64,000 nucleotides of DNA from contig NZ_JAQRMY010000001.1 of the NCBI RefSeq assembly GCF_028613635.1, forward strand, positions 105,778 to 169,777. The letters are read 5' to 3'. The position numbers and the translations under genes were made by a program. How positions within the stretch are numbered: position 1 is the stretch's first letter; the number at the start of each line of letters is the position of its first letter. Positions 1 through 64,000 of the stretch are shown in pieces. Under the pieces are notes generated by a model. The model ran no database searches and was not told the origin of the DNA. It saw only the letters and a list, made by a program, of their open reading frames with translations. This stretch comes from Devosia sp. ZB163. GTDB taxonomy: Bacteria > Pseudomonadota > Alphaproteobacteria > Rhizobiales > Devosiaceae.

Positions 1-141
1 CTCGAGCAGGATCTGCTCGAGGAACTTCTTGGGGATGGCCTGTCCGCGCGAGATTTCCGAGATCATCACGGACTCGCCTGGCGGCACCTTGGTAAGCGCC
101 ACCAGCGCCCGCAGCGCATATTTGGCCTTTTGCGAAATCAT
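1..141 (-). CDS. Rrf2-family transcriptional regulator, N-terminal part (cut by window edge)
   Basis: The minus strand from the ATG at 141 reads MISQKAKYALRALVALTKV, then a stretch with ISRGQAIPKKFLEQIL. This is the typical start of Rrf2-type winged-helix regulators, some of which sense Fe-S or redox state. Only 47 codons are present, so the sensory part with any cluster-binding cysteines lies outside the window. A GGAAG ribosome-binding site sits about 7 bases before the ATG. Its target cannot be told from this fragment. Confidence 0.85.
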   Translation of the reverse strand, partial: MISQKAKYALRALVALTKVPPGESVMISEISRGQAIPKKFLEQILLE

Positions 142-222
142 CGCCTGGCTTCCGGCAGTCCCAAACTCGACCGCAGGGCTAGGATATAGGAAAGCGAGCG
201 TGAAGAAAGCCTTGCCTTTGGG

Positions 223-2469
223 CTAAGCCTTCTCCTCTTCGGCCAGCGGCGGCGGGATTTCGGGGTTGAATCCGCGGGGGGACGCCTCCCCATGGCTGAA
301 CGGACTGCCCGGCGTGGTCGCCGGCCTCAGCTGCCGCCGCTCCGGATTGATCACCGGCTCGGGCACCACCACGACCGGTTCCGGCGCCGGCTCGGCCGGC
401 ACGCCGTCCAGCGCCTCGAGATCGGCGATCTCCTCGGCCTCCGCCACGCTCTCCTCGGGCACGTCCAGCTGCTCTACCGCGGCAGCGGCGGCCGCATCGG
501 GCTCCTCGCCATAGGCGGGAACTACGGCCGGCGGCTCGGCCGGTCCGGCGTCGGGATGCTGGACGCGTGCCTGCGCCGCCTCGATCGCCTCGGCCAGGAG
601 ATTCGGATCGGCGCGAAGCTTGGGTCCGCTGGCCGCGCCGAGCGGACCGAGCACGGCCTCGACCGCGTCTGCGGCCGTGATCTCGGCCACCGCCTTGCTG
701 TCGCGGTTGATGATGTCGACCATGCCGAGGCCGATCTCGCGCTCGCCGAGGATCACCACGTCGGCGCCCAGCCCCTTGAGGTGACCCTCTTCTTCGTCGG
801 AATGGGCCCTGGCGACGATCAGCACCTTGGGATTCTGCTTGCGCGCCTGCTCGGTCGCCTGCCCCGCCTCGAAGGCATTGGGAATGGCGATGATGACGTT
901 TGAAGCCCCGGCAACATTGGCAAGCGCCAGCACCCGGCTCGCCGCGGCATTGCCCGGCACGACCTCGATGCCCATGGCACGCGCCGCAGCGGCCCGCCCC
1001 TCGGAATCCTCGACCACGAGGAACGGCGTCTTCGATTCGAGCAGCGCCTGCCCCACCACCGTGCCGACCCGGCCGAAGCCGACGACGATCACGTGGCCCG
1101 ACTTGGCCGTCGGTGCCGGCGCGGCTTCGGGCTCTTCCGCCGCCTCGGCCGGGCCCGCCACGGCGCTGGCCGTGAGATCGGGCTCGACCCGAACGCCGGC
1201 GGGGGCCATGGCCGGCTCGGCCGGGCGGCCGAAGCGGCTCTCCAGCCAGGGCCTCAGCGCATCGACGGCGAGGAAGATCACCGGGTTGAGGATGATCGAG
1301 ATGATGGCGCCGGCAAGGATCAGGTCGCGCCCTTCCTCGGGCAGGATCCCGAGGTCGACCCCGAGGGCGGCGAGGATGAACGAGAACTCGCCGATCTGGG
1401 CCAGCGAGGCCGAAACGATCAGCGCCGTGCCGATCGGCTTGCGGAACGCCATCACGATGATGAAGGCGAGCACCGACTTGCCGATGAGGATGATGAACAC
1501 CGTCGCCAGCACCGGCAGCGGATCGTGCAGGAGGATCGCCGGGTCGAACAGCATGCCCACGGCGACGAAGAACAGCACCGCGAACGCATCGCGCAGCGGC
1601 AGGCTTTCCTGCGCCGCCCGGTGGCTGAGCTCGCTCTCGGAGAGGATCATGCCGGCAAAGAAGGCGCCGAGCGCCAGCGACACGCCGAACAGGTAGGCCG
1701 CGCCGGCAGCGACGCCCAGCGCTATGGCCAGCACGGCGAGGCGGAAGAGTTCGCGGCTGCCGGTATGGGCCGTGTAGTGCAGCACCATGGGAATGAGCCG
1801 CCGGCCGACGACCAGCATGAAGCCGACAAAGGCCGCGAGCTTGACGAGGGTGACACCGAGCACGCCGACAAGGCCCAGGTCGGCCCCCGCGATGCGCTCG
1901 ACGAAATCGACGAACGGATCATGCGACTGCGCCGCCGCGATCCCCGAGATCGAGGCGATCGCCGGAATGAGCACCAGCGCCAGCACCATGGCGAGGTCTT
2001 CGACGATCAGCCAGCCGACCGCGATGCGGCCCTTCTCGCTGTCGATCATGTGGCGGTCTTCGAGCGCCTTGAGCAGCACCACCGTCGAGGCGACCGACAG
2101 CGCGAGGCCGAAGATCAGGCCGCCGCCGAGGCTCCAGCCCAGGAGCGTCGCGAGCCCCAGCCCCATGATCGTCGCGCCGCCGATCTGGACGATGGCGCCC
2201 GGCACGGCGAGCGCGCGCACGCTCAGCAGGTCCTTGAGCGAGAAGTGGAGGCCCACCCCGAACATGAGCAGGATCACGCCGATCTCGCTGAGCTCGGTCG
2301 CGAGCTCCGTATCGCCCACGAAACCGGGCGTATTGGGCCCGACCAGCACGCCGGCGATGAGGTAGCCGACGAGCGGCGGCAGCCGGAGACGATTGGCGAC
2401 CGCACCGAGAACGAAGGCCAGCACAAGTCCCGCGACGATCGTCGAGATCAGTGGCGAACTGTGCGGCAT
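223..2469 (-). CDS. CPA2-family cation:proton antiporter with RCK/TrkA-N domain (KefB/YbaL type)
   Basis: This 748-residue inner-membrane protein starts with a Na+/H+ exchanger-type domain of about 12 hydrophobic segments (residues about 5-405). A cytoplasmic nucleotide-binding RCK domain follows, with the Rossmann motif GFGRVG at residues 464-469. Such proteins exchange K+ or Na+ for H+ under ligand control. The last 140 or so residues are a Pro/Ala/Glu-rich tail, so the protein is much longer than YbaL of E. coli (about 560 residues). The start is supported by GGAGG 7 bases upstream of the ATG. The ion and controlling ligand are not readable from sequence. Confidence 0.9.
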   Translation of the reverse strand: MPHSSPLISTIVAGLVLAFVLGAVANRLRLPPLVGYLIAGVLVGPNTPGFVGDTELATELSEIGVILLMFGVGLHFSLKDLLSVRALAVPGAIVQIGGATIMGLGLATLLGWSLGGGLIFGLALSVASTVVLLKALEDRHMIDSEKGRIAVGWLIVEDLAMVLALVLIPAIASISGIAAAQSHDPFVDFVERIAGADLGLVGVLGVTLVKLAAFVGFMLVVGRRLIPMVLHYTAHTGSRELFRLAVLAIALGVAAGAAYLFGVSLALGAFFAGMILSESELSHRAAQESLPLRDAFAVLFFVAVGMLFDPAILLHDPLPVLATVFIILIGKSVLAFIIVMAFRKPIGTALIVSASLAQIGEFSFILAALGVDLGILPEEGRDLILAGAIISIILNPVIFLAVDALRPWLESRFGRPAEPAMAPAGVRVEPDLTASAVAGPAEAAEEPEAAPAPTAKSGHVIVVGFGRVGTVVGQALLESKTPFLVVEDSEGRAAAARAMGIEVVPGNAAASRVLALANVAGASNVIIAIPNAFEAGQATEQARKQNPKVLIVARAHSDEEEGHLKGLGADVVILGEREIGLGMVDIINRDSKAVAEITAADAVEAVLGPLGAASGPKLRADPNLLAEAIEAAQARVQHPDAGPAEPPAVVPAYGEEPDAAAAAAVEQLDVPEESVAEAEEIADLEALDGVPAEPAPEPVVVVPEPVINPERRQLRPATTPGSPFSHGEASPRGFNPEIPPPLAEEEKA

Positions 2470-2584
2470 TAGCGGTCCTCCGGCGGGGATCTAACCTGAA
2501 GATTCGTTGAAAGATGAGTGGATAGGACGATGCGGCAATAACCCATCGTCCGCAACCGATGAAGGGCGGAAAACTGCGGCGAAA

Positions 2585-3643
2585 TCATGGGAATGCGCGG
2601 TTTTCGTCACGACTTTCGCCACTGGCGGGAGCCTCGCGCGTCATCATCACCTTGATCTCGCCCATGGCCGGCGCCGCCCCGATCACCCCGGGCACGTCCT
2701 CGAGCCCGATCGTGCGCGTGATCAGCCGGTCGAGCGACAGCGCGCCCGCCGAGATGAGCGCCGCCGCCCGCTGATGCGTCCGCGGGTTGAGCCAAGCACT
2801 TTCGAGCCGCAGCTCCCGCGTCAGCAGCTCGAACGGCGAGATCTGCACCCGGTCGTCCTGCGGCACGACGCCGAACAGCACCACCGTACCGCCCCGCCGC
2901 GCCAGCCGGATCGCCTGCGTCACCGTCTCGGGCACCCCGGCGCATTCGAACACCACGTCGGCGCCCCCCGGCAGCGCCGCAAGGATTTCGGTGTCGGTGT
3001 GCCCCCGGCCCGCCTCGATGGCGTGGCTCGCGCCCAGCGCCAGGGCGAGCTCGCGCCGCGGCGCCTGCCGTGTCGCAACGACCACGGAGCCGGCCCCGGC
3101 TTGCCGCGCCAGCTCCAGCATCAGCAGCCCGATCACCCCACCGCCGAGAATCAGCACCGAGCCGCCCGGCGGAATGCGCGCCACGTCGATGGCGTGGAGG
3201 CAGCACGAAACCGGCTCGCAGAACGCTCCGTGACGCGGATCGAGGCCGGCCGGCAGCACCGCCGCCTGCCCCTCGGGGACCAGCACATATTCGGCAAACC
3301 CGCCGTCGCGCATCACCCCGATCGGGCTCAGCGCCACGCACAGGTTCGGCCGCCCGGCCCGACAGGCCTCGCACACCCCGCACGCGATATTGGGATCGCC
3401 GCTGACCCGGTCCCCGACCCGGACGCCCGCCACCTCCGCCCCCACGGCCTCGACGCGCCCGCAGAACTCATGCCCGAGCGTCACGGGCTTCGCGGTCGGG
3501 TACTCGCCGCGAAACATGTGCCGGTCGGACCCGCAGATGCCGCAGGCCTCGACCCGCACCAGCAGGTCACGCGCCCCGGGCACAGGCCGCGCCACCTCCT
3601 CGACCACCATCTGTCCCGGTGCATGCAATCGCGCCGCGCGCAT
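2585..3643 (-). CDS. Zinc-dependent medium-chain alcohol/polyol dehydrogenase
   Basis: This 352-residue MDR-family dehydrogenase has the catalytic-zinc segment CGICGSDRH, followed by GHEFCG, and the structural-zinc loop CGVCEACRAGRPNLC. A GxGxxG-like NAD(P) fold (LILGGGVIGLL) lies in the middle. It probably oxidises a polyol or secondary alcohol (sorbitol, idonate or threonine dehydrogenase relatives); the substrate is unknown. The start is placed at MRAARLHAPG (3643), because the upstream in-frame extension runs through a GC-rich repeat at 3662-3698 and is not protein-like. The pterin dehydratase gene lies upstream on the same strand. Confidence 0.88.
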   Translation of the reverse strand: MRAARLHAPGQMVVEEVARPVPGARDLLVRVEACGICGSDRHMFRGEYPTAKPVTLGHEFCGRVEAVGAEVAGVRVGDRVSGDPNIACGVCEACRAGRPNLCVALSPIGVMRDGGFAEYVLVPEGQAAVLPAGLDPRHGAFCEPVSCCLHAIDVARIPPGGSVLILGGGVIGLLMLELARQAGAGSVVVATRQAPRRELALALGASHAIEAGRGHTDTEILAALPGGADVVFECAGVPETVTQAIRLARRGGTVVLFGVVPQDDRVQISPFELLTRELRLESAWLNPRTHQRAAALISAGALSLDRLITRTIGLEDVPGVIGAAPAMGEIKVMMTREAPASGESRDENRAFP

Positions 3644-3661
3644 CCGCCCTCTCCCTCTGCT

Positions 3662-3698
3662 CCCCTCCCCCGTGAGGGGAGGGGCCGGGGGCGGGGGT
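3662..3698. repeat. REP-like GC-rich palindrome (copy 1)
   Basis: A perfect 9-bp stem, CCCCTCCCC-cgtga-GGGGAGGGG (3662-3684), is followed by the G-run CCGGGGGCGGGGG. The same pattern (C-rich/G-rich hairpin, then CCG or ACCG and G-runs) recurs at 7681-7730, 17334-17376 and twice at 50098-50220. All copies lie between genes. Confidence 0.65.
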
Positions 3699-3739
3699 CC
3701 ATCGGTGAGCCACCGCGCCACCCCACCTTCAGATGCCCC

Positions 3740-4030
3740 TCAGGTGATCAGCCGGTCGATCTTTTCGGCCAGCGCGATGTCCTTGGCCGTCAGCCCCCCG
3801 GCCGAATGCGTGCACAGCGTGATCGTCACCTTGTTGTAGGTGTTGGACCAGTCCGGGTGGTGATCCATCTTCTCGGCCGCGAGCGCCACGCGCGTCATGA
3901 ACGAGAAGGCGTCCGGGAAGGACTTGAACTTGAAATCGTGGCTGATGGCGTCGGCCGCCGGATCGTAGATCCAGCCGTTAAGCCTCCGAAGTGCGGCTTC
4001 ACGCTGGGCGGGGTCGAGCTTGTCTGCCAT
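3740..4030 (-). CDS. phhB: 4a-hydroxytetrahydrobiopterin dehydratase (pterin-4-alpha-carbinolamine dehydratase)
   Basis: This 96-residue protein is of normal length for the PCD/DCoH family. It carries the signature [16 protein letters not shown] followed by [13 protein letters not shown], with the conserved histidines of the active site. It dehydrates 4a-hydroxytetrahydropterin so that aromatic amino-acid hydroxylases can be recycled, or acts as a coactivator-like dimer. The start at [10 protein letters not shown] is chosen because the in-frame extension to 4336 does not look like protein. No hydroxylase gene lies nearby in this window. Confidence 0.93.
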
Positions 4031-4311
4031 TACGATTTCCTCTGCTGCAATGGATCGCAGTCTCCGCAGGCAAAACGCCCGATTGGTGGCAACCGGTTGC
4101 GCGGCCGCAAAAATCCCGCATTCTGGCGGCAAGGACACCGTTCCGTTCCACATGCCGGAACAATAGCGGCGGGATCGGGCGCACAGCCTACCAACCGTAA
4201 ACCATTCGGCGCGAATAGCCCGCATAACCTGGGGTCGGCGAACCGATTTCCCACCTCGAAAGCAGGCATTAACGCCTCCCCCCGCAAGATCATCACGCCT
4301 TGGTGAGGTCA

Positions 4312-6642
4312 ATGTTCGAGCCCGCGCATAAGTCATTGCCGCCTGTCGACTACGTGTCGATGATCCGGTCGCTGTACGCTGACCGGCGCGTCATGATTCT
4401 TGGCGCGCTGTCGTCGGGTCTGGTCGCCGCCGTCGCCGGCGTGGAATCCGGTTCCTGGGTGCTGCTCGCCGTCGCCCTCGGTTTCATCCTCGTCGGCATT
4501 GCGCGCGATTTCGACATGCGCGCCTTCGAGCACGCGCAGCTCGACGACGACGACGTCGCCACCGCCATGAAGTGGGAGCGGCGCTCGACCATCGGCGCCG
4601 CCGCCATCGCGGTCCTCTATGCCTTCTGGATGAGCTACAGCTTCCTCGTGGTGAACACCGCGTTCGCCGAGCTGAGCTCGCTCTCGGTCACCGTTTCGGT
4701 GCTCGTCGGCGTCGCCGGCCGCAACTTCGCCATCGACCGGCTGGTGACCACGCAGGTCGCCATCATGAGCGTCGGCATGGCCGTGGGCATGCTGTTCGAC
4801 GGCGCCTTCCACACCGCCATGCTGAGCGTGGTGCTGATCGCCTTCGTCTTCTCGCTGCGCAAGGTCTCGGCCAACATCCGCGCCATCCTCCTGCGCGCCG
4901 TGCACGGCCGCATCGAGGCGACCCGCCTCGCCTCCGAGCTCGATACCGCGCTCGAGACCATGCAGCACGGCCTCTGCATGCTGGACGAGCATGGCCTCAT
5001 CGCCGTCGCCAACGACCGGGCCGAACTGGTCTTTGCCAGCTTCATGCCCGGCAACTGGGCCGGCCGTCCCTTCGCTGCCATGATCGCCGCCGCTGCCCAG
5101 CGCGGCACCATCCCGCAGCGTTCCGCCAGCCAGCTCATGGACACCGTCAATGGCGGCGATGGCGGCAAGGTCGTGCTCAAGCTCGCCGACGGCCAGTTCT
5201 GCGAAGTCACGGTGTCGTCGCGCCTCGACAAGACCGTGCTGCTCTTCGAAGACATCACCGAGCGCGTGAAGGCCGAAGAGCGCATCAACTACATGGCCCA
5301 CTACGATACGCTCACGGGCCTGCCCAACCGCGCCTATTTCACCGAGCAGGTCGAGGCCGACCTCGCCCGCCGGCGCCGCAGCCGCAACGGCAAGCTCGCC
5401 AACGACACGGCCATGCTGATGATCGTCGACATCGACGACTTCAAGCATGTCAACGACACCATGGGTCACCTCATCGGCGACCGCGTGCTGATCGAGACCA
5501 GCGAGCGCCTGACGCGCGTGCTCGGCAAGGATAGCCTCGTCGCCCGCCTCGGCGGCGACGAGTACGTGGTCTATCGCTCGGGCGGCGTCGCGCTGTCCGA
5601 AACCGTGACCGACCCCGAGGCCATCCTCGGCGGCTTCCGCGGTCCGTTCGAAGTCGATGGCGAGGTCTTTGCCGTCAACGTGTCGGTCGGCGTCGTCACC
5701 GTCACCGACAGCGACGAGGATCTCGACGGGCTGATGACCAAGGCCGACCTTGCGCTCTACAAGGCCAAGGCGCTCGGCAAGGGCCGCAGCCAGGTGTTCC
5801 ACGACGAGATGGACACCGACTACCGCTACCGCCAGCGGCTCAAGGCCGAACTCAAGGAAGCCGTGGCCACCGGCGGCCTGTCGCTGGTCTTCCAGCCCAT
5901 CGTCGACCTGCAGACCCGCCGCGTGGTGAGCTGCGAGGCGCTGGCCCGCTGGCACCATCCGGAACTGGGCGCCATCCCGCCCTCGCTCTTCATTCCCATC
6001 GCCGAGGAAACCGGCATCATCTCCGAGATCAGCCGCTGGGTGCTGGCCACGGCCTCCGCCGAGTGCCGCAACTGGCCCGAGGAGGTCTCGGTCTCGGTCA
6101 ACATTTCGGCCCGCGACTTCCGCAACGCCGACGTCGCCGCCATGGTCAAGGGCGCCCTCTCCTCCTCCGGCCTCGCGCCCGACCGGCTCGAGATCGAGGT
6201 TACCGAGACCGCCCTGATCGAGGAGCGCACCGCCGCCACCAAGATCCTGCAGAAGCTCGCGCGCCAGGGCATCGGCATCGCGCTCGACGACTTCGGCACC
6301 GGCTATTCCTCGCTCAGTTACCTGCAGGCCCTGCCCTTCACCAAGCTGAAGATCGACCGGTCCTTCGTCATGGACATCGTCGATAACCCGCGCTCGCTTA
6401 AGCTCCTCTCCAACGTCGCCCAGCTCGGCAAGGACATCAACCTGACCGTCACGGCCGAGGGTGTCGAGACCGAGGAGCAGCTCAACCTGATCGCCGAGCA
6501 CAGCAAGGTCGACCAGATCCAGGGCTACCTGTTCGGCGTGCCGCTGCCCCGCCGCGAGGTCGCCGAGCTGATCGACCGCATGGCCGCACGCTCGCCGGTC
6601 GCGTTGCTGGCCGTTGGTACGGAATCTCGCAAACGTGGTTAA
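4312..6642 (+). CDS. Membrane-bound GGDEF-EAL protein (cyclic-di-GMP synthesis/degradation)
   Basis: This 776-residue protein has about six N-terminal membrane segments (residues about 25-195), a PAS-like region (about 205-305), a GGDEF domain with GGDEY near residue 414, and an EAL domain with CEALAR near 542 and [13 protein letters not shown]. Both catalytic signatures look intact, so it could make or break cyclic di-GMP. The inhibitory I-site RxxD is absent at the expected place before GGDEY (GKDS instead). The ATG at 4312 is preferred over a TTG at 4300, because GGTGAGG stands just before 4312. The FeeM-like synthase follows on the same strand. Confidence 0.92.
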
Positions 6643-6665
6643 TTTGGCCTAAACGCTTCCGGCAC

Positions 6666-6683
6666 CTACGGATTTAGACGTAG
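6666..6683. promoter_or_regulatory. Dyad CTACG-gatttaga-CGTAG upstream of FeeM-like gene
   Basis: A 5-bp inverted repeat with an 8-base spacer lies about 115 bp before the acyl-amino-acid synthase start. A possible AT-rich -10 region (TTATTATAG) follows near 6745. It could be an operator, but the dyad is short and nothing else links a regulator to it. Confidence 0.25.
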
Positions 6684-6795
6684 CCGCGCGTTGGCGTCTT
6701 CACTATGCACGCTCCGCGCCTGTGCCCTGCACACTTGGTGATTTTATTATAGCTAACGAAAGGTTAAGCTTCCGCGGAAAGTTGCGGAGTTATTC

Positions 6796-7590
6796 ATGCG
6801 TTCAGACGGTGAGGCTTCGGCGGCCACGTCAGCTGCCCCGGTGTCACGTTTTGCCGGTACGCTCATGGATATTTTGGATCGGGTAGAATATTCGCGCGTC
6901 CGCATGGATGTCGCGGACAATCCGATCTATCGCCTGCGCTACGAAGCTTATCGGCGCGAAGAATCGGTGCCGTTCAATGATGCCGGCATAGTCGTCGACG
7001 ACCTCGATACTGCTCCCAACGGCATGAGCTTCGGCGTCTACATCGACGGAGAGCTGGTGAGCTCGATACGTCTGCATCACGTTAGTGCCAAGTACCCCTT
7101 CGGGCCCAGCATGAAAAGCTGTCCCGATGTTCTGCAGCCGCTGCTCGACAAGGGCGAAACCTTCATCGATCCTTCGCGCTTCACCGCCGATTACGAAGCG
7201 TCACTTGCCTATCCCGCCCTGCCCTTCCTGACCCTCAGGATCGCGGTAATGGGCTCGATCTTCTTCAAGGCCGACGCCTGCCTCGCGCTGGTGCGCCCCG
7301 AGCACACCGCGTTCTATCGCCGCGTCTTCGGCTCCGAGGAAATGTCGGATGTGCGCGTCTACCCCGGCCTCACCTTCCCGGTGACCCTGTTCGGCGCCTA
7401 CGTGAACACCAAGCTGCCGGGAACGCTCCGGCGCTATCCCTTCTTCATGTCGACCGAGGAAGAGCGCGAGAAGCTCTTTGCCCGCGCCATGGACGAGCAT
7501 TTCGAGGCGCCCCAGCGCGCCAGCTCCCGCCTCGCCTACGAGCGCGCCCTGCTCGAACAGCAGTTCGGCACCCAGATCGCCGCCGAGTAG
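6796..7590 (+). CDS. FeeM-like N-acyl amino acid synthase (GNAT/LuxI-fold) domain protein
   Basis: This 264-residue soluble protein has a core segment YRLRYEAYRREE, then a VDDLD motif and FGVYIDGELVSSIRL. That arrangement resembles the FeeM/autoinducer-synthase branch of the GNAT fold, in which an acyl chain is transferred from acyl-ACP to an amino acid. A second conserved block is FIDPSRFTADYEAS. The start ATG has CGGAG 7 bases upstream. Family membership is from motif recall and the product is unknown. The preceding gene is a GGDEF-EAL protein, and a strong terminator follows. No acyl carrier protein or cognate receptor gene is adjacent. Confidence 0.7.
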   Translation: MRSDGEASAATSAAPVSRFAGTLMDILDRVEYSRVRMDVADNPIYRLRYEAYRREESVPFNDAGIVVDDLDTAPNGMSFGVYIDGELVSSIRLHHVSAKYPFGPSMKSCPDVLQPLLDKGETFIDPSRFTADYEASLAYPALPFLTLRIAVMGSIFFKADACLALVRPEHTAFYRRVFGSEEMSDVRVYPGLTFPVTLFGAYVNTKLPGTLRRYPFFMSTEEEREKLFARAMDEHFEAPQRASSRLAYERALLEQQFGTQIAAE

Positions 7591-7611
7591 GGACAACGTG
7601 ACCATAAAATG

Positions 7612-7641
7612 AAAGCGCCGGCAGTTCTGCCGGCGCTTTTT
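7612..7641 (+). terminator. Rho-independent terminator after the FeeM-like gene
   Basis: AGCGCCGGCAG (7614-7624) pairs perfectly with CTGCCGGCGCT (7627-7637), followed by a T-run to 7641 and preceded by an A-run. The flanking A and T runs mean it could also stop the convergent GH127 operon on the minus strand. Confidence 0.85.
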
Positions 7642-7680
7642 GCATCCCTGGTGCTCCGGATCCATCGCGCCAGCTGTATC

Positions 7681-7730
7681 CTCCCCCGTTCACGGGGGAG
7701 GGGGACCGCCGAAGGCGGTGGAGGGGGCGC
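7681..7730. repeat. REP-like GC-rich palindrome (copy 2)
   Basis: There are two consecutive hairpins: CTCCCCCGT-tc-ACGGGGGAG (7681-7700) and ACCGCC-gaa-GGCGGT (7705-7719), then GGAGGGGGCGCC. It lies between the convergent FeeM-like and GH127 genes. It belongs to the same family as the repeats at 3662, 17334 and 50098. Confidence 0.65.
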
Positions 7731-7738
7731 CCCGGCCC

Positions 7739-9643
7739 TCAGTTCTCGGGGATCCACACCACCATCGAGCCCTGCCCGCGGTTGGCCCACAGGTAGTAGG
7801 GCAGCGCCGTCAGCGTCGCCGGGCCTTCCTTTGGCGGGCTGGTGCGGTAGAGCGGCTGGAACTCGCCCTCGTCCACCGCCCTGGCCTCGGCCGTGAGCTG
7901 GACGATGCCGTCGAACAGGTTCGACTGCTTGATCGCGATGTCGCTCTGCCGCGGTAGCTTGAAGCGCTGCACCGTGCCGCCCGGATTGTCGGCTTCCTCG
8001 AGACAGTAGACCAGCGGCCCGCGCGTCAGCGCCACGCGGCCGATGTCCATCACCACATGCGGGTTGGCGTAGACGCGCTCGACCGGCATCGGCAGCGTCA
8101 GGCCGATCTTGTCGCCCTTCTTCCACACGCGATTGATCGTGGCGTAACCATTGACCGGTGACAGCGCTACCGCCTCGCCGTTGACCGTGGCCGACGCACC
8201 CTTGCACCAGCCGGGGATGCGGAGCTTCACGTCGAACGCCTTGTCGTTCGCCGGATCGATCTCGATGGCGATGTCGCCCGACCACGGATAGTTCGAGGTC
8301 TCGCGCACCGCCACCTCGGTGCCGCCGACATCGAGCGTCGTGGCGATGCCGCCATAGAGATGGAAGGCGATGCCGTCCGGCGCGGTCGAGACGAAATAGC
8401 CGCCGACCGAGGCGACGAGCCGGCTGACATTCATCGTGCAGCACGGGCAGGTGTGCCAGTCCCAGCGGGTCGGCGTGCCGTTGCTCTCCAGCGGGTTCAT
8501 GTAGAAGTAGTGCTCGCCGTCGCGGCTGAGCCCCGCGAGCGCGCCGTTGAACAGCGCCGTCTCCAGCACGTCCGCATACTTGCCGTCGAGATCGAGATGC
8601 AGCATGCGCTGCGCCCAGAAGATCAGCGCCACCGACGCGCAGGTCTCGGCATAGGCGGTCTGGTTGGGCAGGTCGAAATCGAAGGTGAAGCCCTCGTTAT
8701 GTGCCGACGGCCCGAGGCCCGCCGTCACATACATCTTGGTCTCCATCACATCCTTCCACAGCGTCTCGCACGCGGCTTTCAGGCCCGCATCGTTCAGCTC
8801 GACGGCGAGGTCGGCCATCGCCGTGTACATGTACATGGCGCGCACCGCATGCCCGACCACCTTGTCCTGGCTGCGGACCGGCTTGTGCGACTGGCTGTAT
8901 TCGTACGTGCCCTGCACGTAGCGCTGCCACTCCCAGCCCTTCTTCTCGCGCTCCTCGCGCTCGACGTCGAAATAGTGCGGGTTGGGATTGCCGCGCTCGT
9001 TGATGAAGTAGGCGGCGAGATCGAGGTGCTTCTTCTCTCGAGTCAGGTGATAGAGCTTGATCAGCGCCAGCTCGATTTCCTGGTGCCCGCAATAGCCGCG
9101 CTTCTGCCCCGGCCCGGTGCCGAAATTGGTCCGGATATGCTCGACATAGCGCTCCATCACGTCGAGCCAGCGGCGACGGCCGGTGGTCTCGTAATAGGCA
9201 ATGGCGCCCTCGAGCATGTGGCCGGCATTGTAGAGCTCGTGGTTGTCGCGCATGTTCGACCAGCGCTTCTCCGGCTCGTGCCCGAGATACCAGCAGTTGA
9301 GGTAGCCGTCCGGCGCCTGCGCCTTCTCGAAATCGTCGACGATCGCCTCGATCTTGGCCTCGATATCGGCATCGCGCTTGTGGCTCAGCGCATAGGCGGC
9401 GGCTTCGATCCACTTGCCGATGTCGCTGTCCCAGAACACCTGCACGGTGAAGCCGTTGGCATGGCGCGGGAAGCGCAGCGGCGGCGGCGGGTTGGGCAGC
9501 TTCAGCGAGTCGAGATAGCCGTACTCGGTGAGCTTCTTGTGCTGGCTGGGAATGGTGCGGGCGAGCACGGTGTCGAGCCGCTCTTTCCAGAAGTTGCCTT
9601 CGAGGCGGACATCGACGAAACGCACCGGATGATACTGGCTCAT
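7739..9643 (-). CDS. Glycoside hydrolase family 127 protein (probable beta-L-arabinofuranosidase)
   Basis: This 634-residue (alpha/alpha)6-barrel glycosidase matches the GH127 (former DUF1680) family. The zinc/cysteine active site is visible as Glu333-x-Cys335 (YAETCAS) and Cys401-Cys402 (TCPCCTMN), matching the Glu-x-Cys and Cys-Cys ligands of HypBA1. There is no signal peptide, so it acts on imported oligosaccharide or glycoside. It is the last gene of a five-gene sugar operon, 49 bp after the LacI-type regulator. Arabinofuranoside as substrate is a family-based guess; some GH127 members have other activities. Confidence 0.9.
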   Translation of the reverse strand: MSQYHPVRFVDVRLEGNFWKERLDTVLARTIPSQHKKLTEYGYLDSLKLPNPPPPLRFPRHANGFTVQVFWDSDIGKWIEAAAYALSHKRDADIEAKIEAIVDDFEKAQAPDGYLNCWYLGHEPEKRWSNMRDNHELYNAGHMLEGAIAYYETTGRRRWLDVMERYVEHIRTNFGTGPGQKRGYCGHQEIELALIKLYHLTREKKHLDLAAYFINERGNPNPHYFDVEREEREKKGWEWQRYVQGTYEYSQSHKPVRSQDKVVGHAVRAMYMYTAMADLAVELNDAGLKAACETLWKDVMETKMYVTAGLGPSAHNEGFTFDFDLPNQTAYAETCASVALIFWAQRMLHLDLDGKYADVLETALFNGALAGLSRDGEHYFYMNPLESNGTPTRWDWHTCPCCTMNVSRLVASVGGYFVSTAPDGIAFHLYGGIATTLDVGGTEVAVRETSNYPWSGDIAIEIDPANDKAFDVKLRIPGWCKGASATVNGEAVALSPVNGYATINRVWKKGDKIGLTLPMPVERVYANPHVVMDIGRVALTRGPLVYCLEEADNPGGTVQRFKLPRQSDIAIKQSNLFDGIVQLTAEARAVDEGEFQPLYRTSPPKEGPATLTALPYYLWANRGQGSMVVWIPEN

Positions 9644-9692
9644 TGCAACTCCTCTTGGCCCCGCCGCCGAGCAAGCGGCCGGGTGACGAAAT

Positions 9693-10745
9693 TCAGCCCT
9701 GTCTGCTGGTGGATTGGCGCACCACCAGCGTGCAGGGCAGCCGGCGGATGCCCCGCACCTTCTCTCCGCCGATCATGTCGATCAGCAGCCGCCCGGCCTC
9801 GTGGCCAAGCGCCGAAAGATTCATGTCGACACTGGTGAGCGGCGGTCGCGCCGCCGTGGTCATCACTTCCCAGTTGTCGAAGCCGACCACCGCCACCTGG
9901 CCCGGCACCGAGATGCCGCGCTCGCGCAGCGCATCGACCACGCCGCGGGCGATCTGGTCGTTGCCGCAGAAGATCCCATCGGGCGGCGCGTCGCCGGCAA
10001 ACAGCAGCTCCGTCGCCTCGCGTCCCCACGCCTCGGACCAGAGGCCCGCCCGGTAGTAGCCCGGATGCTCGGCGAGCCCGGCTTCTGCCAGCGCCGCGTA
10101 GTAGCCGCGCTTGCGCTGCTGCACCGCCTCGAAATGCTCGGGGCCGGTGACATGGGCGATGCGGCTGCAGCCGATGTCGGCGAGGTGCTTGACCGCCAGC
10201 CGTGCCCCGCCATCCTCGTCGGCGAGCAGCGACAGCGCATCGCCGTCATCGGCCTGCGAGTAGACATAGACCACCGGCAGCCCCGGCGGCAGCGGACCGA
10301 CCGGCGGGCGCTTGTCGGCCCGGCGCGCGGTGACCACCAGCCCGTCGATGCGCTTGCCCAGCAGCTGGTCGAGATGCTGCCGCTCCCGCTCCGGATCGTC
10401 GGTGGCATTGCACATGAAGATCGCGATGCCGCGATCGGCGAACTGCTCCTCCAGCGCCTGGAAGATCGGCAGGGTGAAGCGGCCGAACGAGTCGGTGGAG
10501 AGCACCCCCACGGTCATCGAGCGCGTCCGGTGCAGGCTCTGCGCCATGTCGTTAGGCCGGTAGCCGATCTCGCGCGCCACCGCCGTCACCTTGTCGCGCG
10601 TCTCCTGCCGCAGCCGCCCGTTCGAGTTGAGCGCCTTCGACGCCGTGCCGATCGACACGCCGGCGATCCGCGCCACGTCGCGGATGGTCGGGCCGTGACG
10701 GCCGGTGCGGTCGGTGCTGGGGGGAACGGAAGGGGCGTCGCTCAT
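9693..10745 (-). CDS. LacI-family transcriptional regulator
   Basis: This 350-residue regulator has an N-terminal helix-turn-helix (IRDVARIAGVSIGTASKALN) preceded by a short Ser/Pro-rich leader of about 20 residues, then a periplasmic-binding-protein-like ligand domain. It sits inside the sugar operon, 9 bp after the second permease and before GH127. It therefore probably controls the operon and itself. The two GAAAAGCTTTTC palindromes upstream of the binding-protein gene are the obvious candidate operators. The inducer is probably the transported sugar. Confidence 0.92.
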   Translation of the reverse strand: MSDAPSVPPSTDRTGRHGPTIRDVARIAGVSIGTASKALNSNGRLRQETRDKVTAVAREIGYRPNDMAQSLHRTRSMTVGVLSTDSFGRFTLPIFQALEEQFADRGIAIFMCNATDDPERERQHLDQLLGKRIDGLVVTARRADKRPPVGPLPPGLPVVYVYSQADDGDALSLLADEDGGARLAVKHLADIGCSRIAHVTGPEHFEAVQQRKRGYYAALAEAGLAEHPGYYRAGLWSEAWGREATELLFAGDAPPDGIFCGNDQIARGVVDALRERGISVPGQVAVVGFDNWEVMTTAARPPLTSVDMNLSALGHEAGRLLIDMIGGEKVRGIRRLPCTLVVRQSTSRQG

Positions 10746-10754
10746 GCCGGACTG

Positions 10755-11588
10755 TCAGCCTTTCACCGCGCCGGACATGAAGCCGCGCACATAGTACCGC
10801 TGCAGCAGCAGGAACAGGATGATGCACGGCAGCGCCATCACAACCACGCCCGCTTCGGTGGCACCGTAATTGATCACACCCATCGTCTGCTGGCGCAGGT
10901 TGGCGACCGTCACCGGCAGGGGCTGCTTGGTCGGGTCGGTCAACAGGATCAGCGGCGCGAAGAAGTCGTTCCACGCGGCAAGGAAGGCGAACAGGCCCAC
11001 CGTCACCAGACCCGGCGTAACCGATGGCAGCATGATCCGCCAGAGCACCCCGAAACTGTTGCAGCCATCGATCTGCGCCGACTCTTCCAGCTCGCGCGGG
11101 ATCGCCTCGAACGAGATGCGCATCATGTAGGTGGCGAACGGCAGCTGGAACATGGCGATCATCAGCGCCACGCCGACCAGCGAGTTGGAGAGCCCCACCG
11201 CATTGAGCAGCACGTAGAGCGGGATGAGCAGCGTGGCGTACGGCACCATCAGGATCGATAGCGTCAACAGGAACAGCGCGTCCTTGCCCCAAAACTTGAA
11301 CCGGGCGAAGGCATAGCCGCCCAGCGTCGAGACGGCCAGCGTGATGGCGACGGTGAGGATCGAGATCACCGCGCTGTTGGCTGCGACCGTTGGCAGCCCG
11401 GCGCCGAAATCGAACATCGTCTGGTAGTTGCCCCAGCCGAAGCCCTTGCTCTGCGCGGTGCCCGCCTGCGGGCTCACCGAGGCGTAAAAGCTCCAGACCA
11501 GTGGGAACAGGAAGATGATGGCGAGGCCGCCCGTCAGGACATAGTACGGAGTGCGGCCGAGTAGCGGCTCTTGTTTGCCGGCAATCAT
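10755..11588 (-). CDS. Sugar ABC transporter permease, CUT1 family (MalG-like)
   Basis: This 277-residue inner-membrane protein has six predicted helices and the permease EAA-type loop (EESAQIDGCNSFGVLWRIML), which contacts the ATPase. The start at MIAGKQEPLL lies 2 bp after the stop of the other permease, so the two are translationally linked; the longer in-frame extension to 11810 overlaps that gene and is not protein-like. It forms the channel for the sugar delivered by the binding protein encoded upstream. No ATPase gene is in the cluster. Confidence 0.93.
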   Translation of the reverse strand: MIAGKQEPLLGRTPYYVLTGGLAIIFLFPLVWSFYASVSPQAGTAQSKGFGWGNYQTMFDFGAGLPTVAANSAVISILTVAITLAVSTLGGYAFARFKFWGKDALFLLTLSILMVPYATLLIPLYVLLNAVGLSNSLVGVALMIAMFQLPFATYMMRISFEAIPRELEESAQIDGCNSFGVLWRIMLPSVTPGLVTVGLFAFLAAWNDFFAPLILLTDPTKQPLPVTVANLRQQTMGVINYGATEAGVVVMALPCIILFLLLQRYYVRGFMSGAVKG

Positions 11589-11590
11589 GG

Positions 11591-12529
11591 TCAGTCTCGC
11601 TCCGTTCCGCGCAGGAAGCGGAACTGCAAAATGTTGATCAGCACCAGGACGATGAGGACGAGGATCGACAGCGCCGCGGCAGTGCCGAGGTTCTGGCGCT
11701 GGAACGCCTCGCGATAGATGACCTGCACCGCCGTCACCGTGGTGTTGTCCGGCGCGCCCTTGGTCAAGATGAAGAACTGGTCGAAAGCCAGCAGCGAGCC
11801 GGTGACGCAAAGGATGGTCGCCAGCGACAGCGAGGGCCTGAGCAGCGGCAGCGTGATATGGAGAAAGTTCTGCCAGCTGGACGCGCCATCGAGCGCGGCC
11901 GCCTCGTGGACGTCATCGGGAATGCCCTGCAACCCAACCGTCAGCACCAGCATGTAGAAACCGGCGAACTTCCAAACCACGAGGAACGTCGTCGACAGCA
12001 GCGCCGCCAGCGACGTGCCGAGGAAGGCGATCGGATTGTCGATCAGCCCCAGCGCCTCGAGCGGCGGACTGATCGGGCCGATGGCCGGGGAGTAGAAGCC
12101 ATAGGCGAGCAGCGATGCGGCAGCGAGCCCGAGCGACACCGGCAGCAGGAACACCGTGCGCAGGAACGCCGACCAGCGGGTCACCGTCTGCACCAGCAGC
12201 GCCAGCCCCAGCCCCAGCCCGAGCAGCATCACCGTCACCAGCACCGTGTACTGGACGGTGAACCACACCGACGGCCAGAACAGCGGGTTGCGCCAGATCG
12301 ACACGTAGTTCCGCGGAAAATTGATGCCTTCATCGCCGGTGAGCAGGCCGTATTTGCTCAGCGACATCTTCGCCACCAGCACCAGCGGGGTGAGGAAGAA
12401 CACCACGATGAACACCAGCGTGGGGATGGTGTAGGCGAAGCCGGTCAACTGGCGGCGCAGGTTGATGCGGGCGCGCCGGACTGGACGTTCGGCCGGCGTG
12501 GCCTCCGAGATTGACGTCGTCGTCACCAT
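11591..12529 (-). CDS. Sugar ABC transporter permease, CUT1 family (MalF-like)
   Basis: This 312-residue membrane protein has an Arg-rich cytoplasmic N-terminus, about six hydrophobic helices and the EAA-loop EAAALDGASSWQNFLHITLP. It pairs with the permease encoded immediately downstream. A 12-bp hairpin (12549-12580) separates it from the binding-protein gene, which fits reduced expression of the permeases relative to the binding protein. Confidence 0.93.
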   Translation of the reverse strand: MVTTTSISEATPAERPVRRARINLRRQLTGFAYTIPTLVFIVVFFLTPLVLVAKMSLSKYGLLTGDEGINFPRNYVSIWRNPLFWPSVWFTVQYTVLVTVMLLGLGLGLALLVQTVTRWSAFLRTVFLLPVSLGLAAASLLAYGFYSPAIGPISPPLEALGLIDNPIAFLGTSLAALLSTTFLVVWKFAGFYMLVLTVGLQGIPDDVHEAAALDGASSWQNFLHITLPLLRPSLSLATILCVTGSLLAFDQFFILTKGAPDNTTVTAVQVIYREAFQRQNLGTAAALSILVLIVLVLINILQFRFLRGTERD

Positions 12530-12548
12530 GTATCCTCACCTTGAGATA

Positions 12549-12580
12549 TCGGCCCGGTTCCGGCGTGAGAACCGGGCCGA
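12549..12580 (-). terminator. Intercistronic hairpin between binding-protein and permease genes
   Basis: TCGGCCCGGTTC and GAACCGGGCCGA form a perfect 12-bp stem with an 8-base loop. No U-run follows, so it is more likely a partial terminator or mRNA-stabilising hairpin that keeps the binding-protein mRNA abundant, as in maltose-type operons. Confidence 0.7.
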
Positions 12581-12593
12581 CAGGCACTGCAGC

Positions 12594-13856
12594 TTACTCG
12601 CTCAGCGATTCGGTCATTGCCTGGTTGTTGCTCTCGAGGTTCGCTCCATCGCCGAACACCGCGTCACGGAACAGCACGATCCACGGCCCCTGCGGGTCGT
12701 TGAAGGTGGCGCCGAAGTTCTTGCCGAGCGGCGTCTGGCCCTTGGCGCCGATGGTGTTGAACAGCTTCACGCGCGGATCGGTGATGTACTTGTTGTCGGC
12801 GAGATCGGTGCGCGTCAGCACGTTGCCGTTCTTGGCCACGACCTCGACCTGCGCCTCTTCGCTCTGCACCCAGGCGATGAAGTTCCACGCCGCGTCGGCC
12901 TTCGTGCTGTCGCGCGAGATGCCGATATCGTCGCCGCCGACAAAGGTCGACTGGCCGCCCTTGAGGCCGGCGATCGGCGCTACGCCGATGTCGGCATCCT
13001 CGAGCCCGCTGCCGACGAGCGCCGAAATCTGCGTGGCCGGCATCGGCTGCACGCCGATGACACCCTTGGGGAAGAAGGCGGTCCAGGTCGGACCGGCCTC
13101 GTCCTTGCTCTCCGGCATCATCATGGTGCCGTCGGCAACGAGGTCACGGAAGACCTTGTAGATCTGCTGCCATTCCTCGCTGGCGAGGTGCGACTCGGTG
13201 CCTTCCGGATTCATCACCGTCTCACCGTCGGCCCAGGCGATCGGGAACCAGGTGAAGGCGTTGCAGCCGCCGCAATTGCCGCCGAAATAGGTGCCATGGA
13301 CGTCGCCGCCGAGCTTGGCGACGGCGCGGGCCTGGTCGGCGAATTCCTGCAGGGTCGTCGGCCCCTTCTCGGGATCGAGGCCGGCCTCTCTGTAGAGCTT
13401 CTTGTTCCACATCCACACCGACAGGTCGGCGATGAACGGCATGCCGTACTTCTTGCCGTCCCAGGTGCCGACATTGATGCCGGCAGGCGCGACCTTGTCG
13501 ATGTTGGGCATGGCGTCGATGCGGGCGGTCAAGTCCTGGAACAGGCCGGCCGAGGTCCAGTTCGGCATGAACACCACATCTGCCGAGAACAGGTCCGGCA
13601 GGCCGTTGGCGGCTGCCGCGGCGCCGATCTTGGTCTGGTAGTCGTCGGTCACGACATAGGTGGCGGTGACCTGGTTCTTGTGCGAGGCGTTATAGGCCTG
13701 CACCAGCTGGTCCACCCGAACCTGCGTCGCAGCGCGGGTCCACAGCGTCAGCTGGGTGCCGTCATCGACGCCGAGCGGATCAGCGGCGAGCGCCGTCCCC
13801 GGCGCAGTCAGCAGCAGCGCGGCAAGCGCCGTCTGCCAAAGTCTTGGCATTCTCAT
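12594..13856 (-). CDS. Sugar ABC transporter substrate-binding protein (CUT1 family)
   Basis: This 420-residue periplasmic protein has a clear signal peptide (MRMPRLWQTALAALLL, with cleavage after TALA-A). An extracellular solute-binding domain follows, with motifs such as LTLWTRAATQVRV and GVIGVQPMPATQ. It delivers sugar to the two permeases encoded downstream. A local CGGC pair (GGNCGGCNAF) could form a disulfide. The start at 13856 is supported by GGGAGGGAA just upstream and by the signal peptide; the extension to 13946 is rejected. It is the first gene of the operon and is preceded by two palindromes. Confidence 0.93.
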   Translation of the reverse strand: MRMPRLWQTALAALLLTAPGTALAADPLGVDDGTQLTLWTRAATQVRVDQLVQAYNASHKNQVTATYVVTDDYQTKIGAAAAANGLPDLFSADVVFMPNWTSAGLFQDLTARIDAMPNIDKVAPAGINVGTWDGKKYGMPFIADLSVWMWNKKLYREAGLDPEKGPTTLQEFADQARAVAKLGGDVHGTYFGGNCGGCNAFTWFPIAWADGETVMNPEGTESHLASEEWQQIYKVFRDLVADGTMMMPESKDEAGPTWTAFFPKGVIGVQPMPATQISALVGSGLEDADIGVAPIAGLKGGQSTFVGGDDIGISRDSTKADAAWNFIAWVQSEEAQVEVVAKNGNVLTRTDLADNKYITDPRVKLFNTIGAKGQTPLGKNFGATFNDPQGPWIVLFRDAVFGDGANLESNNQAMTESLSE

Positions 13857-13983
13857 CAGGTTCCCTCCCATTTGCCGATGCCATCCTCCGGCCCTGCCAA
13901 GCAGGTTCCTCCCGGGAAACGGCGACGAAAAACCCCTCGCTGCCATCCACCACCCGCATTTCGTTGCCGGGTTGGCCGATCAG

Positions 13984-13995
13984 GAAAAGCTTTTC
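13984..13995. promoter_or_regulatory. Candidate LacI-type operator, proximal copy
   Basis: GAAAAGCTTTTC is a perfect palindrome with a central GC, as in many LacI-family operators. It lies 128 bp from the binding-protein start codon. Its identical partner begins 57 bp away, about 5.4 helical turns. Binding by the LacI-type protein of the same operon is inferred from position only. Confidence 0.55.
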
Positions 13996-14040
13996 TCGCC
14001 TGTTTCGTGCCATGTTTCCCAAAGGGGTGCAAGAGGCAGG

Positions 14041-14052
14041 GAAAAGCTTTTC
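14041..14052. promoter_or_regulatory. Candidate LacI-type operator, distal copy
   Basis: This is a second perfect GAAAAGCTTTTC. Both copies are preceded by AGG or AGGG on the plus strand. Two identical sites in one intergenic region are hard to explain by chance in DNA this rich in GC. Confidence 0.55.
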
Positions 14053-14196
14053 GCGGACAGCCCGCGAAGCCTTCGGGTAACTGTTCCAGCCTCCCCATCC
14101 CAGCGTACGACCCGTGGCAGCCCGCCCCCACAGCACGGCATGGCTACGCCGTCGTGCCCATTGCCGCCCGCGCACCGCGGCCCCGATCAGGTGACC

Positions 14197-15093
14197 CTAG
14201 AGCAGCCCGCCATCCAGCGCCTTGAGCTCGGCCACCCAGTCGGTGACATTGGCCACCCCCTGCTCGGCCGGAAGGAAGCCCTCGGCCAGTTCCGCGAGGC
14301 GCAGGGCCGAGGAATAGAGCATCACCAGCCGGCGATCGACCGGGACGCGCGTCAGTTCCTCGTAGCGCTCGATGATCCTCAGCGTCAGGTCGGCCGAAAT
14401 CCAGTTGCTGTAGCTGAGGTCGCGGTGGCGCGAGCCGAAGCCGGAATCGGCGAAGTCGAACACCCCGTTCAACAGGCCCGTCTTGTGGTCGAAGGCCATG
14501 TTCCAGCCATGGCCGTCGAAATAGCCGTAGACGAGTTCGCGCCCCTCAATGGTGAGCTTGCGATATTCGGCCATGGTGCGCTTGAGGAAGGTCTTGTAGC
14601 CGCGCGGCAGCTTCGGCTCCGCCCCGGCGACGATCGCCTCGGGCGCCATCCACGGGTCGACGCCCACGGCGCCCACCTGCCGCATGCGGGCGAGCGGCAA
14701 AGCGTGCAGCTCGGCATAGAGCTGCGCCATGCGCATCGCGATCGCATTGCGACGCCCCTCCTCGAGCTCGAGATACTGGGCCCGTTCCAGCGAGGCCCCG
14801 TCGATCTTCAGGTGCTGGGTGAACGGCACTGGCCCTTCATGCAGCAGCATGTGCGGCAGCGGCATGGTGATTCGAGGCTTGAGGTAGCCGAGCAGGGCCA
14901 CCTCGCGCCTCAGCCGCGTCAGGGCCTCGTCATGACGCGCGAACTTGAAGATCCAGCCGTCGCATTCGAGCGCGACACTATCCCAACCCTCTGCAAGGGT
15001 TGTGAAAGTCCCGCCCGCGAACTGCGGCAACGTCCCGATGACGTGCGCACGATAGCGCGCGATCTCCGCCGCCGGCACACCCTCCATCCTCAC
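14197..15093 (-). CDS. APH/choline-kinase-like phosphotransferase family protein
   Basis: This 298-residue protein has the fold signature of aminoglycoside-phosphotransferase-like kinases: an N-lobe lysine region (DGWIFKFARHDEA), a degenerate catalytic loop YFDGHGWNMAFD that keeps the catalytic Asp and the metal-binding Asn, and a DFADSGFG segment in place of DFG. The usual HGD is altered to YFD. The substrate is unknown; small-molecule kinases, not necessarily resistance enzymes, dominate this family. A small hairpin, GTCCCCTGGACAGGGGGAC, lies just before the start. ATGs at 15093 and 15087 are both possible. Confidence 0.75.
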   Translation of the reverse strand: MRMEGVPAAEIARYRAHVIGTLPQFAGGTFTTLAEGWDSVALECDGWIFKFARHDEALTRLRREVALLGYLKPRITMPLPHMLLHEGPVPFTQHLKIDGASLERAQYLELEEGRRNAIAMRMAQLYAELHALPLARMRQVGAVGVDPWMAPEAIVAGAEPKLPRGYKTFLKRTMAEYRKLTIEGRELVYGYFDGHGWNMAFDHKTGLLNGVFDFADSGFGSRHRDLSYSNWISADLTLRIIERYEELTRVPVDRRLVMLYSSALRLAELAEGFLPAEQGVANVTDWVAELKALDGGLL

Positions 15094-15143
15094 GTCCCCC
15101 TGTCCAGGGGACGGAATCTAGATCAGCGGCAGGGAAAGTCCAA

Positions 15144-15305
15144 TCAGGCTGGATGAAGTTCGCGCGGCACCTGGCGGGTTCGCTTGGACTGGGTCTTGAC
15201 CGCGGCCTTGGTCTTTTCCGGGGCGCGGCGATGCTGTGGCATCCTCACACCCAGGGCGTCGGCGACGGTCTTTTCTAGCAGGCGATCGAGTTCAACCTTT
15301 TGCAT
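15144..15305 (-). CDS. Small basic hypothetical protein (53 aa)
   Basis: The ATG at 15305 (MQKVELDRLLEKTVADALGV at the N-terminus) opens a 53-codon frame with a Lys/Arg-rich second half. It ends 50 bp before the phosphotransferase-like gene on the same strand. GGAGAG lies 9 bases before the start, and the N-terminal half looks helical. No family is recognised. It could be a genuine small protein translated with the downstream gene, but no homology was checked. Confidence 0.45.
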   Translation of the reverse strand: MQKVELDRLLEKTVADALGVRMPQHRRAPEKTKAAVKTQSKRTRQVPRELHPA

Positions 15306-15735
15306 GACGGCGTCTCTCCGTTCGCACGCGAAGTTGGTCTCCGCGCTTTGTGGCGGGAAAACGCCTGAACGTGACCGGGGTTGCCGGGCTGCCGTTCAGT
15401 TTCGGATGACGCCCCGCCGAGGACGTCACCGTCTTCCCTGTGCCATAAATATTACACAGGAAAACGAACTCATTGAGTGAAATAAACGTGATCGAATGCG
15501 TACCAAATACAGTAGCCAGCGTGCGAAACCGTACGAACTTAAGTAGTTCTCGTGCGAAATCGCACGAACTCTTGTAGTTCATTTCAACCACGGCAACGGA
15601 GCGGTCCGTCACGGCGCCGCACCGGAGCGCCGGACGGCGGCAACCATCGGTTAAGTGGATCACGCGACAATGGGTGCGCCGGAAGCGTCACCGGGTACCT
15701 TTGATCACTCATTCCGCCTGGCGGAGGGCGCCCCC
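15306..15735. other. Gene-poor, relatively AT-rich intergenic region with tandem dyad repeats
   Basis: About 430 bp contain no convincing gene; a 123-codon minus-strand frame crosses it but has no ribosome-binding site or recognisable motif. The middle part (about 15,440-15,600) is clearly lower in GC than its surroundings and carries the repeats at 15520-15581. Confidence 0.55.
15520..15581. repeat. Two 31-bp tandem repeats with internal dyads
   Basis: Unit 1 (15520-15550) and unit 2 (15551-15581) agree at 25 of 31 positions. Each contains the dyad CGTGCG-aaay-CGyACG followed by GAACT-nnnnn-AGTTC. A more degenerate third unit may start at 15487 (CGTGATCGAATGCGTAC). Because the dyad symmetry is kept where bases differ, protein binding or RNA structure is more likely than simple duplication. 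Confidence 0.7.
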
Positions 15736-15903
15736 ATGCGAGCCATCGGTCTTGCAGCGATCCTGCTCAGTTCGCTGTTCTTCCTGTTTCCCTGGTACCG
15801 GGAATGGGTTCCCGTCATCGACATGACGAACAACGACACCCGCCTCGTCGCCGGCCTGCTGCTCGCTGTCGGCGCGCTGACCCTCGCCGTCCACCGTCGC
15901 TAG
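15736..15903 (+). CDS. Small membrane protein, two predicted helices (55 aa)
   Basis: From the ATG at 15736 (MRAIGLAAILLSSLFFLFPW) the protein has a first hydrophobic helix, a short polar loop (REWVPVIDMTNNDTR) and a second helix (LVAGLLLAVGALTLAV), ending in HRR. GGAGG lies 8 bases before the start; the longer frame to 15655 is not favoured. The family is not recognised. It is convergent with the Pro/Ala-rich membrane protein at 15913. Confidence 0.6.
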   Translation: MRAIGLAAILLSSLFFLFPWYREWVPVIDMTNNDTRLVAGLLLAVGALTLAVHRR

Positions 15904-15912
15904 GACGCCGGT

Positions 15913-16473
15913 TCAGTCCTTGTCCGGCTGCTTTGCCGGCACGGGCTCGATGCGCGCATTGGCGAAGGCGTCAGCGAACATCTCCTCGACGCTCTTGCGC
16001 GTCGCCGGCTTGACCGGCTGCGGCGCGACGGCCTCGATCCGCTTCGGCTCGGCCGGTCCGGGTTTGGCCTCGACGGGCGCAATGGGCGCGGCCTTCGCGG
16101 GTTCCGCTGCTTGCCCGGCAGCGGTGGCGGCCGGCGCCGCGTCAGGCGCCCGCGCGGGCCTCGAAACCGGCTTCGGCTCGAAAGGCCTGGGCGCCGGATC
16201 GTTGGCGGGCTTGCCGACCAGCTCACGGGTTGCCGGCTTGGGCGCCGCCACCGGAGCGGCGGGCTGGCGTTCCCGCGCCGCAGGCATCGGCAGTTCGCGT
16301 CGCCGCAGCGGCGCGGCGCGCGCGGTCTCCGCCGCCCGCAGGGCCCGTGCCTTCTTCATCCTGCCCTTGAGGCGCAGCCCTTCGAGCGTCGCATACCCGA
16401 TGAACAGCAGCAGGCTCAGCGCCACGCCGAGCCCCAGCCCCACCAGCAGCCACACCATTGCATCGGGGCCCAT
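15913..16473 (-). CDS. Hypothetical protein with N-terminal membrane anchor and Pro/Ala-rich tail
   Basis: This 186-residue protein has one N-terminal transmembrane helix (WLLVGLGLGVALSLLLFIGY), a short basic stretch (RLKGRMKKARALR) and then a long low-complexity Ala/Pro/Lys region up to a short conserved-looking end (KSVEEMFADAFANARIEPV). It is probably anchored in the inner membrane with the tail in the cytoplasm, since positive residues follow the helix. No family is recognised. It diverges from the GntR-type regulator. Confidence 0.55.
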   Translation of the reverse strand: MGPDAMVWLLVGLGLGVALSLLLFIGYATLEGLRLKGRMKKARALRAAETARAAPLRRRELPMPAARERQPAAPVAAPKPATRELVGKPANDPAPRPFEPKPVSRPARAPDAAPAATAAGQAAEPAKAAPIAPVEAKPGPAEPKRIEAVAPQPVKPATRKSVEEMFADAFANARIEPVPAKQPDKD

Positions 16474-16545
16474 GCCGCCCGGCCTCCCAGTCGATTCAAT
16501 GCCTTGGACATAGGCGTGATGCTATGCCCGCGCAACGGACATGCT

Positions 16546-17319
16546 ATGACGGAAAAAACGCCGAAAGAAGCATCCATGCAGCATGTTCGCGTGCGCCCCC
16601 TTTTGCCCGACGTCGTCCGTGCCGAACTGCGCCGCCTGATCATCGGCGGCGAATTCCCGCCCGGCTCGCGCCTGCCCAACGAGGATGCGCTGTGCACGCG
16701 CTTCTCGGTGAGCCGCATCACCCTGCGCGAGGCCGTGCGCGGCCTCATCGAGGACGGTTACGTCACCCGCCGCCAGGGCTCGGGCACCTACGTCAATGAG
16801 GGGCCGGCGCTGCGCAACTCGCTCGATACCAACTTCAGCTACACCGACTACCTCGAGAGCATCGGGGTCAAGGCGAGCCGTGAGGTCCTCGACGTGTGCC
16901 GCACCCCCGCGTCCGACACCGTGGCGCTCGAACTCGGCCTGCCGCTGGGGTCGGAAGTCGTCGTCGTGCGCCGCGTCCGCAGCGCCGATGGCAAGCCCGC
17001 CATCTATTCGGTCGACAGCCTCCCCGTCGACCTCGCCGATGCCGAGCGTGACGCCGACCGCTTCACCGGCTCCATCTACCGCCTGCTCTCCGAGCGCGGC
17101 CACGATATCGATCACGCCCGCGCCGTGGTCCTGCCGGTCATCGCCGACAGCGAGCTCGCCACCATCCTCCAAGTGCCCGAGGGCACGCCGCTGCAGCATC
17201 TGAAGCAGATCGACCACGACACGGCCAACCGCCCTGTGATGCATTCGCTCGAATGGCACGTCCCCTCGGTCATCGAGCTCCGCGTCTACCGCCGCGGCCC
17301 CGGCCGCGTGCAGAACTGA
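16546..17319 (+). CDS. GntR-family regulator with UTRA ligand domain (HutC/PhnF type)
   Basis: An N-terminal winged helix (VVRAELRRLIIGGEFPPGSR, then SVSRITLREAVRGL and RRQGSGTYV) is followed by a UTRA effector domain of about 150 residues. Proteins of this kind are repressors released by small metabolites. The longest sensible start is the ATG at 16546 (257 aa); an ATG at 16576 (MQHVRVRPLLPD, 247 aa) fits the family start equally well. It has no obvious operon partner, so the target is unknown. A REP-like palindrome follows. Confidence 0.9.
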   Translation: MTEKTPKEASMQHVRVRPLLPDVVRAELRRLIIGGEFPPGSRLPNEDALCTRFSVSRITLREAVRGLIEDGYVTRRQGSGTYVNEGPALRNSLDTNFSYTDYLESIGVKASREVLDVCRTPASDTVALELGLPLGSEVVVVRRVRSADGKPAIYSVDSLPVDLADAERDADRFTGSIYRLLSERGHDIDHARAVVLPVIADSELATILQVPEGTPLQHLKQIDHDTANRPVMHSLEWHVPSVIELRVYRRGPGRVQN

Positions 17320-17333
17320 ACACCGGCCGTTCG

Positions 17334-17376
17334 CCTCCCTCCCCCTTGAGGGGAGGGACCGAGGGAGGGGGTGGCG
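17334..17376. repeat. REP-like GC-rich palindrome (copy 3)
   Basis: CCCTCCCC-cttga-GGGGAGGG (17337-17357) is followed by ACCGAGGGAGGGGGTGGCGC. This is the same architecture as the copies at 3662, 7681 and 50098, again directly after a gene end. Confidence 0.65.
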
Positions 17377-17385
17377 CAGGCGGCA

Positions 17386-17556
17386 CTAGCCCGACAGCTT
17401 GCTCCGCAGTTCGTCCAGCTCGAGGATGCAGCGCTCGATCTCGGATTTCAGCGAGCGTTTCTCCGCCGGGGTCAGCGCCGGGCGCGGCCGCCCCACGATT
17501 TCGCCCAGGGTCGCGATCTCGCGCTTCAGTTTGGCAATCTCGCTTGTCGCTAGCAT
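17386..17556 (-). CDS. Small helical/coiled-coil hypothetical protein (56 aa)
   Basis: The ATG at 17556 opens a 56-codon frame: MLATSEIAKLKREIATLGEI, a Pro-containing hinge (GRPRPALTPAEK), then SLKSEIERCILELDELRSKL. The heptad-like charge pattern suggests two short helices forming a hairpin or coiled coil. GGAGA lies 7 bases before the start. It is convergent with the GntR regulator. The family is not recognised, but composition and ribosome-binding site support a real gene. Confidence 0.6.
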   Translation of the reverse strand: MLATSEIAKLKREIATLGEIVGRPRPALTPAEKRSLKSEIERCILELDELRSKLSG

Positions 17557-17656
17557 CGGGCATCTCCGGTCATCCGGCCTTGTCGCCCGATCCGGCCCGC
17601 CGCCGCAAGCGCCTTCCGGCGCTCACGCGATCTCTGACGTCCTGGAGGCGACCCAA

Positions 17657-18088
17657 TCAGCCGAAATATTCCAGGTGAATGAGTGGATATGGCCTGCCCT
17701 GTCCGTCGACCGGCGAACGGCCTGTCTGCCTGAATCCCATTCGCTCATAGAAGCGAACAGCTTGCTCGTTCTGCTCGTTGACATCGGTTGTCATTCTTGG
17801 ATGAAGCGTGAGGCCATGCCGCACCAGGGCAGCGCCAATACCGGTTCCGCGCCAGGCGGGATCAACGAACAGCGCCTCCATGTGCCCGCCGTCGATCAGC
17901 ATGAAGGCTAGCGGGTAGTCATTCTCATCAACTGCCAGCCAGAGTGGAGCCTGCGGAAGGAAACCGCACACCATTTCATCAATGGCGAGCCGATCCTCAG
18001 GCGTTAGGAAGTGATGAGTCGCATCAACTGCGCCGCGCCAGATCTCGATGATGCGGGCGCCCTCGTCGGGCCGGGAAGGTCGGATCAT
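17657..18088 (-). CDS. yjaB: GNAT acetyltransferase, YjaB type
   Basis: This 143-residue GNAT enzyme closely follows E. coli YjaB in order and wording: VDATHHFLTPEDR, APLWLAVDENDYP, the acetyl-CoA loop WRGTGIGAALV and DVNEQNEQAVRFYERMGF. The family transfers acetyl groups from acetyl-CoA; the natural acceptor is uncertain. The start at 18088 is preferred because GGTGAG lies 7 bases upstream; an ATG six bases earlier is also possible. Confidence 0.85.
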   Translation of the reverse strand: MIRPSRPDEGARIIEIWRGAVDATHHFLTPEDRLAIDEMVCGFLPQAPLWLAVDENDYPLAFMLIDGGHMEALFVDPAWRGTGIGAALVRHGLTLHPRMTTDVNEQNEQAVRFYERMGFRQTGRSPVDGQGRPYPLIHLEYFG

Positions 18089-18161
18089 GATCATGCTCAC
18101 CGGATACAATGCTTTCATCAGGTGGGCAAAGCGAGTTGCTGAACAGGCCTCAAAGGCAAGC

Positions 18162-18190
18162 AAAAAGCCCGCCCGGCAAGCCGGACGGGC
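18162..18190 (-). terminator. Rho-independent terminator after the DUF1236 gene
   Basis: Read on the minus strand, GCCCGTCCGG-cttg-CCGGGCGGGC (one internal mismatch) is followed by TTTTT. It lies 32 bp after the stop codon of the DUF1236 gene. Confidence 0.8.
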
Positions 18191-18221
18191 ATGGATGCAT
18201 GATGGGAAGATGGGGCCGAGG

Positions 18222-18641
18222 CTAGTTGGCCGCCACCACCACGCCGGGCGAATAGACGATCGTGCGGTCCGAAAGCTTCACGAAATAGGCCCGGTCCTCG
18301 GTATAGAAGTACCCGTAGTCCGGATCGCTCTCGACCACGCGCAGCTGGACGGTCTCGGGCACGGCATAGCCGACCTCGAGACTGCCATCGATCACCACCG
18401 GCTCGGTCGGATTGAGCCGCACGTACTCGACCGCGTCGTCGCTGACCACGGAAGATCCGATCACGGCACCGGTGAACCCACCGATGATCGCGCCGATCGG
18501 TCCGAAGATCAGCCCGCCGGCAACAGCGCCGGAAACGCCGCCGGCGGTACCACCGACCACCGCGCCGCTATCGCTCTGAGCCATGACCGGGGCGGCGCCG
18601 AGCGCCAGGACGGCCACTGAGGCAAGGAGAAGTTTCTTCAT
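18222..18641 (-). CDS. Secreted DUF1236-domain protein with glycine-rich segment
   Basis: This 139-residue protein starts with a signal peptide (MKKLLLASVAVLALG, with cleavage near VMAQ). A Gly/Ala-rich hydrophobic stretch (GGTAGGVSGAVAGGLIFG) resembling glycine-zipper segments follows. The DUF1236 domain comes last, with VGYAVPETVQLRVV and YFVKLSDRTIVY. DUF1236 proteins are periplasmic or outer-membrane-associated in Hyphomicrobiales, with no assigned function. TAGGAGTG sits 6 bases before the ATG, and the in-frame extension upstream crosses a tRNA gene and is rejected. Confidence 0.82.
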   Translation of the reverse strand: MKKLLLASVAVLALGAAPVMAQSDSGAVVGGTAGGVSGAVAGGLIFGPIGAIIGGFTGAVIGSSVVSDDAVEYVRLNPTEPVVIDGSLEVGYAVPETVQLRVVESDPDYGYFYTEDRAYFVKLSDRTIVYSPGVVVAAN

Positions 18642-18779
18642 TTTTTTCACTCCTAGGCTGTTGGATAGCCAAGGGGGAAAAGCCCGGGAACGCGATCGGT
18701 TCCCTATGGCACGCCGATGCCGCAGCACCGTTGCGCATGAGCAACCGCAGGCCGAAATCATCATGTCTGGGAGGAAGGG

Positions 18780-18855
18780 TGGTGCCGCATGCCGGATTCG
18801 AACCAGCGACCCCCTCATTACGAATGAGATGCTCTACCGACTGAGCTAATGCGGC
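18780..18855 (-). tRNA. tRNA-Thr (anticodon CGT)
   Basis: Read on the minus strand, the gene starts GCCGCAT and pairs with ATGCGGC at the 3' side. It has a normal D-arm (GCTCAGTCGGTAGAGC), an anticodon loop TTCGTAA giving CGT, a TTCGAAT T-loop and an encoded CCA end (18780-18782). All stems pair. Confidence 0.96.
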
Positions 18856-18934
18856 GTACCGGCGCGCGTGGGCGACGGACAATTTGCGTCTCATACAGGC
18901 GACGCCGGTCACGCGCAAGACCTTGCAGGCCCTG

Positions 18935-20335
18935 CTAGGCCTCGGGCAGCGCCAGCGGCCCGGCCTGCGGCTTTTCCGCCTCGGCCGGCGCAGCAGCCGG
19001 CGTCGTTTCCGGCAGCGAGGGCAGGCTGGCGCTGGGGCTCGTCCGCGTCGCCACCGCGCTCGTCGGCACCCGCCACTCGAACGCATCGAGCTTGCCGGTG
19101 ACCGGCGACAGCGGCTCCCACTCGTCGGCCGTGATGCCGTCCGCCGTCCACACCGGATCGCGCGGCGCCCGTACCGCCCGGTTGAGCCAGTCGCGCGCCT
19201 TGCCCTTGTCGCCCGTCTGCCCTTCCTCGATCTCGGCCATCAGCAGGCACACCGCCTGCGACGGGTTGGCGTTCGAATAGCCGGCCAGCGCCTGCCGCGC
19301 GCCCACCCAGTCGAACGCATCGATCGAGGCGCGCGCCAGCACCAGCGCCGCGGCCTTGTTGGGCGGCGGCACATCGACCAGTTCCTGGATCCGCTTCAGC
19401 CGGTCGACGGCCGAAACCCCGGGCACCGCATTGGCGAACAGGGTCGCCACATCCGGATGCGAAGTCGCCCGCCACACGCGACGGAGGAGGCTCATGGCCT
19501 TGCGCGCCTCGCCGCGGTTCGAGTAGATCCGCGCCGCGATCAGCGCCGCCGGCACGAAATCGCCCTGCAGCTTCAGCGCCGCCAGCGCATGCTCGAGCGC
19601 CGCATTGGGCTCGCGCCCTTCCGCGATCTGGGCCCGCGCCGTCTCGACCACCGCCATGCGGCGGCGCTTGCGCATCTTTTCCTCGCGCGTCACCGCCGGC
19701 TCGTCCGCCACCATGCGGTAGGCCTCGTCCCAGCGCCCGTTGCGGGTGAGGTCGTCGAACACCGCCTCGCGCGCCCATGGCGCCTGCGGGGAAATGTCGA
19801 TCGCCTTCTGTGCGAAAGTCAGCGCCGCATCGGGCCGCCCCTGCTGGCGCGCCTGGTCATAGAGGCCGGACAGCGCCGCGAGCGCGGTCTTGCGATTGGT
19901 GATCAGCGCCCGGTAGTGCTCGCGCGCCGAATGCATGTCGCCCAGCGCCAGGTCCGCCCGCGCCTCGAGCAGCTGCGCCGCGGCGTTGCGCGGCAGGTTG
20001 GTCTGCGCCTCGCGCGCCAGCTGGCGCGCCCGGTTGGCGTCGCCCGCCTGCAGCGCGATGAACCCGTCCGAGAGCGCGAGGAAGCCCTGGTCCTTGCGCT
20101 TTTCGCGCGACCGCCGGGCGATGTAGTAGGGCGCCGCGATGATGCGCTTGACGATGCCCCAGACGAGAATGACCACCACCACCGAGGCGACCGCAAGGAA
20201 TGCCGCGACGCCCAGCCGCGGCTGCAGGCGATAGTTGAGGAACTCGATGGTGAGCGTCCCCGGCAACCCGATCAGCCAGGCGATGGCCGCGGTGACGAGC
20301 AGGCTTCCGATCAGCCAGTAGGCAAGCCGGATCAA
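18935..20335 (-). CDS. hemY: HemY-like inner-membrane TPR protein
   Basis: This 466-residue protein has two N-terminal membrane helices (LAYWLIGSLLVTAAIAWLIG and LGVAAFLAVASVVVVIL) and a long cytoplasmic or periplasmic TPR-type helical domain, as in the HemY_N family. HemY is coupled to heme biosynthesis in proteobacteria although its biochemical role is unclear. It is last in the hemC-hemD-mitofilin-like-hemY set, and its start overlaps the preceding stop by 4 bp (ATGA). This is not the unrelated protoporphyrinogen oxidase also called HemY. Confidence 0.88.
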   Translation of the reverse strand: MIRLAYWLIGSLLVTAAIAWLIGLPGTLTIEFLNYRLQPRLGVAAFLAVASVVVVILVWGIVKRIIAAPYYIARRSREKRKDQGFLALSDGFIALQAGDANRARQLAREAQTNLPRNAAAQLLEARADLALGDMHSAREHYRALITNRKTALAALSGLYDQARQQGRPDAALTFAQKAIDISPQAPWAREAVFDDLTRNGRWDEAYRMVADEPAVTREEKMRKRRRMAVVETARAQIAEGREPNAALEHALAALKLQGDFVPAALIAARIYSNRGEARKAMSLLRRVWRATSHPDVATLFANAVPGVSAVDRLKRIQELVDVPPPNKAAALVLARASIDAFDWVGARQALAGYSNANPSQAVCLLMAEIEEGQTGDKGKARDWLNRAVRAPRDPVWTADGITADEWEPLSPVTGKLDAFEWRVPTSAVATRTSPSASLPSLPETTPAAAPAEAEKPQAGPLALPEA

Positions 20336-21642
20336 GGCGTCGCCTCCGTCGTCGGAGCAAGCGCCCGGGCGCGGAGTTCGGTGAGGAAACCGTCGGCCGC
20401 CGCGAGCTTGACCACGTCGGCGCCGGCCGTTCCGGCCCCTGCCTGCATGGCCGGCGGCAGCGCCGCGAGCAGCTGCGCCGCGGCGGCGAAGTCCTGCCGT
20501 TCCGCCGCGCCTTCGAGTCGCGAGACGATCGCCTCGGGGCTGTCGCCCTCGAGTTCACCTGTCGGCCGCAAGGCGAGAAGGCCCTTCATCCATTCGACCG
20601 CGTCCTGCCCGAGGTCGCCCGTGCTCTGCGCGGCGCGGCCGGCGAGGATCTCGGGCACCGCGGCGCTGAGCCGGGCCGCCACGGCGTCCGGCCGCGGCAA
20701 TCCGCTCTCGGCCGAAGCCGCGATCGGCTCGGGAATGGCAAGGTCGGGCAGCAGCGCCTTGATGCTGGCGAGTTCGGCCGCGAACGGCCGCCCGTTGGTG
20801 ATGGCGCTCTCGAGCCCCGATACGACCAGCGGCAGCCGGATGGCCGGACCGACATCGGAGCCCGAAATGGTCTGGTTGGCTGTGGCGACTGCCGTCTGCA
20901 GCGCCGCTACCTGCTGGCGCAGCTCGGCAATGCTGCTGTCGAGCGACGTACCCGTGGTCACGCCTTCGCTGAGCTGCTGCTTGAGGCCGGCGATGTCGTT
21001 TTCGATCGTGCCGATCGTCTCCGCCAGCGCCGTCGCATCGGCGCCCGAGGCACCGGCGCCGATTGCCGTCACCCGGTCCTCGAGGCTCTTGAGCTGTGTT
21101 TCGATGGGCGTGAGGTCGACCGGCTCGGCCGCCGGCACGGCGGCGATCGACTGCCGCACCTCGCCAAGGCCGGTGTCCATCTGTGCGATGGTGGCGTCGA
21201 GGCTGACCTGTGTCCGCTTGGCCTGTTCTTCGATCGCGGCGAGCCGCGCCGTGAGGTCGGCAAGCGACGTATCCTGCGCATCGAGCCGGACGGCCGGATC
21301 GGCGATCACCGGGACCTTGTTGGGCAGTGGCAGCCAGTTGCCCAGCGCATAGACGAGGCCGGCGCCGAGCAGCGCCCCGCCGACCGTGGCGATGGAAATC
21401 GCGCTCCACGGCATGGCCAGCCGCGCCTGAGGACGCGGCGGCGGTGGCGGAGCGGGACGGGCTGTCTCTTCCGACGGCGCGGCCTCGGGCGCGACGGACT
21501 CCGGCGCGACGGTCTCCGGCACGACGGTCTCGGCCGCGACCTCCTCGGCCTTGCCCTCGGCGGTCGAAGCGGCCTTTTCCGCCTCGCGCGCCTTCAAATC
21601 GATGACCGGTGGCTTCACGGGCCCCGACTTGCGTACAGCCAT
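20332..21642 (-). CDS. Alphaproteobacterial mitofilin-like (COG4223) membrane protein
   Basis: This 436-residue protein has a low-complexity Ala/Pro/Glu N-terminus, one membrane helix near residues 78-105 (SIATVGGALLGAGLVYALG), a long coiled-coil region (LTARLAAIEEQAKR, IETQLKSLEDRV, IENDIAGLKQQL) and a helical C-terminal domain. This is the architecture of bacterial mitofilin relatives, which shape inner-membrane invaginations. Its place between hemD and hemY is the usual one in alphaproteobacteria. The start at MAVRKSGPVK has AAGGAA upstream. It overlaps hemY by 4 bp, which implies coupled translation. Confidence 0.82.
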   Translation of the reverse strand: MAVRKSGPVKPPVIDLKAREAEKAASTAEGKAEEVAAETVVPETVAPESVAPEAAPSEETARPAPPPPPRPQARLAMPWSAISIATVGGALLGAGLVYALGNWLPLPNKVPVIADPAVRLDAQDTSLADLTARLAAIEEQAKRTQVSLDATIAQMDTGLGEVRQSIAAVPAAEPVDLTPIETQLKSLEDRVTAIGAGASGADATALAETIGTIENDIAGLKQQLSEGVTTGTSLDSSIAELRQQVAALQTAVATANQTISGSDVGPAIRLPLVVSGLESAITNGRPFAAELASIKALLPDLAIPEPIAASAESGLPRPDAVAARLSAAVPEILAGRAAQSTGDLGQDAVEWMKGLLALRPTGELEGDSPEAIVSRLEGAAERQDFAAAAQLLAALPPAMQAGAGTAGADVVKLAAADGFLTELRARALAPTTEATP

Positions 21643-21665
21643 GCGGCGTTCCTTGCTGGTTCCGG

Positions 21666-22394
21666 TCAATGAGGGTTCTGATCGCGCGCAAACGACAAGG
21701 CAAGCCCCATCATGGCCTCCTCGTCGGGATGCTCGGCGAGTCCCACCCGCACGAAATGGGCATCGATGAGCGGAGCGGCAACCGCTTCGGACATGCAGAG
21801 TACGCCTAGCTTCATGCGCCGCTCACGCGCGAGGCCCGCGGTGAGCCGCACGAAGCATTCGGCGGTGCGCTTCGAATAGAACAGGGCGGCGCCGATTTCG
21901 CCCGAGGCAAGCCCCGCTTCGGCCACCTCGTCGAGCACCATCACCGGGTTCATCGCGTAGACCGGCACCCCGCTGATGCGCTTTCCGAACGGCTCGAGCG
22001 AGCGGCCGAGGTCGGCGGAGACCTCGCGGCCATGCGGGTAGAAGATCGGCCCGTCGATCCGGGCATGGGCAAGCAGTTCCGCGAGGTCCGCGAAGGCGCC
22101 GCTGGCGCTCGTCACCATGACGAAGCCCAGCGCTTCGGCAAGGTCGGCCGTGCGGTCGCCCACGGTGTAGACGGGCAGCTCGCGGTAGCGCCCGATGGCA
22201 TCCATCTCCTGCAGCGCCCGCAGCGCATTGGCGCTGGTGAGCGTGATCGCGGCGACAGAATCGGGGGCCGGCAACTCCGCCGGCAGCGTCTCATGGATCA
22301 GCAGCGGCGCAATGACCGGCTCGATGCCGAGCGCCTCCAGCCGCGCCGCCGTGTCGCTCGCGTCGGGGTCGGGCCGGGTCACGAGCATCTTCAC
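21666..22394 (-). CDS. hemD: Uroporphyrinogen-III synthase
   Basis: This 242-residue protein opens with LVTRPDPDASDTAARLEALG and continues with ITLTSANALRAL and YTVGDRTADLAEALG, the weakly conserved but recognisable HemD pattern. It closes and inverts ring D of hydroxymethylbilane to give uroporphyrinogen III. It lies 10 bp after hemC and 23 bp before the mitofilin-like gene. The start may be the GTG at 22394 or the ATG at 22388. Confidence 0.92.
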   Translation of the reverse strand: MKMLVTRPDPDASDTAARLEALGIEPVIAPLLIHETLPAELPAPDSVAAITLTSANALRALQEMDAIGRYRELPVYTVGDRTADLAEALGFVMVTSASGAFADLAELLAHARIDGPIFYPHGREVSADLGRSLEPFGKRISGVPVYAMNPVMVLDEVAEAGLASGEIGAALFYSKRTAECFVRLTAGLARERRMKLGVLCMSEAVAAPLIDAHFVRVGLAEHPDEEAMMGLALSFARDQNPH

Positions 22395-22404
22395 TTGAGC
22401 AAAC

Positions 22405-23340
22405 CTATCCTTCGAACTGTTTCTGGAATTCGGGCCCTGCCGCTTCCAATAGTCTTTGCCCCAGTTCCGTTCCGAGCCGGGCCGCCTCAGCCGCCTCGCC
22501 CTCGACGCTGTCGCGATAGAACTCGCGCCCGTCCGGACTGAGGATTTCAGCCGTCAACCTGCACGAAACCCCATTCAATTCGGTAAACGCACCGATGGGG
22601 GTTCGACACGATCCGTCGAGCGTCGCGAGCAATGCCCGCTCCGCCGCGATGCTGGTCGCCGTGGGTGCATGGTTGAGCACCGCCACGAGTTCGGCCGTCC
22701 GCGTGTCGTCGCTGCGGATCTCGATGCCGATGGCGCCCTGCGCCGGGGCCGGCGGAAAGGCCTGGGGATCGAGATAGGCCGTGATCTTGTCCTGCTTGCC
22801 CAGCCGGTTGAGCCCGGCGACCGCCAGCAGCGTCGCATCGGCGACGCCGGCTTCCAGCTTTTGCAGCCGCGTGTCGACATTGCCCCGGAACTGCACGATC
22901 TCGAGGTCGGGCCGCGCCCTCAGCATCTGCGCCCCGCGCCGGATCGAGGACGAGCCGAGCTTGGCGCCCTGTGGCAGGGCCTCGAGGCTCGCATGCTTCA
23001 GCGACACGAAGGCGTCGCGCACGTCCTCGCGTTCGAGGAAGGCGGCAAGCATCAGCCCGTCGGGCAGGAAGGAGGCGAGGTCCTTGCTCGAATGGACGCC
23101 CAGGTCGATCTCGCCGGCTTCGAGCGCCGCCTCGATCTCCTTGGAGAACAGCCCCTTGCCGCCCGCTTCGCTCAGCGGCCGGTCGGTCAGCCGGTCGCCG
23201 CTCGTGGTGATGACGCGGATCGCGATGTCTTCGAGCGCAACCCCGTGCGCCTCGGCGAGGAGCCGCTGCACCAGCCGGGCCTGCGCCATGGCGAGCATGG
23301 AGCCGCGGGTGCCGAGCCTGAGGAGCGGTGTCGATTGCAT
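22405..23340 (-). CDS. hemC: Hydroxymethylbilane synthase (porphobilinogen deaminase)
   Basis: This 311-residue enzyme begins LLRLGTRGSMLAMAQARLVQ, contains HSSKDLASFLPDGL, and has the dipyrromethane-cofactor cysteine in LDGSCRTPIGAF. It polymerises four porphobilinogens. It heads the minus-strand heme cluster and diverges from tsaD across only 68 bp, so both promoters must lie in 23341-23408. Length and motif order are normal for the family. Confidence 0.97.
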   Translation of the reverse strand: MQSTPLLRLGTRGSMLAMAQARLVQRLLAEAHGVALEDIAIRVITTSGDRLTDRPLSEAGGKGLFSKEIEAALEAGEIDLGVHSSKDLASFLPDGLMLAAFLEREDVRDAFVSLKHASLEALPQGAKLGSSSIRRGAQMLRARPDLEIVQFRGNVDTRLQKLEAGVADATLLAVAGLNRLGKQDKITAYLDPQAFPPAPAQGAIGIEIRSDDTRTAELVAVLNHAPTATSIAAERALLATLDGSCRTPIGAFTELNGVSCRLTAEILSPDGREFYRDSVEGEAAEAARLGTELGQRLLEAAGPEFQKQFEG

Positions 23341-23408
23341 TTCGTTTCAGACCTATGTAGGCGGGAGGCCACGGGCTTACCCCTATAGATAGGACCCGGA
23401 CAAGCGTG

Positions 23409-24467
23409 ATGAGAGTTCTCGGCATCGAAACCAGCTGCGACGAAACCGCCGCCTCGATCGTCGAGCGCGACGCCGCGGGTCGCGCCACCATCCTCTCCAA
23501 TGTCGTGCGCAGCCAGCTCGAGGAGCACGCCCCCTATGGCGGCGTCGTGCCCGAACTTGCCGCCCGCGCCCATGTGAGCCATCTCGACCGCATCATCGCC
23601 AAGGCTGCCGAAACGGCCGGCGTGAAGCTCGATGAGGTCGACGCCATCGCCGCGACCGCCGGCCCCGGCCTCATCGGCGGCGTGCTGGTCGGCCTCACCA
23701 CGGCCAAGGCCCTCGCCGCCGCGCTCGGCAAGCCCCTGATCGCGGTGAACCACCTCGAGGCGCATGCGCTGACCGCCCGGCTCACCGACGGCATCGCCTT
23801 TCCCTACCTGATGCTGCTCGTCTCCGGCGGGCACAGCCAGTTCGTGCTGGTGCGCGGCGTCGGCGACTACGAGCGCTGGGGCACCACCATCGACGACGCC
23901 CTCGGCGAGGCCTTCGACAAGGTGGCCAAGCTTCTCGGCCTCGGTAACCCCGGCGGGCCGGAAGTCGAGAAGATGGCGGCGAAGGGCGATCCGCGCCGCT
24001 TCAACTTCCCCAGGCCCCTGCTCAAGGAGGCGCGGCTCGATTTCTCGTTCTCGGGACTGAAGACCGCCGTCCGCCTCGCCGCCGAACAGGCGGCCCCCCT
24101 GACCGACCAGGACGTCGCCGACATCTGCGCCAGCTTCCAGCGCACTGTAGCCGAGATCGTCGCGACACGCGCCCGTTCGGCGCTCCAGAAATACGCCGCC
24201 GAGCTTCCCGGTCAGCCGCTCCGCCTCGTCGTCGCCGGCGGCGTCGCCGCCAACAAGGCCATCGGGGCCGCCCTGCGTGAGGCGGCCGCAGCGTCGGGGG
24301 CCGAGCTGATCATCCCGCCCATTCCGCTCTGTACCGACAATGGCGCGATGGTCGCCTGGGCCGGAGCCGAACGGCTGGCGCTCGGTTCGAGCGACCGGCT
24401 CGATATCTCCGCCAAGGCGCGCTGGCCGCTCGACAGCGAGGACATGGGGTTGAACCATGCAGCTTGA
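23409..24467 (+). CDS. tsaD: tRNA N6-adenosine threonylcarbamoyltransferase
   Basis: The 352-residue protein starts [16 protein letters not shown]. It carries the metal-binding HLEAHAL motif, [13 protein letters not shown] and the ASKHA ATP-site segments. TsaD transfers threonylcarbamoyl to A37 of ANN-decoding tRNAs. The ATG at 23409 is chosen over an overlapping GTG at 23406. Its last 11 bases overlap gpsA, a frequent alphaproteobacterial pairing. Confidence 0.97.
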
Positions 24468-25425
24468 CCGCGTCGCCATCCTCGGCGCCGGCGCCTGGGG
24501 CACCGCACTCGCCCAGGCCGCAGCCATCGCCGGCCGCGAGGTGACGCTGGTCGGCCGCGATCCCATGGTGATCGCCGAGATCAACGAACTGCGCGTCAAC
24601 AGCGCCCACCTGCCGGGCGTCACGCTGCTCGACACCATCTCCGCCTCCACCAGCCTGCCCGACGCCGACCTCGTCGTCCTCGCCGTGCCGGCCCAGGCGA
24701 CCCGCTTCGCCGTCGCCGCCCTCGACGGCCGGCTCGATGGCAAGCCCGTCGTGCTGACGGCCAAGGGCCTCGAGCATGGCACGCTCGCCCGCCAGAGCCA
24801 GGTGCTCGCCGAAGCCGCGCCCGGCGCCATTCCCTATGTGCTGTCAGGGCCGAGCTTTGCCGCCGACGTGGCATCCGGCCGCCCGACCGCCGTCACCCTT
24901 GCCGGCGACCATCCCGATCGCACCTCGGCGGTCGCCGCCGCGCTCGCCGGCCCGACCTTCCGCCTCTATGCCGCCGACGACCGGCTCGGCGTCGAGCTCG
25001 CCGGGGCGTTGAAGAACGTCTACGCCATCGGCTGCGGCGCCGTGGACGGCGCCGGCCTCGGCGCCTCCGCCCGTTCGGCCCTCCTCGCTCGCGCCTTTGC
25101 CGAACTGACCCGCCTCGTCGTCCGCATGGGCGGCGGCGCCTCGACGCTCACCGGCCTTGCCGGGCTCGGCGACCTGACGCTGAGCTGCACCTCCACCCAG
25201 TCGCGCAACTACCGCTACGGCGTGAGCCTCGGCCGTGGCGAGAGCCCCGGATCCGACCTCGCCGAGGGCGCGCTCACCGCGCCGGTCGCGCGCCAGCTGG
25301 CCAACCAAGTGCGCATCGACGCCCCGCTCATCGATGCAGTAAACCTGCTCATCGATGGAAACACCTCCATCGCCGATATCGTCGCCGGGCTCATGTCGCG
25401 GCCGCTCAAGAGGGAAGAAGACTGA
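24457..25425 (+). CDS. gpsA: Glycerol-3-phosphate dehydrogenase [NAD(P)+]
   Basis: The 322-residue enzyme has the N-terminal NAD motif [33 protein letters not shown] and the catalytic lysine region [12 protein letters not shown]. It makes sn-glycerol 3-phosphate for phospholipid synthesis in the cytoplasm. It overlaps tsaD upstream and shares one base with the next start (TGATG), so tsaD-gpsA-YciI-EVE is a tight operon. Confidence 0.97.
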
Positions 25426-25718
25426 TGCCGTTCTATTCGATCATCGCCACCGACAAGCCGAACGGCCTCGAGCACCGCATGGCGGTCCGCCCCGAGCATC
25501 TGAAGCACCTCGACAACCTCGGCGACAAGCTGGTGATCGCCGGCCCCTTCCAGACCGAGGAAGGCAAGGCCACCGGCAGCTTCATGGTCATCGAGGCGCC
25601 CGACCTCGCCACCGCCACCGCCCTCTATGAAGAGGACCCCTTCATCAAGCAGGGCGTGTTCGAGCGCTACGAGATCAGCCGCTGGGCCCTCACCATCAAC
25701 AAGGCTGCGGGGCGTTGA
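25425..25718 (+). CDS. YciI-like protein
   Basis: The 97-residue protein has the YciI fold signature: [40 protein letters not shown] and EDPFIKQGVFERYEI. The conserved His and Asp of the family are present. The role is unproven; members may be small-molecule lyases or dehydrochlorinase-like enzymes. Its start overlaps the gpsA stop by one base, and the EVE gene follows after one base. Confidence 0.9.
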   Translation: MPFYSIIATDKPNGLEHRMAVRPEHLKHLDNLGDKLVIAGPFQTEEGKATGSFMVIEAPDLATATALYEEDPFIKQGVFERYEISRWALTINKAAGR

Positions 25719-25719
25719 G

Positions 25720-26145
25720 ATGGCCTACTGGCTGATGAAATCCGAGCCGAACGTCAACTCCTACGACGATGTCGTGGCGCGTGGCGTTCCCGAGGAGTGG
25801 CACGGCGTGCGCAACTACACCGCACGCAACAACATGAAGGCGATGCAGCTCGGCGACGAGGCGTTCTTCTACCACTCCAATATCGGCAAGGAGATCGTCG
25901 GCATCATCAAGGTGGTGGCGCTCGCCCACCCCGACTCGACCGCCGAGCCCAACGAGAAGGGCAACATCGTCTGGGAGTGCGTCGATGTGCTCCCGGTCAG
26001 GAAACTGCCCAAGCCCGTGACGCTCGAAACGATCAAGAAGACGCCCGAGCTCGCCGACATGGCGCTGGTGAAGCTCTCCCGCCTCTCCGTCTCGCCGGTC
26101 ACCGACGCCGAATGGAAGCTCATCTGCAAGATGGGCGGCCTCTAG
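25720..26145 (+). CDS. EVE-domain protein (modified-nucleotide-binding PUA-like fold)
   Basis: The 141-residue protein starts MAYWLMKSEPNVNSYDDV and contains EEWHGVRNYTARNNMKAM, GDEAFFYHSN and the closing KLSRLSVSPVTDAEW, all typical of EVE (thymocyte nuclear protein 1-like) domains. Such domains bind modified bases in DNA or RNA. The start at 25720 follows the preceding stop after one base. It is the last gene of the tsaD operon and is followed by a long hairpin. Confidence 0.93.
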   Translation: MAYWLMKSEPNVNSYDDVVARGVPEEWHGVRNYTARNNMKAMQLGDEAFFYHSNIGKEIVGIIKVVALAHPDSTAEPNEKGNIVWECVDVLPVRKLPKPVTLETIKKTPELADMALVKLSRLSVSPVTDAEWKLICKMGGL

Positions 26146-26166
26146 GGCGTAATTCCGTCGGACTGT

Positions 26167-26218
26167 CCTGGACTTCCGCCGCCTCTTTTTCGGCAATGAG
26201 GTGGCGGAAAGGTCCAGG
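26167..26218. terminator. Long bidirectional hairpin between convergent genes
   Basis: CCTGGACTTCCGCCGCCTC (26167-26185) pairs with GAGGTGGCGGAAAGGTCCAG plus a final G (26198-26218), with one G-U pair and a two-base bulge. The 12-base loop contains TTTTT. It lies between the convergent EVE and DUF1674 genes and may end transcription from both sides. Confidence 0.65.
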
Positions 26219-26230
26219 TTCCACCCCGGT

Positions 26231-26419
26231 CTAGAAGTCCGCGGTCAGGCCCTTGATCTCCCAGTCGCCATAGCGCGCCGGGTCAAGTCCACCGCGCCCG
26301 CCCTTCTCTTTTTTGCCCGCGGCCGCCTTCGCATCGATCGCCGCCCGCCGCTCCGCCGCCTCGGCCAAAGCCCGCTGCGCCGCGGGACTCAGGGGCTTGT
26401 TCTCGCTCTCTTCGTCCAT
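26231..26419 (-). CDS. DUF1674 / SDHAF4-type succinate dehydrogenase assembly protein
   Basis: The 62-residue protein ends in the diagnostic block [21 protein letters not shown], the hallmark of DUF1674 (Sdh8/SDHAF4) proteins. These bind flavinylated SdhA during assembly of succinate dehydrogenase. The N-terminal half is a charged helix. GGAG six bases before the ATG at 26419 decides the start; the longer frame to 26497 would run into the htpX promoter region. It diverges from htpX. Confidence 0.88.
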
Positions 26420-26509
26420 CTCAGTCTCCACAGGTCCTTGTGGGGAACCCTGCGCCATCCCATCTACTTTCCATTCCGATATCCCCGTGAGGTACAAGAC
26501 TTACCGGCA

Positions 26510-27496
26510 ATGCTCAACTTCCTCCGCACCACCGTCCTCCTGGCCGCCCTCACCGCCATCTTCATGGCCGTCGGCTACTTTGTCGGCGGTACGAGCGGGA
26601 TGTGGGTCGCCTTCATCTTCGCCGCGCTCACCAACCTGTTCGCCTACTGGAACTCGGACAAGATGGTGCTGCGCATGCAGAACGCCTACGAGGTCGATCC
26701 GCGTACCCAGCCCGATCTCTACCACACCGTGGAAGTGCTCTCGCAGCGCGCCGGCGTGCCCATGCCACGCCTCTACGTGATCAACACCGAGCAGCCCAAC
26801 GCCTTCGCCACCGGCCGCAACCCGCAGAACGCGGCGGTCGCGGTCTCCGCCGGCCTCCTGCGCTATCTCGAGCCGCGCGAAGTCGCTGGCGTCATCGCGC
26901 ACGAGCTCGCCCACATCAAGAACCGCGACACGCTGACCATGACGATGACCGCGACGATCGCGGGTGCCATCTCCATGCTGGCGCAGTTCGGCCTGTTCTT
27001 CGGCGGCGGCAACAACCGCGACAACCCGCTCGGCCCGATCGGCACGCTGATTGCGGTGATCGTCGCTCCCATCGCCGCTGCCCTCGTGCAGATGGCCGTG
27101 AGCCGTACCCGCGAGTACGAGGCCGACAAGGATGGCGCACTGATCTCCAACGATCCACTCGCGCTGGCCTCGGCGCTCAACCAGATCAGCCAGATCGCGC
27201 ATCGCACGGTGAACATCGGCGCCGAGCGCAACCCGGCCCAGGCGCACATGTACATCATCAACCCGCTCAACGGGCAGCGCATGGACAACCTGTTCTCGAC
27301 CCACCCAAATGTCGAAAACCGCATCGCCCAGCTGCAGCGCATCGCCTCCCAGATGCAGGTCGACAGCACCGGCCGCCGCTACCAACCGCGGGACGGCGGG
27401 CCGGGTCGCAACCCCCATGAGAATGGCGGCGGTTGGCGCATCCCCTCGACAGGCGCGAGCGAGGATGGCAATAGCACCCGCGGACCCTGGGGCTGA
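26510..27496 (+). CDS. htpX: Protease HtpX homologue (M48 zinc metalloprotease)
   Basis: The 328-residue inner-membrane protease begins with two hydrophobic helices ([34 protein letters not shown]). It has the zinc motif [14 protein letters not shown], two further membrane segments and the third ligand region [10 protein letters not shown]. HtpX degrades misfolded membrane proteins. The start at [11 protein letters not shown] is the family start; the long in-frame extension to 26201 is not protein-like. A polar tail of about 40 residues ([13 protein letters not shown]) follows the core. Confidence 0.96.
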
Positions 27497-27501
27497 GCTC
27501 G

Positions 27502-28800
27502 TTGAAGAAACAGAAAAACCCGCCGGGGCTCGCGCTCCGGCTCTTGGCCGCCGAGAAGCTCGGCGCCGTGCTCAAGGGGGCGAACTTCGCCCCCTTTTCC
27601 GTCGCCGACATCGCCGACGGGCGTGATCGTGCGCTCGCCAATCGGCTCGTGACCACGGCGCTGCGCCGCCACGGCCAGATCAACCTGATGCTCGCCCGCT
27701 ACCTCGATCGCGGCGTGCCCAAGAAGTCCGGGTCGTTCGAGGCCATCCTGCGGCTGAGCCTCGCCCACCTCGTATTCCTGCCTGAGCTCGGCGACCACAG
27801 CGCCATCTTCCTCGCAGTCGAAGCGACCAAGCGCGACACGCGCAGCCAGCACCTGTCGAAGCTGACCAATGCCGTGCTGAGGCGCGCCCAGGCCGAAGCG
27901 CACTCGCTGCGCCACCTGCCGCACGAGGCGCTGTTCCCCGAAACCCTCGGCCCGCTCTGGCGCGATACCTATGGCGAAGATGCCATCGAGGACTTCGCCG
28001 ATGCGCTCATCGAGGGCGCCCCCCTCGATCTGACGCTGAAGGACACCGACCCCGAGCTGATCGAGGCGCTTCGCGCCGAGCCCGTCCTGGGCGACACGGT
28101 CCGCATCGACGAGCGCGATCGCCCCGTCGAAGCACTTCCCGGCTACACCGAAGGCCGCTGGTGGGTGCAGGACGCCGCCGCCGCCATTCCAGCCCGGTTG
28201 CTGACGCTCGCTCCGGGAGCCAGGGTACTCGACCTCTGCGCCGCGCCGGGCGGCAAGACCGCCCAGCTCGTGAAGGCCGGCTACGTCGTCACCGCCGTGG
28301 ACAACGACGCCGACCGCGTCGGCCGCATGCAGCAGAACCTCGAGCGGCTGGGCTATGCCCCCGAAGTGGTGACCGCCGATGCGCTGGCCTGGGAGCCGGG
28401 GCAGAAGTTCGACGGCATTCTGCTCGATGCGCCTTGCTCCGCCACCGGCACCTTCCGTCGCCACCCCGAGGTCATCTGGCACCGCGACGCCGCCGACATC
28501 GCCGGTCGCGTCGCCCTTCAGCGCCGGTTCATCGAGCGCGCGCTATCCTGGCTCAATCCGGGCGGGTTGCTCGTCTATTGCGTCTGCTCGCTCGAGCCGG
28601 CCGAAGGCGAAGAGCAGGCCCGGTGGCTCTTTCAACGCGACGATGTCGAAGCGGTCCCTGTCGCTGCCGACGAACTTGCCGCCTTCCCGGAGGCTGTCTC
28701 GTCGGATGGCTACGTGCGAACCCATCCGGGCATGCCGGTTCCTGGGGATAAGGGCGGCACCCTCGATGGGTTCTTCGTTGCGCGTGCTAGGCGGCGCTAG
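27502..28800 (+). CDS. rsmB: 16S rRNA m5C methyltransferase, RsmB/NOP2 family
   Basis: The 432-residue protein has an N-terminal NusB-like RNA-binding domain (residues about 10-140) and a C-terminal SAM methyltransferase with DLCAAPGGKTAQL. It has the two cysteines of the m5C mechanism, in DAPCSATGTFRRHPE and YCVCSLEPAEGEEQ. It methylates a cytosine in rRNA, probably C967 of 16S. The best start is the TTG at 27502, five bases after htpX. Confidence 0.93.
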   Translation: MKKQKNPPGLALRLLAAEKLGAVLKGANFAPFSVADIADGRDRALANRLVTTALRRHGQINLMLARYLDRGVPKKSGSFEAILRLSLAHLVFLPELGDHSAIFLAVEATKRDTRSQHLSKLTNAVLRRAQAEAHSLRHLPHEALFPETLGPLWRDTYGEDAIEDFADALIEGAPLDLTLKDTDPELIEALRAEPVLGDTVRIDERDRPVEALPGYTEGRWWVQDAAAAIPARLLTLAPGARVLDLCAAPGGKTAQLVKAGYVVTAVDNDADRVGRMQQNLERLGYAPEVVTADALAWEPGQKFDGILLDAPCSATGTFRRHPEVIWHRDAADIAGRVALQRRFIERALSWLNPGGLLVYCVCSLEPAEGEEQARWLFQRDDVEAVPVAADELAAFPEAVSSDGYVRTHPGMPVPGDKGGTLDGFFVARARRR

Positions 28801-28879
28801 CTAACTTGGCGGACCTCGGCGAAGGGGCAACAGGGGCCTTGGACGGCTCTCCGGCAACAACGGTTGTGAGGACGTAGTC

Positions 28880-30514
28880 TTGGCACATTCGCTGCGCTTC
28901 CTCGCGCGCCGGGCGCTCCTGTCTGCGGCCGACCATCTCGTCACCAATCCGCTGGTGCGCTGGACCTGGACAGGCCCCGGCAACGAAGACCTGATGGGCG
29001 CGCTGAGCGAGTTCCGCCCCACCGACCGTGAAACCGTGCTCGAAATGATGCAGGGGCGCTATCTACTGGCGTCCAAGCTCGTCGATACGCACGGCGTCTC
29101 GCCCTTCTCGATCGAAGTCGAACACTCGGACTGGCAGGAAGACCTCCAGGCTTTTGCCTGGCTCCGCCATTTCCGCGATGCCCGCACCGACGAGGAGCGC
29201 CGCTTCGCCCGCACACTGACGCTCGACTGGATCGGCCGCGAAGGCCAGTTCGACCGCGACACCTGGGGCCCCTCGCTCACGGCGCGGCGCGTACTCAACT
29301 GGCTGCGGCACTACAACATCCTGCTCGAGGGTTCGACGCCGGAGCAGAGCCAGCAGATCACGCGCTCGCTCGCGACCCAGATCTCCTCGCTCCGCCTGCG
29401 CGGCGTGCTCGCCACCGATCCTGTCGATGCGCTCCTCGTCGCCATCGCCCTCGTCGGCGTCGCGCTCTGCTCCGACCGGCCCGACACCGAAGTCGAGGCG
29501 AGGGTCCGCCACGTCATGCGCCTGCTCGACGAGCAGATCGACGAGGACGGCCTGCACCGCACCCGCTCGGCCAGGACGCAGATCCAGCTCCTCGTCGAAC
29601 TCATCACCATCAAGCTGGCGCTGCGACGCGACCACGAGCCGCTGGCGGCCGAGGTCGAAGAACTGACCGAGAGCATGCACCGCGCCCTCGATGCCATCTC
29701 GCTGGGCACGGGCGAGCCGGCCTATTTCAACGGCACCGGCCAGATGCCGCACGACCAGATCGTCGCCGTCCAGGCCCAGAGCCCGACCCGGGCCCGCGAG
29801 ACCGGCACGGCCGGCGGCTATGGCCGGCTGGTCACCGGCCGCTCGATCGTGGTCGCCGATTCCGGCCTCGTCCCGGATCCGTCCTTTGCCAAGAATGCCC
29901 ATGCCAGCGCGCTGGCCTTCGAGTTCAGCCATGGCCGCGATCTTGTCGTATGCAACTGCGGCCCCGCCCCGTCCGGCTACGAGGACGAGCTGCTGTTCCG
30001 CCAGGGCATTGCCCACTCGGCCCCCACGATCAACGCGCTGTCGGCGGCTGCCATTCCCACCACCGGCCCGTTTGCCGGCCGGCTGGTGCCGCTTGGCCGC
30101 CCGAGCGAGGTTGAGGCGCGCAGCGCCGACGATACGCTGATCATCTCGGCCCACGGCTATGCGGAGCGCTTCGGCGTCACCATCGAGCGCCACCTGACGC
30201 TGCTCGCCGAAGGCAAGACCCTGGTCGGGCAAGACCGCTTCATCCGGCACCGCCAACGCGTCTCCGGTGCCGCCACCATCCGCTTCCACCTCGCCTACCA
30301 GACCGAAGTCCAGATGACCGACGACCTGGTGCGCCTGCGGCTCGGCTCGGGCGCCGTCTGGACCTTCCTGTGGGAAGGCGCCGAGATGCGCGTCGAGGAC
30401 AGCGTGCGCCAGTCGGCCTATTTCGGGTTCCACCGCACGAAACAGCTGGTGCTCGAAGTGCTGGTCGCCGACGCCAGCGAAGTGAGCTGGATCTTCACGC
30501 TCGAAGAGAACTGA
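28880..30514 (+). CDS. Heparinase II/III family protein
   Basis: The 544-residue protein starts with LRFLARRALLSAADHL. It has an (alpha/alpha) toroid-like middle part (residues about 100-290, with NWLRHYNILLEG) and a beta-rich C-terminal half with YFNGTGQMPHDQIVAV and GGYGRLVTG. That matches the heparinase II/III-like family common in alphaproteobacteria beside rsmB and purH. No signal peptide is visible. The substrate may be an uronic-acid-containing polysaccharide, but activity is unproven. The TTG start has GAGGA 7 bases upstream. Confidence 0.85.
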   Translation: MAHSLRFLARRALLSAADHLVTNPLVRWTWTGPGNEDLMGALSEFRPTDRETVLEMMQGRYLLASKLVDTHGVSPFSIEVEHSDWQEDLQAFAWLRHFRDARTDEERRFARTLTLDWIGREGQFDRDTWGPSLTARRVLNWLRHYNILLEGSTPEQSQQITRSLATQISSLRLRGVLATDPVDALLVAIALVGVALCSDRPDTEVEARVRHVMRLLDEQIDEDGLHRTRSARTQIQLLVELITIKLALRRDHEPLAAEVEELTESMHRALDAISLGTGEPAYFNGTGQMPHDQIVAVQAQSPTRARETGTAGGYGRLVTGRSIVVADSGLVPDPSFAKNAHASALAFEFSHGRDLVVCNCGPAPSGYEDELLFRQGIAHSAPTINALSAAAIPTTGPFAGRLVPLGRPSEVEARSADDTLIISAHGYAERFGVTIERHLTLLAEGKTLVGQDRFIRHRQRVSGAATIRFHLAYQTEVQMTDDLVRLRLGSGAVWTFLWEGAEMRVEDSVRQSAYFGFHRTKQLVLEVLVADASEVSWIFTLEEN

Positions 30515-30590
30515 GCGACCCCCGATTTGCCGGGGTGACAGGCGGCGGGGGAAGTGCTAGCGAGCCGCCAACTCAACACATCGCGGGATA

Positions 30591-32186
30591 ATGGGCATGT
30601 CTGACGGCAAGGTAGTTCCGGTCAAGCGCGCGCTGCTTTCTGTCTTCGACAAGACGGGAATGGCCGAGTTCGCCAAGGAGCTTGCCGCCCTCGGGGTCGA
30701 GCTGGTCTCGACCGGCGGTACGCACAAGCTGATCGCCGGAACCGGCGCCGCCGTCCGCGACATCTCCGATCTTACCGGCTTCCCCGAGATGATGGATGGC
30801 CGCGTCAAGACGCTGCACCCCAAGGTTCATGGCGGCCTGCTGGCTGTACGCGACAACCCCGGCCACAAGGCCTCGATGGACGAGCACCAGATCGGCGGCA
30901 TCGACCTCGTCGTGGTGAACCTCTACCCGTTCGAGGAAACCATCGCCAAGGGCGCCTCCTACGAGGAGACCATCGAGAATATCGATATCGGCGGCCCGGC
31001 CATGATCCGCTCGGCGGCCAAGAACCACGCCTACGTCACCGTGGTGGTCGACCCCAGTGACTACGGCACCGTGCTCGAGCACATCCGCACTTCTGGAGGC
31101 GTGCCCTACGAGCTGCGCCAGAAGCTCGCCGCCAAGGCCTATGCCCGCACCGCCGCCTATGACTCCGTGATCTCTGGCTGGTTTGCGCAGACCCTCGACT
31201 ACCCCGAGATGCCGTATCGCTCCTTTGCCGGCCGGCTCAAGGAAGTGATGCGCTATGGCGAGAACCCGCACCAATGGGCCGCCTTCTACACCACCGGCGA
31301 GCAGCGCCCTGGTGTCGCCACCGCCCGCCAGGTGCAGGGCAAGGCCCTGAGCTACAACAATCTCAACGATACCGACGCCGCCTTCGAACTCATCTCCGAG
31401 TTCGATCCGGCCGTGCCTGCCGTCGCCATCATCAAGCATGCCAACCCCTGCGGCTTTGCCATCGGCAAGACGCTGATCGAAGCCTACCAGCTGGCGTTCC
31501 GCACCGACCCGGTGAGCGCCTTCGGCGGCATCGTGGCGCTGAACCAGACCATCGACGGCCCGACCGCTACCGAGATCGTCAAGATCTTCACCGAGGTGAT
31601 CGTCGCCCCCGACGCGACCGATGAAGCCATCGCCATCATCGCCGCCAAGAAGAACCTGCGCCTCCTCCTCACCGGCGCATTGGCCGACCCCAAGGCCGGC
31701 GGCCTGACGGTCAAGTCGCTCGCCGGTGGCCTCCTCGTCCAGAGCCGCGACGACCGCAACGTCGATGACACCGAGTTCAGGGTGGTGACGAAGAAGCAGC
31801 CGACCGAGGCTGAATTGCGCGACCTGAAGATCGCCATGAAGGTCGCCAAGCACGTGAAGTCCAACGCCATCATCTACGTCAAGGACGGCGCCACCGTCGG
31901 TATCGGCGCCGGGCAGATGAGCCGGCTCGATTCCTCGCGCGTCGCCCACCGCAAGGCGATCGACGCGGCCGAGGCGGCCGGCATCGAAGGCGCCCTGACC
32001 AAGGGCTCCGTCGTTGCCTCCGACGCCTTCTTCCCCTTCCCCGATGGCATGCTTGCTGCGGTCGAGGCAGGCGCCACGGCGGTGATCCAGCCTGGCGGGT
32101 CGGTCAATGACGACAAGGTGATTGCGGCCGCCGACGAGGCCGGCATCGCCATGATCCTCACCGGCATGCGCCACTTCCGGCACTGA
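30591..32186 (+). CDS. purH: Bifunctional AICAR formyltransferase/IMP cyclohydrolase
   Basis: The 531-residue enzyme has the N-terminal MGS-like IMP cyclohydrolase domain ([32 protein letters not shown]) and the C-terminal transformylase domain, with the catalytic Lys-His in [11 protein letters not shown] and the end [16 protein letters not shown]. It performs the last two steps of IMP synthesis. The start may be the ATG at 30591 or 30597. It is convergent with the large GDH gene, 29 bp away. Confidence 0.97.
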
Positions 32187-32215
32187 CGTCCCGCTCCCCC
32201 ATCGAGAGGGAAGCT

Positions 32216-35200
32216 CTAGCTCGACGCCAGGTCTCCGAGGAGGCCTGCCGCGACGCTCAGCCGCGACACGGTCATCTCGCCCTCGGTTAGCCCCCGTACG
32301 GCCTCGGCGACGCGGGCGATGGCATCGCCATTGGCGTCGCTCCAGGCGACAAGGCGCTTGCTGACGTCGCCACGCCCGCTCTCGAGCACATCGGCGGCGA
32401 GGTCGCGCTGCGCCCGCATCAGGTTGGCGAGCGCCCGGTCGAGCGCCATTCGGTCGAACTTGTCGCTGAGGACGATCGCATGCCCGGCCTCGATCACCCG
32501 GGCGAGCCGGAAGGTATCGAGCACGCCGAAGAAGGCCACTGCCGCATCGCGCACGGGAACGGTCGCCCGTTCGGCGACGAGCACGATATCGGTTGCGAGC
32601 GACAGCACCGGCATCTCGCCGAAGCGGCGCGCCAGATCGCGAGGCGTCCCGGCCGCCTCGAGTTCGGCCGCCCGCTTCGCCACACTTGCCTCAAGCTCGG
32701 GGCCGACGAGATGGCCAAGATGTTCGGCAACCTCGGCTACCCCCTCGCGATAGCGGTCAACGAGTGGCCGCAGGCCCTGACCAAACCGGCCATTGCGCAG
32801 GAACCACAGCGTCTCGCGCTTCAGCAGTGCCTGCACCTCGGCATAGAGACCGAGTTGCGCCTCGCCCGACATCAGGCCGTCGAGGGCATCGATCTCGAGG
32901 TTGAGCTCCGTCGTGCCGTACACATCGCGCGCCGCGGCGTAGCCCGCCGCCACCGTCCCCGGATCGGCGCTCGAGGCCGAGGTCATTTCGTTGACGAAGC
33001 CCGGCCCGCCTCGGTTGATCATCGCGTTGGCGAGGACCGTCGCGATGACTTCGCGCCTCAGCCGGTGGTGCGTCACCGTATCTTCGAACGTCTCGATCAG
33101 TCGGTCGGGGAAATAGCGAAAGAGTTCCTTACCCAGGTACGGATCGTCCGGTACCCCGCTGTCCAGGAGGGCCGCATTCGTGACGTTCTTGGCATAAGCG
33201 AGCAGCACCGCGATCTCGGGACGGGTGAGGCCCCTGCCCGATTGCAGCCGCGTCCTGAGTCCAGCCGCATCGGGCAAGAACTCGACCGCGCGATTGAGCT
33301 CACCCGTGGCCTCGAGCGTCTCCATCAGCCCCACATGCTCGGGGAAGGCGGCGAGACCCCGCCGCTCCTCGACCGACAGCGCCAGGGTCTGGAGGTAATT
33401 GTTCCTCAGGCACAAGGCGGCGACTTCGTCGGTCATCGAGGCAAGGAACTCGTTGCGCACCTGCGTGGTGAGCTGCCCGGACCGTGTCAGTGCCCCGAGC
33501 GCGATCTTGATGTTGACCTCGAGGTCGGACGAGTTGACGCCGGCCGAGTTGTCGATGGCGTCGGTGTTGATGCGGCCACCCTTGAGCGCATACTCGACAC
33601 GGCCGAGCTGGGTAACCGCGAGGTTTGCCCCCTCGCCCACCACCTTGGCGCGGATCTCCGCCCCGCTGATGCGCACGCCGTCGTTGCCCTTGTCGCCTAC
33701 CTGCGCGTCGGTTTCGGCCGTGCTCTTCACATAGGTGCCGATCCCGCCGAACCAGAGGAGGTCCACATCGGCGCGGAGGATGGCGCGGATGACGTCGCTG
33801 GGGGTCACCGCATCGGAGTTGAGCCCCAGGATCCTGCGCGCCTCGGCATAGAGCGGCACCGTCTTGAGGCTGCGCGAATAGATCCCGCCGCCCTTGGATA
33901 GCGCGGCCGTGCTGTAGTCCTGCCAGCTCGAGCGCGGCAGATCGAAGAGCCGTTTCCGCTCCACAAAACTCACGTCCGGAACGGGATCGGGGTCGATGAA
34001 GATGTCGCGATGGTCGAAGGCTGCGATGAGCCTCAGCTCGGGCGAAAGCAGCATGCCGTTGCCGAACACGTCGCCGCTCATGTCGCCGACGCCGACCGCG
34101 GTGAAGGCCGAGGTCTGGATATCGCGATCCATCTCGCGGAAATGGCGCTTCACCGCCTCCCACGCACCGCGGGCGGTGATGCCCATCTTCTTGTGGTCAT
34201 AGCCGGCCGAGCCACCCGAGGCGAAAGCGTCACCGAGCCAGAAATCGCGATCGATGGCGATGGCATTGGCCGTGTCGGAAAAGCTCGCCGTACCCTTGTC
34301 TGCCGCCACCACGAGATAGGGGTCGTCCCCGTCGCGCCGCAGCACATCGGGCGGCGGCACCACAGTGTCGCCCTCGAGGTTGTCGGTGACGTCGAGCAGG
34401 GTGGAGACGAATATCCTGTAACAGCTCGTCCCCTCTCGCAGCTGCGTCTCTCGATCGGCGCCCACCGGCATCTGCTTGGGAACGAACGCGCCCTTGGCGC
34501 CCACCGGGACGATGATGGCGTTCTTGACCTGCTGGGCCTTCACCAGCCCCAGCACCTCGGTGCGGAAATCTTCCGGACGGTCCGACCAGCGCAGCCCGCC
34601 GCGCGCAATCGGCCCGAACCTCAGGTGCAGCCCCTCGACCCGCGGCGAATAGACGAAGATTTCGCGATAGGGCCTGGGCTCGGGCAGCTCGGCTACCTTC
34701 GAGCAATCGAACTTCAGCGCCAGCGCCGGCCGCCGCGAGCCGGTATGGTCGCGCTGGTAGGCATTGGTCCTCAGCACCGCCTCGGCAAGGTTGAGATAGC
34801 GCCTGAGAATCCGGTCCTCGTCGAGCGAGCTGGTCGCCTCGATGGCGGCGAGGATGGTGGCGCGTGCCTTGTCGGCGGCGTCCTTCCGGTCGCCGATGAA
34901 ATGCGGGTCGTTCTCGGCATGGAACAGCTTCACCAGTGCCGACGAAACGCCGGCGTGGTTCGCCATCACCGTGCTCAGGTAGTTGCGCGAATAGGGGATG
35001 CCGACCTGCTTCAGATAGCGGGTCAGCGCCCTCAGGATCTCGACATCCTCCCAGTCGATCGCGGCGCTCACCGTCAGCTGGTTGAGCCGGTCGCTCTCGG
35101 CTTCGCGTCGCCACACCGCAAGAATGGCGCGCTCGATCTGCTCGCACCGCTTTCGGTTGTCGAGATCGAGCGCGGCATCGGCTTCGAGCAGCATGTCGTG

Positions 35201-36970
35201 CAGGTAAGTCTCGGCGCCCCGCTTGGGCCGGACGGTGAAGGTGTCCTCGTCGATGACGCGGAAGCCGAAATTCTCGAGCATCGGCACCCGGTCCGAGAGC
35301 GCGATGGGCGCCCCCCGGTGGTAGACCTTGAGCCCCATGCTCGAGCGCCCTTCGCGCGGCCCGAGCCGCAGCGCGATGGCCCGCTCGTCGGGCAGCATCT
35401 GGATCACCGCGATGTCGCCCAGCGCGGCCTCGGCCGAGTGTACGGCCTGATAATCCCCGGGGAAGGCCTCGGCATAGTCGGCAATCGCCGACCGGTCGGG
35501 CGCCGCTGCCGCCAGCCGGTCGCCAAACGTGCGGATGCGCTCGACGACGCCGTCCTCGAGCTCATCCTGGCTCGGTGTCGGCGTCTCGCCGCCATTGCGG
35601 CCGATGATGAAGTGGACGCGCACCAGCTCCCCTTCCGGAAAGCTCGGATAGAAGGCGGAGACGCGCCCCTGGTAGACCTCGGCAAAATAGTCGCCGAGCC
35701 GCGCCCGGACCTCCGAGTCGTAGCGGTCGCGCGGCACGTAGACGAGCAGCGAGACGAAATTGTCGAACCGGTCGATGCGGCTGAGCACCCGCACCCGCGG
35801 CCGGTCGACGAGGTTGGCGATGGTCGTCGCGAAGTCGTAGAGCTGGTCCTCGTCCACCTGGAACAGCTCGTCGCGCGGGAAGGTGTCGAGCGCGTTCATC
35901 AGCGCCTTGCCGGCATGGCCCTTGGGGTCATGCCCGGCGCGCTTCATCACCTCGCTGATCTTCTTTCGGACCAGCGGCACGTCCGTATTGGGCGAGTTGA
36001 GCGACATCGAGGTGAACAGCCCCAGGATCCTCAGCTCGCCCGAGGTCTTGCCCTGTGCGTCGTAGAGCTTGACCCCGACATAGTCCATGTAGCTGCGCCG
36101 GTGCACGCGCGACCGGATATTGGCCTTGGTGACCATGATCGGCGCCGGTTCCCTCAGGAACGCGTAGTGCTGCGGCGTCATCTCCACCAAGCCGGAGCCC
36201 GAGCGCAGGAACAGCACGCTCTTGTCCTCGAGAATGCCCAGCTCGCTGTCATGCACCGGCACCAGTCGCGCCTCACCCCCCTCGCCCTCGAGCTGGTACT
36301 CGCGCATGCCGAGAAAGGTGAAGTTGTGCTCGACCAGCCAGCCCAGGAAATGCATGGCCTCGGCGATCTGGGCGGGCGGCGCCTTGGGCGCGTGCGTATG
36401 CCAGTCGGTCATCGCCCGCTTGACCCGCGCCAGCATCGGACGCCAGCCGGCGACGGCGCGCCCGACATCGGTCAGCGTCTCGTCGATCTCGCTATGCATC
36501 GCCTCACGCACGACGATATCGGCGAGCGGGTCGATCTCGACATGCAGGAAGCTCTCGAGCCGGCTCCCCGGCTGCGGCAACTCGAGCACGCGATAGGTCG
36601 CAGGGTCGAACTTGAGGATCGGGTGGGTGAGGAATCGGATGACCCCGCCGCGTGCCCGGATCGCCGCCAGCACGCTGTCGACGATGAACGGCATGTCGGC
36701 CGAGAACACCTCGATCGTCTCGGCCCCGCCGGGCCGTTCAGGCGGCGTCACATAGACATTGTGGCTGGCGAGTTCGCGCTTGCCCAACCGTCCGTAGGAG
36801 CGCCGGAAGGTCGCCTCGAGCTCGTCGACATTGCGGCCGACCAGATCCTCGGCATCGGTCGCCGCCACCACGGACCTGAGGAAGCGGGCAAAGCTCGGTT
36901 CGGTCGTAAGGAATTGCTCCGCCCGCGCAACCAGAGCCGCGCGCACATCGAAAACGGACGCCTCGTTCAT
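32216..36970 (-). CDS. NAD-specific glutamate dehydrogenase, large (GDH-180/L_GDH) type
   Basis: This 1,584-residue protein has the size and order of the large NAD-GDH family: N-terminal ACT-like regulatory modules, a central catalytic domain with RFGPIARGGLRWSDRPEDF, VGAKGAFVPKQMP and the NAD-binding part GVGDMSGDVFGNGML, and a helical C-terminal region. It deaminates glutamate to 2-oxoglutarate and ammonium. The start at MNEASVFDVR is chosen because GGGAGG precedes it by 7 bases. A second, short GDH is encoded at 46321. Confidence 0.96.
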   Translation of the reverse strand: MNEASVFDVRAALVARAEQFLTTEPSFARFLRSVVAATDAEDLVGRNVDELEATFRRSYGRLGKRELASHNVYVTPPERPGGAETIEVFSADMPFIVDSVLAAIRARGGVIRFLTHPILKFDPATYRVLELPQPGSRLESFLHVEIDPLADIVVREAMHSEIDETLTDVGRAVAGWRPMLARVKRAMTDWHTHAPKAPPAQIAEAMHFLGWLVEHNFTFLGMREYQLEGEGGEARLVPVHDSELGILEDKSVLFLRSGSGLVEMTPQHYAFLREPAPIMVTKANIRSRVHRRSYMDYVGVKLYDAQGKTSGELRILGLFTSMSLNSPNTDVPLVRKKISEVMKRAGHDPKGHAGKALMNALDTFPRDELFQVDEDQLYDFATTIANLVDRPRVRVLSRIDRFDNFVSLLVYVPRDRYDSEVRARLGDYFAEVYQGRVSAFYPSFPEGELVRVHFIIGRNGGETPTPSQDELEDGVVERIRTFGDRLAAAAPDRSAIADYAEAFPGDYQAVHSAEAALGDIAVIQMLPDERAIALRLGPREGRSSMGLKVYHRGAPIALSDRVPMLENFGFRVIDEDTFTVRPKRGAETYLHDMLLEADAALDLDNRKRCEQIERAILAVWRREAESDRLNQLTVSAAIDWEDVEILRALTRYLKQVGIPYSRNYLSTVMANHAGVSSALVKLFHAENDPHFIGDRKDAADKARATILAAIEATSSLDEDRILRRYLNLAEAVLRTNAYQRDHTGSRRPALALKFDCSKVAELPEPRPYREIFVYSPRVEGLHLRFGPIARGGLRWSDRPEDFRTEVLGLVKAQQVKNAIIVPVGAKGAFVPKQMPVGADRETQLREGTSCYRIFVSTLLDVTDNLEGDTVVPPPDVLRRDGDDPYLVVAADKGTASFSDTANAIAIDRDFWLGDAFASGGSAGYDHKKMGITARGAWEAVKRHFREMDRDIQTSAFTAVGVGDMSGDVFGNGMLLSPELRLIAAFDHRDIFIDPDPVPDVSFVERKRLFDLPRSSWQDYSTAALSKGGGIYSRSLKTVPLYAEARRILGLNSDAVTPSDVIRAILRADVDLLWFGGIGTYVKSTAETDAQVGDKGNDGVRISGAEIRAKVVGEGANLAVTQLGRVEYALKGGRINTDAIDNSAGVNSSDLEVNIKIALGALTRSGQLTTQVRNEFLASMTDEVAALCLRNNYLQTLALSVEERRGLAAFPEHVGLMETLEATGELNRAVEFLPDAAGLRTRLQSGRGLTRPEIAVLLAYAKNVTNAALLDSGVPDDPYLGKELFRYFPDRLIETFEDTVTHHRLRREVIATVLANAMINRGGPGFVNEMTSASSADPGTVAAGYAAARDVYGTTELNLEIDALDGLMSGEAQLGLYAEVQALLKRETLWFLRNGRFGQGLRPLVDRYREGVAEVAEHLGHLVGPELEASVAKRAAELEAAGTPRDLARRFGEMPVLSLATDIVLVAERATVPVRDAAVAFFGVLDTFRLARVIEAGHAIVLSDKFDRMALDRALANLMRAQRDLAADVLESGRGDVSKRLVAWSDANGDAIARVAEAVRGLTEGEMTVSRLSVAAGLLGDLASS

Positions 36971-37108
36971 GCGCCTGCCTCCCCCGTCCCTCACCCCGAC
37001 TCTGCGTCCCCGATCACAACTTGTCGAGTGGGCCGTTGAGCGCTTCCCGGTAAGACCTTGTCAGCGCTCCCCTGCCATAGTCCCGCAGCTTCACTGTTAC
37101 GGCCATTC

Positions 37109-38491
37109 ATGTCCCCTCCCCCCACCGATCTCCGGGCCCTGCTGAGGACAGGACTCAGCAAGTCGCTGGCGTCGCTCCTCATCAAGGTCGCGACTGCGGG
37201 GCTGACTTACCTGATGTACGTGGTGCTCTCACGCACCATGGGCGCCGCCGAGTATGGCTGGTTCGCCTTCGGCCTGAGCCTTGCCACGGTACTCGCCATC
37301 GGCGCTTCCATGGGCCAGCAGACGGCCGTGCTCCGCTACTGGCCCGAGGAAGAGGTCGCCGGCCGCCACGACCGGGCGCTCGCCGCCCTCCGCTCGGGCG
37401 GAGCGCTGACGCTGCTCGCCGGCATCGGCCTGTCGCTCCTCTGCGTCGCCGGAGCGGCTGTGACCGGGCTCGTCGAACGCGACCCGACCTGGCACCTCTA
37501 TGCCGCCGCCGCGTTGATTCTCCCCATGGCGCTCGCCGAGTACTGGTCCTCGGCCCTGCGCGCCCAGGGTTCGGTATGGACGGCGCTGACGCCACGGGAC
37601 CTGATGTGGCGGCTGCTGACGCCGCTGAGCGTCGTCGCCCTTGTTCTTGCCGGCTGGCCCTTGAGCGGCTGGCAGGCTCTGCTTCTAACCGCGCTCCTGC
37701 TCGTCCTCTCGCTGGCCGTGCAGTATGCGGTGGCGCGGGCCCGCCGCTACGAGATCGCCCCCGGCTTTGCCGGCCTCCGCCCCTACTGGCGCGAACATGG
37801 CGGCGCCAGCCGCTGGTTCCTCCTCGGCACGGTGATCGATTCCGCCGCGCTCAACATGGACACCATCTTCATCGGCCTGCTCGTCACCGCCGAAGCCGCC
37901 GGCATCTACTTCAATGCCTTCCGCACTGCCGGCCTGCTGACGCTGTTCATGTTCGCCATCACGCTGGTCGTCGCGCCGATGGTGTCGCGCCACTACCACG
38001 CCGGCGAGATGCGCGCGGCGCAGGCGGTGACGGCGCTCTGCGCCTGGGCCGGTTTCGTCTTCTCGGTTGCCGTCTTCGTCGGCTACGTGGTCTTCGGAGA
38101 TCTGATCCTGTCGCTCTTCGGCGACCACTCCACCGAGGGCTACTGGGTCCTGATCCTGCTGTCGGTCGGCCTGCTCTTCGATGCCGCCACCGGCCCCTCG
38201 CGCATCGTCATGATGATGACCGGGCACGAGCGCGACTACGTGCGCATCTGGGGCGGCATCATGGTTGCCGGCCTGCTGCTCGAACTCGCCGTCATCCCCT
38301 TCTACGGCATCATCGGAGCCGCCGCCGTCAACGCCGGCGCGCGCGCCGTGGCCCAGATCGCCATCGCCTGGTGGAGCCGCCGCAACATCGGCATCGACAC
38401 CAGCCTCCTGGGCGCGTTCCGCGTTCATAGTCTCGTTGACCGGACCCCACGCATGGCCTCCCCTGGGCCGTCCGCCATCCGTTCATCTTGA
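37109..38491 (+). CDS. Polysaccharide flippase-like membrane protein (Wzx/MOP superfamily)
   Basis: The 460-residue integral membrane protein has about 12-14 hydrophobic segments, beginning [20 protein letters not shown] and ...[18 protein letters not shown]. That is the usual opening of polysaccharide-biosynthesis flippases of the MOP group. It would move lipid-linked sugar units across the inner membrane. No glycosyltransferase genes lie around it, so its cargo cannot be judged. The start ATG at 37109 fits the family; no clear ribosome-binding site precedes it. Confidence 0.82.
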
Positions 38492-38556
38492 CCAGACGTA
38501 CGCCCGGAGCCTATTACCGCTCGTTTTCCCCTAACCGAGTTGGACCTCACCAAGAA

Positions 38557-39960
38557 ATGGCCGGCAGAACTCTGTACGATAAGATCTGGAACGATCACCT
38601 TGTTTCGAACAACGAGGATGGGACCAGCCTTATTTACATTGATCGCCACCTGGTCCACGAGGTGACGAGCCCGCAGGCCTTCGAGGGCCTCAGGATGAAC
38701 GGCCGCAAGGTGCGCCATCCCGAGCGCACGCTGGCCGTGGTGGACCACAACGTCCCCACCACCGACCGGTCGCTCCCCAATCCGGATCCCGAAAGCGCGA
38801 TCCAGATCGAGACGCTGGCCGAGAACACCCGCGATTTCGGCATCGAGTACTACGATCCCTTCGACAAGCGTCAGGGCATCGTGCACATCGTCGGCCCCGA
38901 GCAGGGCTTCACACTGCCGGGCATGACCATCGTCTGCGGCGACAGCCACACCTCGACCCACGGCGCCTTCGGTGCGCTCGCGCACGGCATCGGCACGTCC
39001 GAGGTCGAGCACGTGCTCGCCACCCAGACGCTGATCCAGCAGAAGGCCAAGAACATGCTGGTGCGTGTCGATGGCCAGCTGCCCCCCGGCGTCACTGCCA
39101 AGGACATCATCCTCGCCATCATCGGCGAGATCGGTACTGCCGGCGGCACCGGCCACGTCATCGAGTTCGCGGGCGAAGCCATTCGCGCGCTGTCGATGGA
39201 AGGCCGCATGACCATCTGCAACATGACCATCGAAGGCGGCGCCCGCGCCGGCCTGATCGCGCCCGACGAGAAGACCTTCGAGTACGTCAAGGGCCGTCCG
39301 CGCGCACCCAAGGGCGCCGCGTACGACCATGCCGTTGAGTACTGGAAGACGCTCTATTCGGACGAGGATGCGGTCTACGACAAGGTCGTGATCCTCGACG
39401 CTGCCAAGCTCCCGCCGATTGTTTCCTGGGGCTCCTCGCCCGAGGACGTGATCTCGGTGAACGGCGTCGTGCCGAACCCCGACGACATCCAGGATCCTAA
39501 CAAGCGTGCGTCCAAGTGGCGTGCGCTCGAGTACATGGGCCTCGAGCCCGGCACCAGGATCACCGACATTACCGTCGAGCGCGTCTTCGTCGGCTCGTGC
39601 ACCAACGGCCGCATCGAGGACCTGCGCGCCGCCGCCAAGGTCGTGGCCGGCAAGAAGGTGGCCGCCGGGGTCAACGCCATGGTGGTCCCGGGTTCGGGCC
39701 TCGTGAAGGAGCAGGCGGAAGCCGAAGGTCTCGACGTGATCTTCAAGGATGCCGGCTTCGAATGGCGCGAGCCCGGTTGCTCGATGTGCCTCGCCATGAA
39801 CCCCGACAAGCTGAAGCCGCAGGAGCGCTGCGCTTCGACCTCGAACCGCAACTTCGAGGGGCGTCAGGGCTTCAAGGGCCGCACCCACCTCGTCTCGCCC
39901 GCCATGGCGGCGGCAGCGGCGGTGGCCGGCCACTTCGTCGACATCCGCGAGTGGCAGTAA
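38557..39960 (+). CDS. leuC: 3-isopropylmalate dehydratase, large subunit
   Basis: The 467-residue aconitase-family protein starts [16 protein letters not shown]. It has [38 protein letters not shown] and [15 protein letters not shown], giving the three cysteines that hold the 4Fe-4S cluster. With LeuD it isomerises 2- to 3-isopropylmalate in leucine synthesis. The leuD gene lies 5 kb downstream and leuB 9 kb downstream, all on the plus strand. Confidence 0.98.
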
Positions 39961-40385
39961 GCCCAAATCAATGGACGGAGCGCACAGCTCCGTCCCTCGA
40001 CGATTTCGAACAGATTGCGGCGGCGGCCTTTGCGGCCCTGCCCCCCGAGTTCAGGGCGCTCACCGGTAACGTGCCCTGCATCGTCGCCGAGTTCCCTGAC
40101 GAAGAGACCGTCCGCGAGATGCGTCTCGAGAGCGAGTTCGACATCCTCGGGCTGTTCAGGGGCGTCGGCCTGCCGCAGGGGGCCGCCAATCCGCATACCG
40201 GGCAGATGCCCAACATGGTCTGGCTCTACCGCCGCCCCATCCTCGACTACTGGGCCGAAAGTGCGCACGGCGAAACGCTGGGCGAGATCATCACCCACGT
40301 GCTGGTGCACGAGATCGGCCACCATTTCGGCTTTTCCGACGACGACATGGAAGCCATCGAAGCGTCCGCTGAACGCGGCGACTAG
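39951..40385 (+). CDS. Zincin-like metallopeptidase family protein
   Basis: The 144-residue protein carries the zinc motif [19 protein letters not shown], with an upstream conserved block [12 protein letters not shown] and [11 protein letters not shown]. This matches the short possible-zinc-metallopeptidase family found beside leuC in Hyphomicrobiales. The only in-frame start before the conserved region is the GTG at 39951, overlapping the leuC end by 10 bases; the ATG at 39971 is out of frame. Function beyond probable zinc binding is unknown. Confidence 0.8.
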
Positions 40386-40388
40386 CTC

Positions 40389-40697
40389 CTAGCGCAGCTC
40401 GTCGCGCTGCACGAACTCGTAGTAGCTGTCGAACGCGCCGGGGCGCTCGTCCTCAACCAGCAGCCCGTACTTCTGCGCATCGAACAGCTCGAACCACTCG
40501 TCCCAGCCGACGAGGTCGAGCCCCCCGGGCCGGTCCCCGTACTGGCTCTCGCCGGAGTTGAGGGCCTGCTGGTCGAACACGATGCGCAACACGGGCGGGC
40601 CCCCGATCCCGGTGGCCCGATCCTCGATCGCCGGATTGCCCGACCGGGCCCCTGCCCACTGCCGGATTTCGTCGTGCTTCACGAGGACCTGGGTCAT
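40389..40697 (-). CDS. Small conserved protein A (102 aa), homologous to the 42153 gene product
   Basis: The protein begins MTQVLVKHDEIRQWAGARSG, followed by NPAIEDRATGIGGPPVLRIVF, and later WDEWFELFDAQKYGLLVEDE and FDSYYEFVQRDELR. The pattern (HDxIxxWxxARxGxPA, LxIxF, SW/GWxxWxxLF, FxFVxRxE) is shared with the 95-residue product at 42153-42440. Similar short proteins are sometimes labelled glucan branching enzyme by mistake; they are far too short for that. AAAGG precedes the ATG. Function unknown. It diverges from the diguanylate cyclase gene. Confidence 0.8.
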   Translation of the reverse strand: MTQVLVKHDEIRQWAGARSGNPAIEDRATGIGGPPVLRIVFDQQALNSGESQYGDRPGGLDLVGWDEWFELFDAQKYGLLVEDERPGAFDSYYEFVQRDELR

Positions 40698-40943
40698 GTC
40701 ACTGCCTTTCTGGTCTTCTTGGCTTGGCTCCTGAGGGGGAGCTTAGCTGGAAATTGCCTCCATCTTAAGTGGTCCTGTTGCCCCTTGGTTCCACCGCCCC
40801 TGCAGGGTCCTATCGCCTTGATACGCAATACGGAGAGGGCTCTCGGACGCGACGCTTTGCCACCCCGCTGCCGACTTTCGTTAACGACTTCTTTTGCGGC
40901 TCCCGCCTAGTGTTGTTCCGATCTGTGGGACGCGAGATCAGGT

Positions 40944-42149
40944 ATGGCCGGCGCGAGCTTCATTCTCGCCATCAATCTGTTTGTGGCGGCGCTCTTTGCG
41001 CTCGCCTTTTTCCTGGTCGGCATCTCCAACCGTGCCGACAGGGTGGCCCACTTTTTCGCCCTCGCCTACGTCTTCGGCCTGATCTACATCGCCTCCGAGT
41101 TCGTCCTGCCGCTGCAGGATGTCCCCCAGTTCGGCTACACGGTCGGTTTTGCCAGCTTCCTTGGCGCCGTCACCTCGGTGACGCTCGGCATCGCCCGCCG
41201 ATACGGCCACCGGCTGCCCTGGACTGGGGTCTGGGTGACCGTAGTGATCTCGGTCGCCGCCAATTGGTTCGCCTATCTCCTGCCGCACGATACCGTGCTG
41301 CGGAACCTGATCTACCAGGCGCCATACGCCCTCATGCAAGCCATCGCTGCCTGGTTCATCCTTGTTTCGCGGCGCCGCCAGCCGATCGATATCGGACTCA
41401 CCGCGCTGTTCGTCCTCAGCGCCCTGCAGTTCCTGACCAAGCCGTTTGCAGCGGTGCTGCTGGGTGGCTCCGGGGACAGTACCAGCACCTATCTCGCTAC
41501 CACCTACGCGCTCTATTCCCAGTCGCTGGGCGCCATGCTCCAGGTGGCGACGGGCCTCCTGATGCTCACCCTGCTCGTCCGCGACATGCTGGTGGAGGCT
41601 ACGGCGCGCTCGGAGACCGATCCCCTCTCCGGCGTCCTCAACCGTCGTGGCTTCGATGACCGCGCCACGCCTGGCATGCAGAATACGCTGCCAGCGTCGC
41701 TGGTCCTTGCCGACCTCGATTCCTTCAAGCTGGTCAACGATGCCTATGGGCACCCGGTCGGAGACCAGGTGATCGTCGCCTTCGCCCAACTGCTGCGCGA
41801 CAATGCCCCGCCACAGGCCGTGATCGGACGCCTCGGCGGCGAGGAGTTCGCGGTGTTCCTGCCCGAATCCAATGCCGCGACGGCGCGGCTGCTCGCCGAG
41901 AGCCTTCGCATCAACTTTTCCGGCATGAGCATACCCGGTCTGCCCGTCTTTGCCCGCTGCACCGCGAGCTTTGGCGTCGCCGAGCGCATCGGGTCCGAAA
42001 GCCTGTCGGACCTGCGTCGCCGCGCCGATGCGGCCCTCTACACTGCCAAGCGTAGCGGTCGCGATCGGGTCATGCAGGCGGCCGACCCGCAGTCAGATGC
42101 AATGCCGCTCCACCCCGTGTCCGGCACGTCGCTTGCCCGATCCGCCTGA
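40944..42149 (+). CDS. Membrane diguanylate cyclase (GGDEF protein)
   Basis: The 401-residue protein has about seven N-terminal membrane helices (residues about 5-215) and a C-terminal GGDEF domain with DPLSGVLNRRGF, DLDSFKLVNDAYGHPVGDQV and RLGGEEFAVFL. The signature GGEEF indicates an active cyclase. The RxxD inhibitory site is missing (PPQA at the expected place), so feedback control is doubtful. It is flanked on both sides by minus-strand genes for two small homologous proteins, which may be functionally linked. Confidence 0.93.
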   Translation: MAGASFILAINLFVAALFALAFFLVGISNRADRVAHFFALAYVFGLIYIASEFVLPLQDVPQFGYTVGFASFLGAVTSVTLGIARRYGHRLPWTGVWVTVVISVAANWFAYLLPHDTVLRNLIYQAPYALMQAIAAWFILVSRRRQPIDIGLTALFVLSALQFLTKPFAAVLLGGSGDSTSTYLATTYALYSQSLGAMLQVATGLLMLTLLVRDMLVEATARSETDPLSGVLNRRGFDDRATPGMQNTLPASLVLADLDSFKLVNDAYGHPVGDQVIVAFAQLLRDNAPPQAVIGRLGGEEFAVFLPESNAATARLLAESLRINFSGMSIPGLPVFARCTASFGVAERIGSESLSDLRRRADAALYTAKRSGRDRVMQAADPQSDAMPLHPVSGTSLARSA

Positions 42150-42152
42150 GCG

Positions 42153-42440
42153 TCAATGCACCTCGCGCCGATCGACAAACTCGAAGCCTGATCTGTCCCC
42201 GACCCTGAGCGCCAGGTTCTGGCGGTCGAGCTCGGCAAGCCAGGCGGTCCACGAGCAGGGGCTCATGCCGTCGTCCTGCGTCGGAGTTTCGGTAGGCGTG
42301 GCGGGTCCCGCGAAATGGATGGTGAGCCGGGCGCTGATCCGGCCCATGGTATCGGGCACGCGCCGCAACGCCGGCTGCCCGTGGCGGGCTGTGATCCATT
42401 CCTGGATATCGTGGTGTTCTACGAGTGTGTGGCTGTTCAT
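42153..42440 (-). CDS. Small conserved protein B (95 aa), homologous to the 40389 gene product
   Basis: The protein begins MNSHTLVEHHDIQEWITARH, followed by GQPALRRVPDTMGR, and has LTIHFAGP, PCSWTAWLAELDRQNLALRV and FEFVDRREVH. It lines up over its whole length with the 102-residue protein on the other side of the diguanylate cyclase gene. GGGGAGG precedes the ATG. Function unknown; the fold is probably one small globular domain with conserved Trp, His and Arg positions. Confidence 0.8.
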   Translation of the reverse strand: MNSHTLVEHHDIQEWITARHGQPALRRVPDTMGRISARLTIHFAGPATPTETPTQDDGMSPCSWTAWLAELDRQNLALRVGDRSGFEFVDRREVH

Positions 42441-42589
42441 CCTGGCCTCCCCTCAGATGACCTTATGATCCAGAACGTACTTTCGCCGTCCTGGTTCCGC
42501 CCCCCTCACCTCACCCTCGGGGCCGATTATGGCCCGTTTCAAATCGGCCGGAACTTAATCCACGGACATGTGGATAACCCTTGCGCGAG

Positions 42590-43207
42590 CTAGCCGTGAA
42601 GACGCCGCAAGACCTTCTCGATCCTGGACTTTTTTGCCGGGGCATCGATGTGGATAACGCGCTCTTCGAGGATATCGCGGAACGCCTGGCGGTGCGCGGC
42701 ATCGATGACGGGCGCCGCGATCTCTGCATACATCGGGAACTGGTTGGGCGCCGCTTCCCGCACCCGCTCGAGCAGCATCGGCACTACCTCGCCATGCCCC
42801 GCAGCCGCGAGCCTAGCGAGAATCTGCACGGCCTTGTCCTTGGCGATCACCGAGCCCTTGTCGGCGGCGGCGATGATCTGCGGCAAGGCCGCCGCCACCT
42901 CGTCCGGCACCAGTTCGGTGACCGTCTCGACGGCCTGCAACGCGCCCCAGACGTTGCGATTGTTCTTCGAGCCCACGAGCGTCAGGAAGGCGCCGACATG
43001 CGGCGCCACCACGTCGGGCCGGCGAGCGCCCAGCTCGTACAGCACCTTGATCGCGTCGTTGGAAACGGCAACCGGGCCGGTCAGGGCCGCAACCAGTTCG
43101 AAGATCCCAGCCGCGTCCGGCTTGCTGGCCAGGGCCTCCGCAAGTTCGACATTCGGCCGCTCGTCGTTACGGCCGAGCGCCGAAGCCAGCCGGTTGAGGA
43201 CGCTCAC
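42590..43207 (-). CDS. HEAT-like helical repeat protein, hypothetical
   Basis: The 205-residue all-helical protein has repeated segments of about 35-40 residues (AAGIFELVAALTG, VAPHVGAFLTLVGSK, AAALPQIIAAADKGS, VVPMLLERVREAAPN) that suggest an Armadillo/HEAT-type solenoid. Its ATG overlaps the deoD stop by 4 bases (ATGA), so the two are translated together. No enzymatic motif is visible; a scaffolding or regulatory role is a guess. Confidence 0.65.
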   Translation of the reverse strand: MSVLNRLASALGRNDERPNVELAEALASKPDAAGIFELVAALTGPVAVSNDAIKVLYELGARRPDVVAPHVGAFLTLVGSKNNRNVWGALQAVETVTELVPDEVAAALPQIIAAADKGSVIAKDKAVQILARLAAAGHGEVVPMLLERVREAAPNQFPMYAEIAAPVIDAAHRQAFRDILEERVIHIDAPAKKSRIEKVLRRLHG

Positions 43208-43917
43208 GCATCGACCGCCGTGTCGAGCGCCACCGTGATCATCTCCCTGAGCGAGCTCTGCCGGTCCTGGGCGCTCAGTTCCTCATGGGTGATGAGGCAA
43301 TCGGTCATCGTGCAGATGGTGAGCGCCTTCTGCCCGAACCGCGCCGCCAGCGTGTAGAGGGCGGCCGCCTCCATCTCGACCCCGAGGATGCCATGTGCCG
43401 GCAGGCGCCCGTAACCGGCGAGGCCGGGCTCGATATGGTAGAAGATGTCCGACGAGAGCATGTTGCCCACGTGGTAGCGCATGCCTGCCTTCTCGGCCCT
43501 CTCCACCGACGAGCGGAGCAGCCCGAAATCGGCGATGGGTGCGAAGTTGAACGGGGCGAAGGCGTCGCGCACGATGGCGGAATCGGTGGTGGCGCCCTGC
43601 GCGATGACGAGATCGCGCACCTTCACATTGGCGTTGAGGCCGCCGCAGGTGCCGACGCGGATCAGCGTCTTCAGGCCGTAGACGTTGATCAGCTCATGCA
43701 CATAGATCGACAGCGAAGGCTGGCCCATGCCGGTCGCCTGGACAGAGACGCGCTTCCCCTTCCACGTGCCGGTGTAGCCTAGGCAGTTGCGGACCGAATT
43801 CACCTGCACTGCATTCTCGAAGAAGTTCTCGGCGATCCACTTGGCGCGCAGCGGGTCGCCGGGCAGCAGGACGGCGTCGGCATAGTCTCCGGGCTTGGCA
43901 TGATTGTGCGGGGTCAT
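43204..43917 (-). CDS. deoD: Purine nucleoside phosphorylase, DeoD type
   Basis: The 237-residue enzyme starts MTPHNHAKPGDYADAVLLPG. It carries VSVQATGMGQPSLSIYVHEL, LIRVGTCGGLNANVKVRDL and the nucleoside-binding block LGVEMEAAALYTLAA, as in hexameric bacterial PNPs. It splits purine (deoxy)nucleosides with phosphate. GAGAGG lies before the ATG; the longer frame to 43998 is rejected. It is co-translated with the helical-repeat gene downstream. Confidence 0.95.
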   Translation of the reverse strand: MTPHNHAKPGDYADAVLLPGDPLRAKWIAENFFENAVQVNSVRNCLGYTGTWKGKRVSVQATGMGQPSLSIYVHELINVYGLKTLIRVGTCGGLNANVKVRDLVIAQGATTDSAIVRDAFAPFNFAPIADFGLLRSSVERAEKAGMRYHVGNMLSSDIFYHIEPGLAGYGRLPAHGILGVEMEAAALYTLAARFGQKALTICTMTDCLITHEELSAQDRQSSLREMITVALDTAVDA

Positions 43918-44024
43918 TTTCGGCCTCTCGTGAGAATTGTTGCAGGGCAACCAAACCCTTTGCGCCGAGGGGACGCAACCCCTATATCTGCCGCGCATTT
44001 CCTCCTCAGTTTGGGAGCCTCAAC

Positions 44025-44975
44025 ATGGTCGCGAAGATCTTCATCGATGGCGAAGCCGGTACCACGGGTCTGCAGATCCGCGAGCGCCTCGCCGGTCGCC
44101 GCGACCTCGAGGTCATCTCCATCGCCCACGACAAGCGCAAGGACCTCGAGGAGCGCAAGCGCCTCCTGAACCTCGCCGATGTCGCTATCCTCTGCCTGCC
44201 CGACGACGCGGCCAGGGAAAGCGTGTCGCTGATCGAGAACGACACTACCAAGGTGATCGACGCCTCGACTGCCCATCGCATCGCCGATGGCTGGGCCTAT
44301 GGTTTTGCCGAGATGGACAAGGCGCAGTCCGCCGCCATTGCCAGCTCCAGGCGCGTCGGCAACCCCGGCTGCTGGCCGCAGGGAGCCATCGCGACGCTCC
44401 GGCCGCTGGTCGAGGCCGGCCTCGTGCCCGCCGACTTCCCCGTCACCGTCAACGGCATCTCCGGCTATTCCGGTGGCGGTCGCACCATGATCGAGGACTA
44501 TGAGGCAAAGGGCGAGGACGCCAACGAGTTTGCGCTCTACGGCCTCACCTTCAAGCACAAGCACCTGCCCGAGCTGCAGAAATACGCCAGGCTCGCGCAT
44601 GTCCCGCTGTTCCAGCCCGCCGTCGGCAACTTCCGGCAGGGGATGATCACGGCCGTTCCGCTGCAGCTGTGGTCGCTCGACAAGGTGCCCAGCGGCAAGC
44701 AGCTTCACGCCGCCATCGCCGACCACTTCGCTGCCATCGATGGAAGCTTCGTCGATGTCGCGCCGCTGGCCGATCTCGAGCGCACGCCTGAGCTGAACCC
44801 CGAAATCTACAACGACACCAACCGCATGCGGCTGCACGTCTTCGCCAATGACGACAAGGCTCAGGCTCTGCTCGTCGCCGTCTACGACAACCTGGGCAAG
44901 GGTGCTTCGGGTGCGGCGGTGCAGAACCTCAACCTGATGCTGGGCGTCGCGGCGGATACCAGTCTCGCCGCCTGA
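44025..44975 (+). CDS. argC: N-acetyl-gamma-glutamyl-phosphate reductase (type 2)
   Basis: The 316-residue protein starts [20 protein letters not shown] and has the active-site cysteine Cys116 in [17 protein letters not shown], with [17 protein letters not shown] further on. These are the signatures of the shorter argC subfamily. It reduces N-acetylglutamyl phosphate in arginine synthesis. It diverges from deoD across 107 bp and is followed by leuD. Confidence 0.96.
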
Positions 44976-45076
44976 GGCCACGAATCGCCCGGCCGCCGGA
45001 CGGTTCCCTCTATCTCCGACTTGATTCTCTACCTTCGTTGCGCCATTACACGGCCCGACCGAAAGGGACTATTGCA

Positions 45077-45682
45077 ATGGAAAAGTTCACGACCCTCACT
45101 GGCGTCGCCGCGCCGCTGCCGATCATCAATATCGACACGGACATGATCATTCCCAAGCAGTACCTCAAGACGATCAAGCGCACCGGACTTGGCACGGCGC
45201 TATTTTCGGAGATGCGCTACCAGGAAGACGGCACGGAAAACGCCGACTTCGTGCTGAACAAGCCCGCCTATCGGCAGGCCAAGATCATTGTCGCCGGCGA
45301 CAATTTCGGCTGTGGTTCCTCGCGCGAGCATGCCCCCTGGGCCCTGCTCGACTTTGGTATCCGCTGCGTGATCTCCACCAGCTTCGCCGACATCTTCTAC
45401 AACAACTGCTTCAAGAACGGCATCCTGCCCATCAAGGTGACGCCCGAGCAGCTGGCTCTGCTGCAGGACGATGCCGAGCGCGGCTCCAACGCCACGCTGA
45501 CCGTCGATCTCGAGGCCCAGACCATTTCCGGCCCCGATGGCGGAACCATCCACTTCGATATCGACCCGGCCCGAAAGCAGGTGCTGCTCGAGGGTCTCGA
45601 CGACATCGCGACCACCCTGAAGTCCGACCCGGCGATCTCGAGCTTCGAACAGACGCTCGGCGCCCAGCGCCCCTGGATCTGA
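45077..45682 (+). CDS. leuD: 3-isopropylmalate dehydratase, small subunit
   Basis: The 201-residue protein starts [20 protein letters not shown], with [19 protein letters not shown] and the swivel-domain signature [17 protein letters not shown]. It completes the LeuC/LeuD enzyme. The ATG at 45077 follows AAAGGG; the frame to 45038 is not favoured. It is unlinked to leuC by 5 kb, which is common in alphaproteobacteria. Confidence 0.97.
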
Positions 45683-45713
45683 CCCCAGCGGGCCCATCCC
45701 CGCGGAGGCATTG

Positions 45714-46103
45714 ATGGTCATTCACATCTCGTCGGGTTCGCCGTTCGAAGCCAGGATCGGTTATTCGCGCGCCGTGCTGGACGGCAACATGGTCTATGTC
45801 TCGGGCACCACCGGCTACGACTACAAGACCATGGTGATGCCCGACGACGTGCGCGACCAGGCCCGCAACGCCTTCGCCACCATCAGTTACGCGCTCGAGG
45901 AAGCCGGCAGCACCATCAAGGATGTCGTGCGGGTGCGCTACTACATCACCGACATGGCCCACTATGACGGCCTGGTCGAAGTCGCAGGCAAGGTGTTCGC
46001 CGAGATTCGTCCGGCTGCCACCATGCTGGTCTGCGGCCTCACCCGGCCGGAGATGAAGGTCGAGATCGAGGTCACGGCGCGTCTCGGCGTACACGAGCGC
46101 TAG
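45714..46103 (+). CDS. RidA-family protein (YjgF/YER057c/UK114)
   Basis: The 129-residue protein has the fold pattern FEARIGYSRAVLDGNMVYVS, VRDQARNAFATISYALEEAG, VVRVRYYITDMAHY and a terminal VEIEVTARL. The canonical RidA arginine that binds the ketimine carboxylate appears to be in VRVRYY. RidA proteins hydrolyse reactive 2-aminoacrylate. It follows leuD by 31 bp with GGAGG just upstream, so it may share the leuD transcript. Confidence 0.88.
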   Translation: MVIHISSGSPFEARIGYSRAVLDGNMVYVSGTTGYDYKTMVMPDDVRDQARNAFATISYALEEAGSTIKDVVRVRYYITDMAHYDGLVEVAGKVFAEIRPAATMLVCGLTRPEMKVEIEVTARLGVHER

Positions 46104-46210
46104 CCGCGTGGACCTCTCCGCCAGATTCCATCGCTTCGGCCCTGCGATACGGCCGTTTCTCGAGCAGACGCGCATAGCGCCGCCTGCCTCCCAGCCGCCC
46201 TGACAAGCAT

Positions 46211-46232
46211 CCGGCGGCGACCTCGCCGCCGG
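46211..46232. terminator. GC hairpin after the RidA gene
   Basis: CCGGCGGCGA-cc-TCGCCGCCGG is a perfect 10-bp inverted repeat in the 217-bp gap between the RidA gene and the short GDH gene. No T-run follows. It may be a terminator or a leader structure. Confidence 0.45.
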
Positions 46233-46320
46233 GTGGTCCCACCACGGTCAGCCTCGGCTTCCCAATGAGGGGAGCGCTGCGAGCCGCCGCCCTTTCGTTT
46301 GCCGTTCCCAAGGAAGTTCC

Positions 46321-47586
46321 ATGTCCGACGATACTTTGCTCGACCGCGCCCTCACCCGCCTCGACGAGGCTGCCAGCCACCTCAGGATCGACCAGGACGT
46401 CATCGAGAAGCTGAAGTATCCGCGCGAGACGACCAAGATGCGGCTGATGATCCGCATGGACGACGGCTCGCGGAAGTCCTTCCTCGCCTGGCGCTGCCGC
46501 TATGACGACACGCGTGGCCCGACCAAGGGCGGCATCCGCTTCCACCCGGACTCGACCATCGAGGAGGTCGAGACGCTCGCCTTCTGGATGACCTTCAAGT
46601 GCGCCGTGATGAACCTGCCCTATGGCGGCGGCAAGGGCGCAGTGCGGGTCGATCCGCGCACGCTCTCGAAGTCGGAGCTGGAGCGGTTGTCGCGTGCCTA
46701 CATGCAGGCCTTCGCCCGCGTTGTCGGCCCCGATCGCGATATTCCGGCGCCGGACGTCTACACCAACGCCATGATCATGGGCTGGATGGCCGACGAGTAC
46801 AGCCAGATCGTCGGCCAGCTGAGCCCTGCCGTGATCACAGGCAAGCCGATCGCCTTGGGCGGATCGCTTGGCCGCAACGACGCCACTGCGCGCGGCGGCT
46901 TCTACCTGGTGCGGCACCTCGCGAATGAGCTTGGGCTCGGCGCCGGCATGCGCGTCGCCATCCAGGGCTTCGGCAATGCCGGGCAGTATTATGCCCAGCT
47001 GGCGGGGGCCGATGGGCACAAGATCGTTGCCGTCTCCGACTCCGCCGGGGCGATCCATCGCGCCGACGGCCTCGACGTCGCTAAGCTGATTGCTGGCAAG
47101 GCCGAAGGCAAGCACGTGGCCGAACTCGCGGCCGAACTGGGCGCCGACGTCATTGCCGCAGATGCGCTGATCGCCGTCGACTGCGAGCTGCTGGTGCCGG
47201 CGGCGCTCGAGGACATGATCACCATCGAGAATGCCCCCACCATCAAGGCCAAGGTGCTGCTCGAACTCGCCAACGGTCCGGTGACTCCGGATGCCGACAA
47301 GGTGCTCGAGGCGCGCGGCATCACCGTGCTGCCCGACATTCTCGCCAATGCCGGCGGCGTGACGGTTTCGTACTTCGAGTGGGTGCAGAACCGGCAGGGC
47401 TACTACTGGGACGTCGACGAAATCCACGCCCGCCTGCTGCGCATCATGGAGCGCGAGGGCCGTGCCGTCTGGCAGATCGCCAAGGACCGCAACACCACGA
47501 TGCGCACCGCCGCCTATGTGCATGCGCTGTCGCGCCTCGCCACCGCCATCGAGGCCCACGGCACCCAGCCGTTCTTCACCAGCTGA
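46321..47586 (+). CDS. Glu/Leu/Phe/Val-family dehydrogenase (short glutamate dehydrogenase)
   Basis: The 421-residue protein starts MSDDTLLDRALTRLDEAASH. It carries RGPTKGGIRFHPD, the catalytic-lysine block NLPYGGGKGAVRVDP and the Rossmann motif IQGFGNAGQYYAQL. This is the hexameric GDH size class (RocG/GudB-like) rather than the large type at 32216. It interconverts glutamate and 2-oxoglutarate plus ammonium. AAGGAAG sits just before the ATG. Confidence 0.94.
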   Translation: MSDDTLLDRALTRLDEAASHLRIDQDVIEKLKYPRETTKMRLMIRMDDGSRKSFLAWRCRYDDTRGPTKGGIRFHPDSTIEEVETLAFWMTFKCAVMNLPYGGGKGAVRVDPRTLSKSELERLSRAYMQAFARVVGPDRDIPAPDVYTNAMIMGWMADEYSQIVGQLSPAVITGKPIALGGSLGRNDATARGGFYLVRHLANELGLGAGMRVAIQGFGNAGQYYAQLAGADGHKIVAVSDSAGAIHRADGLDVAKLIAGKAEGKHVAELAAELGADVIAADALIAVDCELLVPAALEDMITIENAPTIKAKVLLELANGPVTPDADKVLEARGITVLPDILANAGGVTVSYFEWVQNRQGYYWDVDEIHARLLRIMEREGRAVWQIAKDRNTTMRTAAYVHALSRLATAIEAHGTQPFFTS

Positions 47587-47592
47587 CCCAGC

Positions 47593-47617
47593 GCGCCCCG
47601 GACTTGAGCCGGGGCGC
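47593..47617. terminator. Perfect hairpin between convergent genes
   Basis: GCGCCCCGG-acttgag-CCGGGGCGC is a perfect 9-bp stem. It lies 6 bp after the short GDH stop and 31 bp from the convergent aminotransferase end. It has no T-run but is well placed as a bidirectional barrier. Confidence 0.6.
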
Positions 47618-47648
47618 CCACTGCGGGCACCACTGATCTAGCCTCCGC

Positions 47649-48836
47649 CTAACCGCGCGCCGCCTTGAAGGCGCCGAGAGCCCGCTCGACCATCTCGTCC
47701 GAGGCGGTGAGGCTGATGCGGAAGTGACTTGCCCCGCCCAGGATGCTGCCCGGCATGACGTAGACCTCGCGATCCGCCAGCCGGTTCCAGATCGCTTCGG
47801 CATCGCCCGGCCACCTGGCCCACAGGTAGAACGTCCCCTCGGGCTCGAGCACGTCGTAGCCAGCCTCGCCGAGATCGGCGATCAGCAGGTCGCGTCGCCG
47901 CGCCAGCGCCGCCTGGTCGATGCTGAGGCTCTCGAGGTCGGCGATGGCGTGCTGCATGATGGCGTTGGGGAAGCACCAGCCCAGCGCCATCTGCACCGGG
48001 AACATGGCGTCGCGCAGCGCCTGCCGCTCTGTCTCGGGCATGAGCGGGGAGATGGCGAGGTAGCCTAGCCTCTGCCCCGGCGCCAGCAGCACCTTGCCAT
48101 AGCTGTAGTCGATCAGCGTCCACGGATAGACCGCCGCCGGGCTGACGAAGCCGCGACCGTCGAAGCGCAGCCGACGGTAGGGCTCGTCCGAGAGGATGAA
48201 GATGCGGCGCCCGATCCGCGCCGAGGCGCGCTCGAGCATCGCTGCAAGCGCCTCCCAGGTGGCGCGGTCGTAGATCCGCCCCGTCGGGTTGTGCGGCGAG
48301 TTCACCACGACGAGCCGCGTCCTCGGCGTGATCGCCGCCTCGATCGCCTCGATGTCGAGATCGAAACCGGGCTCTCTGAGCCGCACCGGCACCGGCACTG
48401 CATCGGCCGCAAGCAGCGTTGGCTCGTAGCAGAACCAGGCGGGTTCGGAGTAGATCACCTCGTCGCCCGCATCGAGCAGCAGGCGGAACGCCACCATGAT
48501 GGCGGCGAACGCTCCCGACGTCAGCGCGAAATCCTCGGGCGCGAAGTCGAGCCCTAGCTCGGGCCCGACATGCTCGGCGAGGAACTGCTGCGGCTCGGGC
48601 TCGCTCGATTTGTAGGCGAACCAGTTCTTGTCCTCGGGCAGCGCCGCCTTCCTGAGGCCGTCGACCAGCCCCTGCAGCGGCATCTCGTGCGGATTGCCGA
48701 AGGTGAAGTCGGCTATGGCCGCATCGCCGCGTTTCTCGCCATAGCGCGAGGTGAAGTAGAACTCGGCAACACGTGCAAAGCTTCGGCTCGCCGCCAGCGC
48801 GCGCTGCGAGAGGACCGTAGTCAGGCTCTTGTGCAT
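47649..48836 (-). CDS. Class I/II pyridoxal-phosphate aminotransferase
   Basis: The 395-residue protein has the fold-type I order FGNPHEMPLQG, GAFAAIMVAFRLLL, VVVNSPHNPTGRIYDR and DEPYRRLRF. It ends the active site with SYGKVLLAPGQRLGY, where the Lys binds PLP. It moves amino groups between an amino acid and a keto acid; the specific substrate is unknown. The start at MHKSLTTVLSQ has GGAGG directly upstream, so the extension to 48938 is rejected. It diverges from leuB over 140 bp. Confidence 0.9.
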   Translation of the reverse strand: MHKSLTTVLSQRALAASRSFARVAEFYFTSRYGEKRGDAAIADFTFGNPHEMPLQGLVDGLRKAALPEDKNWFAYKSSEPEPQQFLAEHVGPELGLDFAPEDFALTSGAFAAIMVAFRLLLDAGDEVIYSEPAWFCYEPTLLAADAVPVPVRLREPGFDLDIEAIEAAITPRTRLVVVNSPHNPTGRIYDRATWEALAAMLERASARIGRRIFILSDEPYRRLRFDGRGFVSPAAVYPWTLIDYSYGKVLLAPGQRLGYLAISPLMPETERQALRDAMFPVQMALGWCFPNAIMQHAIADLESLSIDQAALARRRDLLIADLGEAGYDVLEPEGTFYLWARWPGDAEAIWNRLADREVYVMPGSILGGASHFRISLTASDEMVERALGAFKAARG

Positions 48837-48976
48837 CTCATCCTCCTCGTCTCCCGCGGACATTGTAGAACTGGGCGCCCGCGCCCGGAAGCGGTGTACC
48901 GGGCAACGGGATTCCGTACTTTCGCCGCGCCCGCGCATTGGCTAGAAGCTGCACAGGACGGAACAACGGGATCAAA

Positions 48977-50074
48977 ATGGCTAGCAAACTCTTCCTCCTC
49001 CCCGGCGACGGCATCGGCACCGAGATCATGCAGGAGGTCGAGAAGGTGATCGCCTGGCTCAACAGCCAGGGCGAGACCGACTTCACCATCGACACCGGCC
49101 TCGTCGGCGGCTCGGCCTACGACAAGCATGGCGCCGCCATCTCCGAGGAGGACATGCAGAAGGCGCTGGCCGCCGATGCGGTGATCTTTGGCGCCGTGGG
49201 CGGCCCCAAGTGGGACAAGGTGCCCTACGAGGTGCGCCCGGAAGCAGGCCTCCTCCGCCTGCGCAAGGATCTGAAGCTCTTTGCCAACCTGCGCCCGGCC
49301 ATCTGCTATCCGGCGCTCGCCGACGCCTCCTCGCTCAAGCGCGAGCTGATCGAGGGCCTCGACATCCTCATCGTCCGCGAGCTGACCGGCGGCGTCTATT
49401 TCGGCGAGCCCAAGACCATCACCGATCTCGGTGACGGCCAGAAGCGCGCCATCGATACCCAGGTCTACGAGACCTACGAGATCGACCGCATCGTCCGCGT
49501 CGCGATGGACCTCGCCCGCACCCGCAAGAACAAGGTGCACTCGGCCGACAAGAAGAACGTCATGAAGTCTGGCGTGCTGTGGGACGAAGTCGCCCAGGCC
49601 GTGGCCAAGGACTACCCGGACGTCGAGTTCCATCACATCCTCGCCGACAACGCGGCGATGCAGCTCGTTCGCAACCCCAAGCAGTTCGACGTGATGGTGA
49701 CCGACAACCTGTTCGGCGACATCCTCTCTGACGCGGCGGCGATGCTGACCGGTTCGCTCGGCATGCTGCCCTCGGCCTCGCTCGGCGCGCCCGACCCGGT
49801 GACCGGCAAGCGCAAGGCGCTTTACGAGCCTGTGCACGGCTCGGCCCCCGACATCGCCGGCAGGGGCATCGCCAATCCCATCGCCATGCTCGCGAGCTTT
49901 GCCATGGCGCTGCGCTACTCGTTCAACCTCGTGGCGCTGGCCGATCGGCTGGAAGCCGCGATTTCGGCCGTTCTGGCCGATGGCCTGCGCACCGGCGACA
50001 TCGGCGAACAGAACCGCAAGACCGTCGGCACCGAGGAAATGGGCGCCGCGATCCTCAGGAAGCTGGCGGCGTAG
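48977..50074 (+). CDS. leuB: 3-isopropylmalate dehydrogenase
   Basis: The 365-residue enzyme starts [20 protein letters not shown] and has [20 protein letters not shown], the substrate loop [26 protein letters not shown] and [15 protein letters not shown]. It oxidises and decarboxylates 3-isopropylmalate in leucine synthesis. It is followed by the REPIN-like repeat. The ATG at 48977 matches the family start. Confidence 0.98.
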
Positions 50075-50097
50075 GCGCTCCGGCGCGAACGGATAGG

Positions 50098-50220
50098 GAC
50101 GGCCCCCTCCCATCCTCCCCCATGAAGGGGGAGGTGCCCTGCCGGTGAGCGAGGCTCGATCGAGACACAAGCTCGACTCTTCACCTCCCCCTTCATGGGG
50201 GAGGCCGGGAGGGGGCCGTC
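50098..50220. repeat. REPIN-like inverted doublet of REP palindromes (copies 4 and 5)
   Basis: Two 39-bp arms (50098-50136 and 50182-50220) are inverted copies differing at only two positions. They are separated by 45 bp. Each arm has its own hairpin (CCTCCCCCatgaaGGGGGAGG) plus CCGGG/CCCTCCC runs that end in GGCCGT. It lies between leuB and the DUF1127 gene. The architecture is that of REPINs: two inverted REP units with a short spacer. Confidence 0.85.
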
Positions 50221-50239
50221 TGCTAATGGTGGGCAACCG

Positions 50240-50482
50240 TCACTCCTCGCGCCGCATCGGGTTGAACAGCAGCGAACTCTGGCGTCCCTCGAGGGCGTCG
50301 ATGACGTCCCGCGGTTCGATCCCCATGTCGCGCAGCAGATGCGGATTCATCTGCTCGAGTTCGCCGAGCGTGATCCGCTGCAACTGGCGCACGCGCCGCT
50401 TCTCCAACCAGCGCCGGAACCATCCGGTTCGCGTCGGACGTCCAACGTGGATCAGGGTGTCGTTGATTTCGATCGTAGACAT
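50240..50482 (-). CDS. DUF1127 domain small protein
   Basis: The 80-residue protein contains RRVRQLQRITLGELEQMNPH, then LLRDMGIEPRDV, the core of the YjiS-like DUF1127 family (arginine-rich helix followed by a short acidic helix). Small DUF1127 proteins in alphaproteobacteria have been linked to phosphate and carbon metabolism through RNA-related roles, but the function here is unknown. AAAGGA precedes the ATG. Confidence 0.88.
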   Translation of the reverse strand: MSTIEINDTLIHVGRPTRTGWFRRWLEKRRVRQLQRITLGELEQMNPHLLRDMGIEPRDVIDALEGRQSSLLFNPMRREE

Positions 50483-50539
50483 TTCGAGCGGTCCTTTCGG
50501 CCCCCCGCTCAGATTCAGTCAGTTGAGATGCTGATGATG

Positions 50540-51484
50540 CTACCCCGGCAGGCACGTCGCGCAGATCGCGTCGATATGCCGGTGGTCTGTGCCGCAGCAG
50601 CCGCCGATCACCCGGATATTGGGCAGTGATGGCAGCACCCGCGCGTAACGTTGCGCGAGGTCGGGGATGTTGCCGGTGTCGAGGCTCGGCGCGTTGTCGA
50701 GCTCGGCATGGCTCATCATCGAGGCATTGACCCTGAGCCCGCCGATCCGGTCCACCCACTTGCCGCCGTGGCGGACCACGGACGCAAAGTGGATCGGATG
50801 CACGCAGTTGATCATGTAGTACGCGGGGTACCAATGGGTCGCCGCGTCCACTTCGCTGATCGCCACCCCGAGCGGCTTGCCTCCCGGCAGGTTGCCGTCG
50901 GTCTCGAGCGTGAAGCTCAGCACGACGGGAACGCCGGCCTTCTCGGCTGCCCTGGCGATGCCGACCGCCTCGGGGACATTGGTGAGCGTGTAGGCGCTCA
51001 CATAGTCCGCGTCGGTATCGGCAAACGCCTCGATCTGCGGCGTGTGGTAGGCGGTCGCTTCTTCGACCGTCATCCAGGCATCGTACCGCCAGGCGTCGCG
51101 CCGCGGACCGAGTACGCCCGAAATGATCGACTCGACGCCCGCCGCCGCGAACTCGGCCTGCATCTCCTCGCAGAAGGCTACCGCTATCTGGTTGGCCTCG
51201 CGCAGGCGGACGGCGTCATAGCCGGCCCGCGTGCCCCAGTCGGGATTGGCCCGCCAGGTATTGGTGTCGAACAGGAACCCCTGCCCCGCCTTCTGGCAGA
51301 TCGGGATATAGGCCCGATAGTATTCGCGCATCTTCGCGCGGCCGGCCTCGCTCATGTTGAGCAGGTAGACGGACTGGTCCGGCACGTCCTGCCCTTCGTT
51401 GAAGATGAGATGGGTTTCGACGCCACCGTCAGTGACGAACATCTGCCCCCTCAATTGAGGAAGCAGGTGCGTTTGTGTACGCAT
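50540..51484 (-). CDS. Homocysteine S-methyltransferase-family protein
   Basis: The 314-residue barrel protein starts MRTQTHLLPQLRGQMFVTDG and has VETHLIF, INCVHPIHF and the C-terminal zinc motif IGGCCGTDHRHIDAI. The three cysteines (NCVHP and GGCCGT) that hold zinc in BHMT/MmuM enzymes are present. It would methylate homocysteine or a related thiol using a betaine or S-methylmethionine type donor; the donor is unknown. GGAGAG precedes the ATG at 51484, and the frame to 51550 is rejected. Confidence 0.9.
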   Translation of the reverse strand: MRTQTHLLPQLRGQMFVTDGGVETHLIFNEGQDVPDQSVYLLNMSEAGRAKMREYYRAYIPICQKAGQGFLFDTNTWRANPDWGTRAGYDAVRLREANQIAVAFCEEMQAEFAAAGVESIISGVLGPRRDAWRYDAWMTVEEATAYHTPQIEAFADTDADYVSAYTLTNVPEAVGIARAAEKAGVPVVLSFTLETDGNLPGGKPLGVAISEVDAATHWYPAYYMINCVHPIHFASVVRHGGKWVDRIGGLRVNASMMSHAELDNAPSLDTGNIPDLAQRYARVLPSLPNIRVIGGCCGTDHRHIDAICATCLPG

Positions 51485-51690
51485 CGTGTCTCTCCATGGC
51501 TCTTGATTGGAACGGCAAACGGGGCTATCGCCCTTCGCCGCGGGTGGCAAGACGTATGACGACTTTACCGGTCCGGTGATAGCGGGCAGATGGTGCAGTC
51601 AGGCGTCGTGCAGAATTGGTCAGCAGCCAGAACGGGTTAACGGGTAGGTTCCGCTAGGGACGACAACCCGGATCGGGGCGAGGAACCCGA

Positions 51691-51716
51691 AAACCGTACT
51701 GGAGGTACTGTAAACC
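51691..51716. promoter_or_regulatory. Candidate operator with repeated AAACC and GTACTG elements
   Basis: AAACC-GTACTG-gag-GTACTG-t-AAACC lies just before the TetR-type gene: GTACTG is repeated at a 9-bp period and flanked by AAACC on both sides. It lies between the start codons of the divergent homocysteine methyltransferase and TetR genes. Autoregulation by the TetR protein is inferred. Confidence 0.4.
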
Positions 51717-51731
51717 GAGAGGGACCTGCCC

Positions 51732-52382
51732 ATGCGCAAGGGTATTGAGACGCGCGAGCGTATACTGGAAATCGCCGAGGCGGCGGTGCTCGCCAAGGGA
51801 TTCGGCGCCACCTCGATCGACGAGTTGATCGCCGAGGCTGGCATCACGAAGTCCGGCTTCTTCTATCACTTCAAGGACAAGAACGAACTCGCCCGCGGCC
51901 TGCTCGCCCGCTACAGCGCGCGCAACAACCTGCTGCTGGCCGGTGTCTTCGGCCGCGCCAACGAACTGACCGAGGATCCGCTCCAGCGCCTGCTGATCGG
52001 GCTAAACCTGTTCGCCGAGCACATGGCGGCAATTCCCGAAGGCCATCCGGGCTGTCTCGTCGCGACCATGAGCTACCAGGACCGGCTCTTCAATCGCGAG
52101 ATCCGTGAGCTCGTGACCGAAACCGTCAAGGGCTGGAACGGCTTCTTCCGTGGGATGATCGAGGACATCCTCGCCATCTACACGCCGCGCGAGGCCATCG
52201 ACCCCGATCGACTGGCTCGCACCATCTGCTGCTCGATCGACGGCGGCATCATCATGAGCAAGGCCCTCGGCCAGCCCGGCGTCCTGCCCGAGCAGATGCT
52301 CATGGCCCGCAACTACGTGAAGATGCTCTTCCACCCCGTGACCGTCCACGCGGTGCAGATCGAGGAAGTCGAGGCGGCCTAA
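51732..52382 (+). CDS. TetR/AcrR-family transcriptional regulator
   Basis: The 216-residue regulator has an N-terminal helix-turn-helix (TRERILEIAEAAVLAKGFGA, TSIDELIAEAGITKSGFFYHF) and an all-helical ligand domain with HPGCLVATMSYQD, as in the TetR subgroup that represses transport or detoxification genes. It diverges from the homocysteine methyltransferase-like gene and is convergent with a luciferase-like oxidoreductase. The target is unknown. Confidence 0.93.
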   Translation: MRKGIETRERILEIAEAAVLAKGFGATSIDELIAEAGITKSGFFYHFKDKNELARGLLARYSARNNLLLAGVFGRANELTEDPLQRLLIGLNLFAEHMAAIPEGHPGCLVATMSYQDRLFNREIRELVTETVKGWNGFFRGMIEDILAIYTPREAIDPDRLARTICCSIDGGIIMSKALGQPGVLPEQMLMARNYVKMLFHPVTVHAVQIEEVEAA

Positions 52383-52394
52383 TCCGCCTCGACG

Positions 52395-53396
52395 CTAGGC
52401 TCCCAGCCCGAACGCCTCAGCCAAAAGCCGATACGACCGGAGCCGCAGCTCGTAGTCCCACACGGTCGTCGCGATCATCACCTCGTCCGCGCCACTCTCG
52501 GCGACCTTGCGATCGATCTCGGCCTTCACCGTCTCGGCCGAACCGACGATCCACAGCGGCCGTTGCTGCTCGATGATCCGCAGCTCGTGCGGCGTGTACT
52601 GGTGCGCCGCTGCTTCCTCGGGGGGCACGAGCTTGCGCAACTGCCCCGAATGGAACAGTGCCCAGCTCAGCTCCTGCGAACGCGACAGGAACTGCGCCTC
52701 CTCGTCGGTCGGCGCGACCAGCGCCGAGAGCGCGATGATCGCATGAGGCTTGGGGAAGGCATCCGTCGGCGTGAAGGCCGCGCGATAGGCCGCGAAAGCC
52801 GGAGCCGCTGGGGTCTGGCTGAAATGCGCCGCGAAGGAATAACCGACGCCCAGTTGCCCCGCCGCCTGCGCACTCGCCCCGCTCGAGCCGAGCAGGTACA
52901 CGGGCGGCAGTTCGACCCGCTCTGGCGCCACGATCACCGGATGGAAGGGATGGTCGGGAGCGAAATTGCCTTCCTCGAAGGCCAGCATCTCGGCCAGTTC
53001 CTGCGCGAAATACTCCCCGCCCACCGAACGCAGCGCCTGGAGCGTCCGCCCGTCGCTGCCGCCGGCCCGGCCGATGCCGAGATCGATGCGGCCCGGATTG
53101 AGCCCGTTGAGCGTGCGATAGGTCTCGACGACGCGCAGCGGCACGTGGTTCGGCAGCATGACGCCGCCCGACCCGACGCGGATGCGCGAGGTATTGGCCG
53201 CCGCCGTGGCGATCAGCACCTCCGGCGAGGACGAGGCGATCGAGGGCATGCCGTGGTGCTCGGCGTACCACAGCCGGGTGAAGCCAAGCTCGTCGCCGAG
53301 CTTGGCCAGTTTCACGATGTTGCCCAGCGCATCCGGCGTCGAGGTGCCTTCGGATACCGGAGCGAGGTCGAGGATGGAGAGGGGGAGGGAAGCCAT
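52395..53396 (-). CDS. Luciferase-like (LLM class) flavin-dependent oxidoreductase
   Basis: The 333-residue protein begins LPLSILDLAPVSEGTSTPDAL and has RLWYAEHHGMPSIASSSPEV, the FMN-binding region SGGVMLPNHVPLRVVE and YLLGSSGASAQAAGQLGVG. These are hallmarks of the YhbW-like LLM subfamily. It would oxidise a small molecule with reduced flavin. It is convergent with the TetR gene, 12 bp apart. Confidence 0.93.
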   Translation of the reverse strand: MASLPLSILDLAPVSEGTSTPDALGNIVKLAKLGDELGFTRLWYAEHHGMPSIASSSPEVLIATAAANTSRIRVGSGGVMLPNHVPLRVVETYRTLNGLNPGRIDLGIGRAGGSDGRTLQALRSVGGEYFAQELAEMLAFEEGNFAPDHPFHPVIVAPERVELPPVYLLGSSGASAQAAGQLGVGYSFAAHFSQTPAAPAFAAYRAAFTPTDAFPKPHAIIALSALVAPTDEEAQFLSRSQELSWALFHSGQLRKLVPPEEAAAHQYTPHELRIIEQQRPLWIVGSAETVKAEIDRKVAESGADEVMIATTVWDYELRLRSYRLLAEAFGLGA

Positions 53397-53500
53397 GGGG
53401 GGTTATATCGTCATTCGCCGATGGATGCCAAGGTCGCACACTCCCGTTTGACACCCCTTCCAGATTCACTAGCCTCCCGGCGTTGCGGGAGGAGAGGCTC

Positions 53501-54022
53501 ATGTCGGGGGAGTTCGGCAGGCGCATCGCGCCGATCACCGGATCGGTGATCTTCCTGTTCGTCGCGCCTGGGGTCGTCGCAGGGCTGATGCCCTGGTGGC
53601 TTTCTGGCTGGCAGGTGGGACCGCCGCTGGCGGCCATCGAGCCGGTGCGCTGGATCGGCGTGCTGCTGCTGGTGCTGGGCGCGGTGCTGCTGGCCGAAAC
53701 CTTCGCACGTTTCGCACTCGAGGGGCGCGGCACGCCGGCGCCTGTCTACCCAACCGAGACGCTGGTGGTCACCGGTTCGTACCGCTTCGTGCGCAACCCG
53801 ATGTATGTGGCGGTGCTCTCGCTGATCCTCGGACAGGGGCTGCTGTTCGGCAATCTCGCCGTGCTCGCCTATGGCGCCGCGATCTGGCTGATCGTCCACC
53901 TGTTCGTCGTCAACTACGAGGAGCCGACACTGGCGCGCAGCTTCGGCGCCCAGTACTCGCGCTACAAGGCCAATGTTCGCCGCTGGATTCCGCGGCCGAC
54001 TCCGTGGACGCCGGAGGACTGA
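53501..54022 (+). CDS. Isoprenylcysteine carboxyl methyltransferase-like membrane protein
   Basis: The 173-residue membrane protein has four or so helices and the diagnostic block TGSYRFVRNPMYVAVLSLIL, with NYEEPTLARSFGAQYSRYKA near the end. These are shared by the ICMT/PEMT (phospholipid methyltransferase-like) fold. It uses SAM at the membrane. The substrate in bacteria is mostly unknown. GGGAGGAGAGG just before the ATG at 53501 decides the start. Confidence 0.87.
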   Translation: MSGEFGRRIAPITGSVIFLFVAPGVVAGLMPWWLSGWQVGPPLAAIEPVRWIGVLLLVLGAVLLAETFARFALEGRGTPAPVYPTETLVVTGSYRFVRNPMYVAVLSLILGQGLLFGNLAVLAYGAAIWLIVHLFVVNYEEPTLARSFGAQYSRYKANVRRWIPRPTPWTPED

Positions 54023-54054
54023 CCCGGCCGGAGAACCGGACCGGGTCGTCAGTG

Positions 54055-55866
54055 CTACTCGGCCGCCTCGAGCCCCTTGATCAGCTCGAGCGCCTGGCGC
54101 TCGAACAGGCGGCGGTAGATGCCTTCCGCCCGCTTGACCAGTTGCTCGTGCGTACCCTCCTCGACGATCCGGCCATCATCGAACACCAGCAGGCGGTCGA
54201 GGGCGCGGACTGTCGAAAGCCGGTGGGCGATGACGATGGTGGTACGGCCCACCATCAGCCGCTCCATCGCCTCCTGGATCAGCTGCTCGCTCTCGCTGTC
54301 GAGGCTCGAGGTCGCCTCGTCGAGGATGAGCACCTTCGCATCGGACAGGAACGCCCGGGCGATGGCGACGCGCTGCCGCTCGCCGCCCGACAGCTTGATG
54401 CCGCGCTCGCCCACCAGCGTCTCGTAGCCCTTGGGCAGCCGCATGATGAAATCGTGGGCGTTGGCGAGCTTGGCCGACGCCTCGATTTCGGCCCGGCTGG
54501 CGCCCGGCTTGCCATAGGCGATGTTCTCGGCCAGCGAGCGGTGGAACAGCACCGGCTCCTGCTGGACGATGGCGATCTGCTGGCGCAGCGAGGCCTGCTG
54601 CACGTCGCGGATGTCGACGCCGTCGATGGCGATCCGGCCGCCGGTCACGTCGTGCAGCCGCTGGATCAGCTTGACGAAGGTCGTCTTGCCCGAGCCCGAA
54701 TGCCCAACGAGACCAACCTTCTGGCCGGGCGGGATGGTGACGTCGAGATCGGTGTAGAGCGGCTCGAGGTGCGGACCATAGTGGAAGTCGACATGTTCGA
54801 ACCGGATGCCGCCCTCCTTGACGGTGAACGGCTTGGCGCCCGGCTTGTCCTCGATGCCGAGCTTCTGGTCGTTGAGCCCGACCAGTTCTTCCATGTCGTT
54901 CACCGCGCGCTGCAGGTTGCGCACGTGCTGGCCGATGTCCCTGAGGTAACCCTGGAGGACCAGGAACGTGGTGATGACGAAGGTGACGTCACCGGCAGAA
55001 GCCGACCCGTTTGCCCACAGCATCAGGCCCGAGCCGATGATGACGCAGCGCAGCACCCACAGCATCGCGTTCTGGACGGTGCCGTTGAACGTTCCCCGGT
55101 TCCAGGTCCGCGACGTGCGCTTGCGCCACTTGTCGACGACGAGGCGCAGGCGGCTCTCCTCGCGATCCTCGGCGCCGAAGCCCTTGACCACGATATTGCA
55201 CGAGATGGCGTCGGCCAGCGCCCCGCCCATCCTCGTGTCCCAGGCATTGGCGAGGCTGGCCGCCGGCGCCACCCACAGTGTAGAGAGGCTGACTGTCACC
55301 GCGATGTAGATGAGCGAGCCGATGCCGACGACCAGCCCCATTACCGGCCAGAACAGGCTCAGCATGATGGTCGATCCGATGAGCATCACCAGCGAGGGAA
55401 AGAGCGCCATCAGCAGCACGTCGTTGAGGCTGTCGAGCGCCCACATGCCCCGCGTGATCTTGCGCACGGTCGAGCCGGCAAAGGCATTGGCATGCCAGTC
55501 CGACGAGAACCGCTGGACGCGGTGGAACGCGTCCTGGGCAATGTCGCTCATCCTCCTCAGCGTCAGTGCGATGATCTGCTGGAAGGCGAACTGACGCAGG
55601 ATCACCGATCCGGCCCCCAGCGCCACGATGGCGAAGAAGGCCGTCATCGCCGCGTTCCAGGCGACTTCGTTGCTCGCTGCCCCCGTCGCCACCGCCTCGA
55701 CCAGCCGGCCGGCGAAATAGGGGGTGAGGATATCGGCAACCGTCTCGGTGAAGAACAGCCCGACAATCAGCGCGACGCGCCTGGGCTGCTTGCGCCAGTG
55801 TCCGGCGGTAAAGCCCAGCACCTTGGCATAGGCCTGCCCGCGCAGGTTGGATGTGGTGGAAGCCAT
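54055..55866 (-). CDS. ABC exporter (fused membrane and ATPase domains)
   Basis: The 603-residue half-transporter has an N-terminal six-helix domain (residues about 25-335) and a C-terminal ATPase with Walker A GHSGSGKTTFVKL, signature IKLSGGERQRVAIARAFL, Walker B VLILDEATSSLD and the switch His in IAHRLSTV. It works as a homo- or heterodimer to export lipids, drugs or peptides. The ATG at 55866 fits the family; the frame to 55920 is possible but less likely. The cargo is unknown. Confidence 0.95.
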   Translation of the reverse strand: MASTTSNLRGQAYAKVLGFTAGHWRKQPRRVALIVGLFFTETVADILTPYFAGRLVEAVATGAASNEVAWNAAMTAFFAIVALGAGSVILRQFAFQQIIALTLRRMSDIAQDAFHRVQRFSSDWHANAFAGSTVRKITRGMWALDSLNDVLLMALFPSLVMLIGSTIMLSLFWPVMGLVVGIGSLIYIAVTVSLSTLWVAPAASLANAWDTRMGGALADAISCNIVVKGFGAEDREESRLRLVVDKWRKRTSRTWNRGTFNGTVQNAMLWVLRCVIIGSGLMLWANGSASAGDVTFVITTFLVLQGYLRDIGQHVRNLQRAVNDMEELVGLNDQKLGIEDKPGAKPFTVKEGGIRFEHVDFHYGPHLEPLYTDLDVTIPPGQKVGLVGHSGSGKTTFVKLIQRLHDVTGGRIAIDGVDIRDVQQASLRQQIAIVQQEPVLFHRSLAENIAYGKPGASRAEIEASAKLANAHDFIMRLPKGYETLVGERGIKLSGGERQRVAIARAFLSDAKVLILDEATSSLDSESEQLIQEAMERLMVGRTTIVIAHRLSTVRALDRLLVFDDGRIVEEGTHEQLVKRAEGIYRRLFERQALELIKGLEAAE

Positions 55867-56107
55867 GTCGATTGTCCGGCGACTGCAGAAGGCAGCCAAC
55901 CGGTCCCGGTCTGAAAACAAATCTGGAAGAATGAAGCCGGGCTGTCCCCGGCGGCGGGCTGGGTCCGTGGCGGACCGCGGGCTACCTAACGGTGGTAGCC
56001 GCTGGCTTGCCCAGCGAGGCGAGGTCGAAATGCTGTCATGTCGCGCCTCCCTGGCTGCAGTCGAGAGCTGTCAGTCATAGAGGGGTTTGGGTGGCGCGGC
56101 AAGCCCG
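55867..56107. other. Intergenic region between the ABC exporter and the Amt-linked small ORF
   Basis: These 241 bp hold the exporter's promoter on the minus strand. No gene or strong repeat is recognised; short frames crossing it have no ribosome-binding site. Confidence 0.4.
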
Positions 56108-56206
56108 CTAGAGCGCGGCCGCAATAGCCATCGGCGCCAATACGAAGAGAATAATCAAGGCGATCGACGGGAAGTCGACGAACTTTGCCTTGTCCTTGAG
56201 CGACAT
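56108..56206 (-). CDS. Putative 32-aa single-span membrane peptide downstream of the second amt gene
   Basis: The ATG at 56206 reads MSLKDKAKFVDFPS, then one hydrophobic helix (IALIILFVLAPMAIAAAL) and a stop. A basic, soluble N-terminus followed by a single span is typical of small regulatory membrane proteins. The ribosome-binding site GGAAGGAGAG is very strong but lies inside the stem of the hairpin at 56207-56254. It is 56 bp after the amt stop on the same strand, so co-transcription is likely. No family is recognised. Confidence 0.6.
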   Translation of the reverse strand: MSLKDKAKFVDFPSIALIILFVLAPMAIAAAL

Positions 56207-56254
56207 GGAACTCTCCTTCCGCCCTCAGAAACGCTGGGCGGAAGGAGACGTTCC
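56207..56254 (-). promoter_or_regulatory. 18-bp hairpin that encloses the ribosome-binding site of the 32-aa ORF
   Basis: GGAACTCTCCTTCCGCCC (56207-56224) pairs with GGGCGGAAGGAGACGTTCC (56236-56254) with only a one-base bulge and an 11-base loop. On the minus-strand mRNA the 3' arm contains the GGAAGGAGAG site immediately before the ATG. The structure should therefore block translation unless opened. Confidence 0.8.
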
Positions 56255-56262
56255 GTTGCCGC

Positions 56263-57465
56263 TCAGAACTCCGGTTCGGCCCCGATCGAGTGGATCGAGA
56301 GGTCAGCGCCGCGACGTTGCTGCTCGTCCCCGAGGCGGATGCCGAAGAGCCGGTTGGTTGCGTAGTAGAGTGCATAGCCGGCGACGAAGGCGAAGGCCGA
56401 GACCGCCAGCGAGCCGACGAGCTGGCCCAGGGGGCTGACCCCACCCATGCCGCCGAGTGCCTCGAGGCCGAGCACGCCGGCAGCCACCCCGCCCCACAGG
56501 CCGCACAGCCCATGCAGCGGCCAGACGCCGAGAACGTCGTCGACCTTGAGCTTCTCCTGCGTCCAGATGAAGCCCCTGACGAAGATCACGCCCGCCACGC
56601 CGCCAACGACGAGCGCCGCGATCGGATGATAGAGGTCCGAGCCCGCGCATACGGCGACGAGGCCCGCCAGCGCCCCGTTGTGGGTGAAGCCGGGGTCGCT
56701 GCGTCCAACAACGACCGCGGCGATGATGCCGCCAACCATGGCCATCAGCGAGTTGATGGCAACGAGCCCCGAGACCCCCGCCACCGTTTGCGCCGACATG
56801 ACGTTGAAGCCGAACCAGCCGATGCAGAGCAGCCACGTGCCGAGCGCCAGCCACGGGATCGAGGACGGCGGGAACGGCCGGCCGTTCGGCCCGTAGCGTC
56901 CGGTGCGCGCACCGATCCGCAGCACCGCCGCGAGTGCCAGCCAGCCGCCCAGCGCATGCACCTGGATCGAACCGGCGAAATCGTGGAAGCGGGCCCCGAA
57001 GGTCGCCTCGAACCAGGCCTGTATGCCGTAGTTTCCGTTCCACACGATGCCTTCTGAGAACGGGTAGATCAGCCCTACGATCACCGCCGCCGAGAAGACC
57101 TGCGGCCAGAACCTTGCCCGCTCGGCGATGCCGCCCGAGATGATCGCCGGCACGGCGGCGGCAAAGGTCGCCAGAAAGAAGAACTTCACAAGACTGAAGC
57201 CCTGCGGCGCGAAACCGGCACCGCCACCCGACAGCGTCGCCGCATCGTGCAGGAACGTGACGCCATAGGCGATCGTGTAGCCGATTGCGAAATAGGCCAG
57301 CGTCGAGAAGGCGAAGTCGACAAGGATCTTCACCAGGGCATTGACCTGGTTCTTGCCACGCACCGTCCCCATTTCGAGGAAGGCGAAGCCGCCATGCATG
57401 GCGAAAACGAGAATGGCACCGACGAGCACGAAGAACACGTCGAGTCCGGCATTGGACTCCGTCAT
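56263..57465 (-). CDS. Second ammonium transporter (Amt family, no signal peptide)
   Basis: The 400-residue membrane protein has the Amt order: GGFAFLEMGTVRGKN, the periplasmic Asp and first pore His in HDFAGSIQVHALGG, WFGFNVMSAQT, and the second pore His in WPLHGLCGLWGGV. Unlike the 57961 protein it lacks a cleavable leader and differs widely in sequence, so it is an old paralogue. GGGAGG decides the start at MTESNAGLDV. A sigma-54-type promoter lies at 57521-57536. It may act as a transporter or sensor. Confidence 0.92.
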   Translation of the reverse strand: MTESNAGLDVFFVLVGAILVFAMHGGFAFLEMGTVRGKNQVNALVKILVDFAFSTLAYFAIGYTIAYGVTFLHDAATLSGGGAGFAPQGFSLVKFFFLATFAAAVPAIISGGIAERARFWPQVFSAAVIVGLIYPFSEGIVWNGNYGIQAWFEATFGARFHDFAGSIQVHALGGWLALAAVLRIGARTGRYGPNGRPFPPSSIPWLALGTWLLCIGWFGFNVMSAQTVAGVSGLVAINSLMAMVGGIIAAVVVGRSDPGFTHNGALAGLVAVCAGSDLYHPIAALVVGGVAGVIFVRGFIWTQEKLKVDDVLGVWPLHGLCGLWGGVAAGVLGLEALGGMGGVSPLGQLVGSLAVSAFAFVAGYALYYATNRLFGIRLGDEQQRRGADLSIHSIGAEPEF

Positions 57466-57960
57466 CTGAGACCTCCCAAAAGACCCGGCTCGCATCCGGG
57501 GTTATTCAGAAGGCAACACAATCAAGCCGCGTGCCATCCCGGGGGATGCCGGATCAGTCAATCAGATCAACTGGTTGAATGAATCGGACAAATATCGACC
57601 GCGCCGCGGGAAGCGACGTGCCTACCAAATGGGCGATCAACGGCCAACTGCTGCCCATGAATCAGGCAGACGCGGGTCGTCTGGCGGGACGTCCGGGCCC
57701 GTTGCCGGGCATCGGTCCGTTGATCGGGGTGTGCAGCCCACGCATTTGCGAGTGGGAAGCCTCTGTGGCGGGCCAAGAGGTACGCAGGCTGCACGCCGCG
57801 ATCAGCGGCAGGAGGAGCGTCTTCAAGGAAAAGTTGCAGACTTTTCCGGTTCGAAGGCGCGACCAACCGAAGGCGACGAGATCGGAGAGCCAGGCAGGCC
57901 CGGCTCCCCGGAGTTTGGCGCGGGACGGAGGGGAGGAGATCCCCGCCCCACGCCATTCGC
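57466..57960. other. Intergenic region between the two amt genes
   Basis: About 495 bp without a convincing gene. The part near 57521 holds the sigma-54-type promoter of the second amt gene, and an imperfect dyad TCAATCAG-atcaa-CTGGTTGA lies at 57558-57578 just upstream of it. A 157-codon plus-strand frame here overlaps the end of amtB and has no family resemblance. Confidence 0.55.
57521..57536 (-). promoter_or_regulatory. Sigma-54-type promoter of the second amt gene
   Basis: Read on the minus strand: TGGCACGCGGCTTGAT. The -24 block TGGCACG and the spacing to TTG are those of RpoN promoters; the -12 C is replaced by A. Transcription would start about 45 bases before the ATG at 57465. The glnK-amtB promoter has the same element. 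Confidence 0.75.
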
Positions 57961-59328
57961 TTAGTTGTAGGCGCGCTCGCCGTGGCTCGAGAGGTCGAGG
58001 CCATCGCTCTCGGCCGACTCGGAGACACGGGCGCCACCGAACACGGCCTTGACGATCAGCATGGCGATCAGCGCAACCACGGCCGACCAGACGATGGCGA
58101 TACCGACGCCGGTCAGCTGCTTGATGAACTGGCCCCACATCTCGTAGTCGGGCAGCGGGTAGCCGCCGAACGACGGGTTGGCGACGAAGGCGGTGCCCAG
58201 CGCGCCGACGATGCCGCCGACGCCATGGATGCCGAACACGTCGAGCGAGTCGTCGTACTTGAACATCGGCTTCAGCGTCACGACGGCCCACAGGCAGACC
58301 ACGCCGGCAATGGCGCCGAGGATGATCGCACCGACCGTACCGGCGAAACCGGCGGCCGGGGTGATGGCGACGAGGCCGGCAACCGCACCCGAGGCAAAGC
58401 CGAGGAGCGAGGCATGACCGCGGGTGAACTTCTCAGCCACACCCCATGCAAGGGCCGCGGCGGCCGGAGCAGTGATGGTGTTGAGGAAGGCCTGGGCGGT
58501 CAGGCCGTTGGCTTCGAGGTTCGAACCTGCGTTGAAGCCGAACCAGCCGAACCAGAGCAGGCCCGTACCGATGAACACGAAGGTCAGGTTGTGCGGCGGA
58601 ATGGGTTCCTTGAGGAAGCCGGTGCGCGGCCCGAGGACGATCGCGGCGACGAGAGCGGCGACACCCGAGTTGATGTGCACCACGGTACCACCGGCGAAGT
58701 CATAGGCGCCGAGGTTGAACAGGTAGCCCGTGCCGGCCCAGACCATGTGGGCGATCGGCAGGTACGAGAAGGTGAACCAGATCGCGAGGAACAGCATCAC
58801 GGCACCGAACTTCATCCGCTCGGCGATACCGCCGACGATGAGGGTGGTGGTGATGCAGGCGAAGGTGAGCTGGAACACCACGAACACCAGTTCGGGCAGC
58901 TGGAAGCCGGCCGAGAAGGTGGCGGCGGTCGACTCGATCGTCACGCCCGAGAGGAACAGCTTGTTGAAGTCGCCGATGATGGCGGAAAGACCGCCCTCCG
59001 CGCCGCCGAAGGCCAGCGAGTAGCCGTAGGCGACCCAGAGCAGCGCGATCATGGCGACGCCACCGAGCACCTGGCTGAAGATCGAGAGCACGTTCTTGGC
59101 GCGCACGAGGCCACCGTAGAACAGGGCGAGGCCCGGCACGATCATCACGAAGACGACCATGGTCGAGACCAGCATCCAGGCGGTATCGCCCTTGTCGATG
59201 ACCGGGACGACTTCTGCGACGACCTCAGCCGCCGGAGCGGCCGCTTCCTGCGCAAAGGCGGGCAGTGCGAGAGCCAGCGAGGCCAATGCCGCAGCCCCCA
59301 GTACTTTTGACATTTTCACGTCTGTCAT
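57961..59328 (-). CDS. amtB: Ammonium transporter AmtB
   Basis: The 455-residue protein has a leader peptide (VLGAAALASLALALPAFAQ) and an Ala/Val-rich linker. Eleven membrane helices follow, with GGLVRAKNVLSIFSQ, the Asp and pore His in YDFAGGTVVHINSG and the second pore His in VFGIHGVGGIVGALGT. It conducts ammonium into the cell as a trimer gated by GlnK. It lies 26 bp after glnK on the same strand. GGAGAA precedes the ATG at 59328. Confidence 0.97.
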   Translation of the reverse strand: MTDVKMSKVLGAAALASLALALPAFAQEAAAPAAEVVAEVVPVIDKGDTAWMLVSTMVVFVMIVPGLALFYGGLVRAKNVLSIFSQVLGGVAMIALLWVAYGYSLAFGGAEGGLSAIIGDFNKLFLSGVTIESTAATFSAGFQLPELVFVVFQLTFACITTTLIVGGIAERMKFGAVMLFLAIWFTFSYLPIAHMVWAGTGYLFNLGAYDFAGGTVVHINSGVAALVAAIVLGPRTGFLKEPIPPHNLTFVFIGTGLLWFGWFGFNAGSNLEANGLTAQAFLNTITAPAAAALAWGVAEKFTRGHASLLGFASGAVAGLVAITPAAGFAGTVGAIILGAIAGVVCLWAVVTLKPMFKYDDSLDVFGIHGVGGIVGALGTAFVANPSFGGYPLPDYEMWGQFIKQLTGVGIAIVWSAVVALIAMLIVKAVFGGARVSESAESDGLDLSSHGERAYN

Positions 59329-59354
59329 TGTTGTTTCTCCGAATGATTGCGGCA

Positions 59355-59693
59355 TCAGAGCGCGGCCGCGCCGGTTTCGCCGGTGCGGATGCGGGTAACG
59401 GCCAGGAGGTCCAGGACGAAAATCTTGCCGTCGCCGATGCGGCCCGTCTGGGCGCTCTCGCGGATGGCCGAGACGATGGCGTCGGACTGGGCATCGTCCA
59501 CGGCGATCTCGATCTTCAGCTTGGGCAGGAAGTGCACGGCGTATTCGGTGCCGCGGTAGATTTCGGAATGACCCTTCTGCCGGCCATAGCCTTTGACTTC
59601 GGTCACGGTCATGCCGTGCACGTCGAGCGAGTTGAGGGCCTGCCGGACCTCCTCCAGACGCGACGGTTTGATGATTGCGATCACCAGCTTCAT
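59355..59693 (-). CDS. glnK: Nitrogen regulatory PII protein GlnK
   Basis: The 112-residue PII protein has MKLVIAIIKPSRLEEVRQAL, the T-loop KGYGRQKGHSEIYRGTEY with Tyr51 at the uridylylation position, and the C-terminal GRIGDGKIFVLDL. It senses 2-oxoglutarate, ATP/ADP and glutamine state and closes AmtB. The start at 59693 follows AAAGGGG. It is the first gene of the glnK-amtB operon under a sigma-54-type promoter. Confidence 0.97.
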   Translation of the reverse strand: MKLVIAIIKPSRLEEVRQALNSLDVHGMTVTEVKGYGRQKGHSEIYRGTEYAVHFLPKLKIEIAVDDAQSDAIVSAIRESAQTGRIGDGKIFVLDLLAVTRIRTGETGAAAL

Positions 59694-59749
59694 GGATGCC
59701 CCTTTCAACACGTGGGTTTTTGACGGTCTCCCAATCGGCTCTTTCAGAC

Positions 59750-59765
59750 TCAAGTCGCGTGCCAA
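59750..59765 (-). promoter_or_regulatory. Sigma-54-type promoter of glnK-amtB
   Basis: On the minus strand the site reads TTGGCACGCGACTTGA, the RpoN -24/-12 pattern with A instead of C at -12. The predicted transcription start lies about 45 bases before glnK. It matches the second amt promoter at 14 of 15 shared positions. Confidence 0.8.
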
Positions 59766-59826
59766 ACTGCTGCCGCTATCGACAAGTTTATGATTTTCTT
59801 GAAGAATTCTGCATGTGCGTCAGTCT

Positions 59827-59846
59827 GACTGCCCTATGAGGCAGTC
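59827..59846. promoter_or_regulatory. Inverted repeat GACTGCC-ctatga-GGCAGTC upstream of glnK
   Basis: A perfect 7-bp inverted repeat with a 6-base spacer lies 70-90 bp upstream of the sigma-54 element, in the window where enhancer proteins bind. It does not look like the NtrC consensus GCACC-N5-GGTGC, so its owner is unclear. It also lies upstream of the divergent UbiH-type gene. Confidence 0.4.
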
Positions 59847-59984
59847 TGCGTCCCACTGCACTGCACACTGTTTAGGCAAAACTGCTCAATATGGTGATGT
59901 TTTGTGCAGCAGCTTGCGACGCCGCGCGCCCTTGCGCCGCCCTCGGCAGCGCGCGACAAAGCCCCCACCAACGCGGAGAACGCC

Positions 59985-61202
59985 ATGAACGGGGCCAGCT
60001 TTGACATCGCGATCGTGGGGGGCGGCCCTGTCGGCCTCACCATGGCCGTGGCGCTCGGCCGCTCGATGAAGGGCCTCAGGATCGCGCTCATCGACCGCCG
60101 CCCCTTCTCCGTGCCACGGGATCAGCGTGCTTCGGCCATCGCCGCAGGCGTGCGCCGCATCTTCGTGGAACTCGGCGTCTGGACCGGCATGGCCATCGGC
60201 GCCGAGCCCGTCAGGCAGATGAAGATTACCGATTCCGGCACCGGCGACATCTCGCGCCCGCTCTTTCTCCGCTTCGATGGCGATGTCGCGCCGGGCGAGC
60301 CCTTCGCCCATCTCGTGCCCAACCAGCTCGTGGCCGAGACCCTGCTCGGCGCCCTGGGCCCCGATGTCGAGATCATCGCCCCGGCCGAGATCACCGGCTT
60401 CACCGCCGGGCCGGCAAGCGCACGACTCGACCTCGCCGACGGCCGTACCATCCTGGCACCACTGGTGATCGCAGCCGACGGCGCGAACTCGGCGCTGCGC
60501 CGCATGGCCGACATCGAGGTGATCGCGCACGACTACCAGCAGTCCGGCCTCGTCACGACGATCATGCATGAGCTCGACCATGAGGGGACGGCCTACGAGC
60601 ATTTCCGGCCCGCCGGCCCCTTCGCCAGCCTGCCGCTGCCGGGCAGGCGCTCGTCGCTGGTATGGACCGAAGGGCGCGCCCGCGCCGAAGAACTGAAGGC
60701 CCTGCCGCTCGAGGCGGTGGCCGAGGAGATCGAGGCCGTGATGGGCTCGACCCTGGGCAAGGTGACGCTCGAGGAAGGACTGCAATCCTTCCCGCTGCGC
60801 CTGCAGGTCGCAAAGAGCTTCACCGCGCCCCGCCTCGCCCTCATCGGCGACGCCGCGCATGTCATCCATCCGGTCGCCGGCCAGGGCCTCAATCTCGGCC
60901 TCAAGGATGTCGCGGCCCTCGCCGAGGTCGCCGTCGACGCCTTCCGCCTCGGCCTCGACCCCGGGGCGGCCGATGCACTCGAGCGCTACCAGCACTGGCG
61001 GCGCTTCGATACCGCGCTGATGAGCATGGTCACCGACGGCATGGTGCGGCTGTTCTCGAACGATGTCGCACCCGTACGCGCCCTGCGCGACCTCGGCATG
61101 GGCGTCGTCGACCGCCTGCCCCCGATCAAGGATTTCCTGATTCGCCGCGCTGCCGGCCTCGACTCGCGCGGCCCGAAGCTCCTCCGCGGCCTGCCGATCT
61201 AG
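59985..61202 (+). CDS. UbiH/UbiF/Coq6-family FAD-dependent hydroxylase (ubiquinone biosynthesis)
   Basis: The 405-residue flavoprotein has the dinucleotide motif IAIVGGGPVGLTMAVAL, the DG motif VIAADGANSALRRMA and the FAD-ribityl block LIGDAAHVIHPVAGQGLNLG. This is the class A monooxygenase family that hydroxylates the ubiquinone ring. Which position it hydroxylates is not readable. The start at MNGASFDIAI follows GCGGAGAA. Confidence 0.92.
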   Translation: MNGASFDIAIVGGGPVGLTMAVALGRSMKGLRIALIDRRPFSVPRDQRASAIAAGVRRIFVELGVWTGMAIGAEPVRQMKITDSGTGDISRPLFLRFDGDVAPGEPFAHLVPNQLVAETLLGALGPDVEIIAPAEITGFTAGPASARLDLADGRTILAPLVIAADGANSALRRMADIEVIAHDYQQSGLVTTIMHELDHEGTAYEHFRPAGPFASLPLPGRRSSLVWTEGRARAEELKALPLEAVAEEIEAVMGSTLGKVTLEEGLQSFPLRLQVAKSFTAPRLALIGDAAHVIHPVAGQGLNLGLKDVAALAEVAVDAFRLGLDPGAADALERYQHWRRFDTALMSMVTDGMVRLFSNDVAPVRALRDLGMGVVDRLPPIKDFLIRRAAGLDSRGPKLLRGLPI

Positions 61203-61206
61203 CGCG

Positions 61207-61461
61207 CTAGTTGTTCCCCGGCAGCTTGGGCAGGCTTCGGCCCATGTCGCCGGGCTCGATCTCGCGCGCCTCGTCGAGGCTGAGCATCGGCACGCCCTCG
61301 CGGATGGGGAAGGCGAGATGCGCGGCGACCGAGATGAGCTCGGTGCCGTCGACCGACAGCGACAGCCGTGTCTTGGTCAGCGGACAGACCAGCATTTCGA
61401 GCATCTTCACGTCGACGACGTGGCGCGGATTGCTGTCGGGAGGCCGCGTCGCGTCGGTCAA
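61207..61461 (-). CDS. Trm112/YcaR-family small zinc-ribbon-like protein
   Basis: The 84-residue protein has [20 protein letters not shown] and [20 protein letters not shown], the Trm112-like (UPF0434) pattern. Only one cysteine remains in the usual CPxC pair. Relatives act as partners of methyltransferases or in lipid A-related contexts; the role here is unknown. It overlaps the LON-domain gene by 4 bases. Confidence 0.88.
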
Positions 61462-62123
61462 TTGAGTGGCGAGGCCCGGTTGCCGCCCTTGGCCATCTCG
61501 AACTCGGCCATCGCGATCAGCGTTTCCGCCCGCGCCTCGAGCGACTGCGCCTCGAGCAGCGCCTGCTTCTCGGCCGCGCCGTAGGGCGACACCATGCAGC
61601 AGAAGTTGACGAGGTCGGCCGTGCCGGTCTTTTCGATCTCGTCCCAGTTGAGGTCGAAATTGCCGAACTCGGCATAGTCCTTCATCATCCTGAGGAAGCG
61701 CGTCCGGTCGACGGCCTCTTCCCCGTACTCCCGGTCGAAGTCGGAGACGAAGGCCTCCGTCGAGACCATGGCGCGCCGGAACGGCGTCATGGTCGGCACT
61801 TCCTTGATCAGCTCGAAGCGGGTGAGCCCCTCGAGGATGATGAAGTAGCGCGCCTCCTCGACCTCCTCGAAATGGGTGATCCGTCCGATGGTGCCGATCT
61901 TTTCGAGCGGTGCCTCGCCCTGCGGGCTCTCCTCGGACGCGTCGAGCGGCTGGATCAGACCAATCAGCCGGTCGCCCTTGAGCGCATGGTCGACCATCTC
62001 GACATAGCGCGGTTCGAACACGTTGAGCGGCCGCCGCGCAAACGGCAGCAGCAGCGCCCCCGAAAGCGGGAACACCGGGATGCTGGCCGGAATGTCGGCT
62101 GGCGATTCGGGACGCTTCAGCAT
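61458..62123 (-). CDS. LON-substrate-binding (LON N-terminal) domain protein
   Basis: The 221-residue protein has [60 protein letters not shown] and further helices, the stand-alone PUA-like LON N-terminal domain. It lacks the protease and ATPase parts of Lon. It may bind substrates or act as an adaptor. It sits between the thioredoxin/CnoX and Trm112-like genes in one operon. Confidence 0.92.
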
Positions 62124-62137
62124 GGGCGGGGAACCTC

Positions 62138-63085
62138 CTAGCTGAACAGGAGCGCCGAAAGCAGCCGGCGTCCTTTCAGGGTAGCCGGATCCTTGGGGCC
62201 CCAGGCATCGAACAGCTCGAGCAGCTTCTTGCGAGCGCCGTCCTCGTTCCAGGTCCGGTCGCGCTTCATCAGCGTCATCAGCGCCTCGGCGGCTTCGAGC
62301 CGCTTCCCCTCGGCATTGTACTTCACCGCGAGGTCGAAGCGCGCCTGGTGATCGTCGGGGTTCTTCTCGAGCTGGGCGACGGTCTCGTCCGTCTCGCTGA
62401 GGTCGGCCGCTTCACCCAGCAGCTTCAGCGACGCGAGCGTCGAGGTATAGTCATCACCCTTGCGTTCCGCTTCGGGCATCGTGTCGAGCACCGCCTGCGC
62501 CTGCTCGGAATCGCCCGCCGCGAGAAAGACCTTGGCCATGCCGACGATGGCGCCCGGATGATCCGGCTGATGCTGCAGCACCATGCCGAAGAGTTGCGCC
62601 GCCTGGTTGAGGTCACCAACCTTGAGCGCCTCCTGGGCCGCCTCCACGGCATTCTTGATCTCTTCCTCGATCGAGCCCGGGGCCGGCTGGCCGGCCGGGG
62701 CACCGGAGATCACCTTCTCGGCGAAGCGCCGGACTTCGCTCTCGGGAATGGCGCCGAGGAACGCATCGACCGGCCGGCCGCCGGCAAAGGCGAAGACGGC
62801 CGGGATCGACTGGATGCCGAGCTGCCCGGCGATCCCCGGGTTCTCGTCGATGTTGATCTTCACCAGCCGGATCTTGCCCTGCTTCTCGTTGATGACCTTT
62901 TCGAGATTGGGCGTCAGTTGCCGGCACGGCCCGCACCAGGGCGCCCAGAAGTCGACCAGCACGGGCGCTTCGAGCGAGGCGTCGATCACGTCGGCCTTGA
63001 AGGCGCGATCGGTCGAATCCTTGATCAGCGCCGCCGGCGGATTCGCGGCGGAAGTGGTGGCGGTATTGAGTTCGTTGAGCGACAT
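62138..63085 (-). CDS. Thioredoxin-domain TPR co-chaperone (CnoX/YbbN type) with a CGPC active site
   Basis: The 315-residue protein has an N-terminal thioredoxin domain (residues about 20-125, [20 protein letters not shown]) and a C-terminal TPR domain (about 145-300, [18 protein letters not shown] and later repeats). This is the CnoX/YbbN layout, a chaperone that hands substrates to GroEL. The full CxxC pair suggests redox activity, unlike the E. coli protein. It heads a three-gene operon. Confidence 0.92.
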
Positions 63086-63294
63086 GCTGCTTGTTTCCTA
63101 CTCGGACGGGTCCCTGCGAGGCCCGTATCGCCTTGTTTTTTCTGCGCCCCGAAGGGTCTCATGGGCAAGGTTTAGCATGCCTTGCACAAGACCAGAATTA
63201 TCGGTTGCAAACCCGCTTTCGATTGGGCATATAGGCCCGCGTCGACGAGATGCCAAGCGCAACTGCGGTTGCCGAGGCGGCGTGGACATGGAGT

Positions 63295-63369
63295 GCGGGT
63301 GTAGCTCAGGGGTAGAGCATAACCTTGCCAAGGTTAGGGTCGAGGGTTCGAATCCCTTCGCCCGCTCCA
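63295..63369 (+). tRNA. tRNA-Gly (anticodon GCC)
   Basis: The acceptor GCGGGTG pairs with CGCCCGC (one G-U). The D-arm is GCTCAGGGGTAGAGC, the anticodon loop TTGCCAA gives GCC and the T-arm is GAGGGTTCGAATCCCTT. A CCA end is encoded (63367-63369). Confidence 0.97.
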
Positions 63370-63432
63370 ATATCCTCCCGACATGTACGGGATGCGACAA
63401 GAGGCCGGACAGCTGTCCGGCCTTTCGCATTT

Positions 63433-64000
63433 CTAGGCCCGGTACCGCAGCGCCTCGACCAGGAGGGCAAAGGCCGGCGAGGCCTGTCGCCGATGCGGGT
63501 AGTAGAGATGGTAGCCCTGAAAGTAGGGACACCAGTCGGCGAGCACCTCGACCAGCCGCCCCGCCTCGATGTGCGGCTGCACCAGGTCGATGGGAATGTA
63601 CGCCAGGCCCATCCCGTCGAGCGCCGCGTCGAGAATTGGCATGATGCTGTTGAAGGCGAGCTGGCCATCGACCCGGGCATTGATCTTGCGCCCGTCCTTC
63701 TCGAACTCCCAGGCATAAAGACTCCCCGCCGACGTCAGCCGGACGTTGAGGCAGCTGTGGCCGGTGAGGTCCTCCGGCCGTTCGGGTTGCGGATGCGCGG
63801 CAAAGTAGTCGGGCGAGGCAACCACAGCGAAACGCCAGTCGGGCCCGATGCGCACCGCGATCATGTCCTTTGCCAGCGCTTCGCCCAGCCGCACGCCCGC
63901 GTCGATCCGCTGCTCGACGATATTGGTGAAGCCGTGGTCGATGATGACCTCGACCTTGATGTCGGGGTGCTCTCGGAGGAAGGCGTTGAGCCGAGGCTGC
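63433..64000 (-). CDS. LysR-family transcriptional regulator, C-terminal part (cut by window edge)
   Basis: The minus strand from the window edge to 63433 reads in one frame QPRLNAFLREHPDIKVEVII, later RIDAGVRLGEALAKDM, and ends LVEALRYRA. This is the effector-binding domain of a LysR-type regulator of the group with two lobes and the motif GMGLAYIP. The N-terminal DNA-binding helix-turn-helix lies beyond the window. Its target is unknown. Confidence 0.88.
   Translation of the reverse strand, partial: QPRLNAFLREHPDIKVEVIIDHGFTNIVEQRIDAGVRLGEALAKDMIAVRIGPDWRFAVVASPDYFAAHPQPERPEDLTGHSCLNVRLTSAGSLYAWEFEKDGRKINARVDGQLAFNSIMPILDAALDGMGLAYIPIDLVQPHIEAGRLVEVLADWCPYFQGYHLYYPHRRQASPAFALLVEALRYRA

Follow-up and report, generated by a model that had tools for sequence, protein, structure and literature searches.

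A 32-codon gene with a hairpin-buried Shine-Dalgarno sequence behind an ammonium transporter gene of Devosia, a candidate membrane accessory of Amt2

In the 64,000-nt stretch of Devosia sp. ZB163 DNA analysed here (the window), the second ammonium transporter gene, amt2, is followed by a 32-codon ORF, for which we use the working name sp (56206-56108, minus strand). The original prediction that an 18-bp hairpin buries the Shine-Dalgarno (SD) sequence of this ORF, whose start lies directly at the hairpin foot, was confirmed by the fold, the arms and the coordinates. Judged by its codon-level constraint, the ORF is a real gene, since it is found behind amt2 in 8 of 136 genomes of the family, always with 32 codons and with a pooled pN/pS of 0.34. 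With little more than even confidence, we favour the reading that sp is the hairpin-gated last gene of the amt2 unit and that its product is a small accessory or brake of Amt2 in the membrane. This reading starts from the coding constraint, the conserved RNA structure, the linkage of sp to amt2, the joint absence of both in one genome (G096) and a promoter-like motif, all of which were observed. The features concerned are as follows.

56108-56206, minus strand: sp, 32-codon ORF (ATG...TAG), product MSLKDKAKFVDFPSIALIILFVLAPMAIAAAL, predicted single-span small membrane protein
56207-56254, minus strand: 18-bp hairpin (13 + 5 bp) with an 11-nt apex containing CGTT; the 3' arm holds the SD region GGAAGGAGA; from fold and covariation
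56212-56224, minus strand: paired inner 3' arm that carries the SD; the SD region is unpaired with a probability of 0.006
56236-56248, minus strand: inner 5' arm, anti-SD CTCCTTCC; SD core paired in 8/8 copies, with one bulged base here in G099
56263-57465, minus strand: amt2, Amt/MEP/Rh ammonium transporter; Pfam PF00909 (Ammonium_transp), E 1.8e-81
57521-57536, minus strand: sigma54-like promoter site TGGCACGCGGCTTGAT; 10 of 11 scored positions, lacking the C of the -12 GC
57619-57668, minus strand: two 17-bp dyads (57652-57668 and 57619-57635) resembling NtrC sites; found by eye, conserved in an alignment of amt2 upstream regions
57961-59355, minus strand: amt1, the neighbouring first amt gene; PF00909, E 3e-115
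59355-59765, minus strand: neighbouring glnK (PII-like), named by eye; tblastn match in 14 of 18 amt2 regions
56074-56102, minus strand: promoter-like TTGCCG-N17-TATGAC of the ABC exporter unit, directly past the sp stop; found by eye, not listed by a consensus scan covering this stretch

Coding constraint and predicted product of sp

A tblastn search of the 32-residue product against the 136 family genomes returned its own match and seven relatives (E 1.6e-8 to 1.1e-3 per genome). Ten further genomes gave weak matches (E 0.08-0.95), which were parts of other frames (apparently so in G132 and G135, where they lay within 67-80 aa stretches), except for a probable distant homolog in G091. The eight sequences align gap-free over 32 residues, with 56-63% identity to the window copy, and M1, S2, A7, K8, F9, D11, F12, I15, L17, P25 and A27 are invariant. 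Start, length and the TAG stop are kept in all eight. Silent sites diverge about three times faster (pooled pN/pS above); single pairs ranged from 0 to 0.73, with the G099 pairs among the highest, and in some pairs amino-acid changes exceeded silent ones despite the pooled value. Variable columns numbered 17, 13 and 26 at codon positions 1, 2 and 3, and over codons 2-32 third positions varied more often (26/31) than first and second positions together (30/62; Fisher 0.0014, a test that treats columns as independent). The coding part of the original prediction is thus borne out by the eight copies, the pooled pN/pS and the codon-position bias.

AlphaFold2, run on the eight-row alignment, predicted a helix over residues 12-31 (mean pLDDT 80.6, pTM 0.37), within which the hydrophobic stretch lies, and a single hydrophobic helix is thus predicted. 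Because basic residues precede this helix, the protein would be oriented with its N-terminus inside. A Pfam search of sp at E 1 gave no family, and neither did an NCBIfam search for any of the 10 members of the sp family alignment.

The buried Shine-Dalgarno sequence

The gap of 56 nt between the amt2 stop and sp holds the hairpin. Its outer arms, GGAAC (56254-56250) and GTTCC (56211-56207), form 5 bp and are parted from the inner stem by an unpaired base at 56249, and the inner arms (56248-56236 and 56224-56212) form a perfect 13-bp stem closed by an 11-nt loop. The SD GGAAGGAG lies within the 3' arm close before the ATG, up to which the pairing reaches. Folding energy, a check proposed with the original prediction, was -80 kcal/mol for a 166-nt region (z -4.55; 0/200 shuffles as good). 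A perfect 13-bp stem with a loop of 3-20 nt occurs only here in the window. The mean unpaired probability of the SD region was 0.006 as against a median of 0.36 for 131 ORFs of at least 150 aa, which were called mechanically and include spurious ones; the SD region of one of these 131 was as inaccessible. A scan of the window for GGAG-ATG sites closed by pairing with a CTCC arm found the sp site and one weaker site, before a 29-codon frame. Rfam gave no match at the hairpin and one chance-level match elsewhere.

The hairpin is present in all eight sp copies (MFE z -3.3 to -6.2; 0-3/300 shuffles fold as well). In each of them the SD sits in the stem with its core paired; eight core pairs, anchored on the SD, are identical, with one bulged 5'-arm base in G099. 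The upper stem drifts yet pairs: when pairs were taken from each sequence's own fold, position -4 was G-C, C-G or A-T; positions -5 and -6, both unpaired in G000 and G023, had four and five pair types; position -2 was G-C or A-T and unpaired in G092 and G088; and position -3 was unpaired in G086 and G089. A covariance model trained on five copies found the other three (G099, G086 and G089) as genome-best hits (E 7.7e-7 to 8.4e-6).

The covariation check proposed with the original prediction likewise found compensatory changes, with the SD pairing and the CGTT loop kept in all copies. In the hairpin alignment, 91.2% of the cells were paired (0/500 shuffles as high), whereas slid partners gave 44.6-59.2%. 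The covariation score was 0.185 against a shuffled mean of 0.093 (0/500 as high), and 0.189 against 0.107 (4/500) for the five training copies alone. Four pairs (20/500 shuffles as high) and six cells (0/500) changed on both sides, and eight further pair types were present (46/500). These counts come from a sense-only alignment of seven distinct copies and, for seven related sequences in an alignment fitted to the structure, the shuffle counts are not probabilities. MAFFT misplaced the 5' arms of three copies, and other alignments were used for the hairpin counts. This comparison marks the hairpin as a conserved RNA structure, maintained through compensatory changes, in which the SD is closed off. 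A partner is suggested by the invariant CGUU loop, although common ancestry alone could preserve four bases. The pattern CTCCTTCC...GGAAGGAG...ATG occurs once each in 8 of the 136 genomes, before sp in seven and before another gene in G026, and its reversed form occurs in none of them.

The foot of the stem lies 4-9 nt past the amt2 stop in seven of the eight copies and about 180 nt past it in G099. The intergenic insert of G099 (L009 1645-1828) has 56 matching places in that genome including itself, most of them over a 46-nt part; it therefore holds a dispersed repeat, behind which hairpin and ORF stand intact and together. At E 1, the hairpin model had no match in the regions of the 10 amt2 orthologs that lack sp. 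By these comparisons, the hairpin is an element of sp and not of the amt2 end.

The amt2 unit and the distribution of sp

The minus-strand order is glnK, amt1, amt2, the 56-nt gap, sp and then a unit with an ABC exporter. The mechanical ORF of amt2 opens at 57495, and the start at 57465 is preferred because GGGAGG precedes it. The sigma54 consensus is TGGCAC-N5-TTGCW, with GG at -24 and GC at -12. The original prediction had given amt2 a sigma54-type promoter of its own. The conserved site stands: of the 17 orthologs with a readable upstream region, 16 have one matching 9-11 of 11 positions and lying 36-68 nt upstream of the start as mapped mechanically; the best site of G027 is out of place, and the contig of G095 ends so that its upstream region is not readable. 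Against the promoter assignment, the -12 C is absent from 13 of the 16 sites, that of the window included, and present in G102, G085 and G094, of which G094 scores 11/11. Over both strands of the window, two sites scored at least 10; the other one (10 of 11) lies at 10859-10874 on the plus strand and reads TGGCACCGTAATTGAT. By their apparent likeness to the NtrC consensus, the two upstream dyads are putative NtrC sites.

The interval from amt2 to sp contains no called terminator, and a promoter-like element of the exporter stands behind the sp stop; we therefore infer from the sequence that sp lies on the same transcript as amt2. Readthrough from amt2 into sp was considered and rejected, since the distance from the amt2 stop to the sp ATG keeps no constant frame. 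Between TTGCCG-N17-TATGAC and the exporter, a 17-codon leader ORF was seen (MTAFRPRLAGQASGYHR, 56039-55986, minus strand). A motif scan found near-identical leaders in seven of the eight sp genomes and a variant in G096; a possible role is that of an attenuator leader peptide for the exporter.

Orthologs of amt2 (E 1e-60 or less) are present in 18 of the 136 family genomes. In eight of these, sp lies behind amt2, at 53-57 nt in seven and after the repeat in G099; the other 10 (G102, G085, G094, G101, G090, G098, G087, G027, G091 and G008) lack it. The original prediction had named two patterns that would speak against it: an amt gene kept without the ORF was found in these 10 orthologs, and a frame-disrupting change beside a kept hairpin was not seen among the eight copies. 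Since 10 of 18 orthologs do without sp, Amt2 does not need it. Hence the proposed role as a subunit or regulator of this Amt does not hold for a general subunit, and sp is, on its distribution, a lineage-specific accessory at most. On the amt2 tree, the sp label needs two changes (1-2 over bootstraps).

The order amt2-sp-exporter is common to the eight sp genomes, with glnK-amt1 upstream in seven (the contig of G095 ends inside amt2). In G023 (L123), sp is intact though nearby genes match in pieces: amt1, amt2, the exporter and a fourth gene match separately and partly in different frames, and assembly errors are more likely than decay. The exporter is present in 17 of 19 genomes of the genus and lies elsewhere in the eight genus genomes with amt2 but without sp; no exporter match was found in the regions fetched around the 10 sp-less amt2 genes, which for G085 and G094 extended only about 0.7 and 1.5 kb downstream. 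In G096, amt1 and the exporter stand in the same order without amt2 and without sp, and the exporter tree, built from 17 genomes without G023, nests this genome in the sp clade (fork 100/99). A blastn alignment of G096 with the window breaks off at 57675 and picks up again at 56108, with 45 nt in between. The missing block comprises the sigma54-like site, amt2, the hairpin and sp, and it ends at the sp stop. This joint absence may be one chance deletion of neighbours that spared the exporter promoter.

A search with the family profile pointed to a frame of 30-32 aa at another locus in G091, a row of the profile, and in G087 (E 2e-6), which is outside it. By eye, the G091 frame (L059/L012) has a mannose-1-phosphate guanylyltransferase-like gene on one side and N-formylglutamate amidohydrolase-like and glutamine-synthetase-like genes on the other, and the G087 flank (L060) looks the same. 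In return, a two-row profile of G091 and G087 found sp of G099 (E 0.0036) and of G000 (E 0.05), but a 14-residue match in a longer G019 frame scored better (1e-4). Sequence similarity makes it likely that the two frames are homologous to sp. The hairpin model matched neither of their leaders, although folding pairs part of each SD, and the best sigma54 scores there were 6 and 7 of 11, too low for a sigma54-like site. Given these distant copies, the sp family, as the profile defines it, is not tied to amt2 alone; all 10 genomes with sp or a distant homolog also have amt2.

Wider searches gave no further sp-like gene. Among 397 genomes of the order, profile matches at E ≤ 0.01 were found in five: the window's own and four inside frames of 200-442 aa. 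Among 385 genomes of the class, 26 places besides sp matched at E ≤ 0.1; none of the five examined (L088, L093, L101, L102 and L103) was a sp-like gene, and the other 21 were judged by match range and frame length. A scan of genome contigs turned up two loci, on contigs equal in length to those of G095 and G099. A plasmid search gave no match at E 1. More distant amt2 homologs gave hits in 53 other genomes, of which 29 loci were read; in 3/29 a hydrophobic frame of 33-43 aa started within the first 250 nt, none of the three with an SD before it; at one of the 29 loci only 114 nt were readable.

Possible role of sp and control of its translation

The expression and role of sp may be as described below. 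Under nitrogen limitation, the sigma54-type promoter, with its NtrC-like dyads, would yield an amt2-sp mRNA; sp probably closes this amt2 unit, which would be under nitrogen control. Amt2 would be translated freely from this common mRNA, while the ribosome site of sp is folded in the 18-bp hairpin and the 32-residue, N-in single-span protein would be made rarely or on opening. The opener could be a ribosome finishing amt2 near the hairpin foot together with breathing of the stem, or a factor or RNA meeting the invariant CGUU loop. Once made, sp would most likely be a small membrane accessory or brake of Amt2, like AcrZ or MgtS. What we infer here is control by nitrogen, a single mRNA, a low rate of translation, insertion into the membrane, contact with Amt2 and the opener of the hairpin; action on Amt2 in particular is suggested by the linkage and by the joint absence in G096. 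Taken together, sp is best read as a small single-span protein of one lineage, produced at a low level or in response to a signal, with this Amt as its probable target.

Opening by the amt2 ribosome was modelled by masking nucleotides after the amt2 stop, a crude stand-in for a terminating ribosome. With a mask of up to 14 nt, the SD remained closed in all seven copies with the stop nearby. With 20 nt, its unpaired probability was 0.13-0.34 in five of the seven and 0 in G086 and G089; G099, masked from 60 nt before the ATG, behaved alike. In E. coli, reinitiation across 38 nt is poor, with 80-90% or complete loss (PMC10666635). Simple translational coupling is therefore doubtful. Coupling through RNA unfolding has been described at +52 nt for rpmI-rplT (PMC12548453), where, as in sp (53-57 nt in 7/8 copies), structure shuts a downstream ribosome-binding site; unlike that case, the SD-pairing arm of sp lies wholly past the stop, and the 14-nt mask leaves the SD shut. 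In these models, sp could be coupled to amt2, though not by a simple route, and the hairpin of G099 would have to be opened in some other way.

That a small protein may act on an Amt channel is shown by sP36 of Methanosarcina mazei, whose target is AmtB1 (PMC10714827). In both cases a small protein is linked to an ammonium transporter, and sP36 also to nitrogen status. By description, however, sP36 (61 aa) is a soluble protein without a transmembrane helix that is recruited from the cytoplasm, whereas sp has 32 aa and one predicted hydrophobic helix; because sP36 lacks a membrane helix, sp is not of its kind. AcrZ, MgtS and MgtR/MgtU, small membrane regulators of transporters (PMC10710835), resemble sp in being small, membrane-bound (predicted for sp) and transporter-linked. 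They have reported partners, while Amt2 is only a candidate partner of sp. By the marks of the AcrZ/MgtS kind, sp would be a protein of under 50 aa (32 codons, kept under coding constraint in all eight copies), has one predicted helix and is genetically linked to the transporter in all eight copies, yet 10 of 18 amt2 genes lack it.

Among the other explanations, sp may be a real, hairpin-gated gene for a general small membrane protein of nitrogen starvation, serving membrane, respiration or stress, which shares the promoter without acting on Amt2. We regard this as unlikely, though worth serious attention. The amt2 orthologs without sp and the position of the G087 and G091 homologs apart from amt genes speak for it, but all eight close copies lie behind amt2, G096 lacks both genes, and amt2 accompanies sp or its distant homolog wherever either occurs. 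Another explanation concerns the hairpin, which might serve mainly as a 3'-end or processing element of the amt2 mRNA (a stabiliser or an RNase III site), with sp translation secondary. Long stable stems often protect upstream mRNA, and the hairpin foot is close to the amt2 stop in 7/8 copies. In G099, however, the repeat parts the stem from amt2 and the stem stays at the sp start; the sp-less amt2 regions (0/10 at E 1) do not match the hairpin model; and the SD is in the stem in every copy. We therefore consider such a role quite improbable. The original prediction had offered as its alternative that the hairpin merely stabilises the amt mRNA and that the ORF is incidental, and this is contradicted by the codon constraint and by G099. 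Short frames are indeed common, and 32 codons alone are weak evidence, but with length, start and stop kept throughout and silent sites diverging faster, the codon-level constraint contradicts an incidental open sequence, to which we give hardly any credence.

It is also conceivable, but improbable, that sp is a hydrophobic peptide resembling type I toxins of the TisB kind, whose SD is locked to hold back membrane depolarisation. TisB (29 aa) is likewise small, with a single hydrophobic span and an inhibitory structured leader (PMC8309996), so that such toxins and sp share a length of about 30 aa, one hydrophobic helix and a leader structure. Against this, sp is inherited vertically at one syntenic place, fixed behind a metabolic gene, and the plasmid search was empty. 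Nor was an antitoxin RNA seen: a scan of both strands of 55700-57900, crude enough to miss the promoter-like element of the exporter as well, found no sigma70-type promoter for an antisense RNA.

If sp is indeed the gated accessory of Amt2, a membrane micro-protein encoded with an Amt and carrying its own translational lock would add a second layer of control. PII proteins are established regulators of bacterial Amt channels (PMC10710835), and the Amt entries consulted there were GlnK/PII only. Titles and abstract openings of open-licence PMC articles gave no transmembrane small protein encoded behind a bacterial amt. A bolder version, which we hold only tentatively and think unlikely, is that no bacterial ammonium channel was known before sp to have a transmembrane micro-subunit or brake, and that the dose of sp would be set by an RNA switch, the conserved SD-locking hairpin with its invariant CGUU loop, which only a specific signal would open; Amt2 and its brake would then share one nitrogen-starvation mRNA and be uncoupled at translation. 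The case is directly testable, with a tiny gene, natural hairpin variants, genomes with amt2 and without sp, and a genome without both.

The sp hairpin model also matched two other loci, L192 in G017 (E 9.4e-4) and L193 in G043 (E 1.6e-3), where from about position 1501 an SD hairpin and a CGTTGG stretch stand directly before the ATG of proline-rich ORFs of 68-69 aa. These hairpins hint that SD locks are a wider theme in Devosiaceae. In L195, L196, L197 and L198 (G048, G057, G061 and G040), a GC-rich hairpin, alike in the four genomes, abuts the SD of a 501-aa ORF, which presumably resembles a transhydrogenase alpha subunit.
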